Position numbers and translations under genes: made by a program. Source: Halonotius roseus (GTDB lineage: Archaea; Halobacteriota; Halobacteria; Halobacteriales; Haloferacaceae). Taken from it: DNA of 64,000 nucleotides. Each line of letters starts with the position of its first letter. Positions within the stretch are counted from its first letter, which is position 1. Where the stretch lies: the NCBI RefSeq assembly GCF_006861655.1, contig NZ_SESI01000001.1:818328-882327 (forward strand), in the 5' to 3' direction. The notes under the pieces were generated by a model. The model did no database searches and was not told the DNA's origin. It saw only the letters and a list, made by a program, of their open reading frames with translations. Below are positions 1 through 64,000 of the stretch, piece after piece.

Positions 1-599
1 CCGGCCAGCAACTCCGCCGAGATGACGATGAGTAATGCCGTGTTCATCGCCAGCCGAAGGCCGACGAAGATGGCCGGCAGCGAGCCGGGCAGCAGGATCT
101 CCCGAAAGACGGTGACCGGACTCGTTGCCCCGTTGTCGGCTGCGACATCGAAGTAGAGCCGTCGGATCTGCCGAGCTCCGTTCATCGCGTTCCACAACAC
201 AACGAAAAAGCCACCGAGGGCGGCCGTGAATATGATCGCGCTGCTGTCGGTGTTGAACACGAGCACCACCAGCGGGAGCAACGCGATCACCGGGATCGGA
301 TACACCGCCGAAAACAGCGGCCCAAGCAGTGTTTTCAGCGTGTCGTTCCACCCCATGAGCACCCCGACGGTGACGCCGAAGCTGGTCGCCAACACCGAGG
401 CGAGGAGCGTGCGCTCGATGGTTGCCGCGACGTGGCCGAGAAACGACGGCTCGCCGAGTAACACGAGCGTGCGCTCGAAGATGGTCGCTGGCGGCGGCAA
501 AACGCCAGGACTCACGACGCCGAATCCCCCGACGGCGAGTTGCCAGACGAGAATGGCGACGACAAGCGAGAGCGTCTGATAGAATCGGTCAGTGTTCAT
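1..599 (-). CDS. ABC transporter permease (partial, 3' end outside window)
   Basis: This is the N-terminal ~199 residues of an inner-membrane permease of the nitrate/sulfonate/taurine or thiamine-precursor ABC class. The reverse-strand frame starts at an ATG at 597-599 (MNTDRFYQTL...) and stays open to the window edge. It has a first hydrophobic segment at about residues 9-30, the typical periplasm-proximal stretch rich in Leu/Pro (GVVSPGVLPPPATIF), and further membrane helices. Near the window edge the segment LPGSLPAIFVGLRLAMNTA resembles the permease loop that contacts the ATPase (EAA motif region). It lies 24 nt downstream of the TIG-like gene on the same strand, so the two are probably co-transcribed. 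The substrate cannot be told from the sequence. Confidence 0.85.
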   Translation of the reverse strand, partial: MNTDRFYQTLSLVVAILVWQLAVGGFGVVSPGVLPPPATIFERTLVLLGEPSFLGHVAATIERTLLASVLATSFGVTVGVLMGWNDTLKTLLGPLFSAVYPIPVIALLPLVVLVFNTDSSAIIFTAALGGFFVVLWNAMNGARQIRRLYFDVAADNGATSPVTVFREILLPGSLPAIFVGLRLAMNTALLIVISAELLA

Positions 600-623
600 C
601 AAAGATGCAGCAGCGAGGCGTGA

Positions 624-2066
624 CTACTCCTCGATCTTGAACGCCATGTGGTAGGCCGGCATCGGCCGCACCGGATGGTTGTCGAGATAGGAGAGATGCG
701 GGCGGAGCTCGAAGTCCGGCTCGTCTTCCTGCATCTCGAAGATACACGGGTAGGCGTCGATGAAGTGCCACCCCGGCTGGCCGGTCGCCGGCAGTTCCAG
801 CCGAACGATGCCGCCGCCGTCGTCGTCGCTGAGCCCACAGACGTACCCCAGCGGCTTGTTGTCGTACAGGAAGTACGGCGCGTTCTCGTAGATCGGCCAG
901 CCGACGCCGGAAAGCTCGATCTCGATTGTCGTCCCGACCGGGCCGCTGGTCGGCGAGAATGTCTCGATCGAGGGCTGCATCATGAAGCCGGTGATGGCGA
1001 TCTCCTCGCCGTCGACGGCGGCGGTGATCGGTCGCGTCGAGCCCTCGCTGGCCGGGATCGTGATCTCCGTCTGGAACGTCCCCTCGTCGTCAGTTGTGAC
1101 GGTCGGCAGCCGGTCGGGGATCGGCTCCGGCGTGATCGGGATCCCCTTCACGCGGTGGCCCTCGTGGCGGTACCAGATCAGATCGACCTCCTCGTTTGGC
1201 GGGAACTGCTCGCCGCTGATGAACGCCGTCGTGCCGGGTTGGCCCGAACTCGGCGTGATCGAGAGTTCGGCGTCGCTCCCGTCGGTGTCGACATCGGGAT
1301 AATGGATACTGATCGGGTTCTCGTCGAGGCGGTCGTCGAGCCACGCGGTTCGCGGCTCGGCGTCGGGTTCGGTCACCTCGACAGTCCACTGGGATTGCCG
1401 GCCGCCAGCGACGGGGCCGTACGGCGACTGGGTGTTGTTCTGGAGGTAGGGGACGCCCCGGTAGTTGCGCCACACCTGCAGGACGTGTTTGCCCGGCGGC
1501 CCGACCGCACGGATGCGGGCGGTTGCTGTCCCGCGGTTCATCACGCCCGTCATGAAGCCCATGTTGCCGTTGTCCCACGCGACCTGGTAGTTGTTCGTGA
1601 CGACGTTCGGGCCGATCCCGTAGCCGGTGATCGTGAAGAACTCGCCGAGTTGGGCCGTAGTGTTGCCGAGTTCGAAATGCGGGAGAATCGTTACTGAGGC
1701 CGACGCGACCGTCGTGCCGTCCGTCTCGACGACCTCGACCCGGTGGCTGCCGCCGTAATCCTGTTCGACCGTCCACGTCTCATCGAACGCGCCGTTGCCG
1801 TCAGTGCGGACGGTTGCGATTGTCTCCGTCCGAGGGTGGTACTGGGCACCGACGACCTCGTTGGCCTCCAAGACGCCCCAGCGGCCGTCGGTCGTCTGCC
1901 ACTGGAGTTCATAGCGTTCGTTGGCCGGCAGGTTCCGACCGTTGAACGTGAGCGTGTCGCCGACGTAGGTCTCGTCGTCGCTGACGACCAGCGTGCCCGC
2001 GGTGTCGCTCCCGCGGCGGTGTTGCTGGAGCGTGTCTTCGAGGTCGGAGGAGAGGCCATCACTCAT
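624..2066 (-). CDS. TIG/Ig-like multidomain protein in ABC transporter operon
   Basis: About 480 residues, start chosen at the ATG at 2064-2066 (MSDGLSSDL...). An upstream in-frame ATG would add 27 residues that look non-coding. Four successive beta-rich Ig-like units are visible. The third and fourth carry TIG/IPT-style openings (ITPSSGQPGTT and FSPTSGPVGTT), and the first resembles them (SDDETYVGDTLTF). No signal peptide, lipobox or membrane helix is visible at either end, which is odd because such folds are usually extracellular. It is the first gene of the operon with the ABC permease. A role as a sensor or scaffold for the transporter would be inference only; function unknown. Confidence 0.75.
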   Translation of the reverse strand: MSDGLSSDLEDTLQQHRRGSDTAGTLVVSDDETYVGDTLTFNGRNLPANERYELQWQTTDGRWGVLEANEVVGAQYHPRTETIATVRTDGNGAFDETWTVEQDYGGSHRVEVVETDGTTVASASVTILPHFELGNTTAQLGEFFTITGYGIGPNVVTNNYQVAWDNGNMGFMTGVMNRGTATARIRAVGPPGKHVLQVWRNYRGVPYLQNNTQSPYGPVAGGRQSQWTVEVTEPDAEPRTAWLDDRLDENPISIHYPDVDTDGSDAELSITPSSGQPGTTAFISGEQFPPNEEVDLIWYRHEGHRVKGIPITPEPIPDRLPTVTTDDEGTFQTEITIPASEGSTRPITAAVDGEEIAITGFMMQPSIETFSPTSGPVGTTIEIELSGVGWPIYENAPYFLYDNKPLGYVCGLSDDDGGGIVRLELPATGQPGWHFIDAYPCIFEMQEDEPDFELRPHLSYLDNHPVRPMPAYHMAFKIEE

Positions 2067-2230
2067 ACGTGTGGCTTCCGGCCATAATCTAATAAACCTG
2101 CCCGTGGTTCCCACAGGATAGGAATGCATACGCACGCCGCATGGCAATTTGCCGCCAATTGTGATGATCGTGTTCGCAACGACCGGGAATCGGGATAAGG
2201 CTTATCTGACGGTCGGATAATCGTTCACGT

Positions 2231-2755
2231 ATGAGCTCCAAAACGGCCAAATCCAACATATTTGGCGTTGATGTGGAATTCACGTACTCCGAGACGTGGA
2301 TCGCCTATGCCCTGTTCGCGCTGCGACTGATGATGGGCTGGGTGTTCTTCTACGCCGGCATCGTGAAGGTCATCGATCCCAACTGGAGTGCGCGGCCGTT
2401 CCTGCTGAACGTCGATCCGGCGAACCCGCTGGTCGATATGTGGGCCGCGATGGCCGACTGGGTCTGGCTGTTGACCCCGCTGAATCAGGTCGGCCTAACG
2501 CTGGTCGGGATCGCGCTCCTCCTCGGGGCGTTCACTCGGCTGAGTGCCTTCTTCGGGGCAATGATGATGCTGTTCTACTGGGCATCAGCGTACCCCTTCC
2601 CGGATGCGATCCTCATCGACTTCCACCTGATCTACGCGTTCCTGCTGTTCCTGTTGGGCGCGGCGGGTGCCGGTCGTATCCTCGGGGTCGACCAGTGGCT
2701 CGAAGAGCTAGATGTCGTCAAAAACAACCCACGGCTGACGCTTCTGTTGGGCTAA
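2231..2755 (+). CDS. DoxX-family membrane protein
   Basis: 174 residues with about four transmembrane helices and the DoxX/DoxD-type sequence FALRLMMGWVFFYAGIVKVIDP near the N terminus. DoxD is a subunit of thiosulfate:quinone oxidoreductase in Acidianus, while other DoxX proteins take part in oxidative-stress membrane complexes. Its position beside TusA, a DsrE-type protein and a rhodanese supports a link with reduced sulfur, but a DoxA partner is not seen in this window. The gene is divergent from the TIG/ABC operon and the start ATG lies about 11 nt after a run resembling a weak promoter. Product family is confident, substrate is not. Confidence 0.8.
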   Translation: MSSKTAKSNIFGVDVEFTYSETWIAYALFALRLMMGWVFFYAGIVKVIDPNWSARPFLLNVDPANPLVDMWAAMADWVWLLTPLNQVGLTLVGIALLLGAFTRLSAFFGAMMMLFYWASAYPFPDAILIDFHLIYAFLLFLLGAAGAGRILGVDQWLEELDVVKNNPRLTLLLG

Positions 2756-2827
2756 CACCCCCGGCGGCTGTTCGGAGGACGGTTCGCAGCAAGCTGCGTG
2801 GTACAACAAGTGTTATCCAGCGTTCGC

Positions 2828-3400
2828 TTAGACCAGCAGCTGAATATCGGATTCGGCCATGTGTTGGAGTGCGGTGGCCGCCCCAACGCCGACGGTCACG
2901 TCGTCGTAGAAGTCGTCTTCATCGTACTCCATCAGTTCGATAGTCATCTGGCATGCCTGCAGGTCGACGCCCTGCTCCAAGGAGAGATCGATCAGTTCTT
3001 CGATCGTCGCCGTCCCGTTGTCGTCGATCCGGTTTTCCATCATGCGCGTGGCGAGCCGATCCATTCCCGGGAGGGCCGCCAGCGCGTTCGGCATCGGCAT
3101 ATTGGGGTTGCCGACCGCCGACAGCTGGAGGTTCTGTGATTTCTCCTCGTGGAGAATGTCGAGCCCCCAGAACGTGTGGAAGACGACGACATCCCAGCCG
3201 AAAGCGGCGGCCGTACTCGCCAGAATCAACGGCGGGTAGGCCATATCGAAGGTACCCTGTGTCGCCACGATGGTCATCTTCTGTTGTGCATCGTCGGCGT
3301 CGAGGTCGGCAACCGTCTCCTCTAACTCCTCGACGCGGGCCTGGAGCTCCGCGGCACTCGGCGGGGCACCGTCGGCGGTGCTGGATGGCTCGGTGCTCAT
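2828..3400 (-). CDS. DsrE2/DsrE-DsrF-DrsH-type sulfur-carrier protein
   Basis: 190 residues. Residues 1-40 form an acidic, coiled leader (AAELQARVEELEETVADLD), followed by a DsrE-like alpha/beta domain beginning KMTIVATQGTFDMAYPPLILAST. The single conserved cysteine is in GVDLQACQMTIELM, the position used for persulfide transfer in DsrE2 proteins. The segment WGLDILHEE is also typical. The tusA gene lies immediately upstream with a 1-nt gap, so the two are one operon. TusA and DsrE2 are known to exchange sulfur in sulfur-oxidising prokaryotes; here the same exchange is inferred from gene order. Confidence 0.85.
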   Translation of the reverse strand: MSTEPSSTADGAPPSAAELQARVEELEETVADLDADDAQQKMTIVATQGTFDMAYPPLILASTAAAFGWDVVVFHTFWGLDILHEEKSQNLQLSAVGNPNMPMPNALAALPGMDRLATRMMENRIDDNGTATIEELIDLSLEQGVDLQACQMTIELMEYDEDDFYDDVTVGVGAATALQHMAESDIQLLV

Positions 3401-3401
3401 G

Positions 3402-3647
3402 TTAGGCCGTCTTCTCGACGTAGTGTTTGTACACGTCGCCGTCCTCGACCTGCTCTAAGAGCTCGACGCCGCTGGTGCCGGCCGCCCAGCCGTCGATATC
3501 GCTCATGCTTCCCTTGTCGGTCGACAGTACCTCAAGGACGCCACCCTCCGGCACGTCGTCGATAGCGGATTTGGTTTTGACAACCGGCATTGGACACGAT
3601 GCTCCTTTCACGTCAAGCGTCTCGGTAACGTCGTCGTTTGCGCTCAT
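3402..3647 (-). CDS. tusA: TusA-family sulfur carrier
   Basis: 81 residues with the family signature LDVKGASCPMPVVKTKSAI, in which the Cys of CPMP is the persulfide-carrying residue. The length matches TusA/SirA proteins. The fold would present this cysteine to partner sulfurtransferases in the cytoplasm. The gene is first in a two-gene operon with the DsrE2-type protein and is divergent from the rhodanese/MBL gene. Its promoter region contains a 13-bp palindrome and TTTGTAT/ATACAAA boxes. Whether it serves tRNA thiolation, molybdenum cofactor or sulfur dissimilation is not decidable from the gene alone; the neighbours favour sulfur trafficking. Confidence 0.9.
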   Translation of the reverse strand: MSANDDVTETLDVKGASCPMPVVKTKSAIDDVPEGGVLEVLSTDKGSMSDIDGWAAGTSGVELLEQVEDGDVYKHYVEKTA

Positions 3648-3662
3648 ACTGTGTGGACTCCG

Positions 3663-3704
3663 TTTGTATTGGAGTTACTCCACAATATTGAAGCAGGATA
3701 CAAA
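3663..3704. promoter_or_regulatory. candidate operator of the tusA operon
   Basis: Just upstream of tusA there is TTTGTAT at 3663-3669, a perfect palindrome TGGAGT-T-ACTCCA at 3670-3682, and ATACAAA at 3698-3704. The flanking heptamers are the same ones that form the palindrome in front of the divergent rhodanese/MBL gene. A shared repressor or activator is an inference; no regulator gene is adjacent. Confidence 0.45.
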
Positions 3705-3890
3705 AGAATATCGATTAATGTGCAATACTCAAATAACTGTATCGGCCTGTGTGATAGTTCCGACGCACAGGATCGACCCTCTTTGGCGTATATCGGCCTT
3801 ATTGAGTGTATTTTCCGGTCACAGCGAGTTTATTGTGATTCAGCAGGCGCGATTTGTGGTGCATCTATATTGTATATCTTGCGTATTACT

Positions 3891-3908
3891 ATACAAACTC
3901 TTTTGTAT
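3891..3908. promoter_or_regulatory. palindromic operator before rhodanese/MBL gene
   Basis: A perfect inverted repeat, ATACAAA at 3891-3897 and TTTGTAT at 3902-3908 with a CTCT spacer, ends 19 nt before the ATG at 3928. The region is AT-rich relative to the window and should hold the promoter, so a bound protein would overlap the transcription start. The same heptamers occur near tusA on the other side of the 280-bp divergent region. Confidence 0.55.
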
Positions 3909-3927
3909 CCATACCCTGTAGAGAGGG

Positions 3928-5127
3928 ATGTCTCACATGGACGCTGACGACTTTCCAACCCCGGATGCAGACGTTCCCAGTATCGAGCCGGAAACGCTGA
4001 AACGCCGGATCGACAGCGAGGCGGTCACCCTCCTTGATGTGCGAATGGCCTCCGAATACGAGAAGTGGCACATTGACGACGAGAGCGTCGAGTCGATCAA
4101 CATCCCCTACTTCGAATTCCTCGATGAGGCGGTCGACGACGAGGTTCTTGCGCAGATCCCTGACGACCGCGAACTCATCGTCCTCTGTGCGAAAGGCGGG
4201 GCCAGCGAGTACGTCGCCGGTTCCCTCCTTGAATACGACTACGACGCGATCCATCTCGAAGACGGGATGACCGGCTGGGCACGGCTCTATGACGCCGTCG
4301 AAGTCACCAACTACGATGGAGCGGGCACCCTCCTGCAGTATCAACGCCCCTCCTCGGGCTGTCTCGGCTACCTCGTCTACGACGACGGCGAGGCCGCCGT
4401 GATCGACCCACTGCGCGCATTCACCGATCGCTATCTCGACGACGCCGACGAGCTCGGTGTCGACCTGCAATACGCGCTCGACACCCACATCCACGCCGAT
4501 CACATCAGCGGCGTCCGCGATCTCGACGCGGAAGGCATCGAGGGCGTTATCCCCGAGGCCGCTGTCGACCGCGGCGTTACCTACGCCGATGAGCTGACGA
4601 CCGCCGCCGATGGCGACGAGTTCCAGGTCGGCGATGCGACCATCGAGACGGTCGCCACCCCGGGACACACCACGGGGATGACCTCCTATCTCGTCGACGA
4701 CTCGCTGTTGGCGACCGGCGACGGGCTGTTCATCGAGAGCGTCGCCCGGCCGGATCTCGAAGAGGGCGACGAGGGCGCCCCCGACGCCGCCCGGATGCTG
4801 TACGATTCGCTGCAGGAGCGCGTGCTGACACTGCCCGACGAGACGCTGATCGGCGGGGCACACTTCAGCGACGCTGCCGAGCCAGCCGCCGACGGCAGCT
4901 ACACCGCACCGATCGGCGACCTCGTCGAGGAGATGGACGCCCTGACGCTGCCGAAAGAGGAGTTCGTCGACGAGATCCTCGCGGAGATGCCGCCCCGGCC
5001 GGCCAACTACGAGGAGATCATCGCCACCAACCTCGGCCAGCAGACGGCCGACGACGAGGAGGCCTTCACCCTTGAGCTCGGCCCGAACAACTGCGCGGCC
5101 AGCCAAGCATCGATGGCGGGGGACTAA
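3928..5127 (+). CDS. rhodanese / metallo-beta-lactamase fusion (persulfide dioxygenase-like)
   Basis: 399 residues. The N-terminal rhodanese domain (about 15-130) has the active-site loop VLCAKGGAS with its catalytic Cys and the SxxxP-like LEDGMTGWARL tail. The C-terminal part is a metallo-beta-lactamase hydrolase of the glyoxalase-II/persulfide-dioxygenase type with metal motif THIHADH, the later histidine in TPGHTTG, and ATGDGLF. Known relatives oxidise glutathione or similar persulfides to sulfite; here a low-molecular-weight thiol other than glutathione would be expected. The first ATG (3928) is preceded by GAGAGGG; a second ATG at 3937 is also possible. Followed after 8 nt by the YeeE-type genes, so likely one operon. 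Confidence 0.88.
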   Translation: MSHMDADDFPTPDADVPSIEPETLKRRIDSEAVTLLDVRMASEYEKWHIDDESVESINIPYFEFLDEAVDDEVLAQIPDDRELIVLCAKGGASEYVAGSLLEYDYDAIHLEDGMTGWARLYDAVEVTNYDGAGTLLQYQRPSSGCLGYLVYDDGEAAVIDPLRAFTDRYLDDADELGVDLQYALDTHIHADHISGVRDLDAEGIEGVIPEAAVDRGVTYADELTTAADGDEFQVGDATIETVATPGHTTGMTSYLVDDSLLATGDGLFIESVARPDLEEGDEGAPDAARMLYDSLQERVLTLPDETLIGGAHFSDAAEPAADGSYTAPIGDLVEEMDALTLPKEEFVDEILAEMPPRPANYEEIIATNLGQQTADDEEAFTLELGPNNCAASQASMAGD

Positions 5128-5135
5128 GCCGACCG

Positions 5136-5618
5136 ATGGTCGCCGACCTCCTCGTGCTCGCCGAGCTGTTTCCCAACGGGATCAGCCGGTATGCGATCGG
5201 CGGGCTGTTCGTCGGGCTCGGCGCGGCCGTGATCTACGCCGGTACCGCGATCAACGCCGGAGCGAGTACGTTCCTTGAGTCGACGCTGTCGTACGTCTCC
5301 GATCGATCGCGGTTCGCCAGATATGCCGGCTCCCGAGACTGGCGGCTCGTCTTCACGCTGGGGATCATCCTTGGGGCGGCCGTCTACGCCGTCGTCTATC
5401 AGGACGGCACGTGGACGACCGATGTCGCCGCCTGGCGACTGCTCGTCGGCGGCATCCTCGTCGGGATCGGCACCCGCGTTGGCAAGGGCTGTACCTCCGG
5501 CCACGGCGTCTGTGGCGTCGGTTCGGCGTCGAAAACGTCGATAGCGGGTGTGCTCGCCTTTCTGTTGACCGCGATCATCACCGCACAGATCGTCGCCGCA
5601 CTGGGGGTGACCCCATGA
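5136..5618 (+). CDS. YeeE/YedE-family sulfur transporter, first half protein
   Basis: 160 residues, about four membrane helices. It carries the YeeE/YedE signature GIGTRVGKGCTSGHGVCG, whose cysteine is part of the conserved cysteine series that relays thiosulfate in the characterised YeeE (TsuA). The full-length bacterial transporter is one chain of ~350 residues; here it is split into two half-length genes, a layout also known in other prokaryotes. The stop codon overlaps the start of the second half (ATGA), indicating translational coupling and a heteromeric transporter. Confidence 0.88.
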   Translation: MVADLLVLAELFPNGISRYAIGGLFVGLGAAVIYAGTAINAGASTFLESTLSYVSDRSRFARYAGSRDWRLVFTLGIILGAAVYAVVYQDGTWTTDVAAWRLLVGGILVGIGTRVGKGCTSGHGVCGVGSASKTSIAGVLAFLLTAIITAQIVAALGVTP

Positions 5619-6091
5619 GCACCGCCGGGGGCAACGAGGGCCGACATCCCCTGTTCATGCCGTTGATCCTCGTCGGCGGGCTGATCTTCGGCTTCGGGCT
5701 GGGCTACAGCCACATGGCCCGCCCGGAGGTCGTACTCGACTTCCTCCAGTTCGAGGACTTCGGGCTCCTGTTTGTCATGTTTGGCGGCGCGGCGGTCACC
5801 GGGCTCGCCTACGTCGTCGTCCCGCGGCTGTTTGATCGCGCGCCGCTGACCGGGGATCGCTTCGGTCGCCGGCTGAAATCCTTCGATCGCAACGTGTTGA
5901 TCGGCGGGGGCATTTTCGGCGTTGGCTGGGGGCTGTCGGGGATCTGTCCGGGCGCGGGCTACGCCAGCCTCGGCGTCGGCAACCTCCCGATCCTGTGGGC
6001 GATCGGTGGCATGTTCATCGGCGCGTACGCCCAAGGCGTCTGGCGGAGCCGCACCGCACAGGCCGAGGCCACAGCCGCGAGTTCGGACTGA
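5615..6091 (+). CDS. YeeE/YedE-family sulfur transporter, second half protein
   Basis: 158 residues starting at the ATG at 5615 that overlaps the previous stop by 4 nt. The motif GWGLSGICPGAGYASLGVG contains the second-half cysteine of the YeeE/YedE family, and the chain has about four helices. The start MSTAGGNEGRHPLFMPLILV is clear. Together with the preceding gene it should form the pseudo-symmetric channel through which thiosulfate or a related sulfur anion enters. Inferred partner cytoplasmic carriers are TusA, DsrE2 and the rhodanese encoded next door. Confidence 0.87.
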   Translation: MSTAGGNEGRHPLFMPLILVGGLIFGFGLGYSHMARPEVVLDFLQFEDFGLLFVMFGGAAVTGLAYVVVPRLFDRAPLTGDRFGRRLKSFDRNVLIGGGIFGVGWGLSGICPGAGYASLGVGNLPILWAIGGMFIGAYAQGVWRSRTAQAEATAASSD

Positions 6092-6123
6092 GGGCTGAAC
6101 CACACGATTCTCTCACACAATCC

Positions 6124-7305
6124 ATGGAACTTGCAGCTATCGCGTTGTTTCTCGTCGCGGGACTCGCCAGTCTGTTCATGGCATGGGTGATCGGCGCCGG
6201 CTCCAGCGGTGCGACCCCCTTCGCGCCGGCGGTCGGCGCAAACGCCATCCCAACGATGCAGGCGGCGTTTCTCGTCGGCCTGCTCGGCTTTGCCGGCGCG
6301 ATCACCCAAGGGGCCAACGTCTCGGCGACCGTCGGGAGCGGCCTGATCGGCGGCGTTGAGATCCCCGCGGTCGGCGTGATCGTCATCTTATTCGTCGGGG
6401 CCGGGCTGATGGCAATCGGCATCCGCACAGGGTATCCGATCGCCACCGCCTTCACCGTCACCGGCGCGGTCGTCGGCGTCGGTCTCGCGTTGGGGGGAAC
6501 CCCAGCGTGGGCCACCTACCAGCAGGTCGGTGCCGTCTGGGTGTTGACGCCGATCGTCGGCGGCGGGATCGCCTACGGGATCGCCAGCGTGTTGCCGCGG
6601 CCTGACGCGCCCGAAACAGTCACCGTTCCTATGTTGGCCGCCGTGGTCGGTGTCGTCCTCGCAAACGTCGAGTTCGCACTGCTCGGCCCCGGCGGAACGA
6701 TGGGATCGCTCACGGGCGCGGTTGGCCGACAGCTTGGGAGCAGCGGGGTCGTGACAACCGTCGGCGTCTCAGTTGCAGTCGGCGTGGTGATCGCCGCGCT
6801 CGTTCGGTGGGATATCAGCCGCGATGAGGCTGGCGGGCTGCGACGCGTGCTGCTCGTGTTGGGCTCGCTGGTCGCCTTTTCGGCGGGCGGCAGTCAGGTC
6901 GGGCTCGCGGTCGGGCCGCTGTTGCCGCTGTTTTCGACGGTCGGTGCCCTTTCCCCGGCAGTCATTCTTGCTGGTGGTGGGGTTGGCATCCTCGCGGGCT
7001 CGTGGCTCGGCGCGCCGCGGATGATCAAATCACTCGCCCAGGATTACTCCGCTCTCGGCCCCCGGCGGTCGATCGCCGCGCTCGTTCCGGCGTTTCTGAT
7101 CGCGCAGGTGGCGGTACTGTTGGGCGTGCCCGTCTCGTTCAACGAGATCATCGTCAGCGGGATCGTCGGCGGCGGCGCGGCTGTCGGCGGGGGATCGGCG
7201 GTCGACCCACGGAAGCTGTTGGTCACCGTCGGTGCGTGGGCCGGCTCGCTTGGGCTGTCGTTTGTCGTCGGCTACGGCGTGATGACCGGGCTTCAGGTGG
7301 CGTAG
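6124..7305 (+). CDS. PiT-family anion permease (phosphate or sulfate)
   Basis: 393 residues, about ten membrane helices, beginning MELAAIALFLVAGLASLFMAWVIG. Two repeats typical of the PiT family are visible: GANAIPTMQAAFLVGLLGFAGAITQGANVSATVG in the first half and the variant SFNEIIVSGIVGGGAAVGG in the second. PiT proteins move phosphate with cations; the CysP branch moves sulfate. The position 32 nt after the split YeeE gene makes a sulfur oxyanion a reasonable alternative to phosphate. The start at 6124 was chosen because the upstream frame overlaps the preceding gene and is not hydrophobic. Confidence 0.8.
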   Translation: MELAAIALFLVAGLASLFMAWVIGAGSSGATPFAPAVGANAIPTMQAAFLVGLLGFAGAITQGANVSATVGSGLIGGVEIPAVGVIVILFVGAGLMAIGIRTGYPIATAFTVTGAVVGVGLALGGTPAWATYQQVGAVWVLTPIVGGGIAYGIASVLPRPDAPETVTVPMLAAVVGVVLANVEFALLGPGGTMGSLTGAVGRQLGSSGVVTTVGVSVAVGVVIAALVRWDISRDEAGGLRRVLLVLGSLVAFSAGGSQVGLAVGPLLPLFSTVGALSPAVILAGGGVGILAGSWLGAPRMIKSLAQDYSALGPRRSIAALVPAFLIAQVAVLLGVPVSFNEIIVSGIVGGGAAVGGGSAVDPRKLLVTVGAWAGSLGLSFVVGYGVMTGLQVA

Positions 7306-7376
7306 TCGTTGCCGACGATGACCAGCCAATAAGCGCAAACAAACGGCGTTTTAGGCACCGCGTCGTACACGCAATC

Positions 7377-8108
7377 ATGGAGTGCCGGCAGTGTCACACC
7401 GATCTCGACCGCCCAGGCGACTACTGTCTGGTCTGTGACACCGCCAACTGTGACGCCGTCGTCGTCGTCTTCAACCGCGATGCGGCGACGCTGACGATGC
7501 TCGACGGCGAGGAGGTCAGGGGCGAAACCACGATCACGACCGTCCCCGAAACCGACGACGATCACGATGACCGAGCAACCGTCGTCGAACTCCGAAACTT
7601 CGCCGGCCGGGTCGCCGACGAGATCCGCCGCAAGCGACCCGAGACGGTTTTCGCCGCCGGCGAGCGCGGCCCCCTGCGGGAGACCCGCAAACAGCTCCAC
7701 TACGAGTTTTATCGGGTGCCCGATGACGATGCCGTCCAGGCGGTGCTCGACCGCCGCGGCGAGTCAGCCCTTGAGGTCGTCGACATCCCGCCACGCGAAA
7801 AGATCGGCGGCAGTCACTCGACGATCATCGGCGATCGGGCCGGCCGCAACGCCATCGGCATCGTCGCCGACCACCCACATATCAAGAAGATCATCCCTGG
7901 GCCGATCGACGCCGGCGGCAAAGGTTCACAGAGCAGTCTTCGCGCGAAGATCACCCGCGCCGATCACAACGGCAACGTCCGGATGTTGCTGCGGGATGGC
8001 TCCAGCGTCCAGGAAAACCGGCTGGTGACGACCGCACCGGATCTGGAAACCGGCGAGCGCGTCCGGGCGGATCTCAACGACGCTTTGGAAGATGCTGAAC
8101 TCAAATAG
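7377..8108 (+). CDS. DUF2103-type zinc-ribbon protein
   Basis: 243 residues. The N terminus is a zinc ribbon, CRQCHTDLDRPGDYCLVC, with four cysteines in two CxxC pairs. The rest is a mixed alpha/beta protein with a basic region (ADEIRRKRPETVF) and a conserved-looking central block GGSHSTIIGDRAGRNAIGIVADHPHIKKIIPG. This matches the haloarchaeal DUF2103 family from memory. The end (TGERVRADLNDALEDAEL) is acidic. The gene stands alone, 71 nt after the PiT permease. Function is not established; a nucleic-acid or metal-binding role is only suggested by the ribbon. Confidence 0.7.
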   Translation: MECRQCHTDLDRPGDYCLVCDTANCDAVVVVFNRDAATLTMLDGEEVRGETTITTVPETDDDHDDRATVVELRNFAGRVADEIRRKRPETVFAAGERGPLRETRKQLHYEFYRVPDDDAVQAVLDRRGESALEVVDIPPREKIGGSHSTIIGDRAGRNAIGIVADHPHIKKIIPGPIDAGGKGSQSSLRAKITRADHNGNVRMLLRDGSSVQENRLVTTAPDLETGERVRADLNDALEDAELK

Positions 8109-8114
8109 TCGGAC

Positions 8115-8690
8115 TCACTTCGAGCGACGCGGTCGTGTTGACCCCTGCCGACCCCGGCTGGGGCTGTCGCGTGGACACCGCCAGCCCAGCGGCTTCAGCT
8201 TGCCTCGGTAGAACTCGGTCAGACTGTCGGCGAAAAACACCTCAAAGCTTCCTCGGTAGCGGGCGGATGCACTCGTTGTCGACAGCGGGGCTCGGCGGAG
8301 CACGATCGCCACTGAACCGGCCGGAAGCGTGTACGCCGTAACCGACCCTTCGGCGACACAGGTTCGCTGCCGTGTCGCGCGGCCCTCGGTCGCGGTTGGA
8401 TGATCGGGCTGGCTCGTCCCGTCGGATTTGTATTTCCGAAGCTGTAGCTGCTGGGTGGAAAGGCCCTTGAGCTCGACACAGAGCTGTTTCCACTGCCGAA
8501 CCCGGTAGCGGACATCCGCGGTGTTCGGGAGGTGGGTATTGTTGAAGTCGGTCGCAAGATGGGATGTGAGCGTCTCGATCACCGATTCGAAGGAGCGATC
8601 GGTTGGATCGGCGATAACAAGCGAGATCGCAGGGATGGTTCCATCCGGAAACCGATCCTCGTAATCCTTTAACAGCTGTTTGACCCCCAT
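8115..8690 (-). CDS. hypothetical protein with basic C terminus
   Basis: 191 residues, start ATG at 8688-8690. I do not recognise it. It lacks membrane helices and a signal peptide. The C-terminal 30 residues are Arg/Pro/Ser-rich (WRCPRDSPSRGRQGSTRPRRSK), unlike the acidic proteins around it, so either the 3' end is frame-damaged or the gene was acquired. It is convergent with the DUF2103 gene (6-nt gap). Coding status is moderate: codon use is less GC3-rich than its neighbours. Confidence 0.5.
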   Translation of the reverse strand: MGVKQLLKDYEDRFPDGTIPAISLVIADPTDRSFESVIETLTSHLATDFNNTHLPNTADVRYRVRQWKQLCVELKGLSTQQLQLRKYKSDGTSQPDHPTATEGRATRQRTCVAEGSVTAYTLPAGSVAIVLRRAPLSTTSASARYRGSFEVFFADSLTEFYRGKLKPLGWRCPRDSPSRGRQGSTRPRRSK

Positions 8691-8937
8691 CTATCAGTCC
8701 CCCCGCGGTTGGGGAATCATAGGATCAGCGAGTATATAGTTCTGATTGTAGATCACTATTCACTCTGTCTCAGTATCATATTGGCACCCGACTGTTCCAG
8801 CCAGCAGACAGTGGGATAAACGAGCCGACGATCACACCATCGTGGCGACAAATCCGATCGACCATACCGCGCCGACAACGAACTCGATCGCCACCAAACC
8901 CGAATCATTCTTAGGGTGCGATGCCCATACCAACTGT

Positions 8938-10746
8938 ATGGAACTCAACGCGCAGATCGCGCTGACCGTGCTGATGGGGGTGTTCCTCGTCGCGGTCGCC
9001 ACGTTCCTCACACGGATCGAGAACTGGCGGTCGTACACCCCTGTTGGCGGCGGGGGCTCGTTCATCGAGGAGTCCGGCTACATCGACGAAGAGAAACCGG
9101 CCGGGATCGTCCGGTGGCTGACGACCGTCGACCACAAGGATATCGGTATCCTCTATGGGTTGTACGGCGTTATCGCCTTCGCAGTCGGCGGCCTGATGGT
9201 CACGATCATGCGGTTCGATCTCGTGACCTCCTCGTCGCTGCTCGGCACATCGACGTACAACGCCTTGCTGACGAGCCACGGGATCACGATGCTGTTCCTC
9301 TTTGGGACGCCGATCATCGCGGCGTTTGCCAACTATCTCATCCCGCTGATCATCGGGGCCGACGATATGGCGTTCCCCCGGATCAACGCCATCGCCTTCT
9401 GGCTGCTGCCGCCGGCGGCGTTGCTGATCTGGGCGGGCTTTTTCGCTAAGCCGCTCGGGCTGTTCGGGCCTGCTCAGACGGCCTGGACGATGTACACGCC
9501 GCTGTCGCTCGGGGCGGCCGGGCCGAGTGCCGACGCCGTCGGCGGAGCCGGCGTCGACCTCATGCTGCTCGGACTGCATCTCTCCGGGGTTGCGGCGACG
9601 ATGGGGGCGATCAACTTCATCGCCACAATCTTTACCCAACGCGGTGACGAGGTCTCCTGGGCCAACCTCGACATCTTCTCGTGGACGATCCTCACCCAGT
9701 CAGGGCTGATCCTGTTTGCGTTCCCGCTGCTCGGCAGCGCGCTGCTCATGCTGTTGGCCGACCGCAACTTCGGCACGGCGTTCTTCCTGACTGATGGCGG
9801 CAACATCCTCTGGCAGCACCTGTTTTGGTTCTTCGGCCACCCCGAGGTCTACATCCTCGTGTTGCCGATGATGGGGATTGTGAGCTACGTCCTCCCGCGG
9901 TTTGCGGGCCGGAAGCTGTTTGGCTTCAAGTTTGTCGTCTACTCCACGCTGGCGATCGGGGTTCTATCCTTTGGTGTCTGGGCCCACCACATGTTCGCCA
10001 CCGGGATCGACCCCCGCATCCGGGCGTCGTTCATGGCGGTATCGATGGCGATTGCGATACCCTCAGCGGTGAAGACGTTTAACTGGATTACGACGCTGTG
10101 GAACGGTCGGGTACGGCTGACGACGCCGATGCTGTTCTGTATCGGGTTCATCTCGAACTTCATCATCGGCGGCGTCACCGGGGTCTTCCTCGCGTCGATC
10201 CCGATCGACCTCGTGCTCCACGACACCTACTACGTGGTCGGCCACTTCCACTACGTCGTGATGGGTGCGATCGCCTTCGCCGGCTTTGCGGGCATCTACT
10301 ACTGGTTCCCGCTTGTCACCAACCGGATGTACCAGGCCAGCCTCGGGAAAGCCCACTTCTGGCTCACGATGGTCGGCAGCAACATCACGTTCCTGGCGAT
10401 GATCCTGCTGGGGTACGGCGGGATGCCGCGGCGGTACGCGACCTACCTGCCGGAGTTTGCGACGCTCCACCAGGTCGCCACGCTCGGAGCCGTACTGCTG
10501 CTGATCGGCCAGATCATCTGGCTGTACAACATGGTCTCCTCGTGGTTTGAGGGCAAACGCGTCGAAAGCGGCGATCCGTGGGATCTCCGCCAGGACAACG
10601 TTCGCACCGTCGAATGGCAGTGGTTCGAGCAGAAACTCGACACACAGATCGCAACCGACGGCGGCGACGAGGATGTCGCAACCGACGGCGGCGAGCCGGC
10701 CGACGAGGCGGAGACGGTTGCTGACGAACGCGACGACAACGCCTGA
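8938..10746 (+). CDS. coxA: haem-copper oxidase subunit I (cytochrome c oxidase type)
   Basis: 602 residues, twelve or more helices. Ligand motifs are visible: the low-spin haem and CuB region HPEVYILVLP (His-Tyr cross-link site), VWAHHMFATG with two CuB histidines, and GHFHYVVMG with the haem histidines. It catalyses O2 reduction to water coupled to proton pumping in the cell membrane. The ATG at 8938 is chosen because upstream codons (a GTG at 8842) encode non-conserved sequence. The acidic C-terminal tail (TDGGDEDVATDGGEPADEAE) is haloarchaeal. Subunit II is not in this window, although small cox-neighbourhood genes follow. Confidence 0.95.
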   Translation: MELNAQIALTVLMGVFLVAVATFLTRIENWRSYTPVGGGGSFIEESGYIDEEKPAGIVRWLTTVDHKDIGILYGLYGVIAFAVGGLMVTIMRFDLVTSSSLLGTSTYNALLTSHGITMLFLFGTPIIAAFANYLIPLIIGADDMAFPRINAIAFWLLPPAALLIWAGFFAKPLGLFGPAQTAWTMYTPLSLGAAGPSADAVGGAGVDLMLLGLHLSGVAATMGAINFIATIFTQRGDEVSWANLDIFSWTILTQSGLILFAFPLLGSALLMLLADRNFGTAFFLTDGGNILWQHLFWFFGHPEVYILVLPMMGIVSYVLPRFAGRKLFGFKFVVYSTLAIGVLSFGVWAHHMFATGIDPRIRASFMAVSMAIAIPSAVKTFNWITTLWNGRVRLTTPMLFCIGFISNFIIGGVTGVFLASIPIDLVLHDTYYVVGHFHYVVMGAIAFAGFAGIYYWFPLVTNRMYQASLGKAHFWLTMVGSNITFLAMILLGYGGMPRRYATYLPEFATLHQVATLGAVLLLIGQIIWLYNMVSSWFEGKRVESGDPWDLRQDNVRTVEWQWFEQKLDTQIATDGGDEDVATDGGEPADEAETVADERDDNA

Positions 10747-10797
10747 TCGGCGCGAGCGAGACGGTCTTTTTTCACCACCAGCTGTTGAGGTGCTGAT

Positions 10798-11301
10798 ATG
10801 CTGCGACGAGACGCGATCCTCGCATCCGGCGGAGTGTTCGTTGCCGGCAGCGTCGTCGGCTGTCTGGGACAGCCAACAGGGTCAGCAGCAGACAACGAAG
10901 AGCCATCAGACAGTGAAGCGAGCGAGATCACCGACGACGCCACACTGGAGGCGACACTCGAAGTCGGCGACGACAGCCGGACGTTGTTTACGACCGGTGA
11001 CATCGCGCGCGTCGGTGCCGTCGCAACACGGCCACAGACCGGGCCGTCGGTGCCGATCGAACTCACCGCGGCGGGAACCGAATCAGTCACCGAGACAGCC
11101 GCCGCTGTCGACCTCGATAGCAGCTACGAGGCGGCAACGGTCACTCTCACCTTCGACGGCGAACGGATCAATCAGTTCGGGATCAACGCCGAGCTCGCAG
11201 CGGAGATGGCGGGCGGCGGGTGGGGTGGTCGGTTCGTCCTCACCTTTGCCGATACGGCCGCGGCCGACGCGTTCCGCGACCGGCTGCTCGCTGAGAGCTG
11301 A
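10798..11301 (+). CDS. predicted lipoprotein near cox genes
   Basis: 167 residues. The N terminus MLRRDAILASGGVFVAGSVVGCLGQ has paired Arg, a hydrophobic stretch and a lipobox-like VGCL, consistent with a lipid-anchored, secreted haloarchaeal protein. The mature part is Ser/Asp/Glu-rich and then forms a beta-rich domain (ATVTLTFDGERINQFGINAELAAEMAGGGWGGRFVLTFADTAAADAFRDRLL). No family recognised. It begins 51 nt after the oxidase subunit I stop and may be expressed with it. A structural or accessory role with the oxidase is a guess from position. Confidence 0.7.
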   Translation: MLRRDAILASGGVFVAGSVVGCLGQPTGSAADNEEPSDSEASEITDDATLEATLEVGDDSRTLFTTGDIARVGAVATRPQTGPSVPIELTAAGTESVTETAAAVDLDSSYEAATVTLTFDGERINQFGINAELAAEMAGGGWGGRFVLTFADTAAADAFRDRLLAES

Positions 11302-11316
11302 CCCGCCGTCGGCTGA

Positions 11317-11400
11317 TTACACCACCAGCACGATGCCGGTCACAAACATCATCAGCGCGATCCCGCCGAGAACAATGCCGAGCAGGTCGCTGTCATCCAT
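11317..11400 (-). CDS. 27-residue membrane peptide
   Basis: A very short reverse-strand frame, ATG at 11398-11400 to TAA at 11317-11319, encodes MDDSDLLGIVLGGIALMMFVTGIVLVV. The first five residues are acidic and polar, and the rest is one hydrophobic helix, the shape of a genuine single-span membrane peptide. Flanked by a plus-strand lipoprotein gene and a cox-cluster gene. Support is composition only. Confidence 0.45.
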   Translation of the reverse strand: MDDSDLLGIVLGGIALMMFVTGIVLVV

Positions 11401-11425
11401 ACCAGAGGTTGGGCTGCCGACCCCA

Positions 11426-11525
11426 AAACGACATCGGTCGGAGAAAATCGAAACAACATCGATCGGACGGAACCGAAACGACATCGATCAGACGAAACGG
11501 AAACAACATCGATCGGACGAAACGG
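11426..11525. repeat. 4 x 25-bp tandem repeat
   Basis: Four head-to-tail copies at 11426-11450, 11451-11475, 11476-11500 and 11501-11525, sharing AAAC(A/G)ACATCG(A/G)TC, with a few substitutions between copies. The array lies 28 bp upstream of the cox-cluster gene and would overlap its promoter or 5' region. It has no spacers and is not CRISPR. Confidence 0.9.
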
Positions 11526-11553
11526 GTAACTGCGTGCCACCCCCAGCCGGTGT

Positions 11554-11871
11554 ATGGCCACAAACGTCGGCGGCCGGCGGCTTGTTGTCGCCCTCTACGG
11601 CGTGATCGTCTGTTTCACCGGGGTTGCCGGCTACCTCGCGGCGGGTGTCGTCGGCGAAATCGAGTCACCCCGATTTTTGTTTCTCATCCCGTTTCCGGCA
11701 ACCCGGCTTGGGTTGGCGGCCTACGGCGCGCTCACGATCGCGCTGATCCTCGGGGTGCTCTTGCTCGCGGTCACCGTCGTCGCCGACCGGGTCGACGATG
11801 TGGAGCCGACACGGAATCCCCCAGCCGAGGAGGACGATTCGACACCAGCCAACGGGTCAGAAAACGAGTAA
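11554..11871 (+). CDS. cox-cluster small membrane protein (DUF7520-like)
   Basis: 105 residues, two hydrophobic helices (about 10-32 and 51-75) and an acidic, polar tail. It opens MATNVGGRRLVVALYGVIVCFTGVAGYLAAGVVG, a sequence I associate with the haloarchaeal 'cox cluster protein' family found beside cytochrome oxidase genes. The function in oxidase biogenesis is unproven. The gene is downstream of coxA in the same direction but separated by the lipoprotein, a reverse-strand peptide and the 25-bp repeat. Confidence 0.7.
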   Translation: MATNVGGRRLVVALYGVIVCFTGVAGYLAAGVVGEIESPRFLFLIPFPATRLGLAAYGALTIALILGVLLLAVTVVADRVDDVEPTRNPPAEEDDSTPANGSENE

Positions 11872-11974
11872 TCGTAGGGTTCCAGCAGCCGGCGGCTGAG
11901 AGTTGAACCAAACGCGCGTCCAGTTCTATGAGCGGTACGCACATCTTTAGTTATTGTACATGATAGTCTCCTGT

Positions 11975-12244
11975 ATGAGTGCCGAGACCGGCGACAGCGA
12001 CGTGTTGACCGCCGCGGTACGGACGGCCGATGGCACCGGATATGCGGCGTACAACGAGCGCGCCGACGGCTCGGACGCACCATTCTATGTTGTCTACGCC
12101 GACAGCGACCGCAGCGAGCGGTACGGCTACATCTGCGGCGGCTGTGGCAGCCTCGCGGTTGGGATGGATCCGATGGGCCGACTCGACTGCGAGGAGTGTG
12201 CCAACAGCCGCAAGGCCGCACAGTGGGACGCCGCCTACCTCTGA
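11975..12244 (+). CDS. small zinc-ribbon protein (DUF5816-like)
   Basis: 89 residues from the ATG at 11975; the upstream in-frame GTG/ATG codons add only seven unlikely residues. The protein has YGYICGGCGSLAVGMDPMGRLDCEEC, two CxxC knuckles of a zinc ribbon, after an N-terminal beta-rich part. The architecture matches small haloarchaeal proteins I believe are classed as DUF5816; that label is from memory. No operon partner; the convergent neighbour is a histidine kinase 21 nt away. Confidence 0.65.
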   Translation: MSAETGDSDVLTAAVRTADGTGYAAYNERADGSDAPFYVVYADSDRSERYGYICGGCGSLAVGMDPMGRLDCEECANSRKAAQWDAAYL

Positions 12245-12265
12245 GTGGGCCCCAACGCACAACGA

Positions 12266-13954
12266 TCAACCACTATTCGCGTCGACGATCGGCGTACCGG
12301 ACAGCAGCACGCGAACCGTACTCCCCTCCGCTGTCGACTCGAAGCTGAGGTCGCCGCCGAGATAGTCGACGATCCACGTCACGATCCAGAGGCCGATCCC
12401 CGAGCCGTGGCGCAGTGGCGTTTCGCTGCCCGCCTCCAGCACATCGAACTCATGGGCCGGGATGCCGGGCCCGTCGTCGCTGATCTCGATGCGAACGACG
12501 CCGTCGTCGACGCTGATCGCAAGCTCGACGCGCGGGCGGTCGGCATCGGTGTGTTCGATCCCATTTTCGAGCAGCTCGGTGAGCAGCCGCCTGAGCAGCG
12601 GCTCGTGGGAGACAACCTGGAGCGTCGCCGGCGTCTGAACGGTGAGCTCACAGTCATAGGTCTCACGGAGCGAGCCGACAACCGAGTCGACGGTCGCAAG
12701 CAGATCAACCTCCTGTCGCTGTTGTTGTGAGGCCCCCAGCACCGTCTCGACCGCACGCGCCTTCGTCGCCGTCCGCTGGGTGTGTTCGATCTGTGTGGCG
12801 ATCCGGTCACGGAGGGTGTCGGTCTCGATCTCCTCGGCGTGGGCGAGGATCGTATCCAGATCGTTCCGCAGGTTGTGTCGCAGTACCCGGGTGAGCACGG
12901 CAAGCTGTTGTTCCCGTGTTTGGCGGTCGGTGATATCCCGCAACAGCACCGTTCGGCCGATCGTGGTCTCATCGCCGTCGGCAACGGCGTCGATGGTCAC
13001 CTCGTAGCGACGGTGACCGTCGGCGGTCGCCAACGAGAGCCGCGTCGGCGAATCGGTCGGCAGCGGGGTGATCCCCGGCAGCACCGCACCCAACTCTTGG
13101 CCGATGATCGCATCGGCCGAGCTGCCGACGATCCGGCTGGCCTCGGCGTTGGCATCGAGAATCCGGTCGTCGGTGTCGATGAGGAATAGCCCGACCGCAA
13201 GCGTTTCGAGCACCTCATCGCGGGCAACGGCGTCGGTCTCCGGAAACGCCGTGAACACCTGATAGCGATCGACAGCGACCACGACGCCGACAGCGGCGAC
13301 ACCAAAGCCGAGAAAGGTCACATCGACCGGCAGGTAGTCAACGGTGTCACCGCCGGCCGTCGGACGACTGATCCGGCTGGCGAACGCCATGAGATACGGC
13401 GCGAGCAGGGCTGTTGTGAGGACGGCAACCTGGCGGTAGCTGACCTGTCGATACCGGCGGGCGAGCCGGACGAGCAGGTAACAGCCGACAACGAGACAGC
13501 CGATCAGGCCGAGTACCACCAGGATAACCACGAGCCAGTAGAGCCCGACGAGGCTGTCGGGGGCGGCTTCGCCGGCAGCCTCCCGAACTAAGATCAGCGT
13601 CGGCAGCAGAGCGATCGGCGTCGCCGCCAGCAGCTCCCGGCGGCGGGTCAGCAGCTCGCTGCGGCCGGTAAACGCGAGGGCGTACCGCAGCCACAGGATC
13701 GGGCCGGCGACGGCCGCGGCGGTGATCGCCAGCCCGCGAAGGTCGCTGCCGAAAACGGGGATAGACGCGTCGACGCCGAGGATCGACGGCCCCAACACGA
13801 GCGTTGCCCAAAGCGTCTGAGAGCCTACCAGGAGGACAAACGGTCGGGCGACCGGGTTCGATCGATACCGGAGGGCGTGAGCGAAGACGGCCAGCAGGCT
13901 CACCAGCGCGCTCGCACGAAGGAGGGCCACGACCGGCAGGCTGTCGAACGCCAT
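12266..13954 (-). CDS. membrane sensor histidine kinase, 7TM-PAS-HK
   Basis: 562 residues. The first ~225 form a seven-helix N-terminal region like the histidine-kinase 7TM sensor domain. A PAS domain follows (about 235-345; LFLIDTDDRILDANAEASRIVG). Then comes the phospho-acceptor helix RVLRHNLRNDLDTILAHAEEI with the His, an N box (LLTELLENGIEHT), and ATP-binding DDGPGIPAHE and GSGIGLWIVTWIVDYLGG. It should autophosphorylate in response to a membrane or intracellular cue; no response regulator is adjacent. Divergent from the MinD-like gene with a 122-bp gap. Confidence 0.9.
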   Translation of the reverse strand: MAFDSLPVVALLRASALVSLLAVFAHALRYRSNPVARPFVLLVGSQTLWATLVLGPSILGVDASIPVFGSDLRGLAITAAAVAGPILWLRYALAFTGRSELLTRRRELLAATPIALLPTLILVREAAGEAAPDSLVGLYWLVVILVVLGLIGCLVVGCYLLVRLARRYRQVSYRQVAVLTTALLAPYLMAFASRISRPTAGGDTVDYLPVDVTFLGFGVAAVGVVVAVDRYQVFTAFPETDAVARDEVLETLAVGLFLIDTDDRILDANAEASRIVGSSADAIIGQELGAVLPGITPLPTDSPTRLSLATADGHRRYEVTIDAVADGDETTIGRTVLLRDITDRQTREQQLAVLTRVLRHNLRNDLDTILAHAEEIETDTLRDRIATQIEHTQRTATKARAVETVLGASQQQRQEVDLLATVDSVVGSLRETYDCELTVQTPATLQVVSHEPLLRRLLTELLENGIEHTDADRPRVELAISVDDGVVRIEISDDGPGIPAHEFDVLEAGSETPLRHGSGIGLWIVTWIVDYLGGDLSFESTAEGSTVRVLLSGTPIVDANSG

Positions 13955-14076
13955 CGGGTGAGCATGTGTTCCGAAACCGGGGGTTTACGCTTGTTGGTCG
14001 CGGCGACCGCGAGACGATCCCGAGAGCCAACATATTAATAACATGATTTATGCATGTGTCGGTGTGAATAGCGGAT

Positions 14077-15006
14077 ATGGGTGAGGGGAGAGTCATCGCA
14101 GTCGCAGGCGCGAAAGGCGGTGTCGGCAAGACGACGACCGCGATCAATCTCGGGGTCTCGTTAGCGCAGACCGGCCAAACTGTCGCCGTCGTCGAACTCG
14201 ATCTTGCGATGGCGAACATCATCGATTTCCTGCAGTTTGAGCCCGACCGCACCCTTCACGACGTGTTATCCGGTACCGCACCAACAACCGAGGCCCTGTA
14301 TCCGATCGACGACCGCATGCACGTGCTGCCCTCCGGTACCGAGTTGGCCGGGTTCAACGCGATCAACGTCGCCGCCCTCGCGCCGGTGATCCGCAGCCTC
14401 CGGCCGGCCTACGATTTCGTTTTGCTTGATACCGCAGCCGGCGTCAGCCCCGAGACGATCTACCCACTCCGGCTGGCCGATGAGGTGTTGATCGTCTCGA
14501 CGCCGCGAGTTGCCGCGATCCGCGACGCGAAAAAGACCATCGAGCTCGCCAACCGCGTCAACGGCGAGGTGATGGGTGCCGTCTTCGTCCGGGCGGGCTC
14601 CGGTCGCGCGCCACCGCCCGAGCGGTTGGCGACGTTTCTCGAAACCGATCTGGTCGGCGTCGTCCCGGAGGATGGGACGGTCGCCGCCGCCCAAGATATG
14701 AGCGAGCCGGTCTGTTTGTTCGATCCCGACAGCCCGGCGGCAACGGCGTACCAGGAGATCGCCGACAGCCTCGTCCTCACCGGGGCGGCAAGCGAGGCGG
14801 ACGAGACGAGCGACGCGGACGACGACACTGTCCTCGGGATGGGCGGTGTCGCCGATCTACAGAACGCCGAAAAGATCGTCAAAAACGCCGCCGATGCCGA
14901 CCCTGATGGGATGAATGGGGCGACCAAGCCGCTTGACGGCAACGAGCTGTCGACCGGCGATCCCGACGACAACGGCTTCGAGTTCGTCAAGCGAAAAGGC
15001 GAGTAG
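14077..15006 (+). CDS. MinD/ParA-family ATPase
   Basis: 309 residues. A deviant Walker A, GAKGGVGKTTTAINL, sits at the N terminus, with the second conserved patch YDFVLLDTAAGVSPET and a phosphate-sensing region VLIVSTPRVAAIRDAKKT. These are hallmarks of MinD-type cytoskeletal ATPases. Beyond residue ~225 the chain continues into an acidic, low-complexity tail ending in NGFEFVKRKGE. Haloarchaea carry several MinD paralogues that influence positioning of the archaellum and chemosensory arrays; which one this is cannot be told. It is a single gene, convergent with acs 21 nt away. Confidence 0.85.
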   Translation: MGEGRVIAVAGAKGGVGKTTTAINLGVSLAQTGQTVAVVELDLAMANIIDFLQFEPDRTLHDVLSGTAPTTEALYPIDDRMHVLPSGTELAGFNAINVAALAPVIRSLRPAYDFVLLDTAAGVSPETIYPLRLADEVLIVSTPRVAAIRDAKKTIELANRVNGEVMGAVFVRAGSGRAPPPERLATFLETDLVGVVPEDGTVAAAQDMSEPVCLFDPDSPAATAYQEIADSLVLTGAASEADETSDADDDTVLGMGGVADLQNAEKIVKNAADADPDGMNGATKPLDGNELSTGDPDDNGFEFVKRKGE

Positions 15007-15027
15007 CTGGCGGCAGCAGCCCGCGAG

Positions 15028-17016
15028 TTAGTCGTCGCCGGCAGCCCGCTGAATATCGTCGACGATCTCAGGATTCCGCAGCGTGCTTGTATCGCCGAGC
15101 TCGTCGTCGTTGGCGATGTTTTCCAAGAGACGGCGCATGATCTTCCCTGAACGGGTTTTCGGGAGTTCCGGCGTGAAGACAACCTTCTCGGGGCGGGCGA
15201 TCGGGCCGATGGCGTCTTCGACACCCTCGATGATCCGATCGCGGAGCGTGTCGTTTTCCTCGTAGCCATCCTCGGTGATGACGTAGGCGTAGACCGCCTC
15301 GCCTTTGATCTCGTGGTCGCCGCCGACGACGGCGGCCTCGGCGACGCCCTCAACGCCGACGATCGCGGATTCGATCTCCATCGTCCCGAGCCGGTGGCCC
15401 GAGACGTTGAGCACGTCGTCGACACGGCCGAGGACGGTGAAGTAGCCGTCGGCGTCGAGTTTCGCGCCGTCCTCGGGGAAGTACACCCAGTCGGCCGAGT
15501 CGTCGCTGTCGACCTGTGAGTATTCTCGCCAGTATTCGTTGATAAAGCGATCGTCGTTTTGGTACAGCGTGCGCAGCATGCCGGGCCACGGCTTGTTGAC
15601 GACGAGATAGCCGGCCTCGCCCGCGCCGACCGGGCTGCCGCGTACGTCGACGATATCCGCACTGATCCCCGGCAGCGGCGGCCCCGCCGAACCGGGTTTC
15701 ATCTCGCCGATCGCCGGCAGCGTCGTCAGCATCATCCCGCCGGTTTCGGTCTGCCACCAGGTGTCGACAACCGGGCAGGACTCGTCGCCGATGTGTTGGT
15801 AGTACCATTTCCACGCGCGTGGGTTGATCGGCTCGCCGACGGTGCCGAGCAGCCGCAACGAGGAGAGATCGTGGGCGTCAGGGTACTTCTCGCCCCACTT
15901 CATGAACGAGCGGATCGCCGTCGGCGCGGTGTACAGTTGGTTGGCTTCGTACTCCTCGATGATCTCCCAGAGGCGATGGCGGTCGGGATAATCCGGCGTC
16001 CCCTCGTACATCATCGTCGTCGTGCCCAAGGCGAGCGGCCCGTAGACGATGTAGGAGTGGCCGGTGATCCAGCCGATATCGGCCGCACAGAAGTAGGTGT
16101 CCTCGGGTTTGATGTCGAGGACGGCATGGGAGGTCCACGTGGCCCACGAGAGGTAACCGCCGGTCGTGTGTTTGACCCCCTTCGGCTGGCCGGTCGTTCC
16201 GGAGGTATACATGAGAAACAGCATATCCTCGGCGTTGCGGGCGACGGGATCGACCGTCTCACCCTCATGGGCGGCGACGAGGTCGGCGTAGGTGTCGTGG
16301 GCCGAGAGATCGTGATCGAAGCTGTCGGCGTCGGGAAGACGGTTGACGACGATCGTATCGGTGTCGTGATCGACGCCGGCCAGTCCCTTGGTCGCTTTCT
16401 CGAAGTGATCCAGCGGATCGCCGCGGCGGTAGTAGCCATCACAGGTGATCAGGTGTTCGGAGTCGGCGGCGTTCATCCGCGTCGCCAGGGCGTCGGCCGA
16501 AAAGCCCGCGAAGACGACCGAGTGGGGCGCGCCGATCCGGGCACACGCCAGCATGGCGATCGGCAGCTCCGGGATCATCGGCATATACAGCGTGACGATG
16601 TCGTCTTCTTCGACGCCCTGAGCGCGAAGCGCGGCGGCGAAGGCGTTGACCTCGTCGTGAAGCTCCTGATAGGTGTAGGTGCGGTTGGCCTCGTCGGTCG
16701 GTTCGCCGACCCACTCGATTGCGGCCTCGTCGCCGCGCTCGTCGAGATGGCGGTCGAGACAGTTCGCCGAGGCGTTCAGTTCGCCGTCGGCAAACCACTG
16801 GTAGAACGGCGGGTTGCTGTCGTCGAGGATTTCCGTATATTCGGTGTTCCAATCGAGCATGTCGGCGGCGCCCGTCCAGCAGTCCGGCCAGTTGGCCTCA
16901 AACTCATCGTAGATATCGGGGTCGGTGACGTTTGCCTGCTCGACAAAATCGGCTGGCGGTTCGAAGGAATCCTGTTCGGCGAGTCTGGCTTCGAGTTCGA
17001 CATCAGGATCAGCCAT
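15028..17016 (-). CDS. acs: acetate--CoA ligase (AMP-forming)
   Basis: 662 residues, the usual length for acetyl-CoA synthetase. It makes acetyl-CoA from acetate, ATP and CoA via an acetyl-adenylate. Visible motifs are MYTSGTTGQPKGVKHTTGG (P-loop-like adenylation motif), WWQTETGG, and the acetylation-sensitive lysine in PKTRSGKIMRRLL near the C terminus. The N-terminal extension (MADPDVELEARLAEQDSFEPP) is acidic. A TATA-like TTTATC sits about 30 nt upstream of the ATG at 17014-17016, so transcription is probably leaderless, and a palindrome lies upstream of that. Confidence 0.95.
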   Translation of the reverse strand: MADPDVELEARLAEQDSFEPPADFVEQANVTDPDIYDEFEANWPDCWTGAADMLDWNTEYTEILDDSNPPFYQWFADGELNASANCLDRHLDERGDEAAIEWVGEPTDEANRTYTYQELHDEVNAFAAALRAQGVEEDDIVTLYMPMIPELPIAMLACARIGAPHSVVFAGFSADALATRMNAADSEHLITCDGYYRRGDPLDHFEKATKGLAGVDHDTDTIVVNRLPDADSFDHDLSAHDTYADLVAAHEGETVDPVARNAEDMLFLMYTSGTTGQPKGVKHTTGGYLSWATWTSHAVLDIKPEDTYFCAADIGWITGHSYIVYGPLALGTTTMMYEGTPDYPDRHRLWEIIEEYEANQLYTAPTAIRSFMKWGEKYPDAHDLSSLRLLGTVGEPINPRAWKWYYQHIGDESCPVVDTWWQTETGGMMLTTLPAIGEMKPGSAGPPLPGISADIVDVRGSPVGAGEAGYLVVNKPWPGMLRTLYQNDDRFINEYWREYSQVDSDDSADWVYFPEDGAKLDADGYFTVLGRVDDVLNVSGHRLGTMEIESAIVGVEGVAEAAVVGGDHEIKGEAVYAYVITEDGYEENDTLRDRIIEGVEDAIGPIARPEKVVFTPELPKTRSGKIMRRLLENIANDDELGDTSTLRNPEIVDDIQRAAGDD

Positions 17017-17069
17017 TGGTGTCTGATTTCAGTTGATTATCCATGATAAATCTACCCACCCGTTTTCAG

Positions 17070-17083
17070 CCGATTGGAATCGG
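17070..17083. promoter_or_regulatory. palindrome upstream of the acs promoter
   Basis: CCGATT-GG-AATCGG, a perfect 6-bp inverted repeat with a 2-nt centre, sits about 18 bp upstream of the putative acs TATA box (minus-strand TTTATC, about 17046-17052). Position and symmetry suit a transcription-factor site for acs; the factor is unknown. Confidence 0.4.
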
Positions 17084-17095
17084 GGCGGTGACCAT

Positions 17096-17260
17096 CCTGA
17101 GACAATCTGTAATTCCATCAGCAGGTGCCCTGAGACAATCTGTAATTCCATCAGCAGGTGCCCTGAGACAATCTGTAATTCCATCAGCAGGTGCCCTGAG
17201 ACAATCTGTAATTCCATCAGCAGGTGCCCTGAGACAATCTGTAGCTCTATCAACAGGTGC
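17096..17260. repeat. 5 x 33-bp tandem repeat between acs and FIST genes
   Basis: Five direct copies at 17096, 17129, 17162, 17195 and 17228. The first four are identical and the fifth has four substitutions. The unit begins CCTGAGACAATCTG and adjoining units form CAGG-TGC-CCTG. Because the unit is 11 codons with no stop, several reading frames remain open across it, on the minus strand giving the repeated peptide SGHLLMELQIV. I regard it as intergenic DNA between two divergent genes, with coding left open. Confidence 0.95.
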
Positions 17261-17301
17261 CGCAAGGTCTTAATACAATAACTAGTAAGAACCGGTAATT
17301 A

Positions 17302-18411
17302 ATGGAGTGTGTCTACAGCTCGGCGACAGGTGAGGAGCTTCGATCCGAGCTTACCACGCTCGGCTCCCGTGGCGATGTCGCGGGGCTGGTGCTGTTGGCG
17401 ACGCCGTCTGTGGATGTGACAAACGGGGGGTTTGAGACAACGCTGCAGTCAGTGCCGGTACCGGTCTGTGGCGGGGTGTTTCCACAGGTGATCGCCGACG
17501 GCGAGCGACACGACTCCGGGTTGCTGGCGATCGGTCTGCCGAACGAACCAACGATCACGGTTGTCTCCGAGCTGAGCGAGCCCGACACCGATCTCGACGC
17601 CTCGCTGCCGGCCGGCGGCTCCGAGGCCGCGTTCGTCTTTGTCGACGCCTACGCCGGCCCCGATGGGGTTGAATCGCTGATCGACGCGCTGTTCCGCACC
17701 TACAGTGTCGGACTCAGCGTTGTCGGCGGCGGTGCCGGCCGCCTTGACGACGACGGGCCGTGTCTGTTCACCGCCGACGGCGTCATCGAGGATGCGGCGG
17801 TGATGGCGGTCGTCGATCGGCCGATCGGGATCGGGGTTCGCCACGGCTGGGAGGAGCTCGCCGGCCCCTTCCGCGTCACCGACGCCGACGGCGGCACGAT
17901 CCGCGAACTTGACGGCGAGCCGGCCTTCGACGTATACAAGGACGCGATCGAAACCAACGCCGAGGCGACGCTGCAACGGGACTCGTTTTTCGAGACCGCC
18001 ACCGCCCACCCGTTCGGCATCAGCCGGCTGGACGGCGAGCCGATCGTCCGCGACCCGTTCGCCGTCGACGGCGCGGCGATCAGCTGTTTCGGCCCCGTCC
18101 CGGAGGGTGAGTTCGTGACCGTCCTCTCCGGGGAGCCCGACACGCTGATCGGGGCCGCCGAGCAGGCGGCCGACACCGCACTCGGCGATGAGACGGTCGC
18201 CGAGGACGCCGAAACGCTCTGTGTCTTCGACTGTATCTCCCGGCAGCTGTATCTCGAAGACAGCTTCGATCGGGAGGTTAGCGCGATCGACACCGACGCG
18301 CTGCCGATGGTCGGCGCGCTCACGATCGGCGAGATCGCCAACGACGGCACCGGCCATCTCGACTACTACAACAAAACAGCGGTCGTTGCGGCGGTGAGTA
18401 CGGATGCCTGA
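17302..18411 (+). CDS. FIST-domain sensory protein
   Basis: 369 residues, soluble. It shows the FIST pattern: an N-terminal domain with SVGLSVVGGGAGRLDDD and the C-terminal domain ending TDALPMVGALTIGEIANDGTGHLDYYNKTAVVAAV, with the GEIA-type motif. FIST domains are predicted ligand-binding sensors in signal transduction. The stop codon overlaps the start of the next gene (8 nt), a histidine kinase, strongly suggesting that the two act as sensor and kinase. Upstream are a TATA-like CTTAATAC at about 17269 and the 33-bp repeats. Confidence 0.88.
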   Translation: MECVYSSATGEELRSELTTLGSRGDVAGLVLLATPSVDVTNGGFETTLQSVPVPVCGGVFPQVIADGERHDSGLLAIGLPNEPTITVVSELSEPDTDLDASLPAGGSEAAFVFVDAYAGPDGVESLIDALFRTYSVGLSVVGGGAGRLDDDGPCLFTADGVIEDAAVMAVVDRPIGIGVRHGWEELAGPFRVTDADGGTIRELDGEPAFDVYKDAIETNAEATLQRDSFFETATAHPFGISRLDGEPIVRDPFAVDGAAISCFGPVPEGEFVTVLSGEPDTLIGAAEQAADTALGDETVAEDAETLCVFDCISRQLYLEDSFDREVSAIDTDALPMVGALTIGEIANDGTGHLDYYNKTAVVAAVSTDA

Positions 18412-20293
18412 GCGCCAACAGCGGGTGCAGGCCCTCTATGAGATCGCCCTCTCGATCGGCGGGAAGGAGACGCTCACCGACACGGCTGACACCGCGCTGG
18501 CGGGCTATCTCCGAAAGCTCAACTGCTCGGTCGGCGGGATCTTCCGGGCGACCGACGAGGGCTATGAGCCGACAGCAACGATCCCGGCCGATCCGACAGA
18601 CAACAGCCTGCTGGCGACCGCGATCGACCGGCTTGCGGAGGTCTCGACCGATGAGCTCCCGATCCACGCGGAGCCAGCCGACGGCACCCACTACTATCTG
18701 TTTCCCCTGCCGGAGTTTGGCGTCCTCGTCATCGGCAAACAGGGTGGGGCGATCGACACCGCAACACAGTCGGCGTTGACACCGCTCAACGAGAAGCTTG
18801 CGGAGGCCTGTCGCAACAAGCTCGTCGAACGCCAGCTTCGGGAGCAGCGCAACCGATTTGAGGCGGTCTTCGACGCCATCCCCGAACCGATCGCCAACAC
18901 CGTCGGCGACGACGGCACCGAACGGATCATCGCCAGCAACAGCGAGTTCGACCGGACGTTCGGCGACACCACGGAACCACCGAAGACGACGGTGGCCTCC
19001 AACCTTGCCGATGCCGACACGGAGTCAGCAGGCCACAACCGCCCGATCAACACCGACGAGAGCAACCGCCGGATCACAACCGAAACGACCTGTGAGACCG
19101 TCGACGGCACCGGCGAGTTCCTGTTTCATGGCGTCCCCGTCGACGGCGAGCAGGCTGCCGAATACATCCATCTGTACGTCGACATCAGCGACCAGAAACG
19201 TCGGGAGGAGACGCTCCAGCGGTATGAGCGACTCGTCGAGAACCTCCCGATCGGCGTCTATCGAACAACACCGGGGGCCGACGGCGAGTTCAAGCTCGTC
19301 AATCAGGGACTTGTGGAGATCCTTGGGGCCGACTCGAAGGACTACTTCGAGAACCGACCCGTCAGCGACATCTACGCCGACCCCGAGGATCGAAAGGCCT
19401 TCAGCGACCAACTGCTGGAGGACGGCACCGTCGACAACGTCGAACTACGGTTTGAGACCGTCGACGGCAACCAGATCTGGGGGGAGGTCTCCGGCATCGT
19501 CACCGAAACCGACGACGGCCCGGTCTTCGAGCTGACACTCCAGGATATCACGACCCGGAAAGAGCGCGACCAACAGCTCGATGTGCTCAACCGGGTGTTG
19601 CGCCACAACCTCCGGAACGCGCTGAACGTGATCGACGGCAACGCGACGATGCTCGAAAACGGGCTCGACGAGGACAGCGACGAGCTCAAACGCCACGTCG
19701 AGGGGATCGAACGCCGGGTGTCGAACCTCGAAGAGCTCAGCGAGAAGGCGGTCACCGTCCGGTCGCTGTTCGATCAGGGGCGGTCGACGACGACCGCCTG
19801 CGACGTGCAGGCGTTGCTCGCGCGGGTCGCCAGGGAGTTCGAGGATCGCCACCCGGAGGCGCGGGTCGTCGTCGACGCCCCCGAGGAGTCGCTGTACGTC
19901 AACGCCGACGTGCGGCTGAAGATGGCGCTCTCGGAGCTGGTCAGCAACGCGGTCGTCCACAACGACCGGTCGACACCGGAGGTGAAGCTAACCACCGAGA
20001 CGGTCACCCGCGACGGCGAGCAGGCTGTCGAGGTCGTCATCACCGACAACGGCCCGGGGATCCCCGAACACGAGCGGCAGGCGATCGAAACCGGCGAGGA
20101 GACGCCGCTCCAACACGGGACGGGGCTGGGCCTGTGGCTGGTCTACTGGGCGATGTCGCTGCTCGGCGGGGATATCCATATCGACGACGCCGACCCCGGC
20201 ACGCGGATCGCGCTGCGGCTCCCACGGGTCGGGGCCGACACCCATCCCCAGTACGACGGCGGAACGGAGATGGCGGTCAACAGCGGCGACTAA
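18404..20293 (+). CDS. cytoplasmic histidine kinase, GAF-PAS-PAS-HK
   Basis: 629 residues, no membrane helices. A GAF-like domain (about 1-140), a first PAS (about 145-265), a second PAS (about 270-390; LVENLPIGVYRTTPGADGEFKLVNQGLVEILG) and a kinase core are visible. The core has the phospho-acceptor RVLRHNLRNALNVIDGNATML, an N box LSELVSNAVVHN, ITDNGPGIPEHE and GTGLGLWLVYWAMSLLGG. Translationally coupled to the preceding FIST gene, so it likely reads that sensor. No receiver-domain partner in the window. Confidence 0.92.
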   Translation: MPERQQRVQALYEIALSIGGKETLTDTADTALAGYLRKLNCSVGGIFRATDEGYEPTATIPADPTDNSLLATAIDRLAEVSTDELPIHAEPADGTHYYLFPLPEFGVLVIGKQGGAIDTATQSALTPLNEKLAEACRNKLVERQLREQRNRFEAVFDAIPEPIANTVGDDGTERIIASNSEFDRTFGDTTEPPKTTVASNLADADTESAGHNRPINTDESNRRITTETTCETVDGTGEFLFHGVPVDGEQAAEYIHLYVDISDQKRREETLQRYERLVENLPIGVYRTTPGADGEFKLVNQGLVEILGADSKDYFENRPVSDIYADPEDRKAFSDQLLEDGTVDNVELRFETVDGNQIWGEVSGIVTETDDGPVFELTLQDITTRKERDQQLDVLNRVLRHNLRNALNVIDGNATMLENGLDEDSDELKRHVEGIERRVSNLEELSEKAVTVRSLFDQGRSTTTACDVQALLARVAREFEDRHPEARVVVDAPEESLYVNADVRLKMALSELVSNAVVHNDRSTPEVKLTTETVTRDGEQAVEVVITDNGPGIPEHERQAIETGEETPLQHGTGLGLWLVYWAMSLLGGDIHIDDADPGTRIALRLPRVGADTHPQYDGGTEMAVNSGD

Positions 20294-20931
20294 CCGAAGT
20301 TTTCGACTTTCGCGGCATCCGCGTCGCCACCGGCAGCGTCGATCGCGTCGGTCGCCGCGGTCACAAACTCGTCGAAGCCGTAGACAAACACCTGTTCTCC
20401 ATCATCGGCGGTGACCGCCTCGTCGACCGCGGCGGCAAACTCCTCGTCGGTCGTGATCGTGACGGTCGCGCCGGCCTCCGCAAGCGCGTCAAGCCGCGTT
20501 TCGTGTACCGGTGTTTCGGCGCGGTAGACGAGATGTGCCGCGTTGCCGTCGGCGACCGCGCGCTCACCGATGCCGATGGCCGGCCCGATGCCGGGGCCGC
20601 CAGCCAACACGACAACGCGGGGTTCACCCTCGTAGTAGTCCGATCCGAACGGGCCGCTCATGTCGATCGTGTCGCCGGCCGAGAGGGCGGCGAGATGCTC
20701 GCTGAACGGGCCGCTCTCGTCGGGATCGATCTCGACGGTGATCTCGAAGGTGTCGACCACGTCGGGCGAGGAGAGCGTATAAAATCGGGCGTACTCCTCG
20801 CCGTCGACGGTCGCCAGCAGCTTGACGAACTGTCCCGGCTGCGCACTGAACCCGTCGGGGGTTTCGAACTCGATGGCGACCGTCTCGGGGCCGACTGCGG
20901 TCACGTCTGTGACCGTCACCGTCGCATCCAT
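20290..20931 (-). CDS. FAD-dependent ferredoxin-NAD(P)H reductase family oxidoreductase
   Basis: 213 residues, a short FNR-fold protein. The N-terminal beta-barrel has the flavin-binding RFYTLSSPD and MSGPFGSDYYEG, and the C-terminal Rossmann part has VVLAGGPGIGPAIGIGERA and the terminal FVYGFDEFVTAATDAI. It transfers electrons between NAD(P)H and a one-electron carrier, probably ferredoxin. Located beside the ferredoxin-dependent korAB genes but divergent from them. The stop overlaps the end of the convergent kinase gene by 4 nt. Confidence 0.85.
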   Translation of the reverse strand: MDATVTVTDVTAVGPETVAIEFETPDGFSAQPGQFVKLLATVDGEEYARFYTLSSPDVVDTFEITVEIDPDESGPFSEHLAALSAGDTIDMSGPFGSDYYEGEPRVVVLAGGPGIGPAIGIGERAVADGNAAHLVYRAETPVHETRLDALAEAGATVTITTDEEFAAAVDEAVTADDGEQVFVYGFDEFVTAATDAIDAAGGDADAAKVENFG

Positions 20932-21015
20932 ACACCTCCTTCGGGAGCGACGCCAAAGGGTCTTTGTTCTCTGGTGTGGCGGCGGTTGGCTGGTCGGTGG
21001 TGATCACGATCATCG

Positions 21016-21083
21016 CGCGCAGCGAGCGCGTGGTCGACCGTAGGGAGACCACGGTCGCTCAAACGGCGACCGAAGGGAGCCGT
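21016..21083. repeat. hairpin cluster in the FNR-korA intergenic region
   Basis: The 359-bp gap between the FNR-type gene and korA carries short hairpins: a CGCGC/GCGCG stem around 21016-21030, CGTGGTC (21029-21035) with GACCACG (21047-21053), and ACGGC (21063-21067) with GCCGT (21079-21083). The last two share almost the same 11-nt loop, GACCGTAGGGA and GACCGAAGGGA. The rest of the gap shows no gene that I can support; korA's promoter should lie near 21250. Confidence 0.6.
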
Positions 21084-21290
21084 GAGAGCCCCCAACGCCA
21101 GCGCGCGGGGCTTTCGAGATGGTTCCAGTTTCCCCGGCTTATCTGAACACGACCATGTGCGCAACCGGAAACGGTTAAAAACGTCATCTTCGTTTGTAGA
21201 TATCCGAACAGAAGCCCGGAATACTGCCGGTACAGCGGGTGGTGTTTCAGAAGCCTTTTGATTTGTGGTGAAGTAGGGCGGACACTACCA

Positions 21291-23054
21291 ATGCCTGCGG
21301 ATTTCAACTGGGCTGTCGGCGGCGAGGCCGGCGACGGCATCGACTCTACGGGGAAGATCTTCGCTCAGGCACTCTCGCGGGCCGGCCGCCACGTGTTCAC
21401 CTCGAAGGATTTCGCCTCACGTATCCGCGGCGGATACACGGCGTACAAGATCCGCACGTCGGTCGACCGCGTCCAGAGTGTCGTCAACCGTCTCGACGTG
21501 TTGATCGCGTTGACCCCCCGAACCATCGAGGAGAACCGCGATGAGCTCCATGATGGCTCGGTGATCATCTACGACGGCGAGCGCACCACGATGCAGGACG
21601 CGCCGATCCCCGACGACGTCGTCGGCCTCGACGTGCCCCTCAAACGGCTCGCCGAGGACGCCGGCGGCGCGATCATGCGCAACGTCGTCGCGCTGGGGGC
21701 GGCCTGTGCGGTCACCGGGTTCCCGATCGAAAACCTCGACAGCGCGCTCGAAAAGCGGTTCGGCGCGAAAGGCCAGAAGCTCGTCGACAACAACAAGGAG
21801 GCCGCCCGGAAGGGCCAATCCTACGTCGATGAGAACCACGATCACGAGTTCGACTACGACCTCGAAACGACCGACAACGACTACGTCCTGTTGAACGGCG
21901 ATGAGGCCATCGGCATGGGCGCGATCGCCGCCGGCTGTCGGTACTACGCCGGCTACCCGATCACGCCAGCGACCGATGTGATGGAGTACCTCAAGGGCCG
22001 GATCGAGCAGTACGGCGGCCACGTCGTCCAGGCCGAGGACGAACTCTCGGCGATCAACATGGCACTGGGCGCGGCCCGCGCAGGTGCCCGATCGATGACC
22101 GCAACATCGGGGCCGGGGATCGATCTCATGGCCGAAACCTTTGGACTCGTGGCGACGACCGAAACGCCACTGGTCATCTGTAATGTGATGCGGTCGGGGC
22201 CCTCGACAGGGATGCCGACCAAACAGGAACAGGGCGATCTCAACGCGATGCTGTATGGTGGTCACGGCGAGATCCCCCGCTTTGTGCTCGCGCCGACAAC
22301 GATCGATGAATGCTTCTGGAAGACCGTCGAGGCGTTCAACCTCGCCGAAAAATACCAGCTGCCAGTCTACCTCACCGCCGACCTCTCCCTAGCGGTGACC
22401 GAACAGACCTTCGAGCCCGACGCATTCAATATGGACGAGGTGGAGATCGACCGCGGGAAGCTCGTCGACGAGGACGGCCTCGCCGAGTGGCAGAACGAAA
22501 AGGGCCAGTTCAAACCGCACGCCATCACCGAGGACGGGATCAGCCCGCGGGCGGTTCCCGGTACGGACGAGGGCGCCCACATGACGACCGGCCTCGAACA
22601 CGACGAGTTGGGTCGGCGTACGGAGGACACTGACATGCGGATCAAACAGGTCGACAAACGCGACCGGAAGGTCGAGACGGCCGAACAGCGAGAGGAGTGG
22701 GAGCCCCGAGAGTTCGGCGAAAGCGACGCCGACACGCTGATCGTCTCGTGGGGCTCCAACGAGGGCGCGATGGTCGAAGCCATCGACATGCTCGCCGACC
22801 GCGGGATCGACGTGCGGTTCATCTCGGTGCCGTACATCTTCCCGCGGCCCGACCTGAGTGACGCCATCGACGACGCCGAGGACGTGTTTGTCGTCGAGTG
22901 CAACAACAACGGCCAGTTCGCCGACCTGCTCGAACGCGACGCCCTCGCCCGCGTCGACCGGATCAACAAGTACAACGGCGTTCGCTTTACCGCGGACGAA
23001 CTCGCCGAGCGGATCAGCGGGGCTCTCGCCGACGCCCCGGAGGTATCACAATGA
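21291..23054 (+). CDS. korA: 2-oxoacid:ferredoxin oxidoreductase, gamma-alpha fused subunit
   Basis: 587 residues starting at the ATG at 21291 (MPADFNWAVGGEAGDGIDSTG). The N-terminal gamma domain (1-190) is followed by the alpha domain with GMGAIAAGCRYYAGYPITPATDVMEYL and TATSGPGIDLMAETFGL. With the beta subunit it oxidises a 2-oxoacid to acyl-CoA, reducing ferredoxin; haloarchaea use this instead of dehydrogenase complexes. The fused gamma-alpha length fits the haloarchaeal 2-oxoglutarate enzyme (KorA) better than the longer PorA, but this is from memory. The beta gene starts 4 nt before this stop. Confidence 0.85.
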   Translation: MPADFNWAVGGEAGDGIDSTGKIFAQALSRAGRHVFTSKDFASRIRGGYTAYKIRTSVDRVQSVVNRLDVLIALTPRTIEENRDELHDGSVIIYDGERTTMQDAPIPDDVVGLDVPLKRLAEDAGGAIMRNVVALGAACAVTGFPIENLDSALEKRFGAKGQKLVDNNKEAARKGQSYVDENHDHEFDYDLETTDNDYVLLNGDEAIGMGAIAAGCRYYAGYPITPATDVMEYLKGRIEQYGGHVVQAEDELSAINMALGAARAGARSMTATSGPGIDLMAETFGLVATTETPLVICNVMRSGPSTGMPTKQEQGDLNAMLYGGHGEIPRFVLAPTTIDECFWKTVEAFNLAEKYQLPVYLTADLSLAVTEQTFEPDAFNMDEVEIDRGKLVDEDGLAEWQNEKGQFKPHAITEDGISPRAVPGTDEGAHMTTGLEHDELGRRTEDTDMRIKQVDKRDRKVETAEQREEWEPREFGESDADTLIVSWGSNEGAMVEAIDMLADRGIDVRFISVPYIFPRPDLSDAIDDAEDVFVVECNNNGQFADLLERDALARVDRINKYNGVRFTADELAERISGALADAPEVSQ

Positions 23055-23914
23055 GCTCAGACGTACGTTTCACCGACTTCAAATCCGACAAACAACCGAC
23101 CTGGTGTCCCGGCTGCGGTGACTTCGGGACGATGAACGGGATGATGAAAGCACTCGCCAACACCGGCAACGACCCCGACAACACCTTTGTCGTTGCTGGA
23201 ATTGGCTGTTCCGGCAAGATCGGGACGTACATGCACAGCTACGCGCTCCACGGCGTTCACGGTCGGGCCCTGCCGTTGGCGGCGGGCGTCAAGATGGCCA
23301 ATCCCGACCTCGAAGTGATGGCCGCCGGCGGCGACGGCGACGGCTACTCCATCGGTGTTGGCCACTTCATCCACGCTGTCCGCCGGAACGTCGATATGAC
23401 CTACGTCGTCATGGACAACCGAATCTACGGGCTGACGAAGGGCCAAGCCTCACCGACCTCGCGTGAGGACTTCGAAACGTCGACGACGCCGGAGGGGCCG
23501 AAACAGCCGCCAGTGAACCCGCTCGCGCTCGCGCTGTCGGCGGGCGCGACGTTTATCGCCCAATCGTTCTCGTCGGATGCGATGCGACACACCGAGATCG
23601 TCCAAGAGGCGATCGAACACGACGGGTTCGGCTTCGTCAACGTCTTCAGCCCGTGTGTGACGTTCAACGACGTCGACACCTACGACTACTTCCGCGACGA
23701 GCTGGTCGATGTCGGCGAAACCGATCACGATCCAACTGACCTTGAGGCAGCTCAAGACGTGATCCTTGACGCCGAAAACGAGTATCAGGGCGTGCTCTAT
23801 CAGAACGAACAGGCCAACGCCTACGGCGCGGAACACGGCCTCACCGAAAACATGGCTGAGATCCCCGACGGCGCGCCCGAGGATGCGACTGATCTGGTGC
23901 GGGAGTTCTACTGA
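23051..23914 (+). CDS. korB: 2-oxoacid:ferredoxin oxidoreductase, beta subunit
   Basis: 287 residues, start ATG at 23051 overlapping the alpha stop (ATGA). It binds thiamine diphosphate: AAGGDGDGYSIGVGHF and the downstream MDNRIYGLTKGQASPTS match the ThDP motif and its flanks. Cysteines in TWCPGCGDFG and VVAGIGCSG should ligate an iron-sulfur cluster. It completes the complex with the fused alpha/gamma chain. The kor assignment over por follows the length; substrate specificity is not visible. Confidence 0.87.
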   Translation: MSSDVRFTDFKSDKQPTWCPGCGDFGTMNGMMKALANTGNDPDNTFVVAGIGCSGKIGTYMHSYALHGVHGRALPLAAGVKMANPDLEVMAAGGDGDGYSIGVGHFIHAVRRNVDMTYVVMDNRIYGLTKGQASPTSREDFETSTTPEGPKQPPVNPLALALSAGATFIAQSFSSDAMRHTEIVQEAIEHDGFGFVNVFSPCVTFNDVDTYDYFRDELVDVGETDHDPTDLEAAQDVILDAENEYQGVLYQNEQANAYGAEHGLTENMAEIPDGAPEDATDLVREFY

Positions 23915-23918
23915 CTGC

Positions 23919-24314
23919 TCACTGGGTGCGGAATTCGACGCTGAAATCCGGAGTTAGAGTTACAATTAGGGATGCACTCGGCTCGCCCGTTGGCGACCAC
24001 TGCGTCGTCTGAACGCCGCTTTCCTGCGCTGTTTCTGTCGCCTCGAATGTGACCGTGACCTCGTATCTGCCCGGCGGTGCGACATCGGTAAGCGTCGATC
24101 GATAGCCCGCCGTCGGCGGTGTTTTCGTCCGGCGGTCATACACCGTTGCTGCATCCGAAAGGAGCCCACCCTCGCGCTGAACAGTGATCGTCTTCCACAC
24201 CGTTTGGTCGGTCTGGTTTGCGATCTGGATATTGCCGCTCTCGGCGCGAGAGAACGAACAGCCTGAGAGCGGAACCACAGCAGCAACCGAGAGGAGAACC
24301 GACCGTCGCCTCAT
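23919..24314 (-). CDS. predicted lipoprotein, beta-rich
   Basis: 131 residues from the ATG at 24312-24314. The leader MRRRSVLLSVAAVVPLSGCSF has an Arg cluster, a hydrophobic stretch and a lipobox LSGC. The mature part is beta-rich (ESGNIQIANQTDQTVWKTITVQREG ... TVTFEATETAQES), reminiscent of small Ig-like surface proteins. No family recognised. It is convergent with korB, 4 nt away, and its promoter region is shared with the downstream DUF4397 gene on the other strand. Confidence 0.7.
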   Translation of the reverse strand: MRRRSVLLSVAAVVPLSGCSFSRAESGNIQIANQTDQTVWKTITVQREGGLLSDAATVYDRRTKTPPTAGYRSTLTDVAPPGRYEVTVTFEATETAQESGVQTTQWSPTGEPSASLIVTLTPDFSVEFRTQ

Positions 24315-24472
24315 ACCACACCGCTTCACAATCGGCAACTAAGTGTTTTCTCCGTCCTGTGCCAGCAACGATTCCGGTCGAATTTGGGAAAGAGTTCGGC
24401 CCTACCCCGGCGTGACCCCGGAGAAACCTCGGAAATGATTCATGTTAGAGAGAGTCGTTGATCTATCCGACG

Positions 24473-25309
24473 ATGTCAACACATGACCGACGAACGGTAC
24501 TGAAGTCCGCTGGTGGTCTCGCACTGATCGGCACCCTCGCTGGCTGCGCCGGAGGCGGCGGTGGCGGCGGTGGCGATGGCAGCGAGGAATCCGGCGCCGG
24601 AGGCGGCGGTGGCGGCGGTGGCGATGGCAGCGAGGAATCCGGCGACGGAAGCGACGAGGAGATGAGCGAGGAGGAATCCAACGGCGACGAGGAGAGCGAA
24701 CCCGACGCGAGCATCCGGGTCGCCCACCTCTCGCCGGACGCGCCGAACGTCGATGTCTACGTCGCCGGCGACGCCGTCCTTGAGGACGTACCCTACCGGA
24801 CGGTCAGCGACTACCTCGACATCCAGTCGGGCACCTACCAGGTGATGATCACTGCCGCCGGCGACATGGATACTGTCGTCTACGATCAGGAACTCGAAGT
24901 CCCCGCCGGGGAGTTCACCATCGCTGCGCTCGGCGAACTCGCCGAGGAGAACGAGGCCTTCGGCGTCGAGGTCTACGAGGACGATGTCTCCGATCCCGGC
25001 GAGGAGGCCCGGATCCGGCTCGTCCACGCCGCACCGGACGCGCCGAACGTTGACGTGACCGTCGGCGGCGACCCGCTGTTCACCGACGTGCCGTTCGGCG
25101 CGGCGGGGTCGACGACCGTCGCCGCCGGCGAGTACACCCTAGAGGTTCGCCCGGCGACCGAGAACAACGACGGCGATGTCGTCGCCGAGTTCGATGTCGC
25201 CCCGGAGGCCGGCGTCGTCTACACCGGGTTCGCGGTCGGCTACCTCGCGCCCGACGACGCCCCCGCTGACGCGCCGTTCGACCTCGAATTAGTCGTTGAC
25301 GCCGAGTAG
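24473..25309 (+). CDS. DUF4397-domain lipoprotein
   Basis: 278 residues, start ATG at 24473. The leader (MSTHDRRTVLKSAGGLALIGTLAGCAGG) has a Tat-like RR and a lipobox LAGC, so the protein is exported folded and lipid-anchored. A Gly/Ser/Glu-rich linker follows, then two tandem DUF4397-type repeats opening RVAHLSPDAPNVDVYVAG and RLVHAAPDAPNVDVTVGG. Such proteins are cell-surface and of unknown role. The linker contains an exact-looking 48-bp duplication, giving two copies of GGGGGGGGDGSEESG. Confidence 0.88.
   Translation: MSTHDRRTVLKSAGGLALIGTLAGCAGGGGGGGGDGSEESGAGGGGGGGGDGSEESGDGSDEEMSEEESNGDEESEPDASIRVAHLSPDAPNVDVYVAGDAVLEDVPYRTVSDYLDIQSGTYQVMITAAGDMDTVVYDQELEVPAGEFTIAALGELAEENEAFGVEVYEDDVSDPGEEARIRLVHAAPDAPNVDVTVGGDPLFTDVPFGAAGSTTVAAGEYTLEVRPATENNDGDVVAEFDVAPEAGVVYTGFAVGYLAPDDAPADAPFDLELVVDAE
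24551..24645. repeat. 2 x 48-bp in-frame duplication in lipoprotein linker
   Basis: Copies begin at 24551 and 24599 within the DUF4397 lipoprotein gene, near-identical, encoding two Gly-rich/GSEESG blocks. The 16-codon unit keeps the frame, so linker length could vary between strains. Confidence 0.9.
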
Positions 25310-25422
25310 GAGCCCTCCCGCCATCGAACAGCCCGCCATCGACGCCGGGGAGCAACCGGCCACAGGTGTCACTGTTTCGTAACAACGATATCTTTAGGCT
25401 GGTTGCAGCCGACACTGGTGAT

Positions 25423-25701
25423 ATGGAGGCCGTTCTGTGGTACGTGTTGACCGGTACCCGTGGCGGACCCAATCGCGTCCGCATCCTCCGGGCTATCGAC
25501 GACCGACCACGGAACGCCAACCAGTTGGCTGAGATGCTGGATCTCGACTACTCGACGATCCGGCATCACTTGGACGTGCTGTTGGAACACGGGATCGTCA
25601 CAAAAACCGGTGACGGGTATGGGGCGGTGTACTCGCCGACTGAAACGGCCCAGCACAACTGGGATCTGATCGAGGAGATCGCCGAGGAGCTATCAGTATG
25701 A
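25423..25701 (+). CDS. small winged-helix regulator (ArsR-like)
   Basis: 92 residues from the ATG at 25423. The core NRVRILRAIDDRPRNANQLAEMLDLDYSTIRHHLDVLLEHGIVTKTGDGYGAVYSP is a winged helix-turn-helix with the recognition helix at about residues 45-60. The start MEAVLWYVLTGTRGGPN resembles haloarchaeal ArsR/MarR-type regulators. No metal-binding cysteines are present, so it is not a classic ArsR sensor. It is followed 28 nt later by a membrane protein gene that it may control or accompany. Confidence 0.82.
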   Translation: MEAVLWYVLTGTRGGPNRVRILRAIDDRPRNANQLAEMLDLDYSTIRHHLDVLLEHGIVTKTGDGYGAVYSPTETAQHNWDLIEEIAEELSV

Positions 25702-25729
25702 CAACGACACATCACAGGGGAGCGGATCG

Positions 25730-26035
25730 ATGATCGGGTTGGTGGATATTGCCCGGGTGAGCGTCGCGTTAAACGCAGGGATGCTGGTCGTCCTGACAGG
25801 GATCTGGCTGCGCAACTACCGGGCGTTCGCTTCAAAACACGGCCTCGGCCTGGCGATCTTCGGGATCGTGTTGCTCGCCCAGAATCTGCTGTCGCTGTAC
25901 TTCTATCTGTTCCACCCGGTGTTGGCGTCGTGGTTTGCGACCGATATGCCGCCGCTGGCCTGGCAGGCCAACATCGTCATCCACGTCTTCCAGTCAGTCG
26001 CGCTGGCGTTTCTGCTGTGGGTGACGTGGGATTGA
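25730..26035 (+). CDS. small three-helix membrane protein
   Basis: 101 residues, three hydrophobic helices (about 3-25, 38-62, 78-99), beginning MIGLVDIARVSVALNAGMLVVLTGIWLRNYRAF. No family named with confidence. The pairing with an upstream winged-helix gene in the same direction recurs in haloarchaea as far as I recall. It ends in WVTWD, adjoining the convergent DUF6517 gene with no gap. Confidence 0.72.
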   Translation: MIGLVDIARVSVALNAGMLVVLTGIWLRNYRAFASKHGLGLAIFGIVLLAQNLLSLYFYLFHPVLASWFATDMPPLAWQANIVIHVFQSVALAFLLWVTWD

Positions 26036-26935
26036 TTACCCCGTCGACACCGGATGTTCAAGGCCGCCCAACAGTGCTGACGCGTTGGTCGATCCCGTCT
26101 CAGCACGGAGCTGGGGGTAGGCACCGAACCCGATCACGTAATCACCCTCGTTGGTCACCGCGGTGACGACGATCCCGATATCGATCTCAGCACCGCTCTG
26201 ACTGAGGGTGCCATCAAACGTCGAGACGGTTGTCTCGGAGCCCAGCACATCTCGTGTTGTCGTTGACTGCTCGCTCCCCACAGAGAGCTGTCCGACTTGA
26301 CCGGCCAATTCGGTCGCTAATGCTTCGTTATCGAGCTGTCCAAGCGGGTTCAGCGATTGTCCCAGAAACTCAAAGCCAGGCGTGCTCACGACAACGAAGA
26401 TGCTGCTCGCCGAATCAGTCCCGCCAAGCTGTTGTGGGCTTGCTGACCCCTCGGAACCGGCGATCCGATACGGAGCCGTCACCGATTGTTCCCCGCCGAG
26501 GGCGTTCGGAAGATTGTCGGGGTCGACACCGTCCGGCAGATCCTCCTCATCAAAGTCATCCGGCAAGTCTTCGGGATCGACATCATCCGGCAGATCCCCC
26601 TGATCAACAGTATCAGCGTCGCTACTGCTGGCCGACGCCGAATCACCGAGTGCCGCCGCCGCGAGATCGATCGGTCGCTCGTAGGTGGCGACCTGGTTTG
26701 TGATCTCAACACGGCGTGTTTCCCCGCCGGCTTCAACCGATTCGTTGATTTCGAGGGTGTCCCGGTTGGCGAGCGAGTACCCTGTCTCGTTGAGCGTCTG
26801 TTCGGCGATCGTCGCCGGCTGGGCGGTCGCCGAGAGCGGCCCACTCCCGCTCGCAAACTCGGCGAGATCCGTACAGCCGCTGAGCGCGGCGATGCCAAGC
26901 CCGGTGGCGGCGATCGCCTGTCGTCGTGAATACAT
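26036..26935 (-). CDS. DUF6517-like lipoprotein
   Basis: 299 residues from the ATG at 26933-26935 (MYSRRQAIAATGLGIAALSGC). The RR and lipobox LSGC mark a Tat-exported lipoprotein. The sequence has an acidic repeat DLPDDVDPEDLPDDFDEEDLPDGVDPDNLP (about residues 118-148) inserted in a larger beta/alpha domain with EINESVEAGGETRRVEITNQVATYER. This matches haloarchaeal proteins I know as DUF6517. The acidic repeat may bind cations. Upstream start choices add only non-signal sequence. Confidence 0.75.
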   Translation of the reverse strand: MYSRRQAIAATGLGIAALSGCTDLAEFASGSGPLSATAQPATIAEQTLNETGYSLANRDTLEINESVEAGGETRRVEITNQVATYERPIDLAAAALGDSASASSSDADTVDQGDLPDDVDPEDLPDDFDEEDLPDGVDPDNLPNALGGEQSVTAPYRIAGSEGSASPQQLGGTDSASSIFVVVSTPGFEFLGQSLNPLGQLDNEALATELAGQVGQLSVGSEQSTTTRDVLGSETTVSTFDGTLSQSGAEIDIGIVVTAVTNEGDYVIGFGAYPQLRAETGSTNASALLGGLEHPVSTG

Positions 26936-27126
26936 GCATGGAGGATACACGGTTATTAGTATAACTCCGATGAAAAGATACTGATAGTTGGTGACCGAAA
27001 GGAACGCCGTTGCGTTCACCGATCGAGGCACTTTGCGAGGATCGCTGCCGGCGGGTAACTGGTTTCGGTGCCGAGTGGCCGGCGCGGATGACGCACTTTT
27101 TTACTCGGCACCCTGATAGCAGGTGT

Positions 27127-28500
27127 ATGTCCTCCGACGCCTACGATATCGTGGTCGTCGGTGGGGGTACCGCCGGGGCCTTCGCCGCGGCGACCGCCGC
27201 CACCGAGGGGCTCGATGTCGTGATCGTAGAGCGGAAATCCGAGGCCGACGCCGGCCATATCGCCTGCGGCGACGCGATCAAGGGGAAAAGCACGTTCCCC
27301 GACGTGATCGATCTCGACTATCTCAAGGATGAATCATTTACCAATCGTGAGATCCGCCGAGCGGTCTTCGAAAACCCCGCCGATGGCGAGGATATCGAGA
27401 TCGAGTTCGGCGAGCCCGGCGCGGTACTCGATCGAAAACGCTACGGTGAGGTGCTGCTGGAGGAAGCCGACCGCGTCGGCAGCGAGATCCATTACGACAC
27501 GGTCGTCCAGGACGTACAACAGGCCGACGACGGCACCGTCACCGGCGTCGTCGGCACCCGCAAGGGCGAGCCCGTCAGCTACGACGCCGAGGTCGTCATC
27601 GACGCCGCCGGCGCGCTGTCGATCCTCCAGGAGAAAACCGACTTCGACGACAGCTACTTCGACACCAACGTTCGGTACTCGCAGTTCTGTTCGGCGTATC
27701 GGGAGATCGTCGATGTCGACGAGCCGGTCGAGTGGAACGATGCCATCGTCTTCAAGCCGACCAAAGAGCTCGGCTATCTCTGGTATTTCCCCCGGACGGC
27801 GACGGAGATCAACGCCGGGCTGGGCTTCCAGATGGATCAACCGGAGATGCAGATGGTGCCGGAGCTCAAGCGAGCCGTCGAGGATCGCCCGGATCTGGTC
27901 AACCCCCGGGTGACCGACAAGCTCGGCGCGGCGTTGCCGACCCGCCGGCCGTACGATTCGGCGGTCGCCGACGGCTATATGGCGGTCGGCGACGCCGCCG
28001 GCCACGTCAACCCGACGACCGGCGGCGGCATCCCGGGGGCGGCGAAGTCGGCCTACTGGGCGACCAAACAGGCGATCGGGGCGATCGCCGACGGCGACGT
28101 GAGCGAGGCCAACCTCTGGGAGTACAACCGCGAGGTGATGACCGGCTTCGGCAAACATTTCGCGGCCATCGATCTCTACAATATTTGGGGGACGACAAGC
28201 AGCGTCCAGGAGATCACCGAGATGGTGTCGTCGGTGCCGGGCCAACACCTCGCCGACGCCTTGGCCGGCACTGGCACCGCGTCGATGCCGCTGTCGCTGA
28301 AGCTCCGGACGCTTGTCGACACCTTCGGTCACTGGGAGGAGCTGTTGGAGCTTGCCAAGGTTCGCTCGAAGGCCACGGAGCTCTCGGAGCACTACGCCCG
28401 CTACCCCGCAAGCCCCGAAGGGTTCCCAGCATGGCAGTCGGTGCGAGACGGGATCATGGATGATCTCTACGAGATCACCGGGGCCGATCCGAAATACTGA
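27127..28500 (+). CDS. geranylgeranyl reductase family flavoprotein
   Basis: 457 residues from the ATG at 27127, placed soon after a TTTTTTACTC stretch. FAD-binding DIVVVGGGTAGAFAAATAA opens the chain and GDAAGHVNPTTGGGIPGAAKSAYWA is the second flavin motif characteristic of the digeranylgeranylglycerophospholipid reductase family. These enzymes saturate isoprenoid chains of archaeal membrane lipids or quinones. The C-terminal domain holds YNIWGTTSSVQEITEM. Which substrate this paralogue uses cannot be told. It stands alone. Confidence 0.87.
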   Translation: MSSDAYDIVVVGGGTAGAFAAATAATEGLDVVIVERKSEADAGHIACGDAIKGKSTFPDVIDLDYLKDESFTNREIRRAVFENPADGEDIEIEFGEPGAVLDRKRYGEVLLEEADRVGSEIHYDTVVQDVQQADDGTVTGVVGTRKGEPVSYDAEVVIDAAGALSILQEKTDFDDSYFDTNVRYSQFCSAYREIVDVDEPVEWNDAIVFKPTKELGYLWYFPRTATEINAGLGFQMDQPEMQMVPELKRAVEDRPDLVNPRVTDKLGAALPTRRPYDSAVADGYMAVGDAAGHVNPTTGGGIPGAAKSAYWATKQAIGAIADGDVSEANLWEYNREVMTGFGKHFAAIDLYNIWGTTSSVQEITEMVSSVPGQHLADALAGTGTASMPLSLKLRTLVDTFGHWEELLELAKVRSKATELSEHYARYPASPEGFPAWQSVRDGIMDDLYEITGADPKY

Positions 28501-28571
28501 GACAGCAGGCTTTCTGACACGAATCGCGGCTGACCACAACCCATTTTCGGCGACAGCACAATACTCCGGTG

Positions 28572-29411
28572 ATGGCAACAAACGAACTCCCCGTTAGCGA
28601 CGACTGTCCGACCGCCGACGAGATGCCGATGTTGGGGCTCGGCACGTGGAAAAACAGCGATCCCGAGGCCTGCGCCGAGTCGGTTGCCACCGCCCTCGAA
28701 ACCGGCTACCGACACATCGACACCGCCCAAGCCTACGGCAACGAGGCCGCCGTCGGCAACGGGATCGAACAGGCCGCCGTCGACCGCGAGGACGTGTTCC
28801 TCGCCACCAAGATCTGGATCGACAATCTCGCCTACGACGACGTGCTCGAAACCGCAGAAGCGAGCCTTGATCGCCTTGGCGTCGACAGCGTCGACCTGCT
28901 GTACGTCCACTGGCCGTCCCGAACCTACGACGCCGAGGACACCCTCGCCGCGTTCAACGAGCTCTACGACCAAGGCAAGATCGACCGGATCGGCGTCAGC
29001 AACTTCGAGCCCGAGCAGCTCGCCGAGGCCATCGAGCTCTCGGACGCGCCGATCTTCGCCAATCAGGTCGAGATCCATCCGCTGCTCCAACAGGAGGAGC
29101 TTCGGGAGGTCTGTGCCGACCACGACATCGAACTTGTCGCCTACTCGCCGCTGGCCCGCGGGGAGGTCTTCGATATCCCCGAGATCGAATCGATCGCCGA
29201 CGACCACGGCGTGAGCCCGGCCCAGATCAGCCTGGCGTGGCTGCGCCACCACGGGATCACGGCGATCCCGAAGGCAACGGGGGGCGACCACATCCGTGAC
29301 AACTGGGCGTCGCTGTCGGTCTCGCTGTCCGACGCGGAGATCGACACCATCGACAGCATCGAAACCACCGACCGGCGGGTCGATCCCGACTTCGGCCCGT
29401 GGAACAACTGA
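28572..29411 (+). CDS. aldo/keto reductase
   Basis: 279 residues, a single TIM-barrel oxidoreductase using NAD(P)H. The catalytic set is visible: Asp and Tyr in HIDTAQAYGNE, Lys in LATKIWID, and His in LLYVHWPSRT. The cofactor-binding tail has AIPKATGGDHIRDNW. ATG at 28572 is taken rather than the GTG three nt earlier. It reduces aldehydes or ketones; the physiological substrate is unknown. It follows the geranylgeranyl reductase gene by 71 nt, not clearly an operon. Confidence 0.92.
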   Translation: MATNELPVSDDCPTADEMPMLGLGTWKNSDPEACAESVATALETGYRHIDTAQAYGNEAAVGNGIEQAAVDREDVFLATKIWIDNLAYDDVLETAEASLDRLGVDSVDLLYVHWPSRTYDAEDTLAAFNELYDQGKIDRIGVSNFEPEQLAEAIELSDAPIFANQVEIHPLLQQEELREVCADHDIELVAYSPLARGEVFDIPEIESIADDHGVSPAQISLAWLRHHGITAIPKATGGDHIRDNWASLSVSLSDAEIDTIDSIETTDRRVDPDFGPWNN

Positions 29412-29454
29412 CAGAACACAACCTTCACATACTCCCGCGGGTCAGTAGATAGCA

Positions 29455-30216
29455 ATGGCACAGCGGTCACCCGGGTTGATCGGCGCGATCCGCATCGACC
29501 TCACGCGGCTCCACGAGACGTGGATGGAGGTCGTCTTCCCGCGGCAGCTCGATCCCGGACACGTCCTTGGAAAATGGAAGCCGGAAACCGGCGTCCAGAC
29601 GGCCGGCTACTACCTGTGGGCGGCGATCGGGCTGCCGCTGGTGTTGATCGGCTACCCGCTGTTGCTGATCGGTTACGGGACGCGGTTTTACGCGATCAGA
29701 CTCGATAGCGCGGCAACTCGACTTGGGATTATCGGTGCGGTACTGGTATCGATCGTTGTCTGGGGCGTATTATCGGCGGTCGCAAGCTACCAGTTTGGAA
29801 CTGTCGGTACGATCAGTCTCAACGCCGAAGGGTTCCTCGCGGTCGTCGCCGCCAGCGTCGTGGCGACAGTCTCGGCGGCGTTAGCGGTGTTATTCAGCCG
29901 TGCTGGTGGACGGGCAGTAAGCGTCTTGTTGGCCTACCCGGCCGCGATGACTGCACTGTTTCTACCGCCGGTCGTCGCAGCACTCTTCGAGCCGACACTG
30001 CAGGAAACCATCTTCCCGTGGAGCGAGGATTTGGCGATCGGGATTCTCGATGGGCCACTCAGTGTCGGCGGACTCAACGACATCATCCGCGAGCAGTTCA
30101 CCCTGGAGGGAACCGGCTACGTGCTGATGTGGCTCTCGCTGTCGGTGCCGCTGGGGTGGTTCCTCGGTGGGCTGGTGGCGTTTGCCAACATCATCCGCCC
30201 GAAAGACGATTCGTAA
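29455..30216 (+). CDS. multi-span membrane protein of unknown function
   Basis: 253 residues with about six helices and a polar N terminus (MAQRSPGLIGAIRIDLTRLHETWMEVVFPRQ) containing Trp and Arg, suggestive of an interfacial helix. The segment WKPETGVQTAGYYLWAAIGLPLVLIGYPLLLIGY starts the helices. I recognise this as a haloarchaeal conserved membrane protein type without a known function. It is followed by a short membrane gene in the same orientation 65 nt later. Confidence 0.75.
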   Translation: MAQRSPGLIGAIRIDLTRLHETWMEVVFPRQLDPGHVLGKWKPETGVQTAGYYLWAAIGLPLVLIGYPLLLIGYGTRFYAIRLDSAATRLGIIGAVLVSIVVWGVLSAVASYQFGTVGTISLNAEGFLAVVAASVVATVSAALAVLFSRAGGRAVSVLLAYPAAMTALFLPPVVAALFEPTLQETIFPWSEDLAIGILDGPLSVGGLNDIIREQFTLEGTGYVLMWLSLSVPLGWFLGGLVAFANIIRPKDDS

Positions 30217-30281
30217 TCGATCCCGCATCCAGCATCGACCGATCCCGCTACGTTTACGCCGCCGGATCCCCTACCCTGAGT

Positions 30282-30476
30282 ATGGAGTTTACGACCGGAA
30301 CCACCGCTGGACTGTTTATCGCTATCGTCGCGCTTGGCATCGGCGGACTGATCGCCGCGCCGATCCCGATGGCACCCTCGACGATCCTGATGATGGTACT
30401 CCCCTCGATGGCGATCTTCGGGCTCATCAGTCTCGCCATCGGCGTCAAACACGGCGAGCACCGCGCGAGCAATTAA
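30282..30476 (+). CDS. small membrane protein (DUF7333-like)
   Basis: 64 residues, two hydrophobic helices, opening MEFTTGTTAGLFIAIVALGIGGLIAAPIPMAP and continuing TILMMVLPSMAIFGLISLAIGVKHGEHRA. This pattern, with PIPMAPSTILMMVLPS between helices, recurs in haloarchaea and I believe it is classed DUF7333. The ATG follows about 23 nt after a TTTACG run that may be the promoter. Function unknown. Confidence 0.7.
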   Translation: MEFTTGTTAGLFIAIVALGIGGLIAAPIPMAPSTILMMVLPSMAIFGLISLAIGVKHGEHRASN

Positions 30477-30489
30477 CGACTCCGCCGTC

Positions 30490-30590
30490 GATTCACTACA
30501 TCGTCATCGACTCACTCTAAAACCGACTCACTACGTCGTTATCGACCCACTCTACCACCGGCTCACTACTTCGTCATCGACTCGCTCGTC
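30490..30590. repeat. 35-bp repeats echoing the DUF373 gene 3' end
   Basis: Two diverged copies at 30490-30524 and 30525-30559 precede a third at 30560-30590, which contains the stop codon and last codons of the minus-strand DUF373 gene (ESMTK then stop). All share CACTAC(A/G/T)TCGT(C/T)ATCGAC. Seen from the gene, two degenerate copies of its 3' end trail downstream of the stop. Confidence 0.75.
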
Positions 30591-31654
30591 TGTGTCTCAA
30601 GGGCGGTCGCCGCCCTAACACCGACCAGACTGACGAGGACGCCCACACCGACAAAGACGGCCAGCCGGTGGATCGGCGCGAGGTCAAGTGATCCGACACG
30701 AAGACCGATCGCCAACAGATAGCCGGTGAAGCCGCGGGTGATGATCCCGATCGCCAACACGCCGGCCGGCAGGCTGAGCATCGCCGTCGGCAACGCGGAG
30801 TCGGCTATCAGCCGATCGAGCAGCCGGCCCGTGGCGGCGGTGACACCGGCAAACGTCAGCCACGGACTGCTGCTGTGGAGGAAGACAGCCGCCGACAACG
30901 GGGCCGGCGTTACCGACAGCGGTGTCACAGCGAGCCCACCCGAAAAGAGACCGACGATCGTCAACCCGGCGGCGGTCACGTAGGTCACCACCGACATCTG
31001 CCCGGAGTACAGCAGCTCGCGGCTCACCTCCGGCAGCCGGCCGACGTATTCGTCGATCCCCAACCCTTTGTACAACACCGCAGTTCCAAGGAGGGCTGCA
31101 AGCCCGGCGAGGGCGACAGCGGGCGAAAACCACAGCAGCAACGCCGGTACCAACAACAGACTGATCCCGAGCGGTACCAACACGGTCGTCCGCAGCTCCT
31201 CGTCGGCGAGAAACTGTTTGAGCAGGTAGTACGCCGACTCGATATCCCGAGCCTGTCGGACGACAACGCGGTCGACGCCATCGACCTGCAGCCGGCTTTC
31301 GATCACCGGCAGGAGTCGCTCGTCGTCGGTCGTTCCCGTCACGACAACCGTCGCCGTCAGATCATAGTCGGCGGTGAGCTCGTCGATCTGGTCGGCCACC
31401 GCGCGGTCGGGGGCGGTCGTCCCCGGCGGGCCGGCCGACACCACCGCCACGATCGCGTCGGTGCCGCTATCGTTGAGATCGCGGGTGACACGAAGGGCTT
31501 CCAGCAGACAGTTGACGGTCGTTGCCTCGGGGTCGGTCAACCCGACATCGGTCACCAGCGACCGCACCGCCTCCCAGCCGACAACCGGCGGGGTCAACCC
31601 CGTCGCTGTCGTCACGGTGCTGTCGCGGTCGAGACAACAGACCAGCGTCGTCAC
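30566..31654 (-). CDS. DUF373 family membrane protein
   Basis: 362 residues. A soluble N-terminal domain (about 1-150; LVCCLDRDSTVTTATGLTPPVVGWEAVRSLVTDVGLTDPEATTVNCLLEALRV) is followed by several membrane helices from about residue 155 to the end, the architecture of the archaeal DUF373 family. No function has been assigned to the family to my knowledge. The C-terminal tail TSESMTK is what the downstream repeats copy. The gene follows a GC-rich 30-bp repeat array on its 5' side, with a TTTTTAG box about 25 nt before the start. Confidence 0.85.
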   Translation of the reverse strand: MTTLVCCLDRDSTVTTATGLTPPVVGWEAVRSLVTDVGLTDPEATTVNCLLEALRVTRDLNDSGTDAIVAVVSAGPPGTTAPDRAVADQIDELTADYDLTATVVVTGTTDDERLLPVIESRLQVDGVDRVVVRQARDIESAYYLLKQFLADEELRTTVLVPLGISLLLVPALLLWFSPAVALAGLAALLGTAVLYKGLGIDEYVGRLPEVSRELLYSGQMSVVTYVTAAGLTIVGLFSGGLAVTPLSVTPAPLSAAVFLHSSSPWLTFAGVTAATGRLLDRLIADSALPTAMLSLPAGVLAIGIITRGFTGYLLAIGLRVGSLDLAPIHRLAVFVGVGVLVSLVGVRAATALETQTSESMTK

Positions 31655-31690
31655 AGCCGATCTAAACAGACGGGTGGCTAAAAAGCCAGT

Positions 31691-31800
31691 CGGTCGCCGC
31701 GGCTCGCGGTGGCGTGGCTCGCGGTCGCGCGGCTTGCGATGGCGCGGCTCCCGGTCGCGCGGCTTGCGATGGCGCGGCTCCCGGTCGCGCGGCTATCGAT
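31691..31800. repeat. GC-rich 30-bp tandem repeat, ~3.7 copies
   Basis: Three full copies at 31711-31740, 31741-31770 and 31771-31800 plus a partial copy before them, built on GGCGCGGCTC(C/G)CGGTCGCG. The array lies between the DUF373 gene (start 31654) and the coiled-coil gene (stop 31839), both on the minus strand, immediately upstream of the DUF373 promoter. Frames across it give WRGSRSRGLR-like peptides, which I do not treat as coding. Confidence 0.9.
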
Positions 31801-31838
31801 GCTGGCACAACAAAAAGCAAATCCGCTCAGTCGTCGAC

Positions 31839-32750
31839 TTAGAGCAGCCCCGTCTTCTGGAGCTTCATCAGATCCTCGGTTTCGAGGGTTTCGCCTTCCT
31901 TGAACTTCTGGTAGATATCCTCGGCTTCCTGCTTCTCCTCTTCCATCTTCTCCTGACGCTCGTCTTTGCGCTCTTCTTCTTCCTCTTTGTCCAGCTCGCG
32001 GAGTCGCTTCTGGACGCTGACGAAGTCCTCGTGGTGGCGGTCGGCCGCTTCCTGGGCCTCGACGAACAGCTCGTGCATCTCGTCGGCCTCGTCGCGCACC
32101 TCGTCGGCCTCGCGGTAGGCCTCGATCATCTGGTTGTGGTGCTCTTGGGCCTTGTCGGCGAGCTCGGTGACCTTCTGGTGGTGTTGGGAGGCCTCGGAGC
32201 GAACCTCCTCGGCTTCCTCGACGAGCTCGTCGAGTTCACCGCTGTTGTCGACCTTATCCTTCTTTTCGGCGAGCTCCTCGCGTTTGGCCTCGATCTTTTC
32301 GATGAGCTCCTGTTCGTCCTCCGAGGACAGCACCTCGGTCTGCTGTTGGAACTCCAGATCCTCGATCTCGGATTCGAGCTCCTCGATGGATTTCCCCTCG
32401 TCGAGCTCGAGATCCTCCTTCATCTCCTCGACCTCGTCGAAAAGTTCGTTGGCCTCGGCGTTGAGCTCGTTGCGCTTGTCCTTGTGCTCCTGGACTTCCT
32501 CGTTGAGCTCGTCGCGTTGCTCGCGGTGTTCCTGGGCTTCGTCGACCTTCTCGCGTGTTTTGGCGTTGAGCTCGTCGCGCTTGTCGGCGCGCTCGGATGC
32601 CATCTGGTTGAGCTCGTTGCGCCGGTCGCGGAGCTGCCCAGCGAGTTTGATCAGTTTGCCTTTCGAGCCGTTTTCGAGTCGTTCGTCGGTGAGCTCGACG
32701 TTGTCCGCCTCGTCAAGCTTGTCGATGTCGTATTCAGTTACTACACTCAT
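31839..32750 (-). CDS. long coiled-coil protein (DUF7121-like)
   Basis: 303 residues from the ATG at 32748-32750 (MSVVTEYDIDKLDEADNVELTDERL). From about residue 35 to 285 the chain is almost pure charged heptads (DRRNELNQMASERADKRDELNAKTREKVDEAQEHREQRDEL...), a continuous coiled coil rich in Glu, Lys, Arg. No ATPase head or membrane segment is present. This resembles haloarchaeal coiled-coil proteins of unknown function. A cytoplasmic scaffold or SMC-like accessory is possible but not shown. It has a long AT-containing promoter region upstream. Confidence 0.82.
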   Translation of the reverse strand: MSVVTEYDIDKLDEADNVELTDERLENGSKGKLIKLAGQLRDRRNELNQMASERADKRDELNAKTREKVDEAQEHREQRDELNEEVQEHKDKRNELNAEANELFDEVEEMKEDLELDEGKSIEELESEIEDLEFQQQTEVLSSEDEQELIEKIEAKREELAEKKDKVDNSGELDELVEEAEEVRSEASQHHQKVTELADKAQEHHNQMIEAYREADEVRDEADEMHELFVEAQEAADRHHEDFVSVQKRLRELDKEEEEERKDERQEKMEEEKQEAEDIYQKFKEGETLETEDLMKLQKTGLL

Positions 32751-33032
32751 GATTTGAACCTCGGTACCATTGTTGCTCCGACCATGGCAGTGGCCAGCCA
32801 CTGTGCGATCGACCGTGGATAAGAATTCCCGATCATTCGTCGTGCGATGCCACCAGCGCCGGAGGCGTTCTGGTAGCTCTACATTTCGTCGGCCGGGATA
32901 TAAATACTTCGGTGGGAGAGACCCTGCAAAGAGCTACCATACCGCCCGAATTCGGCGTATGTGGGTCGTTCACATGAGCCAGATGAGTATAAAAAGCATG
33001 CTCCACGGGGGGCTGTGTGATCTCAGCAAGCG
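32751..33032. promoter_or_regulatory. intergenic region with two TATA-like boxes and a palindrome
   Basis: Between the coiled-coil gene and the DUF359 gene there is no protein gene I can support. It contains ATATAAATA at 32898-32906 and GTATAAAAAG at 32987-32996 in plus orientation, and a perfect CCGAATTCGG palindrome at 32946-32955. One box read on the minus strand would give the coiled-coil gene a 5' leader of about 120 nt; alternatively the boxes drive a small RNA. Confidence 0.35.
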
Positions 33033-33629
33033 TTAGTCCAGCATCGAGATCGCGGCGTCGGTGTCGCCGTCGAACTCGGCAAGCAGCTCCCGGGCTGTCG
33101 TGTGGATGGCCGGCGTGACCGGAACATGTACCATCCCCTCGTCGGGTTGGCCGTAGACAACGCTGGTACCGGCGGGTAACGCGAGGATCGCCGGCAGCGC
33201 GGCCAGATCCTCCTCGCCGTCGACGCTGATCGTGACCGGAAGCTCGGTGGTGGTCGCCGCCTCACGAAGCGTCGTCAACAACGATTCCGAGATCGTCGCC
33301 GGCGGATTTGTGACCGACAGTCGGCGACCCGCGAGATCAGAAAGCGTCGCCTCAACAGCCGGATCGACGGGCTCGCGCTCGGTGCGGCCGTCGATGACGG
33401 CGATATCCGGCTGACGGCCGGCATCGGCGAGCGTCGCGGTCACCACGTCGCCGACGGTCAGCAGTCGCGCTGTGGTTCCCGCTGAATTGGACGTGGCTGT
33501 CGACGAGTCAGCGGCGGCTGTCGACTCGGCGTGGTCGTCGACCGCAGCCAACAGGGCGTCGGGATCGGTGTAGATCTCGCCGAGTGGCTCTTTCAGCTCG
33601 ACGCGGAGCGTCTCGGGAAGCTCAAGCAC
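33033..33629 (-). CDS. GTP-dependent dephospho-CoA kinase family (DUF359)
   Basis: 198 residues. The pattern LPETLRVELKEPLGEIYTDPDALL at the start, LLTVGDVVTATLADAGRQPDIAVIDGRTEREPV in the middle and the SVDGEEDLAALPAILALPAGTSVVYGQPDEGMV block identify the DUF359 family, shown in archaea to phosphorylate dephospho-CoA with GTP in the last step of CoA synthesis. It is the last gene of the conserved archaeal cluster with spt4, rpoE1, a PIN protein and eif2g, separated from spt4 by 1 nt. A Ser/Ala-rich insertion (about 32-52) is a local feature. Confidence 0.87.
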   Translation of the reverse strand: MLELPETLRVELKEPLGEIYTDPDALLAAVDDHAESTAAADSSTATSNSAGTTARLLTVGDVVTATLADAGRQPDIAVIDGRTEREPVDPAVEATLSDLAGRRLSVTNPPATISESLLTTLREAATTTELPVTISVDGEEDLAALPAILALPAGTSVVYGQPDEGMVHVPVTPAIHTTARELLAEFDGDTDAAISMLD

Positions 33630-33630
33630 A

Positions 33631-33828
33631 CTACCGAACCTTCAGCGCGTAGCTGCCGGGGTTGCTGACGTTCATCTCGGTGGCGATCTCGCTTTCCTCG
33701 GGGTGGGTGATGATGACGTAGCCGGCCCAGTCCTCCGTGAGACTAGAAGAGCCGCAGTTCTCACAGGTTTGGCTGTCGGCCTCGTTGACAAAGTGACACT
33801 CCCGACAGGCCAGCCGGTCGGCCGCCAT
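33631..33828 (-). CDS. spt4: transcription elongation factor Spt4 / RNA polymerase subunit E''
   Basis: 65 residues with a four-cysteine zinc ribbon, CRECHFVNEADSQTCENCGSSSLTEDWAGYVIITHPEESEIA, exactly the archaeal RpoE''/Spt4 form. With Spt5 it binds the clamp of RNA polymerase to aid elongation. Its stop is immediately before the next gene and its start abuts rpoE1 without a gap, so the operon is tight. Confidence 0.95.
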   Translation of the reverse strand: MAADRLACRECHFVNEADSQTCENCGSSSLTEDWAGYVIITHPEESEIATEMNVSNPGSYALKVR

Positions 33829-34407
33829 CTAGGCTCCCTCCACCGTTGCGTCCTGCTTGCGCCGTTTGCGCGCCGCCTCTAACCACTCGTGTTTGCCCAA
33901 GCCGGGCTGTTTGGCTGTGAGGCCGATCTTCGAATCACGAGGGTTGCGCTCGTCGATGCTTTTCGTGACGATACGGGTGCGTACCGCGTCGTCGACGCCG
34001 AGGGTGTCGCTGGATTCCGTCGAGGCGAGCTGTTGGTTCTCCGCGTCGTGAGCAAGATACTCATCGGAGATCTGCGAGACGTGGAGCAGGCCGTCGACGG
34101 GGCCGATCCCGACGAACGCGCCGAACTCGACGACCTCGACGACGGTGCCGTCGGTGACCTCCTGCATCGAGGGATCGAACGTGATGGCGTCGAACTCGGC
34201 CTCGTAGTAGACGCCGGGGCGGTTCGGCAACACGGTGCCCTCGCCGATCTCGTGCACCTCGATGACGCTGACGACGCTACCGACATCCTCGTCCATGCGT
34301 CCCTCTAGTTTGTCCTGTAGCAGGCCTTTGACCCGCTGTGGCGACACATCCGCCAGCTGTTCCGGCGGCACTTCGACCGTATCTTTGAGTCGTACCCGTT
34401 TGTACAT
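33829..34407 (-). CDS. rpoE1: DNA-directed RNA polymerase subunit E' (Rpo7)
   Basis: 192 residues from the ATG at 34405-34407 (MYKRVRLKDTVEVPPEQL). The N-terminal Rpb7-like domain is followed by an S1 RNA-binding domain from about residue 82 (TDGTVVEVVEFGAFVGIGPVDGLLHVSQISDEYL), then the LTAKQPGLGKHEWLEAARKRRK tail. It forms the stalk of archaeal RNA polymerase with subunit F. Upstream in-frame codons belong to the PIN gene and are not used. Confidence 0.95.
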   Translation of the reverse strand: MYKRVRLKDTVEVPPEQLADVSPQRVKGLLQDKLEGRMDEDVGSVVSVIEVHEIGEGTVLPNRPGVYYEAEFDAITFDPSMQEVTDGTVVEVVEFGAFVGIGPVDGLLHVSQISDEYLAHDAENQQLASTESSDTLGVDDAVRTRIVTKSIDERNPRDSKIGLTAKQPGLGKHEWLEAARKRRKQDATVEGA

Positions 34408-34408
34408 A

Positions 34409-34792
34409 TTATGGTGATCGTATCCCGAGGGTGGTTTCGCCCTGTCTGCTGACAACGTGAACGCCGTGGGATCGGAGGCGATCACGCAGTGGGGCGTCGT
34501 TCGTGACGACGTAATCGAGCTCGCCGTCGGTGGCTAGCTCAACGATTGCGTCGTCAGCATATGAGACGTTCGTTTCGACGACACGACACCGACCGGCAAG
34601 ATCTTTTCCCACGCTGGCGGCGGTCGCGGCCTCGCTGTGGCCGCCAGCGAGCGAATCAAGCTCATCGAGTACCGCCGAGGGGACAACCAACTCGGCGGCA
34701 GGGCCGAACAGCCGGTCGAGTTCGTCGAACACACGGATATCACATTCGACCGGCATCATGAGTGCGTTGGTATCCAGCCCGAGGACGACCAT
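34409..34792 (-). CDS. PIN-domain ribonuclease-like protein (Fcf1-type)
   Basis: 127 residues. The PIN acidic residues appear in VVLGLDTNALMMPV (first Asp), VPSAVLDELDSLAGG (Glu/Asp) and YVVTNDAPLRDRL (last Asp). In archaea this PIN gene sits between eif2g and rpoE1 and resembles Fcf1/UPF0129 proteins involved in rRNA processing. It lies 1 nt from each neighbour, indicating one transcript. It has no antitoxin partner, so a toxin role is unlikely. Confidence 0.88.
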   Translation of the reverse strand: MVVLGLDTNALMMPVECDIRVFDELDRLFGPAAELVVPSAVLDELDSLAGGHSEAATAASVGKDLAGRCRVVETNVSYADDAIVELATDGELDYVVTNDAPLRDRLRSHGVHVVSRQGETTLGIRSP

Positions 34793-34793
34793 G

Positions 34794-36023
34794 CTACGCC
34801 CGCAGCGTGCCGATACCGATCAGCCGCCACCGCGCGCCAACACGGCGGTTGATGGCGATGGTCGCGCCGTCGCGGGCACAGACCGGCCGTTTCAGGTTGA
34901 CCTCACACTCGCCGTCGCGCGCGCTGGTCACCGCCCCAACCGTGGTCGCGGTGCCGACGGTCAACATCAGCGGCTCGCCCGTCGAGATCGCCTCGACCTC
35001 GTCGTTTTCGCCGACGACACGATCCAGCAGTTCGACCTCCATCTCGAAGTCGTTCCGCGTCGGCGGCAGCGTGCCGGGCTCGCCGGCGACCTGCCCGCCG
35101 AGTGAGTCACCTTTCGTCAGACTCGGATCGAGACCGGTGCCGACGCCGATCAGCCCGCCCGGCCCCACAGAGTCGGGGGAACCGTTGCCGGCCTGCAGCG
35201 ACCGAACCGTCGTCGTCAACGGCTGCCACTCGGTTTGGCCGCCCTCCTCGACCTCGCGGCCGGGGCGGAGTTCGATCTCATCGTCGACCGAGAGCTCGCC
35301 GCTGACGAGGCTGCCACCGATAACGCCGCCGGTGAGGCCGTCCCACGTTGTTCCCGGACGGTTGATATCGAAGCTCCGGGCAACGAACATCTCGGCGGTA
35401 TCGTCGTCGCTGCGATCCGGGGTTGGGATCGTCTCCTCGATCGCACCGATCAGCACATCCAGGTTCGTCTCCTGTTGGGCACTGATCGGGACGATCGGGG
35501 CGTCCTCGGCGACGGTGCCCTCGACGAACTCCTGGATCTGCTCGTAGTTCTCCATCGCGCGCTCGCGGTCGACGAGATCCAGCTTGTTCTGGGCGATGAC
35601 GATGTTGTCGATGCCGATGATATCGAGGGCCATCAGGTGTTCCTCGGTTTGGGCCTGTGGCACGTCCTCGGTCGCCGAGACGACGAGCACCGCGCCATCC
35701 ATCAGCGACGCGCCGGCGAGCATCGTCGCCATCAGCGTCTCGTGGCCGGGCGCGTCGACAAACGAGACGGTTCGTAGCGGTTCGCTCGCCTCGCCGTCAG
35801 GGCACTCTTCATCGACAGTGTAGCAGTCGGGTTCCTCGACGCCCGGGCACTGCCGGAACGTCGTATCCGCATAGCCGAGTCGAATCGAGATGCCGCGTTT
35901 CATCTCCTCGGAGTGCTGGTCGGTCCACGAGCCGCTCAGTGCTTCGACGAGCGTCGTCTTCCCGTGGTCGACGTGGCCGACGAGTCCGATGTTCACCTCC
36001 GGTTGTGTAGTCTCTTGTGTCAC
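34794..36023 (-). CDS. eif2g: translation initiation factor aIF2 gamma subunit
   Basis: 409 residues with a GTG start at 36021-36023 (encoded [28 protein letters not shown]), selected because a GGAGGT lies 5 nt upstream and the longer ATG frame is basic and non-conserved. GTPase motifs: [10 protein letters not shown], the [12 protein letters not shown] switch and NKLDLVD. A zinc-knuckle segment ([17 protein letters not shown]) follows. It delivers initiator tRNA to the small subunit. Heads the operon with PIN, rpoE1, spt4 and DUF359 genes. Confidence 0.96.
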
Positions 36024-36028
36024 TATTG

Positions 36029-36034
36029 ACCTCC
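36029..36034 (-). promoter_or_regulatory. Shine-Dalgarno site deciding the eif2g GTG start
   Basis: On the minus strand GGAGGT stands 5 nt before the GTG. A strong site of this kind is unusual among the mostly leaderless genes here and settles the start codon. Confidence 0.75.
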
Positions 36035-36100
36035 TCAGAGTAGTTCTACCGAAAGTTCGCCCTGAACGACTGATAAAGGTGCTGTTCTGAGCCCGTCCCG

Positions 36101-36541
36101 TCACTCCATCTCGTCATCCGAGGTGTCAAATGCCGGTCGGTACTCCTCACCAAACGCTCGCCGTCGCACCGTCGCCGCCGCGGCCTCGGGTTCGTTCTGA
36201 TACGTTGCCGCCACGACCGTCTCGGCGAACGGGACTGGGTGCCAGACGACTGACGGAACGTCGTCGCTGCCGAGCATCTCAACACTGTGGTCGGGGTGGT
36301 CGTCACACCACGACTCGAAGGCCGCGCGGTCGCCGTGGTGGACCTCCAGCAGGGAGGCAAACAGCGCGTCGCGGGCGGTTTCGACCACCTCGCTCGTGAC
36401 ACGGTCGTCGTACTCCTCGGGCGCAAATTCCATCGCCTTCGCTGTCTCCTTGACGACGATCTGGGCGGTCGAGCCCAACGACTCGTAGGCTTCCTCGGCC
36501 GCAGCAACCGTCTCGGGTGCGTAGACGCCATCGGTCTCCAT
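36101..36541 (-). CDS. DUF5809-like conserved protein
   Basis: 146 residues, start ATG at 36539-36541 ([23 protein letters not shown]). Mostly helical in the first half ([45 protein letters not shown]), then a beta-rich part ending in an acidic tail. It resembles the haloarchaeal family I recall as DUF5809, which is usually next to eif2g and a zinc-finger DUF5810 gene, as here. Function unknown. It is in the same direction and separated from the following gene by about 77 nt. Confidence 0.72.
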
Positions 36542-36563
36542 ACCGGGGGAAGTCACTGCCGCG

Positions 36564-36950
36564 TTAGGACTCTTGTTGTTCGTCGTCGCCCTGCATCTCC
36601 CGGGTGAGCTCGCGGGCCTCCTCGATGATCGCCTGAGCGTCGGCGTCGAGGGTGCTGTCACCGGCGTTGCGTGTCGACGCCCCGCTATCGATCCCGTTCG
36701 GCAAACCACTCGCCTGCTCCGGCTCGCTGTGGCTGTGCTCGCCGATATGCTCGTGGTCGTCGGTCGTTTCGGCGTGGTCGACGACGCGCTCGCCGAGCTC
36801 GGCCGACGAGAGCCCGTCCCAGTCGGCGACGGTCTCGTCAAGCCACGCCTCATGGTCGCCGCCGTGGAGGATCGCGGTGACCGCGAGGTGGTCGGCCAGC
36901 GGCTCGCCGCCGCCAAAGGGGGCCTCACAGACCGGACACAGATAGCTCAT
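36564..36950 (-). CDS. zinc-finger protein (DUF5810-like)
   Basis: 128 residues from the ATG at 36948-36950. The start MSYLCPVCEAPFGGGEPLADHLAVTAILHGGDHEAWLDE contains a C2H2-like finger (Cys-x2-Cys ... His-x8-His). The rest is acidic and ends in an alpha-helical segment (EEARELTREMQGDDEQQES). It lies 22 nt upstream of the DUF5809-like gene, probably co-transcribed. The DUF label is from memory; nucleic-acid binding is plausible from the finger. Confidence 0.74.
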   Translation of the reverse strand: MSYLCPVCEAPFGGGEPLADHLAVTAILHGGDHEAWLDETVADWDGLSSAELGERVVDHAETTDDHEHIGEHSHSEPEQASGLPNGIDSGASTRNAGDSTLDADAQAIIEEARELTREMQGDDEQQES

Positions 36951-37014
36951 AGGTGGGCTAGCGGAGACGGCGACAAAACAGCACTGCTCGTGGCTGTGTG
37001 GCGAGACGGTCGCG

Positions 37015-37512
37015 CTACGAGCACTCAAAGATGCTCGTTCGTTCCGGCTGTTTCGCCAACACGATCGCATCCTCGCCGTCATCGTAATAGCCCGACAGAC
37101 ACGTCACCGGCTCGAAGCCCTCCGAGCGGTAGAGCTGTCGGGCGCGGGTGTTGTGTTCGCGGACTTCGAGTTTGATCCGGCCGACACCCTCGACGGTGAG
37201 CCCCAACACCGCCCGCTGAAGGAGGCGACGGCCGATCCCGTTGCCCTGGGCATCCGGGTGGACAGCGAGATCCTTGATGTGGCCGATATCGCGGCCGTAG
37301 GTTGGCGTCACGTCGGCGACGATGTAGCCCGCAACCGCGCCGTTGGTGACGGCGACCAGAAAGGCTGGCTCGTCGAGAAACCCCTCGAAGGCAGGGTAGG
37401 GCCACGGCTGGTCGAAGACCTGCGTTTCGATCCGGTAGATCGGTAGCAGGTCGGCGCGGGTGGCTTCCCGTATCAGCGGGCTGTCATCGCCCGTGAGGAT
37501 CGATGTCGCCAC
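37015..37512 (-). CDS. rimI: ribosomal-protein-alanine N-acetyltransferase family (RimI)
   Basis: 165 residues, GTG start at 37510-37512. GNAT fold with the acetyl-CoA motif VHPDAQGNGIGRRLLQRAVLGL and the C-terminal EVREHNTRARQLYRSEGFEPVTCLSGYYDDGEDAIVLAK typical of RimI/Ard1-type N-terminal acetyltransferases. It would acetylate N termini of proteins in the cytoplasm. Upstream lies the repeat region that follows the Bat-like gene. Confidence 0.9.
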   Translation of the reverse strand: MATSILTGDDSPLIREATRADLLPIYRIETQVFDQPWPYPAFEGFLDEPAFLVAVTNGAVAGYIVADVTPTYGRDIGHIKDLAVHPDAQGNGIGRRLLQRAVLGLTVEGVGRIKLEVREHNTRARQLYRSEGFEPVTCLSGYYDDGEDAIVLAKQPERTSIFECS

Positions 37513-37586
37513 AGCTACACATATCGCTACGCACCGGGAAATAAAAAGACGCTGGCTTGCGGGGTGGGCGATGCGGCCAACAAGTG

Positions 37587-37694
37587 GTATGGCTCGTCGG
37601 CGTCGACGTAGGCCAACGATTTCTACCGTTCGTCGGTGTCGGCGTAAGCCGACGAGTTCTATCGTTCGTCGGCGTCAACGTAGGCGTCGACGAG
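37587..37694. repeat. 3 x 36-bp in-register repeat echoing the Bat-like gene 3' end
   Basis: Copies at 37587-37622, 37623-37658 and 37659-37694. The last is the true end of the minus-strand regulator (DAYVDADER then stop). The next copy downstream encodes, in the same frame, SSAYADTDER then stop, and the third LAYVDADEP. The period of 36 bp preserves frame, so read-through of the first stop would append a similar peptide. Confidence 0.9.
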
Positions 37695-39632
37695 TTTGCG
37701 CTGGGCAGCCCGGAGGTGTTGGTGGAACGTCTGGCGGGTGATATCCATCGTTTCAGCGATCTCTGTGCCGTCGACCGGGCGTGGCCACTCGAAGTAGCCG
37801 TTGAGCGCGGCGGCCTCCAAAGCCTCCTGTTGGCGGTCGGTAAGTCGCTCGTCGATTTCGGCGGTGAACTCGTTGAGCTGGCGGGTGTGACGCTCACACT
37901 GGGTGCGCGCCCGGAGGTCAACGCCGTCGTACTGCTCGCCAAGCAGCTCCAGCAACGACCGCACGTCTCGATCCGGTGGCGTCTCGACGGTGAGTACCGC
38001 GCCGTCGGCTGTCGCCGTGATGCCGGTCACAACCGCACCCTGATCGGCCAACAGCCCGGCCGGCGTGGTCGTCTCGACGGTCACCGCGATTGTCCGATCG
38101 GTGTCGGTCGCCGAAACGGTGCGAGCGTCGGTCACAAACGACAGCGATTCCAGCTCGGCGGTCGGCACCGTACAGGATTCGGCGGCGAGATACCACTCGT
38201 GGCGACCCTCGCCGGCCCGTGTTGTCCCGACGCGTTCGACCGGCGTTCCGAGGGTGTCGGCGATCTGCGACAGCGAGACGCTGGGGTCGCGGATATCGAT
38301 CTGGAGCTCGGTGACCTGGTCGGTCGTCAACACCTGCGCTGTTTCGGCGGCGTGGATCCCGTTGGCGATCATCGTCCCGAGCGACGCGATGACCGTCTGT
38401 TCGCGGTCATCAAGGGTGTCGCCGTCGGTCGCATACACGCCGAGATATCCGTACCGGCGATCGCCATAAGACAGCGGGACGACCAACAGCTGTTCGGCGT
38501 CAGCCATCTCGGGGGTCAGCTCGCCGTCGGCACAGGCCGAACACCGCCGTGGCTCGTCTGCCGCGATCGCCTCGCGGATCGGGGCCGCCAGCTCCGCGCG
38601 TGGGATCGACGACGGCGGGGAACAGCCGCTGCTGGCGGCGATCGTGAACGTCTCGCCGTCGACACGGCCGATCCAGCCGGCGGTGTACCCCGGCTCGGCG
38701 GCGATGGCTTCACAGACCTGGTGTTCGATCACCTCGCGGTCGCTGGCGTCGATGAGCACGCCGGAGACATCGCTGAGCAGCCCATCGATCCGATCGAGGA
38801 GGCGGCGGAGCGTTTGGCGGTGCTGGCTGAGCTTCTCGGCGCGCTCCTCAGCGAGCTCCATGGCCTCCCGGCGGTCGGTCACATCGATCTGAAAACCGAC
38901 GTAGTGGGTGACCTCGTCGTTCTCATCGAAGATCGGGGCGATCGTGAGCTCGTTCCAAAACGGTGTGCCGTCCTTGCGGTAGTTTCGCAGCTCGACGGTC
39001 GTCGGCTCCTCGTTTGCGATCGCCGCCGCGAGTCGCTCTTTTGTCTCCGAGTCGGTTCCCAACCCCTGGAGGAGACGGGGGTTGCGGCCGAGCATCTCCT
39101 CGGTGTCGTAACCGGTGAACTCACCCCAGGTGTCGTTGACGTAGACAAGCGGGTTATCCGCAAGGTCGGGATCGGTCAGGCTGACACCGATCGGGGCGGC
39201 CTCGATCGCCCGCTGGAGCTCCGTCGGCGCGGGTTCGTGGCCGGAGATATCCTGTGGTGACTGGCCGTCGCCGCCGGCCGACGACGGCAACGCCGCGATG
39301 AGCTGCTCGGGTGTGTCCGCACCGTTTTTGTGGACATACCGGTCAACGTCGGTGTCGAACGACGGCGAGAGCTCACCCTCGTCGACATCGGTCAGCAGGA
39401 TGAACGGTAGCTCCGGGGCAAGCTGGCGGACAGCCGACCGCAACGCAAGCCCGTCGTCACCCGGGAGGGCATACTCGCTGATGAGACAGTCGAAGGATGC
39501 CGTCCCGATCATCCCGAGGGCGGTCGTGGCGGTCTCGACGGTCTGTACCTCACAGCCGGCGGCCGCAAGCGCGTCGGTCAGCCGGTCTCGGTCATCGGAG
39601 CTGTAGACCGCCAGCACACGCAGCGCGGACAT
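37659..39632 (-). CDS. Bat-like transcriptional regulator, REC-PAS(LOV-like)-GAF-HTH_10
   Basis: 657 residues divergent from halorhodopsin. A receiver-like domain (1-120) has DCLISEYALPG, with Glu53 where the phospho-acceptor Asp should be. A LOV-like PAS domain (about 135-255) contains GRNPRLLQG, in which Pro185 replaces the Cys of the GRNCRFLQ motif used for flavin adducts; the flanking NYRKDGTPFWNELTIAPI is retained. A GAF domain (about 280-440), a BAT-type middle domain and a C-terminal HTH_10 (LTDRQQEALEAAALNGYFEWPRPVDGTEIAETMDITRQTFHQHLRAAQRKL) follow. Bacterio-opsin activators of this build control rhodopsin genes; control of the adjacent gene is inferred. Confidence 0.88.
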   Translation of the reverse strand: MSALRVLAVYSSDDRDRLTDALAAAGCEVQTVETATTALGMIGTASFDCLISEYALPGDDGLALRSAVRQLAPELPFILLTDVDEGELSPSFDTDVDRYVHKNGADTPEQLIAALPSSAGGDGQSPQDISGHEPAPTELQRAIEAAPIGVSLTDPDLADNPLVYVNDTWGEFTGYDTEEMLGRNPRLLQGLGTDSETKERLAAAIANEEPTTVELRNYRKDGTPFWNELTIAPIFDENDEVTHYVGFQIDVTDRREAMELAEERAEKLSQHRQTLRRLLDRIDGLLSDVSGVLIDASDREVIEHQVCEAIAAEPGYTAGWIGRVDGETFTIAASSGCSPPSSIPRAELAAPIREAIAADEPRRCSACADGELTPEMADAEQLLVVPLSYGDRRYGYLGVYATDGDTLDDREQTVIASLGTMIANGIHAAETAQVLTTDQVTELQIDIRDPSVSLSQIADTLGTPVERVGTTRAGEGRHEWYLAAESCTVPTAELESLSFVTDARTVSATDTDRTIAVTVETTTPAGLLADQGAVVTGITATADGAVLTVETPPDRDVRSLLELLGEQYDGVDLRARTQCERHTRQLNEFTAEIDERLTDRQQEALEAAALNGYFEWPRPVDGTEIAETMDITRQTFHQHLRAAQRKLVDAYVDADER

Positions 39633-39750
39633 GCCAACCGATTGGTATCGAACGGCTAAATAGCTACGCCAACTGGCTGACGCCAGCGGTTTTGGTCAGC
39701 ACAGCACAAACGGTGGTGAGCCGCGAAAGACTAACGAATTGGATAAAATG

Positions 39751-39780
39751 ATTGGCGATAGCCCAATTGATTTTAGTATA
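39751..39780 (+). promoter_or_regulatory. halorhodopsin promoter and upstream symmetric element
   Basis: A TATA-like TTTTAGTATA at 39771-39780 lies 26 nt before the ATG at 39806, so the transcript is nearly leaderless. Directly upstream is an imperfect palindrome ATTGGC-GATA-GCCCAAT at 39751-39767, a candidate activator site, by analogy with the UAS next to the bop TATA box. Confidence 0.5.
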
Positions 39781-39805
39781 CTCCGTGTCATAGTACAGAC
39801 GGATT

Positions 39806-40642
39806 ATGCTAGTCCCCACAGCAGCTTCGGCACCGGCAGTCGCATTGACAACCGATTTTACTCAGGCTGAGTTGTTTACACAGATCGCCGGGAACGTGTC
39901 GCTGTCGGCCTCATTTTGGCTCAATATCGCGCTGGCCGGGGTTGCGATTCTCCTCTTTGTGTATATGGGGCGGAACGTCGCCGACTCACGCGCACAACTG
40001 ATCTTTGTGGCGACGATGATGGTGCCGCTGGTGTCGATCTCTAGCTACACCGGCCTCGTCTCGGGGTTGACGGTAAGCGTCATCAGTGTCCCGTACCCCG
40101 GCGGTGGCTCCGAGGAGGTGCTCATCATGTGGGGCCGGTATCTCACATGGGCGCTGTCGACGCCGATGATCCTCATCGCCCTCGGGTTACTAGCGGGAAC
40201 GAACCTGACGAAACTGTTCACCGCCGTCGTGATGGATATCGGGATGTGTATCACCGGGCTGGCTGCCGCGTTGACCACCTCCTCGCTGCTGCTGCGGTGG
40301 TTCTGGTATCTGCTCAGCTGTGCGTTCTTCGTGGCCGTTCTCTACGTGCTGCTCGTTGAGTGGCCCGCGGACGCACGCGAGGCCGGCACAGCCGAGATCT
40401 TCGGGACACTCAAAACACTGACCGTCACCCTGTGGCTCGGCTACCCGATCTTCTGGGCGCTCGGCTCTGAGGGGTTGGCCATCCTCACGACGACACAGAC
40501 CTCGTGGGCCTACAGCCTGCTGGATGTCGGCGCGAAGTACATCTTCGCGTTCCTCCTGCTGCGATGGGTCGTTGCCAACCAGAACGTGATCGGCAACATC
40601 GCGTCGGGATCGCTCGGTGCGGCGACAGCGGGAGCCGACTAA
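39806..40642 (+). CDS. hop: halorhodopsin (inward chloride pump)
   Basis: 278 residues, seven helices. GRYLTWALSTPMILIALGLL carries Thr at the bacteriorhodopsin Asp85 position, Ser at 89 and Ala at 96, the TSA signature of light-driven anion pumps. The Schiff-base lysine is in LLDVGAKYIFAFLLL, with the counter-ion Asp preserved four residues earlier. Sequence segments such as GTNLTKLFTAVVMDIGMCITGLAAALTTSSLLLRWFWY are close to known HR proteins. It imports chloride using retinal and light. The Bat-like regulator lies divergently upstream. Confidence 0.96.
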   Translation: MLVPTAASAPAVALTTDFTQAELFTQIAGNVSLSASFWLNIALAGVAILLFVYMGRNVADSRAQLIFVATMMVPLVSISSYTGLVSGLTVSVISVPYPGGGSEEVLIMWGRYLTWALSTPMILIALGLLAGTNLTKLFTAVVMDIGMCITGLAAALTTSSLLLRWFWYLLSCAFFVAVLYVLLVEWPADAREAGTAEIFGTLKTLTVTLWLGYPIFWALGSEGLAILTTTQTSWAYSLLDVGAKYIFAFLLLRWVVANQNVIGNIASGSLGAATAGAD

Positions 40643-40744
40643 CGGCAAGCGTCGCGTCGTACGCGACTCGCCGATTGCGGATTTTTTGACGCTGACAGCG
40701 TAGCAACGAAACGCATTTTATCGCCCCACTACCCAGTGTCGAAT

Positions 40745-40975
40745 ATGGCTGGACGATACGGTGAACTGGACTACTCGGTTCTCACGAAACGCGGCTTTCT
40801 CCTCGGGGTCGCGCTGTTTGCGATCGGTGCCCTCGGTGAGTTGGGGCTGGCTGCATCCGGGCTCTCGGTGCCTGACTGGGAGCGCGCGCTACTGTTCGAT
40901 CTTGAATTGCTTGGGATCCTGATCGGGTTGCTGTCGCCGTTTGTGTTCGGCGTGCTGTTGCCACTGACCGAGTAA
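40745..40975 (+). CDS. small membrane protein (DUF7860-like)
   Basis: 76 residues, two helices, from the ATG at 40745 (MAGRYGELDYSVLTKRGFLLGVALFAIGALGELG) to FVFGVLLPLTE. The pattern recurs among haloarchaea and I tentatively match it to DUF7860. A TTTTATCG box about 25 nt upstream suits a leaderless promoter. The halorhodopsin gene lies 100 nt upstream in the same direction but with its own promoter. Confidence 0.7.
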   Translation: MAGRYGELDYSVLTKRGFLLGVALFAIGALGELGLAASGLSVPDWERALLFDLELLGILIGLLSPFVFGVLLPLTE

Positions 40976-41712
40976 CCGCAACGATAACGTTGAAGCCCAC
41001 TTAGCGGGGGTATGAGATTTCAGCGATCAGTGTTGACAACGAGCAGGAGCTCCGAAGAGCGGTCGCTTACGAGCGTTGTGCCGAAAGGGGGGTTGCAATA
41101 AGATTGCAGTGCTACCACCCTGTTCAGTGGGGGTAGCGGGGTTCTAGGGGGGTCAATGTCGCCGTTAGGTAACTGGCGACACTCATTCGTTGGGTGGATG
41201 AATACAAATACCTATCGCCGAGAATATCAAAGTAGATAATTTGACGCGCAGAAACGCGGCGGCTGACTAGGTGCTACTTCGTGAGTGGTGAGACGATCGA
41301 GCCACCGGAGACAGCCCTGTGGCTGGTGTCTGTAGAAAACTGCAAAGGAAGGGAAGTGGGGGAACTTCCACACCTGTTCAGTTGGGGGGTAGTCGCCTTG
41401 ATAGGATCAAGGGACTACCAGAACATCGGCGAGGATGATATAAATAAATTTGCCACCAGATATCATACGTGATATTTGTGTGGCCGTTAGCCCACACGAG
41501 AAGACAGACGGAGCCACCGAAACTGACAGGTCAGCAACAGGCCAGCAACAGGCCAGCGACAGCAGCAGTTTCCAAGCAAACACCCAGTCTCCAGGCGAAA
41601 CGCTCCCGTTTGGGGAACCCATGGGACAATAGCACACAGAACTCCAAGCGACACGCCACAGCGACGACTCAGCGTGTTCGGCGTCGATAAAATTCGAACG
41701 GGGGAACGCCGC
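40976..41712. other. gene-poor region with G-rich repeat motif
   Basis: No protein gene here is convincing. It is more AT-rich than its surroundings and holds two copies of CTGTTCAGT(T)GGGGG(G)TAG at 41120-41136 and 41374-41392, a run of CAACAGGCCAG repeats near 41535-41565, and an AT-rich block GATATAAATAAATTTG about 41437-41452. A 63-codon frame at 41281-41472 (MSGETIEPPETALWLVSVENCKG) is the only candidate gene; I cannot support it. Confidence 0.6.
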
Positions 41713-43692
41713 TTAGTCGTCGGCCGGTGTCGGGCCGCTGCCGCTCTCACCGGTCGCCTGGTTCTTTGTCCACGAGAGCTTGCCACCGGCGGCAAGGATC
41801 TCACGCTCGCGGCCCGAGGCATGGAGTTCGGCGGTGAACTCCCAGTCGCCGTTGACACGGCAGGTGAACTCCTCGGAGCCATCACGGACGCCGCCACCGA
41901 TGTCGTCGACGACGGTGATGTCGTCGCCCTGCTCGATCTTGGCGTACGTTTCCTCGTCGATCGTCAGCGGGACGATCCCGAAGTTGAACAGGTTCGCACG
42001 GTGGATCCGAGCGAAGCTCTCGGCGAACACAGCCTCAATGCCGAGATACATCGGACACAGCGCGGCGTGCTCCCGCGAAGAGCCCTGCCCGTAGTTCTCG
42101 CCGGCGACGAGGACGCCGCCGTCGGCTTCGAGGGCGCGCTCGGCGAACGTGTCGTCGATACGGGAGAGGGTGAACTCCGAGAGCTTCTCGATGTTCGACC
42201 GGTACATCAGGATGTCCGCCGTTGCGGGGATGATGTGGTCGGTCGTGATGTTGTCGTCCATCTTGAGGATGGTCTCGCCGCCGACCGTCTCATCGAGGGA
42301 GTCCTTCAGCGGCACGTCGCCGATGTTGGGGCCCTTGATGAGCTCGTCGTCGATGGCTTCGTCGGGGCTGATGAGGTCGGCTTTCGAGCCGTCGTACTTC
42401 TCCGGGAGCTCGACGCCCGGCGGTTCGAGGTCGCCGAGTTCGTCGGCGAGGTCGCGCGGATCGATGATCTCGCCGGCGATAGCCGCAGCGGTGGCGACCT
42501 CCGGCGAACAGAGGTAGACGCTGTCGTCTTCGATCCCGGAGCGACCCTCGAAGTTGCGGTTGAAGGTTCGCAGCGAGACGGAATCCGAGGCCGGCACGTG
42601 GCCGATGCCGATACAGGCACCACACGTCGCCTCCGAGAAGTTGACGCCAGCGGCCATCAGCTCGGCAGTCCAGCCCTGTCGGGCGAGGATCTCGGCGGAC
42701 TGCTTCGAGGCCGGCGCAACGATCATCTCGGTGTGTTTGGCGACCTCGCGGCCTTTGAGCATCTTCGCGCCCGGCAGGATGTCCTCGTAGCTGCCGTTCG
42801 TACAGGAGCCGATCATGACCTGCTCGACGCGCTCGCCTTCGACCTCGCGGACGGGCACGACGTTGTCCGGCATGCTCGGGGTGGCGATCAGCGGTTCGAG
42901 CTCGCCGAGATCGATCGTGATCTCGTCGGCGTACTCGGCGTCGGCGTCGGGTTCGAGCTGCTCGTAGTCCTCGGGTCGACCGACGCGTTCGAGGTAATCT
43001 TTCGTCTGCTCGTCGGTCGGGAAGATCGACGACGTGGCACCGAGCTCGGTGCCCATGTTGGTGATCGTCGTCCGCTCGGGCACCGTCAGCGACTCGACGC
43101 CGGGGCCGGTGTACTCGAAGACCTTGCCGACGCCGCCCTTGACCGAGAGGCGGCGCAGCATCTCAAGGATGACATCCTTCGCGGAGGCCCACCCTTCGAG
43201 TTCGCCCTCAAGTCGGACGTTGACGACTTCCGGCATCTCGACGTAGTAGGGGCCGCCACCCATGGCGACAGCGATATCGAGGCCGCCCGCGCCGATCGCA
43301 AGCTGGCCGAGGCCGCCGGGGGTCGGCGTGTGGCTGTCCGAGCCGAGCAGCGTCTTGCCGGGGGCGGCGAAGTTCTCCTTGTGGACGTTGTGGCAGATAC
43401 CGTTGCCGGGACGGGAGAAGTGCGCACCGAAGGTGCCGGCCGCAGAGCGGAGGAAGCGGTGGTCGTCGGTGTTTTTGAAGTCGAACTGGTAGGTCTGGTG
43501 GTCGCAGTACTGAGCCGCAAGCTCGGTTTGCACGTCTTCGAGCCCGAGGGCCTCGAACTGCAGCCAGACCATCGTACCGGTCGTATCCTGTGTGAGCGTC
43601 TGATCGATTTCGATACCGATCTCCTCACCGGGGGTAAGCTCCCCTTCGACGAGGTGATCGTCAAGGATCTTCTCTGTGAGCGTCTGTCCCAT
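41713..43692 (-). CDS. acnA: aconitate hydratase
   Basis: 659 residues, of the archaeal/mitochondrial-type aconitase length. It interconverts citrate and isocitrate in the TCA cycle. Fe-S ligand cysteines appear in VMIGSCTNGSYEDI (first Cys) and NFSEATCGACIGIGHVPAS (CxxC pair). The swivel domain has GENYGQGSSREHAALCPMYLGIEAVFAESFARIHRANLFNFGIVPL. The start ATG at 43690-43692 gives MGQTLTEKILDDHLVEGEL. It stands alone. Downstream is the gene-poor region. Confidence 0.96.
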   Translation of the reverse strand: MGQTLTEKILDDHLVEGELTPGEEIGIEIDQTLTQDTTGTMVWLQFEALGLEDVQTELAAQYCDHQTYQFDFKNTDDHRFLRSAAGTFGAHFSRPGNGICHNVHKENFAAPGKTLLGSDSHTPTPGGLGQLAIGAGGLDIAVAMGGGPYYVEMPEVVNVRLEGELEGWASAKDVILEMLRRLSVKGGVGKVFEYTGPGVESLTVPERTTITNMGTELGATSSIFPTDEQTKDYLERVGRPEDYEQLEPDADAEYADEITIDLGELEPLIATPSMPDNVVPVREVEGERVEQVMIGSCTNGSYEDILPGAKMLKGREVAKHTEMIVAPASKQSAEILARQGWTAELMAAGVNFSEATCGACIGIGHVPASDSVSLRTFNRNFEGRSGIEDDSVYLCSPEVATAAAIAGEIIDPRDLADELGDLEPPGVELPEKYDGSKADLISPDEAIDDELIKGPNIGDVPLKDSLDETVGGETILKMDDNITTDHIIPATADILMYRSNIEKLSEFTLSRIDDTFAERALEADGGVLVAGENYGQGSSREHAALCPMYLGIEAVFAESFARIHRANLFNFGIVPLTIDEETYAKIEQGDDITVVDDIGGGVRDGSEEFTCRVNGDWEFTAELHASGREREILAAGGKLSWTKNQATGESGSGPTPADD

Positions 43693-43864
43693 AACGTTCG
43701 CTCGTCGTGCCTACGCGGACATAAATCCCGCGTATGCCGTGAAAAACCCGATCAGAGCCGATAGCGGGCTATAACGGCGATTTCGGCACGATCACACGTT
43801 CCGGCCGTCGTCGTCGATCGATCGCTCCGGTACTGTTTTCGGTGTCGCCGGCGACCGCTCAGCC

Positions 43865-44335
43865 ATGTTTGAATCCGGTGCGTTCGTCGGCCAGCAGCTG
43901 ACACCCATCAGCGACACACAGATCCAGCCCAATGGGGTTGATCTCACCGCCGCCGCGATCTACGAGCAGACGACAGCGGGACGGATCAACCGCGAGGGAA
44001 AGACGATCGGCGACCGCCGGGAGATCGAGGCCGACGACGGCGTCTTCACCCTCGACCCAGGAACCTACATCCTCCAGTACGCCGAAACCGTCCGGGTTCC
44101 GGACAACCATATCGGCTTCATCTACCCGCGGTCGTCGCTGATGCGCAACTCCTGTATGCTACACACGGCTGTCTGGGATGCCGGCTACGAGGGGAAAGGC
44201 GAAGGGCTGCTGGAAGTCCACCACGAAATTGAGATCGAGGAGGGGGCCCGCGTCGGCCAACTCGTGTTCGCCAAGGCCGACCACGAGGACACCTACGACG
44301 GCGACTACCAGGGCGAACACATCGACACCGAGTAG
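43865..44335 (+). CDS. dut: dUTP diphosphatase family protein (dcd/dut type)
   Basis: 156 residues. FIYPRSSLMRNSCMLHTAVWDAGYEGKGEGLLEVHHEIEIEEGARVGQLVFAKAD contains the R-S-S and DAGYxG motifs shared by dUTPases and dCTP deaminases. Haloarchaeal proteins of this length are annotated as deoxyuridine 5'-triphosphate nucleotidohydrolase, which hydrolyses dUTP to dUMP. The dCTP deaminase activity cannot be excluded from the sequence alone. The next, convergent gene is a small membrane protein 1 nt away. Confidence 0.82.
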   Translation: MFESGAFVGQQLTPISDTQIQPNGVDLTAAAIYEQTTAGRINREGKTIGDRREIEADDGVFTLDPGTYILQYAETVRVPDNHIGFIYPRSSLMRNSCMLHTAVWDAGYEGKGEGLLEVHHEIEIEEGARVGQLVFAKADHEDTYDGDYQGEHIDTE

Positions 44336-44336
44336 C

Positions 44337-44570
44337 CTACCCATCGTTGGGATGTGGAAGCCGCTGCCGAAGCGCGTATATGGCACCGACCGCGAGGACG
44401 ACGCCACCGATCCCACCGACGGTGAACCCGGGATCCTCACCCAACAACGCCACCCCGGCGGCCACCGTGGCAAAAAAGACGATCCCTGCGACGATGGCGT
44501 ACACCCACCCGCTCAGTTCAAGCAACACCAGCCGTTTCAGTCCGGCTGCGATCTGTTGGAGGAGACCCAT
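44337..44570 (-). CDS. small two-helix membrane protein
   Basis: 77 residues, ATG at 44568-44570. The amphipathic start (MGLLQQIAAGLKRLVLLELSGW) leads to helices VYAIVAGIVFFATVAAGVALL and FTVGGIGGVVLAVGAIYAL, and a basic tail follows. No family recognised. Convergent with the dUTPase-family gene. Coding potential rests on composition and clean termini. Confidence 0.65.
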   Translation of the reverse strand: MGLLQQIAAGLKRLVLLELSGWVYAIVAGIVFFATVAAGVALLGEDPGFTVGGIGGVVLAVGAIYALRQRLPHPNDG

Positions 44571-44670
44571 AGGCGATAACTGATTGGTTACTACTCATTG
44601 ATACTATCGGTATCGCCAACTGCGAAGCTGGAGACTCGTTGTCGAGAGCCGCAAGAGGTGCATCAAGCAG

Positions 44671-45243
44671 TTAATCCTGATCCGCGATATCGATCGCCGT
44701 CAGATCGGTGTCGCCGACGGGCGTTGCCTTGTCGAGTTCGGGGCCGACCATCGACATCTGGTAGACGGCGTCGGGATCGAACTGTTTGTGCGTGAATTTG
44801 AACACCGTATGTTCGAGCGCGCCATCGAGTGTTGGGAGCGTGCGGATGAGTCGGTGGCGGGTGCCGTGGTTGCGATCGAGGAGATAGACCTCGATGTCGT
44901 CGGTCGGCACGAACACGTCGTCGGGTTTCAGAACCACCTCGTAGGGGCGGTTTGTGTGGCTGAAGACGAGCGTGTCAGCCAGCGCGTCGTTGCCGAACTG
45001 GACGATCTCGGGCGCGGCGGCCCAGCCGGGATCGAGCACGCGGTCGACCTCGCGGTAGTCGACGACGTTGCGGATCGTCGTCCGCTCGCGGATCTCCTGG
45101 AGATCCGGCACCGACTTGCTCTGGAAGGAAACGACGAGATCCTTGACAAGGCTCCGGAGAGATGCGTCGCTGTCCGCCGACTCGGTGGCCGGCTCGGTGG
45201 GCTCGGAGCGAATAACGTTGGGTGAGGTTTCGCGTCGTTCCAT
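44671..45243 (-). CDS. conserved haloarchaeal protein of unknown function
   Basis: 190 residues, start ATG at 45241-45243. The first 30 residues are disordered and acidic. A globular part (SLRSLVKDLVVSFQSKSVPDLQEIRERTTIRNVVDYREVDRVLDPGWAAAPEIVQFGNDALADTLVFSHTNRPYEVVLKPDDVFVPTDDIEVYLLDRNHG) follows. No signal peptide or membrane helix. I do not recognise the family. The gene is beside the tRNA-Lys locus in the same orientation. Confidence 0.65.
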   Translation of the reverse strand: MERRETSPNVIRSEPTEPATESADSDASLRSLVKDLVVSFQSKSVPDLQEIRERTTIRNVVDYREVDRVLDPGWAAAPEIVQFGNDALADTLVFSHTNRPYEVVLKPDDVFVPTDDIEVYLLDRNHGTRHRLIRTLPTLDGALEHTVFKFTHKQFDPDAVYQMSMVGPELDKATPVGDTDLTAIDIADQD

Positions 45244-45420
45244 CGGTGTGTTGGCTCTGATGCCGTCCTATATCTTCCTTTCGTGGTGAACTCTCAAAAC
45301 TGTTTCTTACAGTCGACTACGATGTTGCGGCCAGATACAGATCAGCACCCCACGCCGGCAGTCCGCAGTGAACGATTTCCACACCGGAGTGCTCGGTGAG
45401 CGATTTGGCGACGCAGGAAA

Positions 45421-45544
45421 ACAGGCTGGGAGGAAGCGTGAACCACGGTCGCAGCAAGCTGCTCCCTGCTTCAACACCCTCGACAGCCGCGTTGCTCCTC
45501 ACGATAGTGTTCGGAGCAAAAACGGGCTGGGAGGGAGTTGAACC
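45421..45544 (-). repeat. two diverged copies of the tRNA-Lys 3' end
   Basis: AACGGGCTGGGAGGGAGTTG at 45521-45540, continuing as AACC to 45544, matches the tRNA-Lys 3' acceptor and T-arm sequence (45638-45661) exactly. A less perfect copy with one extra base (AACAGGCTGGGAGGAAGCG...) lies at 45421-45445. On the tRNA strand both are downstream of the 3' end at spacings of about 117 and 100 bp. Such copies normally mark integrase att sites, but there is no integrase and little DNA between them. The rest of 45244-45640 holds no gene I can support. Confidence 0.85.
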
Positions 45545-45639
45545 ATCGGAAGACGGACCGTTCGCTTCGCTCACGGTTGCGACTTCCACGGTTCAATCCC
45601 TCGGTAGCGTTTTCACTGCTCCCATTGGTCGCAGGAAAA

Positions 45640-45713
45640 CGGGCTGGGAGGGAGTTGAACCCCCGACCGTCTGGTTAAAAGCCAGACGCTCTCCCTAACT
45701 GAGCTACCAGCCC
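45640..45713 (-). tRNA. tRNA-Lys (anticodon TTT)
   Basis: Read on the minus strand the gene opens GGGCTGGTAGCTCAG and closes CCAGCCC with a G discriminator. The acceptor stem is 7 bp, the anticodon loop is CTTTTAA (anticodon TTT) on a CTGG-type stem, and the T arm has GGGGGTTCAACTCCC. It decodes AAA and AAG by wobble. No intron. Fragments of its 3' end recur downstream. Confidence 0.97.
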
Positions 45714-45788
45714 TCACTCCTGCTTGCCGGCAGGCGGTGATAAGGGTTTTTACATCGACGGGGCACGCGTCGACGGCGACGCCGTCGG

Positions 45789-46448
45789 CTACTCGTTGTC
45801 GAAGTACGCCGCCAGCGCGTCGGCAACGATATCCCCCGGCGGCCGATTGTCCATCGAGGCGCGATGCCGCAGCTCGATGTACTCTTCGGTCGGCAGCGTC
45901 ACCGTCAGCTCGCCGGGCGTGATATCGTGGTCGCGGAGTGCGGTCTCGGTGTCGACCCCATCGTTGATCGTGCTGGCGATCGATCGGATATCCCGCACCG
46001 TCAACTCCGCATCGAGACTCGCCCACGCCAACAGATACCGATCCTCCGCGGGCACGCGAGCGATGTGCTTGGCGGCTGTCGGCGCGATATGCCCGCGGGC
46101 GACGTGGCGACGGATCGACTGCGGAAGGTCGTGGACACGAGCCCACTTGCGGATAAACGAGACGGTGACGCCGTCGCCGGCAGCCTCGGCGGCAGCCTTG
46201 TAGGAGCCCCGGCCCCGGACGAGCGCGGCACAGGCCGCCGCGCCGCGGAGCATCAGGACGTGATCGTTGCCGCCGACAGCCCCGGTCGCAAAATCGTGGA
46301 CGACCTCGGCGGCCTCCGCGACGCTGTCGGGGTCGTCGGGATCGAAGTCGACAGCTTCCTCGGCGCGCTCGCCGGTGATCTCCGGGTCGGCGCGGACAAC
46401 GGGGGTACCAACCGGTGTTTCGCGGTCTGAGCCGTACTCCGTGGTCAT
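45789..46448 (-). CDS. predicted DNA-binding haloarchaeal protein (DUF7119-like)
   Basis: 219 residues. The middle contains a helix-turn-helix-like stretch (SYKAAAEAAGDGVTVSFIRKWARVHDLPQSIRRHVARGHIAPTAAKHIARVPAEDRYLLAWASLDAELTVRDIRSIA) resembling ParB/KorB-type or DUF7119 proteins, and the C terminus has a ribbon-helix-like segment (VTLPTEEYIELRHRASMDNRPPGDIVADALAAYF). It lies 75 nt from tRNA-Lys. DNA binding is inferred from the helices; the DUF name is from memory. Confidence 0.66.
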   Translation of the reverse strand: MTTEYGSDRETPVGTPVVRADPEITGERAEEAVDFDPDDPDSVAEAAEVVHDFATGAVGGNDHVLMLRGAAACAALVRGRGSYKAAAEAAGDGVTVSFIRKWARVHDLPQSIRRHVARGHIAPTAAKHIARVPAEDRYLLAWASLDAELTVRDIRSIASTINDGVDTETALRDHDITPGELTVTLPTEEYIELRHRASMDNRPPGDIVADALAAYFDNE

Positions 46449-46545
46449 TTACCGATCACATGACCGCCCGAAACAAAAGTGCCGCGCACAGTGGTGGTCG
46501 CCGCGGGAAACCGCAGGCAAAAGCGGGGCTCAATCCGCACGGCCG

Positions 46546-46704
46546 TCAGTCCTGGTGAGCGGTGGCGTCGGGTGACTCGGTTGCGGCCTCGTCCTCGGCG
46601 GCCGCCTCCTCGGCCTCGCGCCGCTCGGAGAGGTGTTCCCAGATCTCGGTACAGCCGGCCCCGTCGGAAAGCTCCGCGAGGTGATCGGCTTCCTCAGTTT
46701 GCAT
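46546..46704 (-). CDS. short acidic protein
   Basis: 52 residues from the ATG at 46702-46704 (MQTEEADHLAELSDGAGCTEIWEHLSERREAEE). It is mostly helical and strongly acidic, ending in a disordered tail. The divergent neighbour is the gene at 46845 and the region between holds a TATA-like AAGGGTAC. An upstream ATG at 46755 adds a basic stretch I discount. No family recognised; coding support is moderate. Confidence 0.55.
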   Translation of the reverse strand: MQTEEADHLAELSDGAGCTEIWEHLSERREAEEAAAEDEAATESPDATAHQD

Positions 46705-46844
46705 CGCTGCCCTCCGTGGCCCCGGCGCGTCGCCGAGCAGAGACGACTGATACATCGTTTGTTCGCGTCGTTTCGGTCATCGTACCCTTGTACTACTCCC
46801 TCCGTCTTAACCAACATCCAACCCGTAACACTGACCCGCGCTCG

Positions 46845-47330
46845 GTGATACCGGATCGTGTTGCAGCTATATCGGACGTCGAGTTTATTCCAAAACCACA
46901 CGACGAAAGCCGGTTTTGCTACCTGGAGGGCGTCACCGGTGCGGTCAGCGATTGCGGCGGGCGACTCCTACAGGTAGCCGGCGACCCAACGGGGCCTGTG
47001 AGCGTTGCCCTGCGGATCCTCGATGACGGCGCGTGGCTCTCGGTCAACGACCAGCGACGCGTCAGCGTCAGCGAACTCTGGCGGCTCCATGCCCCCGAGT
47101 TCTGTGACTGCCCGCTCGTCGATTTCATCGCCGAGGGGTTTACCGGGGTCTCCGCCGACGGCCGCGATGTGGCGGTGACGACCTACGGCAAGTGCATCGC
47201 CTGCGGTGAAAGCGGCGTCCCCGGAAAACTCCCGGTCGGCTACATTCAGGAGGGGGAATACCACAACTACGACCGCGAGAACATCGTTATGCAGCCGATC
47301 GGGGATCGCCCCGGGACAAACCGGCAATAG
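46845..47330 (+). CDS. conserved protein with a CxxC pair, upstream of nitrite/sulfite reductase
   Basis: 161 residues with a GTG start at 46845 (read as MIPDRVAAISDVEFIPKPHDESRFCYLEGVTGAV). No other ATG/GTG near the N terminus is in frame. The fold looks beta-rich with RRVSVSELWRLHAPEFCDCPLVDFIAEGF and YGKCIACGESGVPGKLPVGYIQEGEYHNYDRENIVMQPIG at the end, including a CxxC. I do not recognise a family. It is 76 nt upstream of the reductase gene in the same direction and may be linked to it. Confidence 0.62.
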   Translation: MIPDRVAAISDVEFIPKPHDESRFCYLEGVTGAVSDCGGRLLQVAGDPTGPVSVALRILDDGAWLSVNDQRRVSVSELWRLHAPEFCDCPLVDFIAEGFTGVSADGRDVAVTTYGKCIACGESGVPGKLPVGYIQEGEYHNYDRENIVMQPIGDRPGTNRQ

Positions 47331-47406
47331 TATCCGGTTTGGTGAACCACCGGGGATGGTTGACGCGGGGACGGACTGTTTAGGTGTAGGGCTGTTTGGG
47401 CGATGT

Positions 47407-49185
47407 ATGCCAACTGACGTTGAGCGGTGGAAATCTGAGGTCTACGGCAATGAGATCCGGGAGCATCTCATGGAGTTCGCCGAGCAAGGATGGGAGTCGA
47501 TCCCGGAAGACGAACACGACGCGTGGTTCGAGCGGTTCAAATGGTGGGGGCTGTACCACCAGCGCAACGGCCAAGAGAGCTACTTCATGATGCGGATCGG
47601 GACGCCCAACGGCGTGCTCAAGCCGGGCCAAACCGAGGTTGTCGCCGAGATCGCCGACGAGTATGCCCGCGGCCCCGAGACGAACCCCGAGTTCGGCGAC
47701 GGCTACGTCGACTGGACGACCCGACAGTCGATCCAACTCCACTGGATCAAACTTGAGGACATCCCCGACGTCTTCGAAAAACTCGAAGCCAACGGCCTTT
47801 CGACACAGCAAGCCTGTGGTGATTCGTGGCGCAACATCGTCGGCAACCCGATGGCCGGCAAAGCCCCGGAATTCGTCGACGCCTGGCCCGTGATTCAGGA
47901 GCTCAACGAGACGTTCAAAGGCAACGACGACCACTCGAACCTCCCCCGCAAATGGAAGGTCTCGGTCACCGGTTCGGCCGACGGCTCCGGCCAAGGCGAC
48001 ATCAACGACCTCGCACTTGAGCCAGCCTCCAAGGAGATCGACGGCGAGGAGGTGCGCGGCTTCAACGTCCGCGTCGGCGGCGGCCTCTCGCGGAACGAAC
48101 CCCGATTGGCCCGCGATATCGACGTGTTCGTTCGACCCGAAAACGCGGCTGAGGTGGCCGGCGGCATGTCCGCGCTGTTCCGCGAACACGGCGACCGCGA
48201 GGATCGCTACAACGCCCGGATCAAGTTCCTCGTCGACGAGTGGGGCACCGAGAAGATGCGCCGCGTCCTCCAGGAGGACTTCGTCGACTTCGAACTCGAA
48301 TCCGCTGGCGAAGACCTCCGCGATCAGTACACCTACAACGCCGGCGGCGAGGAACACGGCGACCTGATCGGCGTCCACGAACAGCGCGACGGGAACTACT
48401 ACGTCGGGCTCAACGTGCTCGTCGGCCGCATGGGTGCCGACGACACCCTCGAACTCGCCGACCTCGCCAACGAGTACGGCTCCGGTGAGGTTCGCATCAG
48501 CCAGCGACAGAACGTGATGATCACCGACGTGCCGGAAGAAGATCTCGACGACCTGCTCGACGAGCCGCTGCTTGAGAACTACTCGCCGGATCCGCATCCG
48601 TTCATGCGTGGCTCGGTCGCCTGCACAGGAACGGAGTTCTGCTCGCTCTCGATTGTCGAGACGAAAAACCGCCAGGTGCGCTATGCCCGCTGGCTCAAGG
48701 AGAACGTCGAACTGCCGGAGGGCGTCGAGGACTTCCACATCCACCTCTCGGGCTGTACGGCCTCCTGTGCCCAGCCACAGATCGCCGACATCTCGCTGCG
48801 CGGGATGAAGACCCGCAAGGACGGCGAGCCCGTCGAGGCCCTCGATATCGGTCTCGGCGGCGGCCTCGGCGAGAACCCACAGTTCGCCGACTGGATCGGC
48901 CAGCGCGTCCCGGCCGACGAGGTGCCGGGTGCGATCGAGAACCTCCTTGCCACGTTCGAGGACAATCGTGAGGGCGGCGAAACCTTCCGTGAGTTCATCG
49001 CCCGCCACGACGAGGAAGAACTGGAAGAGTTCATCGAGCCCGAGGAGACGAGCTACGAGGATCCTTACATGCACAACACGAAGATGACGTGGTACCCCTA
49101 CGCCGAGGACGACGACATGAGTGCCTCCCCCGCCCCGACCGACGGCGACGGCAACTCCATCGACGCGACGCCGGCCGACGACTGA
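47407..49185 (+). CDS. nirA: ferredoxin-dependent nitrite/sulfite reductase
   Basis: 592 residues from the ATG at 47407. Two ferredoxin-like half domains and two sirohaem domains are visible. The Fe4S4-sirohaem cysteines fall in MRGSVACTGTEFCSLSIVETK and LSGCTASCAQPQ. GGGLSRNEPRL and GLGGGLGENPQ mark the two domain repeats. It reduces nitrite to ammonia, or sulfite to sulfide, with six electrons from ferredoxin. Neither nitrate reductase nor sulfate-assimilation genes are adjacent, so the substrate is open; the symbol reflects the common haloarchaeal annotation. A palindrome-like CCGGT...ACCGG at 47334-47353 is in its promoter region. Confidence 0.9.
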   Translation: MPTDVERWKSEVYGNEIREHLMEFAEQGWESIPEDEHDAWFERFKWWGLYHQRNGQESYFMMRIGTPNGVLKPGQTEVVAEIADEYARGPETNPEFGDGYVDWTTRQSIQLHWIKLEDIPDVFEKLEANGLSTQQACGDSWRNIVGNPMAGKAPEFVDAWPVIQELNETFKGNDDHSNLPRKWKVSVTGSADGSGQGDINDLALEPASKEIDGEEVRGFNVRVGGGLSRNEPRLARDIDVFVRPENAAEVAGGMSALFREHGDREDRYNARIKFLVDEWGTEKMRRVLQEDFVDFELESAGEDLRDQYTYNAGGEEHGDLIGVHEQRDGNYYVGLNVLVGRMGADDTLELADLANEYGSGEVRISQRQNVMITDVPEEDLDDLLDEPLLENYSPDPHPFMRGSVACTGTEFCSLSIVETKNRQVRYARWLKENVELPEGVEDFHIHLSGCTASCAQPQIADISLRGMKTRKDGEPVEALDIGLGGGLGENPQFADWIGQRVPADEVPGAIENLLATFEDNREGGETFREFIARHDEEELEEFIEPEETSYEDPYMHNTKMTWYPYAEDDDMSASPAPTDGDGNSIDATPADD

Positions 49186-49265
49186 GCCGCGGGCAACGCA
49201 GTCGACGACACGAGTTCCGTTTGCGGGTTATTTTTCAACAGCAGCTACGTGAGCCACAGAGCCAG

Positions 49266-49997
49266 TTACGGCGCGGCAACGAGTATCAGAATCCCCGTCA
49301 CAACGATAGCGATGGCTCCCGCTTGGGCGCGGGACACGTCGCGGCCCGCCTGTAAGCCGAACGTCCAGATCACCGCCCCCCATAGCAAACTGCCAATATT
49401 AAGCACGCTGGCGATCGGTAGCCACGGGCCGAGACTCTCCAGCAAGGTTTGCTGGAGGATGTCGGGCTCGACATCGGTTGCAACCGTGACCGGATCCATC
49501 ACCAGCCAGAGAGCGACGAGGCCGAGCAGTGTTGTGACGAGGGTCGGCGCGAAGCCCCACACAGCCACCGTCGCCGTCGCACCGAAGGAGCCCTCGCCGC
49601 CAACGGCCGCGGTTGCGAGATGGAGGCCAGCGGCGACGACGAGCAGCATGATCGGAACCCCGATCAGCATCACGCCGTAGAACTCACCGAGCGAGCCGGT
49701 GATGAGCGAATCGATGTTCCGTTCGACCTCCGCGGGGGCGGAGCAGTTGAACCCCGAGTCGCCGAAGCCGTCGGGCAGCGACGTGCCGCCCGTCTCACAG
49801 AACCCCTCCGGCGGGCGGTCGGGGTTGTCGATCATCACCGTCCCGTCGATCTTTTCGGTAAACACGAATCCGATCCCGGCGATGAGCGCGACCGCGGTGA
49901 GCGTCACGAGCACGGCGACAGCGATGCCACGAGTGATATCTGGCTCGCGGTCGTCGAAGTAGCGATCCGGGCGGAGCAGCGGCGTTCGCGGGGCCAT
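49266..49997 (-). CDS. Yip1-family membrane protein
   Basis: 243 residues from the ATG at 49995-49997 (MAPRTPLLRPDRYFDDREPDITRGIAVAVLVTLTAVALIAG). Five or more helices with an extracellular loop containing cysteines (GFCETGGTSLPDGFGDSGFNCSAP). The RPDRYFDDREPD start and helix arrangement match haloarchaeal proteins of the Yip1 domain class. Function unknown. It is convergent with the reductase gene. Confidence 0.78.
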   Translation of the reverse strand: MAPRTPLLRPDRYFDDREPDITRGIAVAVLVTLTAVALIAGIGFVFTEKIDGTVMIDNPDRPPEGFCETGGTSLPDGFGDSGFNCSAPAEVERNIDSLITGSLGEFYGVMLIGVPIMLLVVAAGLHLATAAVGGEGSFGATATVAVWGFAPTLVTTLLGLVALWLVMDPVTVATDVEPDILQQTLLESLGPWLPIASVLNIGSLLWGAVIWTFGLQAGRDVSRAQAGAIAIVVTGILILVAAP

Positions 49998-50105
49998 ATT
50001 TGGAGCGGGCGGCGGAGCGAACAAAGAAATTATGAAGACCAAAACGGCGATTGCACCGTTGTCGCTGAACAAAGCCTCAAGAGCCAGCCCCGCCTATCGA
50101 CGGCC

Positions 50106-50396
50106 ATGTCCGACCGACTGCTATCAGTCAACGCCTACACGACGCTGGATCTGCTTGAGGGCGAAGCCGAGGCCCACGAGTTCACCGAATCGGCCTACGC
50201 CGTCGTCAACGCGACCGCGCCGCGGAAGAACCCCGATCACGTCAAACTAGAGATGGAACTCGACAACGCCGAACTGGAACACCTGACAGCCCATGCTGAT
50301 CGGGTTCGGCTAACGCCGGAGCAGGCCCGAACGATCGCGGCCGATCTCGAAAAGTACGCCGACAAGGTCGAAGCAAATCTCGCAGACGACGAGTAG
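50106..50396 (+). CDS. DUF6360-like small protein
   Basis: 96 residues, ATG at 50106 (MSDRLLSVNAYTTLDLLEGEAEAHEFTESAYAVVNATAPRKNPDHVKLEMELDNAELEHLTAHADRVRLTPEQARTIAADLEKYADKVE). It matches a haloarchaeal conserved protein family I recall as DUF6360: an alpha/beta N-terminal part and a C-terminal helix. Cytoplasmic, function unknown. Divergent from the Yip1 gene with a 108-bp gap. Confidence 0.78.
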   Translation: MSDRLLSVNAYTTLDLLEGEAEAHEFTESAYAVVNATAPRKNPDHVKLEMELDNAELEHLTAHADRVRLTPEQARTIAADLEKYADKVEANLADDE

Positions 50397-50440
50397 GCGA
50401 GACAGGATCCACCAGTGCTGGCGAGGATACAGCGACTCCA

Positions 50441-50462
50441 CCGTTGTTAATCGTAACAACGG
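50441..50462. promoter_or_regulatory. operator of the TumE-type toxin-antitoxin operon
   Basis: A perfect inverted repeat, CCGTTGTTA at 50441-50449 and TAACAACGG at 50454-50462 with ATCG between, ends 30 nt before the toxin-like gene at 50493. The place and symmetry suit autoregulation by the downstream DNA-binding partner, as in many toxin-antitoxin systems. Confidence 0.7.
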
Positions 50463-50492
50463 TTATGTTGTTGGAGGACATACCAACAGTCG

Positions 50493-50831
50493 ATGGCAGG
50501 AGACGACGGTGCGATATTGGTTATCGACCGTCGTGAGGAGTTCGGTGAGACGTACGCCCACGCTCGGGCGTGGAGGGTACCTGTCTCGGATCGCTATCCG
50601 GATGGCGTGAAATACAGTTTCCAGTATGGAACCAAGGATGAGACAAGAACCGCGACCGACGACGGGACGATCATCCGATACGACAACTTCCCCGACCACC
50701 CGAATGCGGCGATTCATCACAAGCATCTGCCCGATGGAACCGTCAAAGCTGTCGACTTCACCGGACTACGGCCGCTGTTTGCGGCGTTCAAAACCGAGGT
50801 GATCGAAGACTATGACGAAGACTGGAACTGA
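50493..50831 (+). CDS. TumE-family toxin-like protein (DUF6516)
   Basis: 112 residues with the DUF6516 pattern: ILVIDRREEFGETYAHARAWRVPVSDRYPDGVKYSFQYG ... TIIRYDNFPDHPNAAIHHKHLPDGTVKAVDF. DUF6516 proteins are the TumE-type toxins of the TumE/TumA toxin-antitoxin system, paired with a winged-helix partner that overlaps this gene by 20 nt. The conserved H/D-rich centre may be the active site. Toxicity is inferred only from homology. Confidence 0.8.
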   Translation: MAGDDGAILVIDRREEFGETYAHARAWRVPVSDRYPDGVKYSFQYGTKDETRTATDDGTIIRYDNFPDHPNAAIHHKHLPDGTVKAVDFTGLRPLFAAFKTEVIEDYDEDWN

Positions 50832-51243
50832 GTCCACAGACGACGCACACGCTGACCGCGTACTGCACATCCGCTACCGGAGCGGAGACGACGACCGCCT
50901 CACCGAAGCACTCGACGCGCTCGACCGAGGCGAGACGCCGGATCCAGTGTTCGAGATCATCTATCACGACATCGAAGATCTTCACCGAGTCACACGACCG
51001 ACAAACCTCGAACTACTCCGAACAATCGTCCGCGAGGAACCATCGAGTATCCGTGAAACCGCCCGGATGGTTGATCGGGATGTCCGGCAAGTTCACCGCA
51101 ATCTCACCGCACTTGAAGAACTCGGACTCATTGATCTCGAAGCGGAGGGTCGCTCAAAGCGTCCGACCACGTGGTACGATGCGATAGAAGTCGACCTCCC
51201 GCTCGGTGAATCGGCATCGACGTACGACACTGCTGACGCCTAA
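50812..51243 (+). CDS. winged-helix antitoxin/regulator (HVO_A0114 type)
   Basis: 143 residues. MTKTGTESTDDAHADRVLHIRYRSGDDDRLTEALDALDRGETPDPVFEIIYHDIEDLHRVTRPTNLELLRTI leads to a MarR-like HTH, VREEPSSIRETARMVDRDVRQVHRNLTALEELGLIDLEAEGRSKRPTTWYDAIEVDL. Members named HVO_A0114 family DNA-binding proteins accompany DUF6516 toxins. Overlap of 20 nt with the upstream gene indicates coupled translation. It probably binds the operator at 50441-50462. Confidence 0.82.
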   Translation: MTKTGTESTDDAHADRVLHIRYRSGDDDRLTEALDALDRGETPDPVFEIIYHDIEDLHRVTRPTNLELLRTIVREEPSSIRETARMVDRDVRQVHRNLTALEELGLIDLEAEGRSKRPTTWYDAIEVDLPLGESASTYDTADA

Positions 51244-51272
51244 TCGAGATTGGTTCGCTGGCTACAAGCTGA

Positions 51273-52670
51273 TCAGTCGTCGTCAGCGGCCGCCGATTCG
51301 ACGGCGTCGACCTCGATGGTGTCGTCATCATCGACTCGCGGGAAGTGGCCGATCGTCGCCTCGCGGAAGGCCTCCTCGTCGAACTCGTAGTCGCCCTCCA
51401 GGGACTCCAGCAGGGTGTGAGTATCCCGCATCGCGTTTTTCAGACAGGTCGACGCGCCCGGCGAAGGCGTGATGTTGAAGATGATGTCGTCGCCGACGAT
51501 CTTCGCCTCGCCCATATCCAGCGATTTGTTCTTCGTGTCGACGATCTGCGGGCGAATGCCGCCGTACCCCTTTGCGCGCTCGATGTCCTCCAGTTCGACG
51601 CTCGGGACGACCTTCTGCACGTCCGGAAGGAACTGCCTGCGACCGATGACAGGGAGATCGTAAAGGAGGTTTTCGAGGACAAAGGGGAGGAGAATCCGGT
51701 CGGCCATGATGTTGGCGTAGCTGAGAAACGCCTCAGGTGTGAAGCCGAACACATCGAAGAAGTCCGGTACCGATGAGAGTCGGCCGCGTTCGAGCCCGGG
51801 GACGACCTTCGCCGTTGGTCCAAACCGCGTGATGGAGTCGTCGTGTACCTCCGCGTCACCGTGAACGGCGGCGAAGGGGAGTTTCTTCATCTGGAGGGTG
51901 TAGACCTTGCCGTTCAACAGCTGGTCGTCGGCGATGAAGAAGCTGCCCGCGACCGGGAGCAGCGACATATCCTCGCCGTAGCCGAGCTCCTTGGCGATCT
52001 GGAGGCTGTGGGAGCCGGCGGCGACGACAGTGGCGTCGGCGTCGAAGCGACCCGAATCGGTGGCGATGGTGTGGCCGTCGAGCGTCGGGGTGATGTCGGT
52101 AACCTTCGTTCCGGTGTAGACATCGACGTTGGCTTCTTCCTTCGCTTGCTCGACAAACGACTTCGTCGTCTCGCCGTAGTCGACGACGTAGCCGTCGGGC
52201 GTCTGGAGGGCCAGCAGATCCTTGTTGGGATCGCGCCCCTCAACGACCTTTGGTTCGATATCTGCGATCTCTTCACGCTCGATGGGGCGGAGCTTCGGGA
52301 ACAGCTCGCCGAAGCCTTCCTCGTGGTAGCGGGATTCGAGTTTGGGCACTTCCTCGTCGCCGACCGCCAGTACCATTTTGCTGCGTTTGGAGTGCATCTC
52401 GCGGTCGCCGTCGTGGTGTTCGAGGTAGCCCGCGAGCATCTCCGCGCCCTCCTTGACTTCCTCGGCTTTTTCGAGCGTGTAGTTGGTCTCGATGTCGCCG
52501 AAGTGCAGCGTCTGGGAGTTGTTGGTGTGGTGGGAGTTGATCGCGCCGAGTTCGGGCTCTTTCTCGATCAGTGCGATTGAGTCGATGTCGGTGAACTTCG
52601 CGGTCGTGTACAGCAGCGACGCGCCGCTGATGCCGCCGCCAACGATCACGAGGTCGTATTTGCCGGACAT
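51273..52670 (-). CDS. malate:quinone oxidoreductase-like FAD enzyme
   Basis: 465 residues from the ATG at 52668-52670. The N-terminal KYDLVIVGGGISGASLLYTTAKF binds FAD; SHHTNNSQTLHFGDIETNYTLEKAEEVK and GSFFIADDQLLNGKVYTLQMKKLPFAAVHGDAEVH follow, and the C-terminal GYGGIRPQIVDTKNKSLDMGEAK plus PSPGASTCLKNAMRD are typical of the Mqo family. The enzyme oxidises malate to oxaloacetate and passes electrons to the quinone pool at the membrane, complementing the TCA cycle. Not adjacent to other TCA genes. Confidence 0.85.
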   Translation of the reverse strand: MSGKYDLVIVGGGISGASLLYTTAKFTDIDSIALIEKEPELGAINSHHTNNSQTLHFGDIETNYTLEKAEEVKEGAEMLAGYLEHHDGDREMHSKRSKMVLAVGDEEVPKLESRYHEEGFGELFPKLRPIEREEIADIEPKVVEGRDPNKDLLALQTPDGYVVDYGETTKSFVEQAKEEANVDVYTGTKVTDITPTLDGHTIATDSGRFDADATVVAAGSHSLQIAKELGYGEDMSLLPVAGSFFIADDQLLNGKVYTLQMKKLPFAAVHGDAEVHDDSITRFGPTAKVVPGLERGRLSSVPDFFDVFGFTPEAFLSYANIMADRILLPFVLENLLYDLPVIGRRQFLPDVQKVVPSVELEDIERAKGYGGIRPQIVDTKNKSLDMGEAKIVGDDIIFNITPSPGASTCLKNAMRDTHTLLESLEGDYEFDEEAFREATIGHFPRVDDDDTIEVDAVESAAADDD

Positions 52671-52855
52671 GGGTGGATCTACCGCCGCTACGTTGGCTGT
52701 CGTGCTCCGCACTGATAACTCATATTTTTTGTCGCCGATGGTTCGACAACTGACGAATAACACATCGACAGCTAGATCGTTGGAGTTGCCACCACGGCCG
52801 CCAAAGCACCGGCTAGTCGACAGCCACCGAGGCAATCGTCGACAGTCATACTACC

Positions 52856-53059
52856 TCAGCGTTGATCGCGGCCGAGCAGCAGGTAGAGCACCACCCCGAT
52901 CAGCGGGGCAAACAGCACCACAAGTGCCCACAGGATCGCCGAGTGACTGCTGTTGTCGGTCGCATCATTGTACGTCCAGATGACAAGGGCGATCTGTACC
53001 ACGAAGGTGAGTACCGAGAAGACGAAGCCGATGAGGGCCAGTTCAAACTGTAGCAGCAT
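52856..53059 (-). CDS. PLDc N-terminal-like small membrane protein
   Basis: 67 residues from the ATG at 53057-53059; the ATG at 53069-53071 would add MLPS and cannot be ruled out. Two helices (LLQFELALIGFVFSVLTFVVQIALVIWTYNDA and SAILWALVVLFAPLIGVVLYLLLGR) flank a polar centre with DNATDNSSHS, the phospholipase-D-nuclease N-terminal (PLDc_N) domain pattern. Small membrane proteins of this type are widespread and without known function. Confidence 0.75.
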   Translation of the reverse strand: MLLQFELALIGFVFSVLTFVVQIALVIWTYNDATDNSSHSAILWALVVLFAPLIGVVLYLLLGRDQR

Positions 53060-53176
53060 GGAGGGCAGCATATCTACAGGCGGTAGTCATAGCAACAAAT
53101 CAGTTATGGCTGAGAGTCACGGTGCGATTGTGGTCTGGTGGGCACGAAACACGCACTGGGAGAGGAAGCGTGTTTC

Positions 53177-53257
53177 ATACAGTTTACTGTAGACGGTTAC
53201 CGCCTCGACCGCCCACCGGGCGGCGGTCGAACGGTAACTTCCTACAGCAAACCGTAT
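53177..53257. repeat. long imperfect inverted repeat after the DUF1059 gene
   Basis: Left arm 53177-53214 and right arm 53218-53257 pair over nearly their whole length with small bulges (for example ATACAGTTTACTGTAG against the complement of CTACAGCAAACCGTAT), leaving a loop of a few bases. The right arm runs up to the first stop-codon base of the minus-strand DUF1059 gene, so the transcript would end in a strong hairpin. A degraded mobile-element end is an alternative. Confidence 0.75.
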
Positions 53258-53415
53258 CAGGAGACCTGCTCGATCATATCGCGCGCCTCGCTGTCGCTCA
53301 ACGTCAGATCGTGTTTCTCCGCGGCGTGTTCCTTGACGTGCTGCATAACCTCCTGTTCGTCCTCGGATTTGATCATGAAACTGTCCTCCTGGCTACAGGC
53401 TACCTGATATGCCAT
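53257..53415 (-). CDS. DUF1059 small protein
   Basis: 52 residues, ATG at 53413-53415 to TGA at 53257-53259: MAYQVACSQEDSFMIKSEDEQEVMQHVKEHAAEKHDLTLSDSEARDMIEQVS. The pattern C-x-F(M/I)I-x(4)-EE-V and the helical HVKEHAxEKHDL match the DUF1059 family, found widely in bacteria and archaea with unknown role. The gene is short and was missed by length filters, but the family match is clear. It is followed by the long inverted repeat. Confidence 0.87.
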   Translation of the reverse strand: MAYQVACSQEDSFMIKSEDEQEVMQHVKEHAAEKHDLTLSDSEARDMIEQVS

Positions 53416-53669
53416 GGTCGTCGCACAGCCTGTACCGATATTGTTATGCGTCGGTTCCGTCCGGTAGGGTTGGCTGTCGATGGAGTAAGCCGCCCTGTCT
53501 GATCCGGGTATGAGAGTACGAATAGTCTACTCGCTACAAACTGGGCATGGTCGTTATCGACCTCGGGAACCGTTGGTCGGTTTCTTGATCGATAGTCATC
53601 ATTCGTCGTGATCCACCGCAAGCGGACACCATCGTAAAACACGATAGCCAGCAGTCAACGGCGTCGAAA

Positions 53670-54020
53670 TCAAAGTTGTGCGTCGTCGAGGGACTCACTG
53701 AGGCTAGGACAGGAGCCAGCAAACTCCATCGGATCGGCCGTTTCGGTCAATCGTTCGCTCCCTTCGTCACCATGTTGCAACTCCCAGTCTACATCCTCCT
53801 CAACGATCTCTCGCTCCCGTTCAGCACGCTCGACCTTCGTCCGGCCGACTCGGTCGATGGCTTCCTCGCGGTCGAGTTCGCCGTCGAGGTATTGGGCGAG
53901 CACCAGATCGTCCCACAGATCGTCGAGCCCGCGTTCGAGCGCGCGCTCAAATACTTCGGACTCGGGAAGTCCGCGAGCCTCCGCGATTGCTCGAACCCGG
54001 TCGGAGATTTCAGCGGCCAT
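53670..54020 (-). CDS. antitoxin-like protein without an obvious partner
   Basis: 116 residues from the ATG at 54018-54020 (MAAEISDRVRAIAEARGLPESEVFERALERGLDDLWDDLVLAQYLDGELDREEAIDRVGRTKVERAEREREIVEEDVDWELQHG). The N-terminal ribbon-helix-like segment and the conserved YLDGELDREEAI stretch are typical of VapB-type antitoxins in haloarchaea. After residue 85 the chain departs from that pattern (EGSERLTETADPMEFAGSCPSL), and no PIN toxin follows in the 254 bp before the DUF1059 gene. It may be an orphan or a remnant. Confidence 0.6.
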   Translation of the reverse strand: MAAEISDRVRAIAEARGLPESEVFERALERGLDDLWDDLVLAQYLDGELDREEAIDRVGRTKVERAEREREIVEEDVDWELQHGDEGSERLTETADPMEFAGSCPSLSESLDDAQL

Positions 54021-54253
54021 GCTGTATGGTTGTTCGGCACCGTTGATAAATCCGTGTCCGTCGCCAAAAGTCGGCCTCGGCACTCATAGGGCTCGTCACC
54101 GGCGGGAGCCACCCCACCTCGGAGCGGTGGTGTCGTCATCGGCCATCGACAACCACGCCCGACACTGAAAAGACGGTTGCGCCTCGGCCGCCGGCACCGC
54201 CGTATGCGATCCGGTCACAATATTCATTGTCGACACACCCATACAACCGGTGT

Positions 54254-54520
54254 ATGCTCTCATCAGACAAGAAATCGACAACGGCGGCGTCAATCGGGGC
54301 CTCAATCGGAGCCTCGCTCGGTGGCAAAGCTGGCCCGGTCGGAGCCGGTATCGGCGGCGGCTTTGGCGGCGCGGCCGGCTATCTCGCCGGCGCGCTGACA
54401 CCGAGCTGCGGCTGCTGCGGGAAAAAGAAACTCCTGCCGGACGGCGGCCAACCGGTAGCCGAGGACGATGCCAGCAGCTCTGAAACCAACAGCGTCTCCA
54501 TTCCAGTCACCGAAGAATAG
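54254..54520 (+). CDS. glycine-zipper small membrane protein
   Basis: 88 residues from the ATG at 54254 (MLSSDKKSTTAASIGASIGASLGGKAGPVGAGIGGGFGGAAGYLAGALTPSCGCCGKKKLLPDGG). The centre is a Gly/Ala-rich zipper of the kind that packs helices in membranes or bacteriocin-like peptides. CGCC at residue ~53 is unusual. The C-terminal 30 residues are acidic. No signal peptide. Function unknown; a secreted or membrane-active role is a guess. Confidence 0.6.
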   Translation: MLSSDKKSTTAASIGASIGASLGGKAGPVGAGIGGGFGGAAGYLAGALTPSCGCCGKKKLLPDGGQPVAEDDASSSETNSVSIPVTEE

Positions 54521-54560
54521 GATCAAACAACTCGGCACTCATTGTGACCGTTGGTCTGGC

Positions 54561-55538
54561 TCAGTTCTCGTCCAACGCGAGCGACGCCAACAACGCCTCA
54601 AGCTGCACCTGCTCGTTCGCGCCCTCCGTAATCCGGTAGTCGGCCTCGCCGATCCGCTCCATCAGCCGGACGGCCGCCCGCTCGTCGATCCCGAGATCCC
54701 ACACCGACCGGTGTAGCTGGTCGATGATATCACCGCCGGCCATGCCGGTATCGGTCAGGAGGGTGTCCAGCATCGCCCGCGCCTTGGCGAAATCGCCGTT
54801 GATCGCGTCGGTCACCATCGCCTCGATCTCTTCCGGTCGAGCAGTTGAGGTGATCATGTAGACGGCCTCCTCGTCGACGAGTTCGCCCGTCGTCGCCGCG
54901 GCCTGGAGGCTGTTGATCGCCCGGCGCATGTCGCCACCCGCCGCGTAGATCAGGGCTTCCCGGCCGTCGTCAGTGATCTCGATGTCCTCGGCGGCGGCGA
55001 TCTCGTCGACCTGTGCGGCGATCGCGTCGTCCGACAGCGGCGAAAACCGGAAGACGGCACAGCGCGACTGGATCGGGTCGATGATCTTCGAGGAGTAGTT
55101 ACAGGAGAGGATGAAGCGGGTGTTGTCGGAGAACTGCTCCATCGTGCGGCGGAGTGCTGACTGGGCGTCAGACGTGAGACTGTCTGCTTCGTCAAGAAAT
55201 ATTATCCGGTAGTCGTAGCCGCCGAAGGACGCGCGCGCGAAGTTTTTGATCCGGTCGCGCACCACGTCGATCCCGCGCTGGTCGGAGGCGTTGAGTTCGA
55301 GGAAGTTGCCCTGCCAGTCGTCGCCGTAGACCTGCCGGGCGATGGCGGTCGCGGCGGTCGTTTTGCCGATGCCCGCGCCGCCCGAAAACAGTAGGTGCGG
55401 CAGATCGCGCTGGTCGATATAGCTCTGGAGGCGTTCGACGATGTCGTCTTGGCCTTTGATCTCGTCGAGGGTCTGCGGGCGGTATTTCTCGATCCAGATC
55501 TCCCGACCGGCCGTCCCCGCGGCGTCGCCATCGCTCAT
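54561..55538 (-). CDS. rfcA: replication factor C small subunit
   Basis: 325 residues from the ATG at 55536-55538 ([41 protein letters not shown]). AAA+ clamp-loader motifs: Walker [20 protein letters not shown], Walker [12 protein letters not shown], the sensor-type [20 protein letters not shown] (RFC SRC motif) and arginine-rich [12 protein letters not shown]. It loads PCNA onto DNA at primer ends during replication. No rfcB/rfcC neighbours in the window. Also note that the first ATG choice matches family lengths. Confidence 0.96.
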
Positions 55539-55608
55539 ACCTTGGGTGGCGGCCGGGAGGCTGATAAACACCCCGAGACGGAGTCGACAGCGACAGCGAT
55601 CGCGCAGC

Positions 55609-57267
55609 CTACGTGGTTCGGAGCCGGTGGACGCGATCCTCCAGTTCGGCGATCGCGTCGGTCTGCTCGTCGGTCGCCGCAACGATGTTCTCGGCAGCGG
55701 TGTCGGTTTCGGAGGCGTGATCGCGGGCCTCCTCAAGCGTCGATGTCAGCTCTTCGACGGTCGCAGCCTGGTCGTCGGTCGCCCGCGAGACCTCGGCGAT
55801 CCCGTCGGCGGCCTGATCGACGGCGGCCGCGATATCCTCGAAGGCGGTCAACACGTCGTCGATCTGGTCGCCCGCTGTGTCGATCTGCTGGTGGCTCTCC
55901 TCGGCGGCGGTGATCGTTGAGTCGGCCTGCGACTGGAGATCGTTGATGCTTTTCGTGATCTCCTCGGTGTGTTGTCGCGTCTCGTCGGCGAGGTTTTTGA
56001 CCTCGTCGGCGACGACCTCGAACCCGTCGCCGGCCTCGCCGGCACGGGCGGCCTCGATGTTGGCGTTCAACGCCAGAAGGTTGGTCTGTTCGGCCACATC
56101 GGAGATGACCTCGACGACGTTTTCGATATCGTCCATCCGCTCGCCGAGATCGGTGACCGAGTCGACGAGTTCCTCGCCCAACTCGGTGACCTCGGTGGCA
56201 GCGGTGTGGGCGTCCTCGGAGGCGGAAAGCCCCTCGTTGGAGGCCTCGCGGGCCGTTTCGGCCGCGGTGTCGACCTGTTCGGCGGTGGCGGCGACCTCCT
56301 CCATGCTCGCCGAGAACGTCTGCATCTCATCGACGCTCTCTGCGAGGAGTTCGTTCTGATCGTCGACGTTCGTGGCGATCCCGTCGGCGGCACTGACCGC
56401 GCGCTCGACGGAGTCCGCAAGCCGGCTTGCCTGCTGGTCGACCTGTCTGACCACGTCTTGGAGATTGTCAGCCATCCCGTTGACATCCTCGACGACGCCG
56501 AGCAGCCGGTCGTCGACGAACTCGGTGTCGTCGAAGGCGGCACGCGCACCGAGCTCCCCGGCAGTCAACGCCTGCAGCGTCCCCGACACCTCATCGACCA
56601 GTGCCTCGGTCGCCTCCTGTTGGCGACGCTCCTCGGTGAGATCCTGTACCATCTCGACGGCACCGACCAACTCGCCGTCGTCGTAGACCGGCATCACCGT
56701 CACCTTGGCGTACCGCTCGACGTTGCCGCTGTGGTCGGCGATCCGATCCTCTTTGGCGTAGAGGTGCCGCGACTCGTCCTCGACGGTCAGCCCGTAGGCC
56801 TCGTCGGCCGTCGTCGGCTCGGCAAGCACCTTCTCGATCATCGTGTCGTCGGTCGAATCGTAGAGGAGCATCCCGATGTCGTCGCGCCCGCGTGCCTCCT
56901 CGGCGTCGACGCCGGTGAGTGCCGTCATGTCGTGGTTCCACGCCCGGATCGCCCCCTCGGTGTCGATCACGAAGGCAGCCTGTGGGATCCCGCTCAACAG
57001 TACCTGGCCCCGCATATCGAATTCGCCGCCGGCGTCGTGCCCATCGCTGCCGGCGTCGTTCTCGTTGCTCCCGGTGTCGTGCGCGTCGCCCTCGGTGTCG
57101 TGGCCGTCATCACCGTCGTCGACCACCGGGTCGATCGTCGTTGCCTCGTCAACCCCGTCGGCCGTCGTTGTCCCGGCGACCTGCCCGCCGTCGGTGCGGG
57201 CGGCGGAACCCCCGGCATCGCCCGGTCGCAGCCAGGAGTGTAGGCCAGCCAACAAATCAAAAAGCAT
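55609..57267 (-). CDS. soluble methyl-accepting chemotaxis-type transducer
   Basis: 552 residues without membrane helices. The first 85 are acidic and repetitive ([29 protein letters not shown]). A PAS domain follows (about 85-215; [22 protein letters not shown]) and then a long signalling coiled coil with the highly conserved tip [45 protein letters not shown]. Such soluble Htr proteins feed CheA/CheW according to a cytoplasmic signal. No che or fla genes are near. Methylation sites lie on either side of the hairpin tip. Confidence 0.93.
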
Positions 57268-57468
57268 TGTACCAGTTATACACAGTCAATCATCAAATAG
57301 CTTCGGCCCAACTACGTCGTTATAGCCGGATGTAAGCACATATTGACATAATTCAAAACGTGTCGACCATCATTATATTGGGCTGACAGAACAGTACCAG
57401 TGGCGTCGACAACAACAGGTCTGTGCTGGAGCCGACACGCTTTATGAGTCGACGGCTGTAGCCGGGGT

Positions 57469-57669
57469 ATGGATGTGACCGTCGAGGTCGTCAACGAGGC
57501 CACCCACGAGGTGAGCGTCGACGAGACGGCAACCTACGCCGACCTGCTGGCGGCGATCGACTACAGCCCACAGGCGGTGTCGGTGCTCGTCGATGGCAGC
57601 CCGGTGCCCGAAGACCAGCCGGTTGGGGCCAAATCCGTGCGGGTCGTCCGGCTGATCAAGGGTGGCTGA
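57469..57669 (+). CDS. samp2: ubiquitin-like small archaeal modifier protein SAMP2
   Basis: 66 residues: MDVTVEVVNEATHEVSVDETATYADLLAAIDYSPQAVSVLVDGSPVPEDQPVGAKSVRVVRLIKGG. Beta-grasp MoaD/ThiS fold ending in the di-glycine that is adenylated by UbaA/ElsA and attached to lysines or used for tRNA thiolation. The sequence follows the known haloarchaeal SAMP2 closely. An ATG follows CTTTATGAG promoter sequence. The codons for the tail are duplicated just downstream. Confidence 0.92.
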   Translation: MDVTVEVVNEATHEVSVDETATYADLLAAIDYSPQAVSVLVDGSPVPEDQPVGAKSVRVVRLIKGG

Positions 57670-57707
57670 GACGGCGGCCGTCCGGCTGATCAAGGGCGGT
57701 TGAGACG
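57645..57707 (+). repeat. duplicated samp2 3' end
   Basis: The final codons of samp2 and its stop (57645-57673) recur at 57679-57707, a 34-bp offset. Only two bases differ and both keep Gly-Gly: GGTGGC becomes GGCGGT before TGA. In the +1 frame the copy reads AAVRLIKGG then stop, so it could supply a conjugation tail if the first stop were bypassed by a frameshift; no evidence that it is. Confidence 0.93.
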
Positions 57708-57768
57708 AAACCCACCGACCGCGCGCTGCGACGGGAGTATTTTTACTCTATCGCTCGCTACGACCGGT

Positions 57769-58257
57769 ATGTACTCGACGCCGACCGATCTCTCTATCGA
57801 GCTCCCGAACGGGGGGCCCGGCCCCGATCCGCTCCGGGTCGACCAGGTCGATGCCGACTTTGTCGTCCTCCTGTTTCACCGCGATTTTCACTGTAACAAC
57901 TGCCAGACACAGGCCAGCGAGATCGCCGCCCGCTACGAGGAGTTTCGCCAGCACGGCGCGGTCGTCGTCTCGGTGCTACCGGAATCAAAACCCCGTGCTG
58001 CTGAGTGGGCCACCGAGTACGACCTCCCGTTTCCCGTGTTGGCCGACCCCGACAGCACAACCGCCGACCGCTTCGGCCAGCCCGTCCGGTTCGGGGTTCT
58101 CGGCAAGCTCCACGATCTGATCGGCCGGATGCCGCTTGTGGTGATCATCGATCGCCGCGGCGAGGAACCACGGCTGGTGTACTCCTACGTCGGCGACGCA
58201 CCCGGCGATCGCCCGACCGTCGACAGCCTGCTGTTGGAGCTGGAACGGAACGGGTAG
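57769..58257 (+). CDS. redoxin-domain (peroxiredoxin-like) protein
   Basis: 162 residues from the ATG at 57769. A thioredoxin-fold AhpC/TSA-type core with LLFHRDFHCNNCQTQASEIAARYEEF, in which the CxxC replaces the usual single peroxidatic Cys context, followed by VVVSVLPESKPRAAEWATEYDLPFPVLADPDSTTADRFG. Likely reduces peroxides or disulfides with thioredoxin-like partners. The following GNAT gene starts immediately after its stop. Confidence 0.87.
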   Translation: MYSTPTDLSIELPNGGPGPDPLRVDQVDADFVVLLFHRDFHCNNCQTQASEIAARYEEFRQHGAVVVSVLPESKPRAAEWATEYDLPFPVLADPDSTTADRFGQPVRFGVLGKLHDLIGRMPLVVIIDRRGEEPRLVYSYVGDAPGDRPTVDSLLLELERNG

Positions 58258-58722
58258 ATGTCGGTAGAGGTAGCACTCCGCCGTGCCGGCCCCGACGATC
58301 ACCTTGCTGTCGTTCGGCTGTTCGACGCCGGGCTGTTGGAAACCGACCCCGATCGGCTGCGTCGACAGCTCGACGCCACGGCTGGGTTCGTGCTGCTGGG
58401 TACGATCGACGAACGGCCGGTCGGCGCGGTCGCCGTCGATCTCGCACCAGCCAGCAGCAGCAGGGTCGACGACAACGAAGGGGTCGATAACCCCGAGCCG
58501 GCGCGGATCACCGCCATCGCCGTCCGGCGGCGGCGACGCGACCGCGGGATCGGCCGACAGCTCGTCGATGCGGCGGCCGATCGGGTCGCACCGCGACCGC
58601 TGACCGCCGTATTCGACGAGCGCGTTCGACCGTTCTACCGGGCCTGTGGCTTCGAGATCGAGCCCCACGAGGGGCGGCTCCGGGGCTGTCGGTGGCCGAC
58701 GACGGCTGGGACGCCGGATTAG
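58258..58722 (+). CDS. GNAT-family N-acetyltransferase
   Basis: 154 residues whose ATG at 58258 directly abuts the redoxin stop codon. ITAIAVRRRRRDRGIGRQLVDAAADRV is the acetyl-CoA binding motif A and VFDERVRPFYRACGFEI the motif B region. The N-terminal part is VALRRAGPDDHLAVVRLFDAGLLET. Substrate unknown; it is presumably translated with the redoxin. Confidence 0.87.
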   Translation: MSVEVALRRAGPDDHLAVVRLFDAGLLETDPDRLRRQLDATAGFVLLGTIDERPVGAVAVDLAPASSSRVDDNEGVDNPEPARITAIAVRRRRRDRGIGRQLVDAAADRVAPRPLTAVFDERVRPFYRACGFEIEPHEGRLRGCRWPTTAGTPD

Positions 58723-58729
58723 TCGCGGA

Positions 58730-59779
58730 TTAGTCGTCCGTCTCATCGAACGGCGTGTGTGTCACCTGGTAGCCGTCGTCGGTCGGGTCGACGCGGTCGG
58801 CGGCGTACAGCCGGATCGACTGCTCTTGGCTGGTTCGAACCGGCGTGTCGTAGTGGGCGGCCTCGTAGTCGAACGTCTCGCCGGCCGCCCGTTCGTCGGC
58901 GACGAACTCCCGGTGGGCGGCCAGTCGATCGCCGATCACCCGGCGCGAAAGGGCCGGAACGTCCTCGATTCGTTCCTCGAAGACCGACGCGAAGGCGGGG
59001 TCGAGCTCGTATCCGACGGAGTTGCGCCCGGCGACCGCCGCCGCCAGCCCGGTTGTTCCGGTGCCAAAAAACGGGTCGCAGACGGTGTCGCCGTAGACGC
59101 TGAACATGTTGATCAGCCGGTAGGGAAGGCCAAAGGGGAACGCGCCGGAGCGATCTCTGAGGTCGTCGTTGTCGAGCGATTGGAGCGTGCCGCGAAGGTC
59201 AGTCCACAGATCCGAAAACCAGCGGTTGCGCTCCTCCCAGAAGTAGGCGGCGTTGTACCGGCGGTCGGCGTTGGGCTCGAACGATCGGCGGTCGCCGGCC
59301 CGAAACGGGAGGATGTACTCGTGTTCCAGCGTGACGTAGGCGTTGGGCGGCACCATCCCGCTGCCCATGAACTTCGCCGCGGAGTTGGCCGGCTTGCGCC
59401 AGACGATCTCGGGGAGGGGCTCGAAGCCGAGGTCGGTGAGGGCGTCGATGATCCGGGCGTGGTTCTGGTAGATCCGAAACCCCCCGTCCAGCGATCGGGT
59501 CGCATCGCCAACGTTGATACAGGCGATGCCGCCGTCGACCAACACGCGGTCGATCGACGCCCACACCTCGTCGAGCACCGCGTGCATGCCCTCGAAGGCG
59601 GCCTCGCCGTCGCCGTCGTCGAGGTGGTCGCCGATCGCCGGATCGAGGTCGGCAAAGAGCTCGTCCCACATCTCGATCATCGGGTACGGCGGGGAGGTGA
59701 CGACAAGCTCGACGCTGTTGTCATCGAGGCCGTCGAGCCCGCGGGCGTCGTCGATGACGACACGGTGGAGGGTTTTCAT
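58730..59779 (-). CDS. DNA methyltransferase, amino (N4/N6) type, candidate CTAG methylase
   Basis: 349 residues from the ATG at 59777-59779. The catalytic TSPPYPMIEMWDEL comes first and the AdoMet motif DPFFGTGTTGLAAAVAGRNSVGYELDPAF later, a beta-class order. Haloarchaea carry a widely conserved orphan CTAG N4-cytosine methylase (Zim) that I believe has this build; the identification is tentative. No restriction endonuclease accompanies it. The few CTAG sites in the window fit the idea. The reverse-strand stop is next to the GNAT gene. Confidence 0.8.
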   Translation of the reverse strand: MKTLHRVVIDDARGLDGLDDNSVELVVTSPPYPMIEMWDELFADLDPAIGDHLDDGDGEAAFEGMHAVLDEVWASIDRVLVDGGIACINVGDATRSLDGGFRIYQNHARIIDALTDLGFEPLPEIVWRKPANSAAKFMGSGMVPPNAYVTLEHEYILPFRAGDRRSFEPNADRRYNAAYFWEERNRWFSDLWTDLRGTLQSLDNDDLRDRSGAFPFGLPYRLINMFSVYGDTVCDPFFGTGTTGLAAAVAGRNSVGYELDPAFASVFEERIEDVPALSRRVIGDRLAAHREFVADERAAGETFDYEAAHYDTPVRTSQEQSIRLYAADRVDPTDDGYQVTHTPFDETDD

Positions 59780-59914
59780 GCTTCTACCACCTACACGGGT
59801 GTGAGACCCATAAATGCCAACGAAAAGTCGAGTGCGGCATGTCTTTGAGCGTGGCTGTTGTGATGCAGGTATGGACGCACTCGAATCGGTCACGCCGGCG
59901 CGTGACACAGCAGC

Positions 59915-59920
59915 GAGGTG
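59915..59920 (+). promoter_or_regulatory. Shine-Dalgarno site for rlmE
   Basis: GAGGTG at 59915-59920 lies 6 nt before the GTG at 59927, favouring that start over the GTG at 59918, which overlaps the site itself. Confidence 0.65.
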
Positions 59921-59926
59921 GCAGCC

Positions 59927-60697
59927 GTGACGCGCAAAGACGAATACTACAACCGCGCCAAACAGGAGGGCTACCGCACGCGGGCGGCCTACAAGCTCAA
60001 ACAGCTCGATCGGGAGGCTGACCTCTTGAGCCACGGGGATCGGGTCGTCGACCTCGGGGCCGCGCCCGGTGGCTGGCTCCAGGTCGCCGCCGAGGAGGTC
60101 GGCGAGACCGGTACCGTCGTCGGCGTCGACTTCCAGCGCATTCGGGAGCTGGAACACGACAACATCGAGACGATCAAAGGCGATATGACCGAGGAGCGAA
60201 CGAAAGACCGGCTCACCGAAGAGATCGGCGAGGCGGGCGCTGATCTCGTGATCTCGGATATGGCCCCGAACATGACCGGCGAGTACGATCTCGATCACGC
60301 CCGGTCGGTGCATCTCGCCCGGCAGGCGTTCGCGGTCGCCGAGGAGATCTTAGCGACCGACGGCGATTTCGTGGCAAAGGTGTTTCAGGGCCAAGACCTC
60401 GACGCGCTTCGAGAGGAGATCGAGGAGGCCTTCCAGTACGTCCGGACGATGAACCCCGAAGCATCGCGGGATAGCTCCTCGGAGGTCTACCTCGTCGGGA
60501 AACACCGCCTGACCGCGCCCGTGGGCGTCGGCGACACCCGTGAGGTCGAGATCGTTGATACCGGCGAGGAAGGCGACGGCATCGCCGAGATCGAGGGGTT
60601 CACTGTCTTTGTCTCGGGAGCGACGACCGGCGAGACGGTCGAGGCGCGGATCACGGACGTGAAACCGACCTTCGCGTTCGCCGAGCGCGTCGACTGA
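59927..60697 (+). CDS. rlmE: 23S rRNA uridine 2'-O-methyltransferase RlmE with TRAM domain
   Basis: 256 residues. The RrmJ-like core has the AdoMet motif VDLGAAPGGWLQVAAEEV and the K-D-K-E catalytic set: Lys in AYKLKQLD, Asp in VISDMAPNM, Lys in DFVAKVFQG and Glu in SSEVYLVG. A C-terminal TRAM domain (about 195-256; REVEIVDTGEEGDGIAEIEGFTVFVSGATTGETVEARITDVKPTFAFAERV) for RNA binding is typical of haloarchaeal RlmE. It methylates U2552-equivalent in the large-subunit rRNA A-loop. Confidence 0.94.
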   Translation: MTRKDEYYNRAKQEGYRTRAAYKLKQLDREADLLSHGDRVVDLGAAPGGWLQVAAEEVGETGTVVGVDFQRIRELEHDNIETIKGDMTEERTKDRLTEEIGEAGADLVISDMAPNMTGEYDLDHARSVHLARQAFAVAEEILATDGDFVAKVFQGQDLDALREEIEEAFQYVRTMNPEASRDSSSEVYLVGKHRLTAPVGVGDTREVEIVDTGEEGDGIAEIEGFTVFVSGATTGETVEARITDVKPTFAFAERVD

Positions 60698-60811
60698 TCG
60701 CCGGCCGATTGCTGAGCTGCGTTGGCGACGACCGTCGGTATGTAATCGATACACACCCCGGGCGTGATTGATGAGGTTTATGTATGGCCGCGGCGTGGCT
60801 CGATATGCCGC

Positions 60812-60886
<75 letters not shown>

Positions 60887-60924
60887 TTCAGTTTTCCGGC
60901 GAACTATCCCCGTTAGTTTCAGAT

Positions 60925-61359
60925 TTACTCGTCCCACAACGTCTCGATTCGATCTTCGATGTAATCAAGCGTTAGCTGGCATACGTCTCGATGATCTTCT
61001 GGCCACTGCTCATCTTGCGCGTTAGCCTGACTGGCGGCTGGTGGTGGATGAAAGTGATCCCGCAAATTGTGGGGGTTTGGATGTCGATCCCAGCGACACG
61101 TCCACGTCTCTTCCTGTCTTTGCTCCCGATACTGTATATTGAAATCATCGTTCCGATACCAGCGAATCTCCAATCGTGCTGCCACGTCACTCGGATAATA
61201 CCCGCCAGACAATACAATTCGAAGATGGAGTTTTCCATCCGTAACGAGATCAGCTGATTCGACAAGCCGAGGGCTGGCAAGCCGCGACTGGATTCGTTCT
61301 AATACTGACCGATCTATCGGCGCAGGGCTCGCGCCGTCGTCTACCGGAACCATCCTCAA
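60925..61359 (-). CDS. partner protein of winged-helix regulator, unknown function
   Basis: 144 residues, start ATG at 61357-61359 overlapping the upstream stop (ATGA). No membrane helix. A central beta-rich part (LHLRIVLSGGYYPSDVAARLEIRWYRNDDFNIQYREQRQEETWTCRWDRHPNPHNLRDHFHPPP) carries the HxPNPHNLRDHFHPPP stretch with several His/Pro, and the end is DVCQLTLDYIEDRIETLWDE. I do not recognise a named family. It is coupled to the winged-helix gene, as toxin/antitoxin-like or regulator/effector pairs are. Confidence 0.65.
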   Translation of the reverse strand: MRMVPVDDGASPAPIDRSVLERIQSRLASPRLVESADLVTDGKLHLRIVLSGGYYPSDVAARLEIRWYRNDDFNIQYREQRQEETWTCRWDRHPNPHNLRDHFHPPPAASQANAQDEQWPEDHRDVCQLTLDYIEDRIETLWDE

Positions 61360-61874
61360 CTAACTGAAGACGCCGTAGAGCTGGCAGCTTTTCGTCGTGC
61401 GCGCTCATGCAACTCCCGTTCTTCGAGTGCGGTTGCCCAGTCACTGAGGTCGGTGTACACGTTGTCGACGCGTGATGCGTCAAATTCGAGGACATCGACC
61501 ATCGCGGGTGAGTCAGCATCGTACTCAGCTCGGTACTCCTCAATGCGATCAGTGAGTTCCGAGACCCGTGTTTGTAGCTCCTCAACGGAATTCTTCCGAG
61601 CCAGTTCGTTCACTCGCCGCCATTGGAAATACTCGTCGTTGCGTTCATACATCACTGGCCGCCCCTCGTGTCGAATAACGATTCCGAGGTCGGCATAGAA
61701 CGCTAAGTGTGTCCGTGCCGACTCCTCGGAACAATCCGCTCGGGCGGCGATCTCGGCGACCGTCGTCGGTTCTCTGGCCTGGAGGATCGCTCCGTATACG
61801 CGTTGTTTGGTATCTTCATTTGCGAACGGTTGCTCGAATGGAGGAGGATCGTCATCACGACTCTGCGCTGTCAT
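61356..61874 (-). CDS. winged-helix regulator (DUF7342-like)
   Basis: 172 residues from the ATG at 61872-61874. HTH: TKQRVYGAILQAREPTTVAEIAARADCSEESARTHLAFYADLGIVIRHEGRPVMYERNDEYFQWRRVNELARKNS, then a coiled coil (VEELQTRVSELTDRIEEYRAEYD). Such haloarchaeal regulators are labelled DUF7342 as I recall. Upstream, ATATATT (61898-61904) and AATATAT (61920-61926) flank a 15-bp spacer and may be an operator over the TATA box. It leads an operon with the partner gene next to tRNA-Glu. Confidence 0.75.
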   Translation of the reverse strand: MTAQSRDDDPPPFEQPFANEDTKQRVYGAILQAREPTTVAEIAARADCSEESARTHLAFYADLGIVIRHEGRPVMYERNDEYFQWRRVNELARKNSVEELQTRVSELTDRIEEYRAEYDADSPAMVDVLEFDASRVDNVYTDLSDWATALEERELHERARRKAASSTASSVS

Positions 61875-62161
61875 GCCTCTGTGTTTGGGCAGAACCCATA
61901 TATTCCTTTCTACGACCAAAATATATCATCTAACCGCTTTCGCACCTGTCGTTCTCCTGTGTTTCGACTGCAACGATAGTGGCTGGCATAGAGAAGTACA
62001 CTCCACTGTGTTGTCTCTATCGAGCCCCGACCCGACTTCGTGGATCGCTCGGCATCAAGCCTCAGCAGGGGTCGGTGACGCGCCGCCATCGCATATGTTC
62101 GACCACAGGAGATATTCGGAGACCATACCTATTTTTAGTGGTCTCGTCTAGAGTAAACAAT

Positions 62162-63103
62162 ATGCCGATTCCTGGAGTAATGGATGGTCGAGTGTTGGCC
62201 GCAGACCTGCTGGCCGTCGTCACGAGCATCGCGCTGATGGTCGGTGTCGTGGTTACTCCGTTGGGTGAGCTGCGTGTTCTCGCTATCGTCATCGGTCTCC
62301 CGTTCGTACTGCTTGTACCAGGATACGCGCTCGTTTCGGCAGTATTCCCGCGGAGCGGGGAGCTGACACCGGATTCCGAGACTGGCCCTTCGTGGCTGGG
62401 TCGGCTTGGCGGAAGCGTCGCTGGGAGTGGTATTGCCATTGCCGTTGTCGGTGGGCTGCTTGATTTCACCGTTTGGGGGTTCGAGCGGACAGCCATCCTG
62501 GCAGGGCTGTCAGTGTTTGCGCTCGTGGCGACGACCATTGCGTGGTATCGGCGTCGACAGCTCCCGACAGCCGACCAGGCAGGCTTCGATCTCGATAGCA
62601 TCCGGTCGTATACCCGAACGGTCGTCTTCGGCGAGAGTGCGGTCAGTGTCGTACTGACGCTTGTTGTGATCCTCGCTGCTGCGGGGGCGGTCGGTGTCGT
62701 GGCCGACGAGTCGACCGAAAGCGGTTCTGTTGTCGAGTTGTATATTCTTGGACAGGACGACTCGGGCGAGCTAACTGCGGGGAGCTATCCATCGAACGTG
62801 ACAGTTGGTGACTCGATCACCACCGGAATCGGGGTCGGGACAAGCCGATCACCGTTTGATGGCCGTGTGGTCACACGACTTGAACGCGTCACCGTCGACG
62901 GGGAGACGGTCACCGTCAGCGAATCACAGGAACTCGACCGGATCGATATCCGAGTCCCCGCTGGCGAAACGACAGTCACTCGACACACCGTTCAGCCATC
63001 GATGGCCGGTGAACGACTTCGGCTGACCTATCGGCTCTACCGAAACGGATCAAACTCAGCACTCCGGCAGGCCCACGTCTGGATCACTGTTGAACCGAGG
63101 TAG
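62162..63103 (+). CDS. DUF1616 membrane protein
   Basis: 313 residues from the ATG at 62162. Helices at about 14-35, 38-62, 84-105, 109-130 and 155-180 are followed by an extracellular beta-rich domain (about 185-313; GSVVELYILGQDDSGELTAGSYPSNVTVGDSITTGIGVGTSR...HTVQPSMAGERLRLTYRLYRNG). This fits DUF1616, often near cell-surface glycan or exopolysaccharide genes in archaea. Function unknown. Confidence 0.85.
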   Translation: MPIPGVMDGRVLAADLLAVVTSIALMVGVVVTPLGELRVLAIVIGLPFVLLVPGYALVSAVFPRSGELTPDSETGPSWLGRLGGSVAGSGIAIAVVGGLLDFTVWGFERTAILAGLSVFALVATTIAWYRRRQLPTADQAGFDLDSIRSYTRTVVFGESAVSVVLTLVVILAAAGAVGVVADESTESGSVVELYILGQDDSGELTAGSYPSNVTVGDSITTGIGVGTSRSPFDGRVVTRLERVTVDGETVTVSESQELDRIDIRVPAGETTVTRHTVQPSMAGERLRLTYRLYRNGSNSALRQAHVWITVEPR

Positions 63104-63202
63104 ACACCCCTCCCCACACTCGGAGACAGACCAGACTATCTTGACAAATATTGTCAAAAAGTGCGACTTGACGGAGAACAATTGATTCTAACTCCGCATA
63201 TG

Positions 63203-63210
63203 TTTAAATA
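63203..63210 (+). promoter_or_regulatory. promoter of the terminal gene
   Basis: TTTAAATA is a strong TATA-type box in an AT-rich part of the 163-bp gap before the TTG at 63267. The distance (57 nt) implies a short leader. Confidence 0.5.
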
Positions 63211-63266
63211 CCAGCGAGTGCATTAGATACGTAGACCACCGCAAGTGGGTTCAACGGGGATATATA

Positions 63267-64000
63267 TTGGAAACCAACATAGCACAGCTCCGGAGTACAA
63301 ACCTTGAGGTAACGAAATCCGTTACTAAGATCAGTGAGGACGATCAACTGGTGCGGCTTTCGGTGCGTTCAGCCGCAAGCAACCCGGTCAAACTGTCACT
63401 CACCGATAACGTCTCGTCGGAACACACGTTACATGTCGGTGATCCCGATTCCGGATCGGGCTACACTGATGGAGCCATAACGATCGAGTCGGTCGTCGAC
63501 CCCGAGAAACCAACGGCCTTCGAGTACCATCTCACGGGTTCGACCGAGGGAGAACTCCCGGAACCGACCATCGACAGCGTTTCGCCAGCAGCAACCAACG
63601 GCGACACGCCAACACGGGTCGAGTGGATCGGCCCAGAGGGAAAGCCGATACCGATAGCTGTGACAGCCAGAACCGAGACCGTCTTACTGCTTACCAGCAG
63701 CGAAACGAGCCCGACACCGGCTACGCGTCGACTACAGGGCGTCGGTATCGGTATCGTTCTCACAGCGGCAAACGAGGACGCTGCGTGTCGCACCGTACTG
63801 CGGGCTCGCAAGCGCGGCCACCCGGTCTTCGTGATCTCGCGTCTGCAGGACGAAGATGTCCTGGAGGCGGTCGCGGATCTCGGTGCGACCCTCATCTCGC
63901 CACTGTCGAGAAGGGCCTCCCAGAACGATCTCCACCGAGCACTATCCCAAGCCGCCAGAGAACACGGAGCGACCGGGATCATCCTACAGACGCGTGACTG
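63267..64000 (+). CDS. unrecognised protein, partial (3' end outside window)
   Basis: A frame opens with TTG at 63267 (LETNIAQLRSTNLEVTKSVTKISEDDQLVRLSV) and has no stop to the window end, at least 244 residues. No ATG or GTG occurs in frame upstream as far as the preceding stop at 63189. The first half is beta-rich (DNVSSEHTLHVGDPDSGSGYTDGAITIESVVDPEKPTAFEYHLTG). The second begins GVGIGIVLTAANEDAACRTVLRARKRGHPVFVISRLQDEDVLEAVADLGATLISPLS, which looks like the start of a nucleotide-binding alpha/beta domain such as a glycosyltransferase. A surface-glycan role next to DUF1616 is a guess. Confidence 0.75.
   Translation, partial: METNIAQLRSTNLEVTKSVTKISEDDQLVRLSVRSAASNPVKLSLTDNVSSEHTLHVGDPDSGSGYTDGAITIESVVDPEKPTAFEYHLTGSTEGELPEPTIDSVSPAATNGDTPTRVEWIGPEGKPIPIAVTARTETVLLLTSSETSPTPATRRLQGVGIGIVLTAANEDAACRTVLRARKRGHPVFVISRLQDEDVLEAVADLGATLISPLSRRASQNDLHRALSQAAREHGATGIILQTRD

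Follow-up and report, generated by a model that had tools for sequence, protein, structure and literature searches.

Low-oxygen induction of bop in Halobacterium salinarum requires the opsin-gene activator Bat, which works together with Brz and is thought to bind a UAS that exists in the bop promoter. Like the protein described here, Bat of H. salinarum has a REC-PAS/LOV-GAF-BAT-HTH_10 architecture and a LOV domain that lacks the cysteine (GANHRFLQG). Galperin et al. described the REC domain of Bat as divergent and its role as obscure.

The closest system studied biochemically is the Bat protein of Halorubrum (Yee et al., 2015; PMC4682037), so a cysteine-less Bat LOV domain is already known. 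The purified Halorubrum domain, termed LOV*, binds FAD, FMN or riboflavin; as expressed it contains modest amounts of flavin, which it binds more weakly once reduced, and it shifts conformation on chemical reduction. Owing to a nearby tryptophan, it undergoes photoreduction at a rate nearly two orders of magnitude below that of cysteine-less VVD, and the additional replacement of this residue (W172) by Phe makes the domain readily photoreducible (PMC4682037). Yee et al. called Trp172 unconserved, and raised the questions of a possible descent of LOV photoreceptors from redox sensors and of which input, light or redox, Bat responds to (PMC4682037).

Locus and domain organization

The window, that is, the whole stretch of 64,000 nucleotides analyzed in this study, contains a bat-type regulator gene and a divergent hop gene 173 bp apart, both of which were confirmed at the positions given by an earlier sequence-only reading of this DNA. 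The features are as follows.

37659..39632, minus strand: bat-type regulator gene, 657 aa, REC-LOV-GAF-BAT-HTH_10 (Pfam domains; AlphaFold2 pLDDT 83.5)
39288..39632, minus strand: degenerate REC, residues 1-115 (Pfam Response_reg E 1e-9, structure, column counts)
38874..39224, minus strand: LOV-type PAS domain, residues 137-253 (46-47% identity to YtvA LOV)
39063..39089, minus strand: GRNPRLLQG motif, residues 182-190 (alignment to YtvA, clade column counts)
39078-39080, minus strand: Pro185 codon at the position of the adduct cysteine (YtvA alignment)
39126..39128, minus strand: Trp169 codon, equivalent to Trp172 of Halorubrum Bat, which quenches the excited state of the flavin (column counts; quencher role from PMC4682037)
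39474-39476, minus strand: Glu53 codon at the receiver Asp position (structure and column counts)
38352..38741, minus strand: GAF_2 domain, residues 298-427 (Pfam)
37863..38321, minus strand: BAT domain PF15915, residues 438-590 (Pfam)
37689..37844, minus strand: HTH_10 DNA-binding domain PF04967, residues 597-648 (Pfam)
39633..39805, no strand: bat-hop divergent intergenic region, 173 bp
39806..40642, plus strand: hop, halorhodopsin (chloride pump), 278 aa (Pfam PF01036 E 1.6e-48, T-S-A triad)

The regulator belongs to the Bat family by its matches to PF15915 (96.6 bits; cut-off 25.8) and PF04967 (69.7 bits; cut-off 23.1) together with GAF and PAS domains; Pfam places Response_reg at residues 15-111 and PAS/LOV at about 138-253. 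The helix C T-S-A triad in a protein of the bacteriorhodopsin family identifies hop as a halorhodopsin gene. Directly downstream of hop, a 76-aa membrane-like protein of family DUF7860 (PF25259) is encoded (40745-40975, plus strand); it is also present in the loci of Halonotius aquaticus and H. pteroides (92%), and the remaining loci examined showed none close to their opsins.

The BAT of Halorubrum 'hochstenium' has the same receiver, LOV*, GAF and HTH layout as the window protein, with Pro at the adduct Cys position and a Trp located 16 residues before it in both (W172/P188 and W169/P185, respectively). Most Halorubrum members either have bop within a few kb on the upstream side or lack a nearby opsin gene, whereas the neighbor in the window is hop. 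The H. salinarum protein has His rather than Pro, Phe rather than Trp and Val at the receiver Asp position.

Relatives and the cysteine position

Of the 392 genomes of the class that were searched, 86 contained close relatives; together with a named scan, this yielded 120 distinct proteins. The nearest named relatives of the window protein are those of H. aquaticus (79%), H. pteroides (76%) and H. terrestris (62%), which makes it very probable that the window comes from a Halonotius species. At the LOV Cys position, the aligned set contains Pro in 59 proteins, Ala in 1, Cys in 57 and His in 2, a count that omits one truncated protein (L182). The Pro/Ala proteins form a single clade of 61 members including L182 with one origin in the tree, and all column counts given below for 60 members likewise leave out L182. 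The clade covers Halonotius, Halohasta, Halorubrum, Halovenus, Natronococcus, Halobiforma, Halalkalirubrum and Natronocalculus. Since the lineages just outside it (L055/L058 and L153-L156) keep the Cys, the unrooted tree suggests that the residue was lost within a Cys-bearing family. GANHRFLQG proteins from Halobacterium-type genomes (L210 and L219), including Bat of H. salinarum, are placed in another part of the tree and represent a second, independent loss. The genome that we take to be H. salinarum was assigned by a 100% bop match to the H. salinarum sequence.

Cys-type Bat-like regulators (Natrialbaceae, Haloarchaeobius, Halovenus carboxidivorans and others) contain the same core domains and are often found beside bop or hop. 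They differ from the window protein in keeping the adduct Cys and in having Phe or Tyr at the Trp169 position, and are therefore probably real blue-light sensors. Some genomes encode both a Pro-type and a Cys-type Bat (L135 with L177; L051 with L112), which suggests separate roles.

Throughout the family, members adjoin hop, in divergent or tandem orientation, or bop. A divergent hop occurs in Halonotius, Halohasta, Halovenus and one Halorubrum. A link of the Cys loss to hop rather than bop is ruled out by the occurrence of both Cys-type members beside hop (L055, L058 and L062-L064) and Pro-type Halorubrum members near bop. The truncated L182, encoded beside hop in Halohasta salina GSL13, matches only from residue 285, and its N-terminal half appears to be broken or frameshifted.

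Flavin pocket, Trp169 and receiver domain

The motif GRNPRLLQG aligns without gaps to GKNCRFLQG of YtvA, the nearest PDB match (phmmer E 7e-33), with Pro185 on Cys62, and thus occupies the place of the photoactive GxNCRxLQ motif. The LOV part of the AlphaFold2 model superimposes on the YtvA LOV domain with a TM of 0.90 at 46% identity, and on isolated LOV structures with a TM of about 0.90-0.95. Fold and flavin pocket are therefore common to the window protein and YtvA-type bacterial photoreceptors (46-47% identity, TM 0.90), but YtvA makes a cysteinyl adduct, which the window protein cannot, as the sequence-only reading had recognized from the motif. Chance or a sequencing error at Pro185 is ruled out by Pro in 59 of the 60 clade members (Ala in one) and by the Cys retained in three further LOV proteins that this genome encodes. 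Another LOV-like PAS domain of this genome (C1:27350-27724) has Leu at the Cys position (GENLRLLQG).

With its LOV residues kept and its Cys replaced, the window domain is a LOV* domain as defined in PMC4682037, and by likeness to its Halorubrum relative it is plausible that it binds flavin and changes conformation on reduction. Our preferred reading, held at slightly better than even confidence, is that the window protein is a Bat-type opsin-gene activator in which the LOV domain, formerly a sensor of blue light, has become one of flavin redox state. Redox sensing as such is a plausible and already published idea for the Halorubrum type (PMC4682037).

The main competitor, to which we give about half that weight, is an integrated light/redox sensor, in which blue light at low oxygen photoreduces the flavin to the neutral semiquinone and thereby generates the same signal as chemical reduction. 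VVD and YF1 without Cys still signal by photoreduction, which Yee et al. favor for Bat (PMC4682037), and Bat has a part in the light induction of bop in H. salinarum. However, this induction also needs Brz and Brb, and Bat there has Phe. In its wild-type form, the Halorubrum domain, which shares Pro and Trp with the window protein, is barely photoreduced, and the variant also carrying Trp to Phe responds (PMC4682037). Only four of the 117 LOV columns (S151, W169, P185 and L229) hold a residue that is at least 95% fixed among Pro/Ala members yet rare among those with Cys, and at the W169 position the aligned set has Trp in 60 of 60 clade members versus Phe or Tyr in 57 of 57 Cys-type relatives. 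Hence the residue described as unconserved by Yee et al. (PMC4682037) is invariant in the entire Cys-less clade, which weakens the photoreduction route and favors dark redox sensing. A caveat on this argument is that the two changes, to Trp and to Pro, go back to a common origin, and their pairing counts as a single evolutionary event. An obligate link of Cys loss to Trp is ruled out by Bat of the genome assigned to H. salinarum, which has His with Phe; that the Cys was lost there with Phe retained, so that Trp is not needed for the loss, counts against our preferred reading.

Less probable still is that the LOV domain no longer senses flavin in the cell and serves as a dimerization or structural module, with input through GAF or BAT. 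This would accord with the loss of the Cys and of the equivalent of the phosphate-binding YtvA R79, which is absent from the window protein (56 of 60 clade members have Ala, Ser or Gly there, and Ala also occurs in 20 of 57 Cys-type members), and with the modest flavin content and weaker binding of the reduced Halorubrum domain (PMC4682037). A degenerating pocket would look different, however: the equivalents of YtvA N61, R63, Q66, N94, N104 and Q123, all flavin-contact residues, are present in the window protein and in 60 of 60 clade members. In mean identity within the clade, HTH (84%) and LOV (71%) are the two best conserved domains, above REC, GAF and BAT, which average 50%. Because of the invariant pocket and this high conservation, the LOV domain of the clade is, judged by its sequences, not decaying. 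As regards flavin occupancy in the cell, the R79 loss in most of the clade and the modest flavin in the purified Halorubrum domain are points against the preferred reading.

Flavin redox sensing, as the sequence-only reading had proposed, stands as the leading reading, and the flavin contacts are conserved. The idea had already been put forward and partly tested on this type of protein from Halorubrum (PMC4682037). The further claim of the sequence-only reading that signaling proceeds without light chemistry does not follow automatically, as Cys-less LOV domains can photoreduce, and it is the invariant Trp169 that argues for it.

In the receiver, Y10/S11 replace the acidic pair and Glu53 replaces the phospho-acceptor Asp at the end of strand 3 (residues 49-53 in the AlphaFold2 model), as had been noticed from the sequence, with T81 and K102 kept; it is hence not a phosphorylatable response regulator. 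Across the clade, the acidic pair position is mostly His-Pro. The proposal of a Glu53 that imitates phosphorylation of the receiver, so that the regulator is always active and acts on hop, is highly improbable and fails as to the phosphomimic: Glu occurs at position 53 in 48 of 60 clade members and hop is divergent in the cases named above, but the acidic pair is missing, position 53 is Gly, Ser, Thr or Ala in the other members, Glu is common in Cys-type relatives too, and the window hop promoter lacks the element described below. The receiver probably serves as an interaction module that does not depend on phosphorylation.

Opsin upstream element and likely target

Upstream regions of Bat-linked opsin genes have in common the consensus ACCnnACTAGTnnGG(T), located some 43-57 bp ahead of the start codon, and the ACCnnACTAGTnnGG element is found approximately 50 bp upstream in the majority of hop and bop genes linked to Bat. 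When no more than one mismatch is allowed, ACTAGTNAGG occurs in 25 of 69 opsin upstream regions versus 0.9% of shuffles, and a weight matrix built from 35 training sites gives p<0.01 near -50 in 54 of 69 regions, a count that is partly circular. The element can be written as the near-palindrome ACCnnACYRGTnnGGT, and we take it to resemble the UAS for Bat in the bop promoter of H. salinarum.

Neither strand of the bat-hop intergenic region (39633..39805) has a significant match to the element; in the 120 bp next to the hop start, the highest score on the hop strand has p 0.74. The weight matrix likewise did not find it upstream of hop in H. aquaticus (p 0.77) or H. pteroides (p 0.16); it is present in H. 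terrestris and Halohasta. A genome-wide pattern search of the 2.56-Mb window genome for ACCNNACYAGTNNGG returned a sole exact match (C2:715026-715040), situated 43-57 bp before the start of bop. This site, excluded from matrix training, scores 20.3, above every shuffle, and bop of H. aquaticus also carries the element. Because the element is missing at hop and exact at bop, the likelier target of the window Bat, as predicted from promoter sequences, is the unlinked bop, a proton-pump gene that lies on another contig and would be regulated in trans. The adjacency on which control of hop had been proposed is real, whereas direct control of this neighbor is doubtful, its promoter lacking the element that the unlinked bop has.

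A short ACTGGTTGG-like sequence recurs directly before the bat start codon in the window (39630-39655) and at several divergent loci, and may be an autoregulatory half site. Although Bat of H. salinarum works with Brz, a search around bat and bop in the window organism revealed no zinc-finger partner resembling Brz, which counts against the preferred reading. The Brz search returned one small zinc-finger ORF (33631-33828), presumably Spt4.

If the window protein is a flavin redox sensor, falling oxygen would leave the bound flavin reduced and protonated at N5, and the change would be passed on by Gln248 and the post-domain helix (252-295) to the GAF, BAT and HTH domains of a dimer. The dimer would then act on ACCnnACYRGTnnGGT, the likely target here being bop on the other contig, and the neighboring hop, having apparently lost the element, may be uncoupled from Bat. 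A fuller evolutionary scenario, which we offer tentatively and hold to be somewhat less probable than its alternatives taken together, is that one Bat branch turned from a blue-light sensor into a dedicated dark redox sensor by the paired changes Cys to Pro, which abolished the adduct, and Phe/Tyr to Trp, which quenched photoreduction, both kept since, and that the Halonotius branch later lost its grip on hop and kept bop.

To the Halorubrum work, this study adds the conservation of the Trp, an analysis of the receiver, a survey of the upstream element and the doubt cast on hop as a target. The invariant Trp/Pro pair offers a direct test of light versus redox input in Bat. An element common to hop and bop promoters widens the idea of a Bat regulon from bop to hop in several haloarchaeal families. 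The window hop lacks the element despite its adjoining bat, so the loss of the element there illustrates that the target of such a regulator can be misidentified from gene neighborhood alone.
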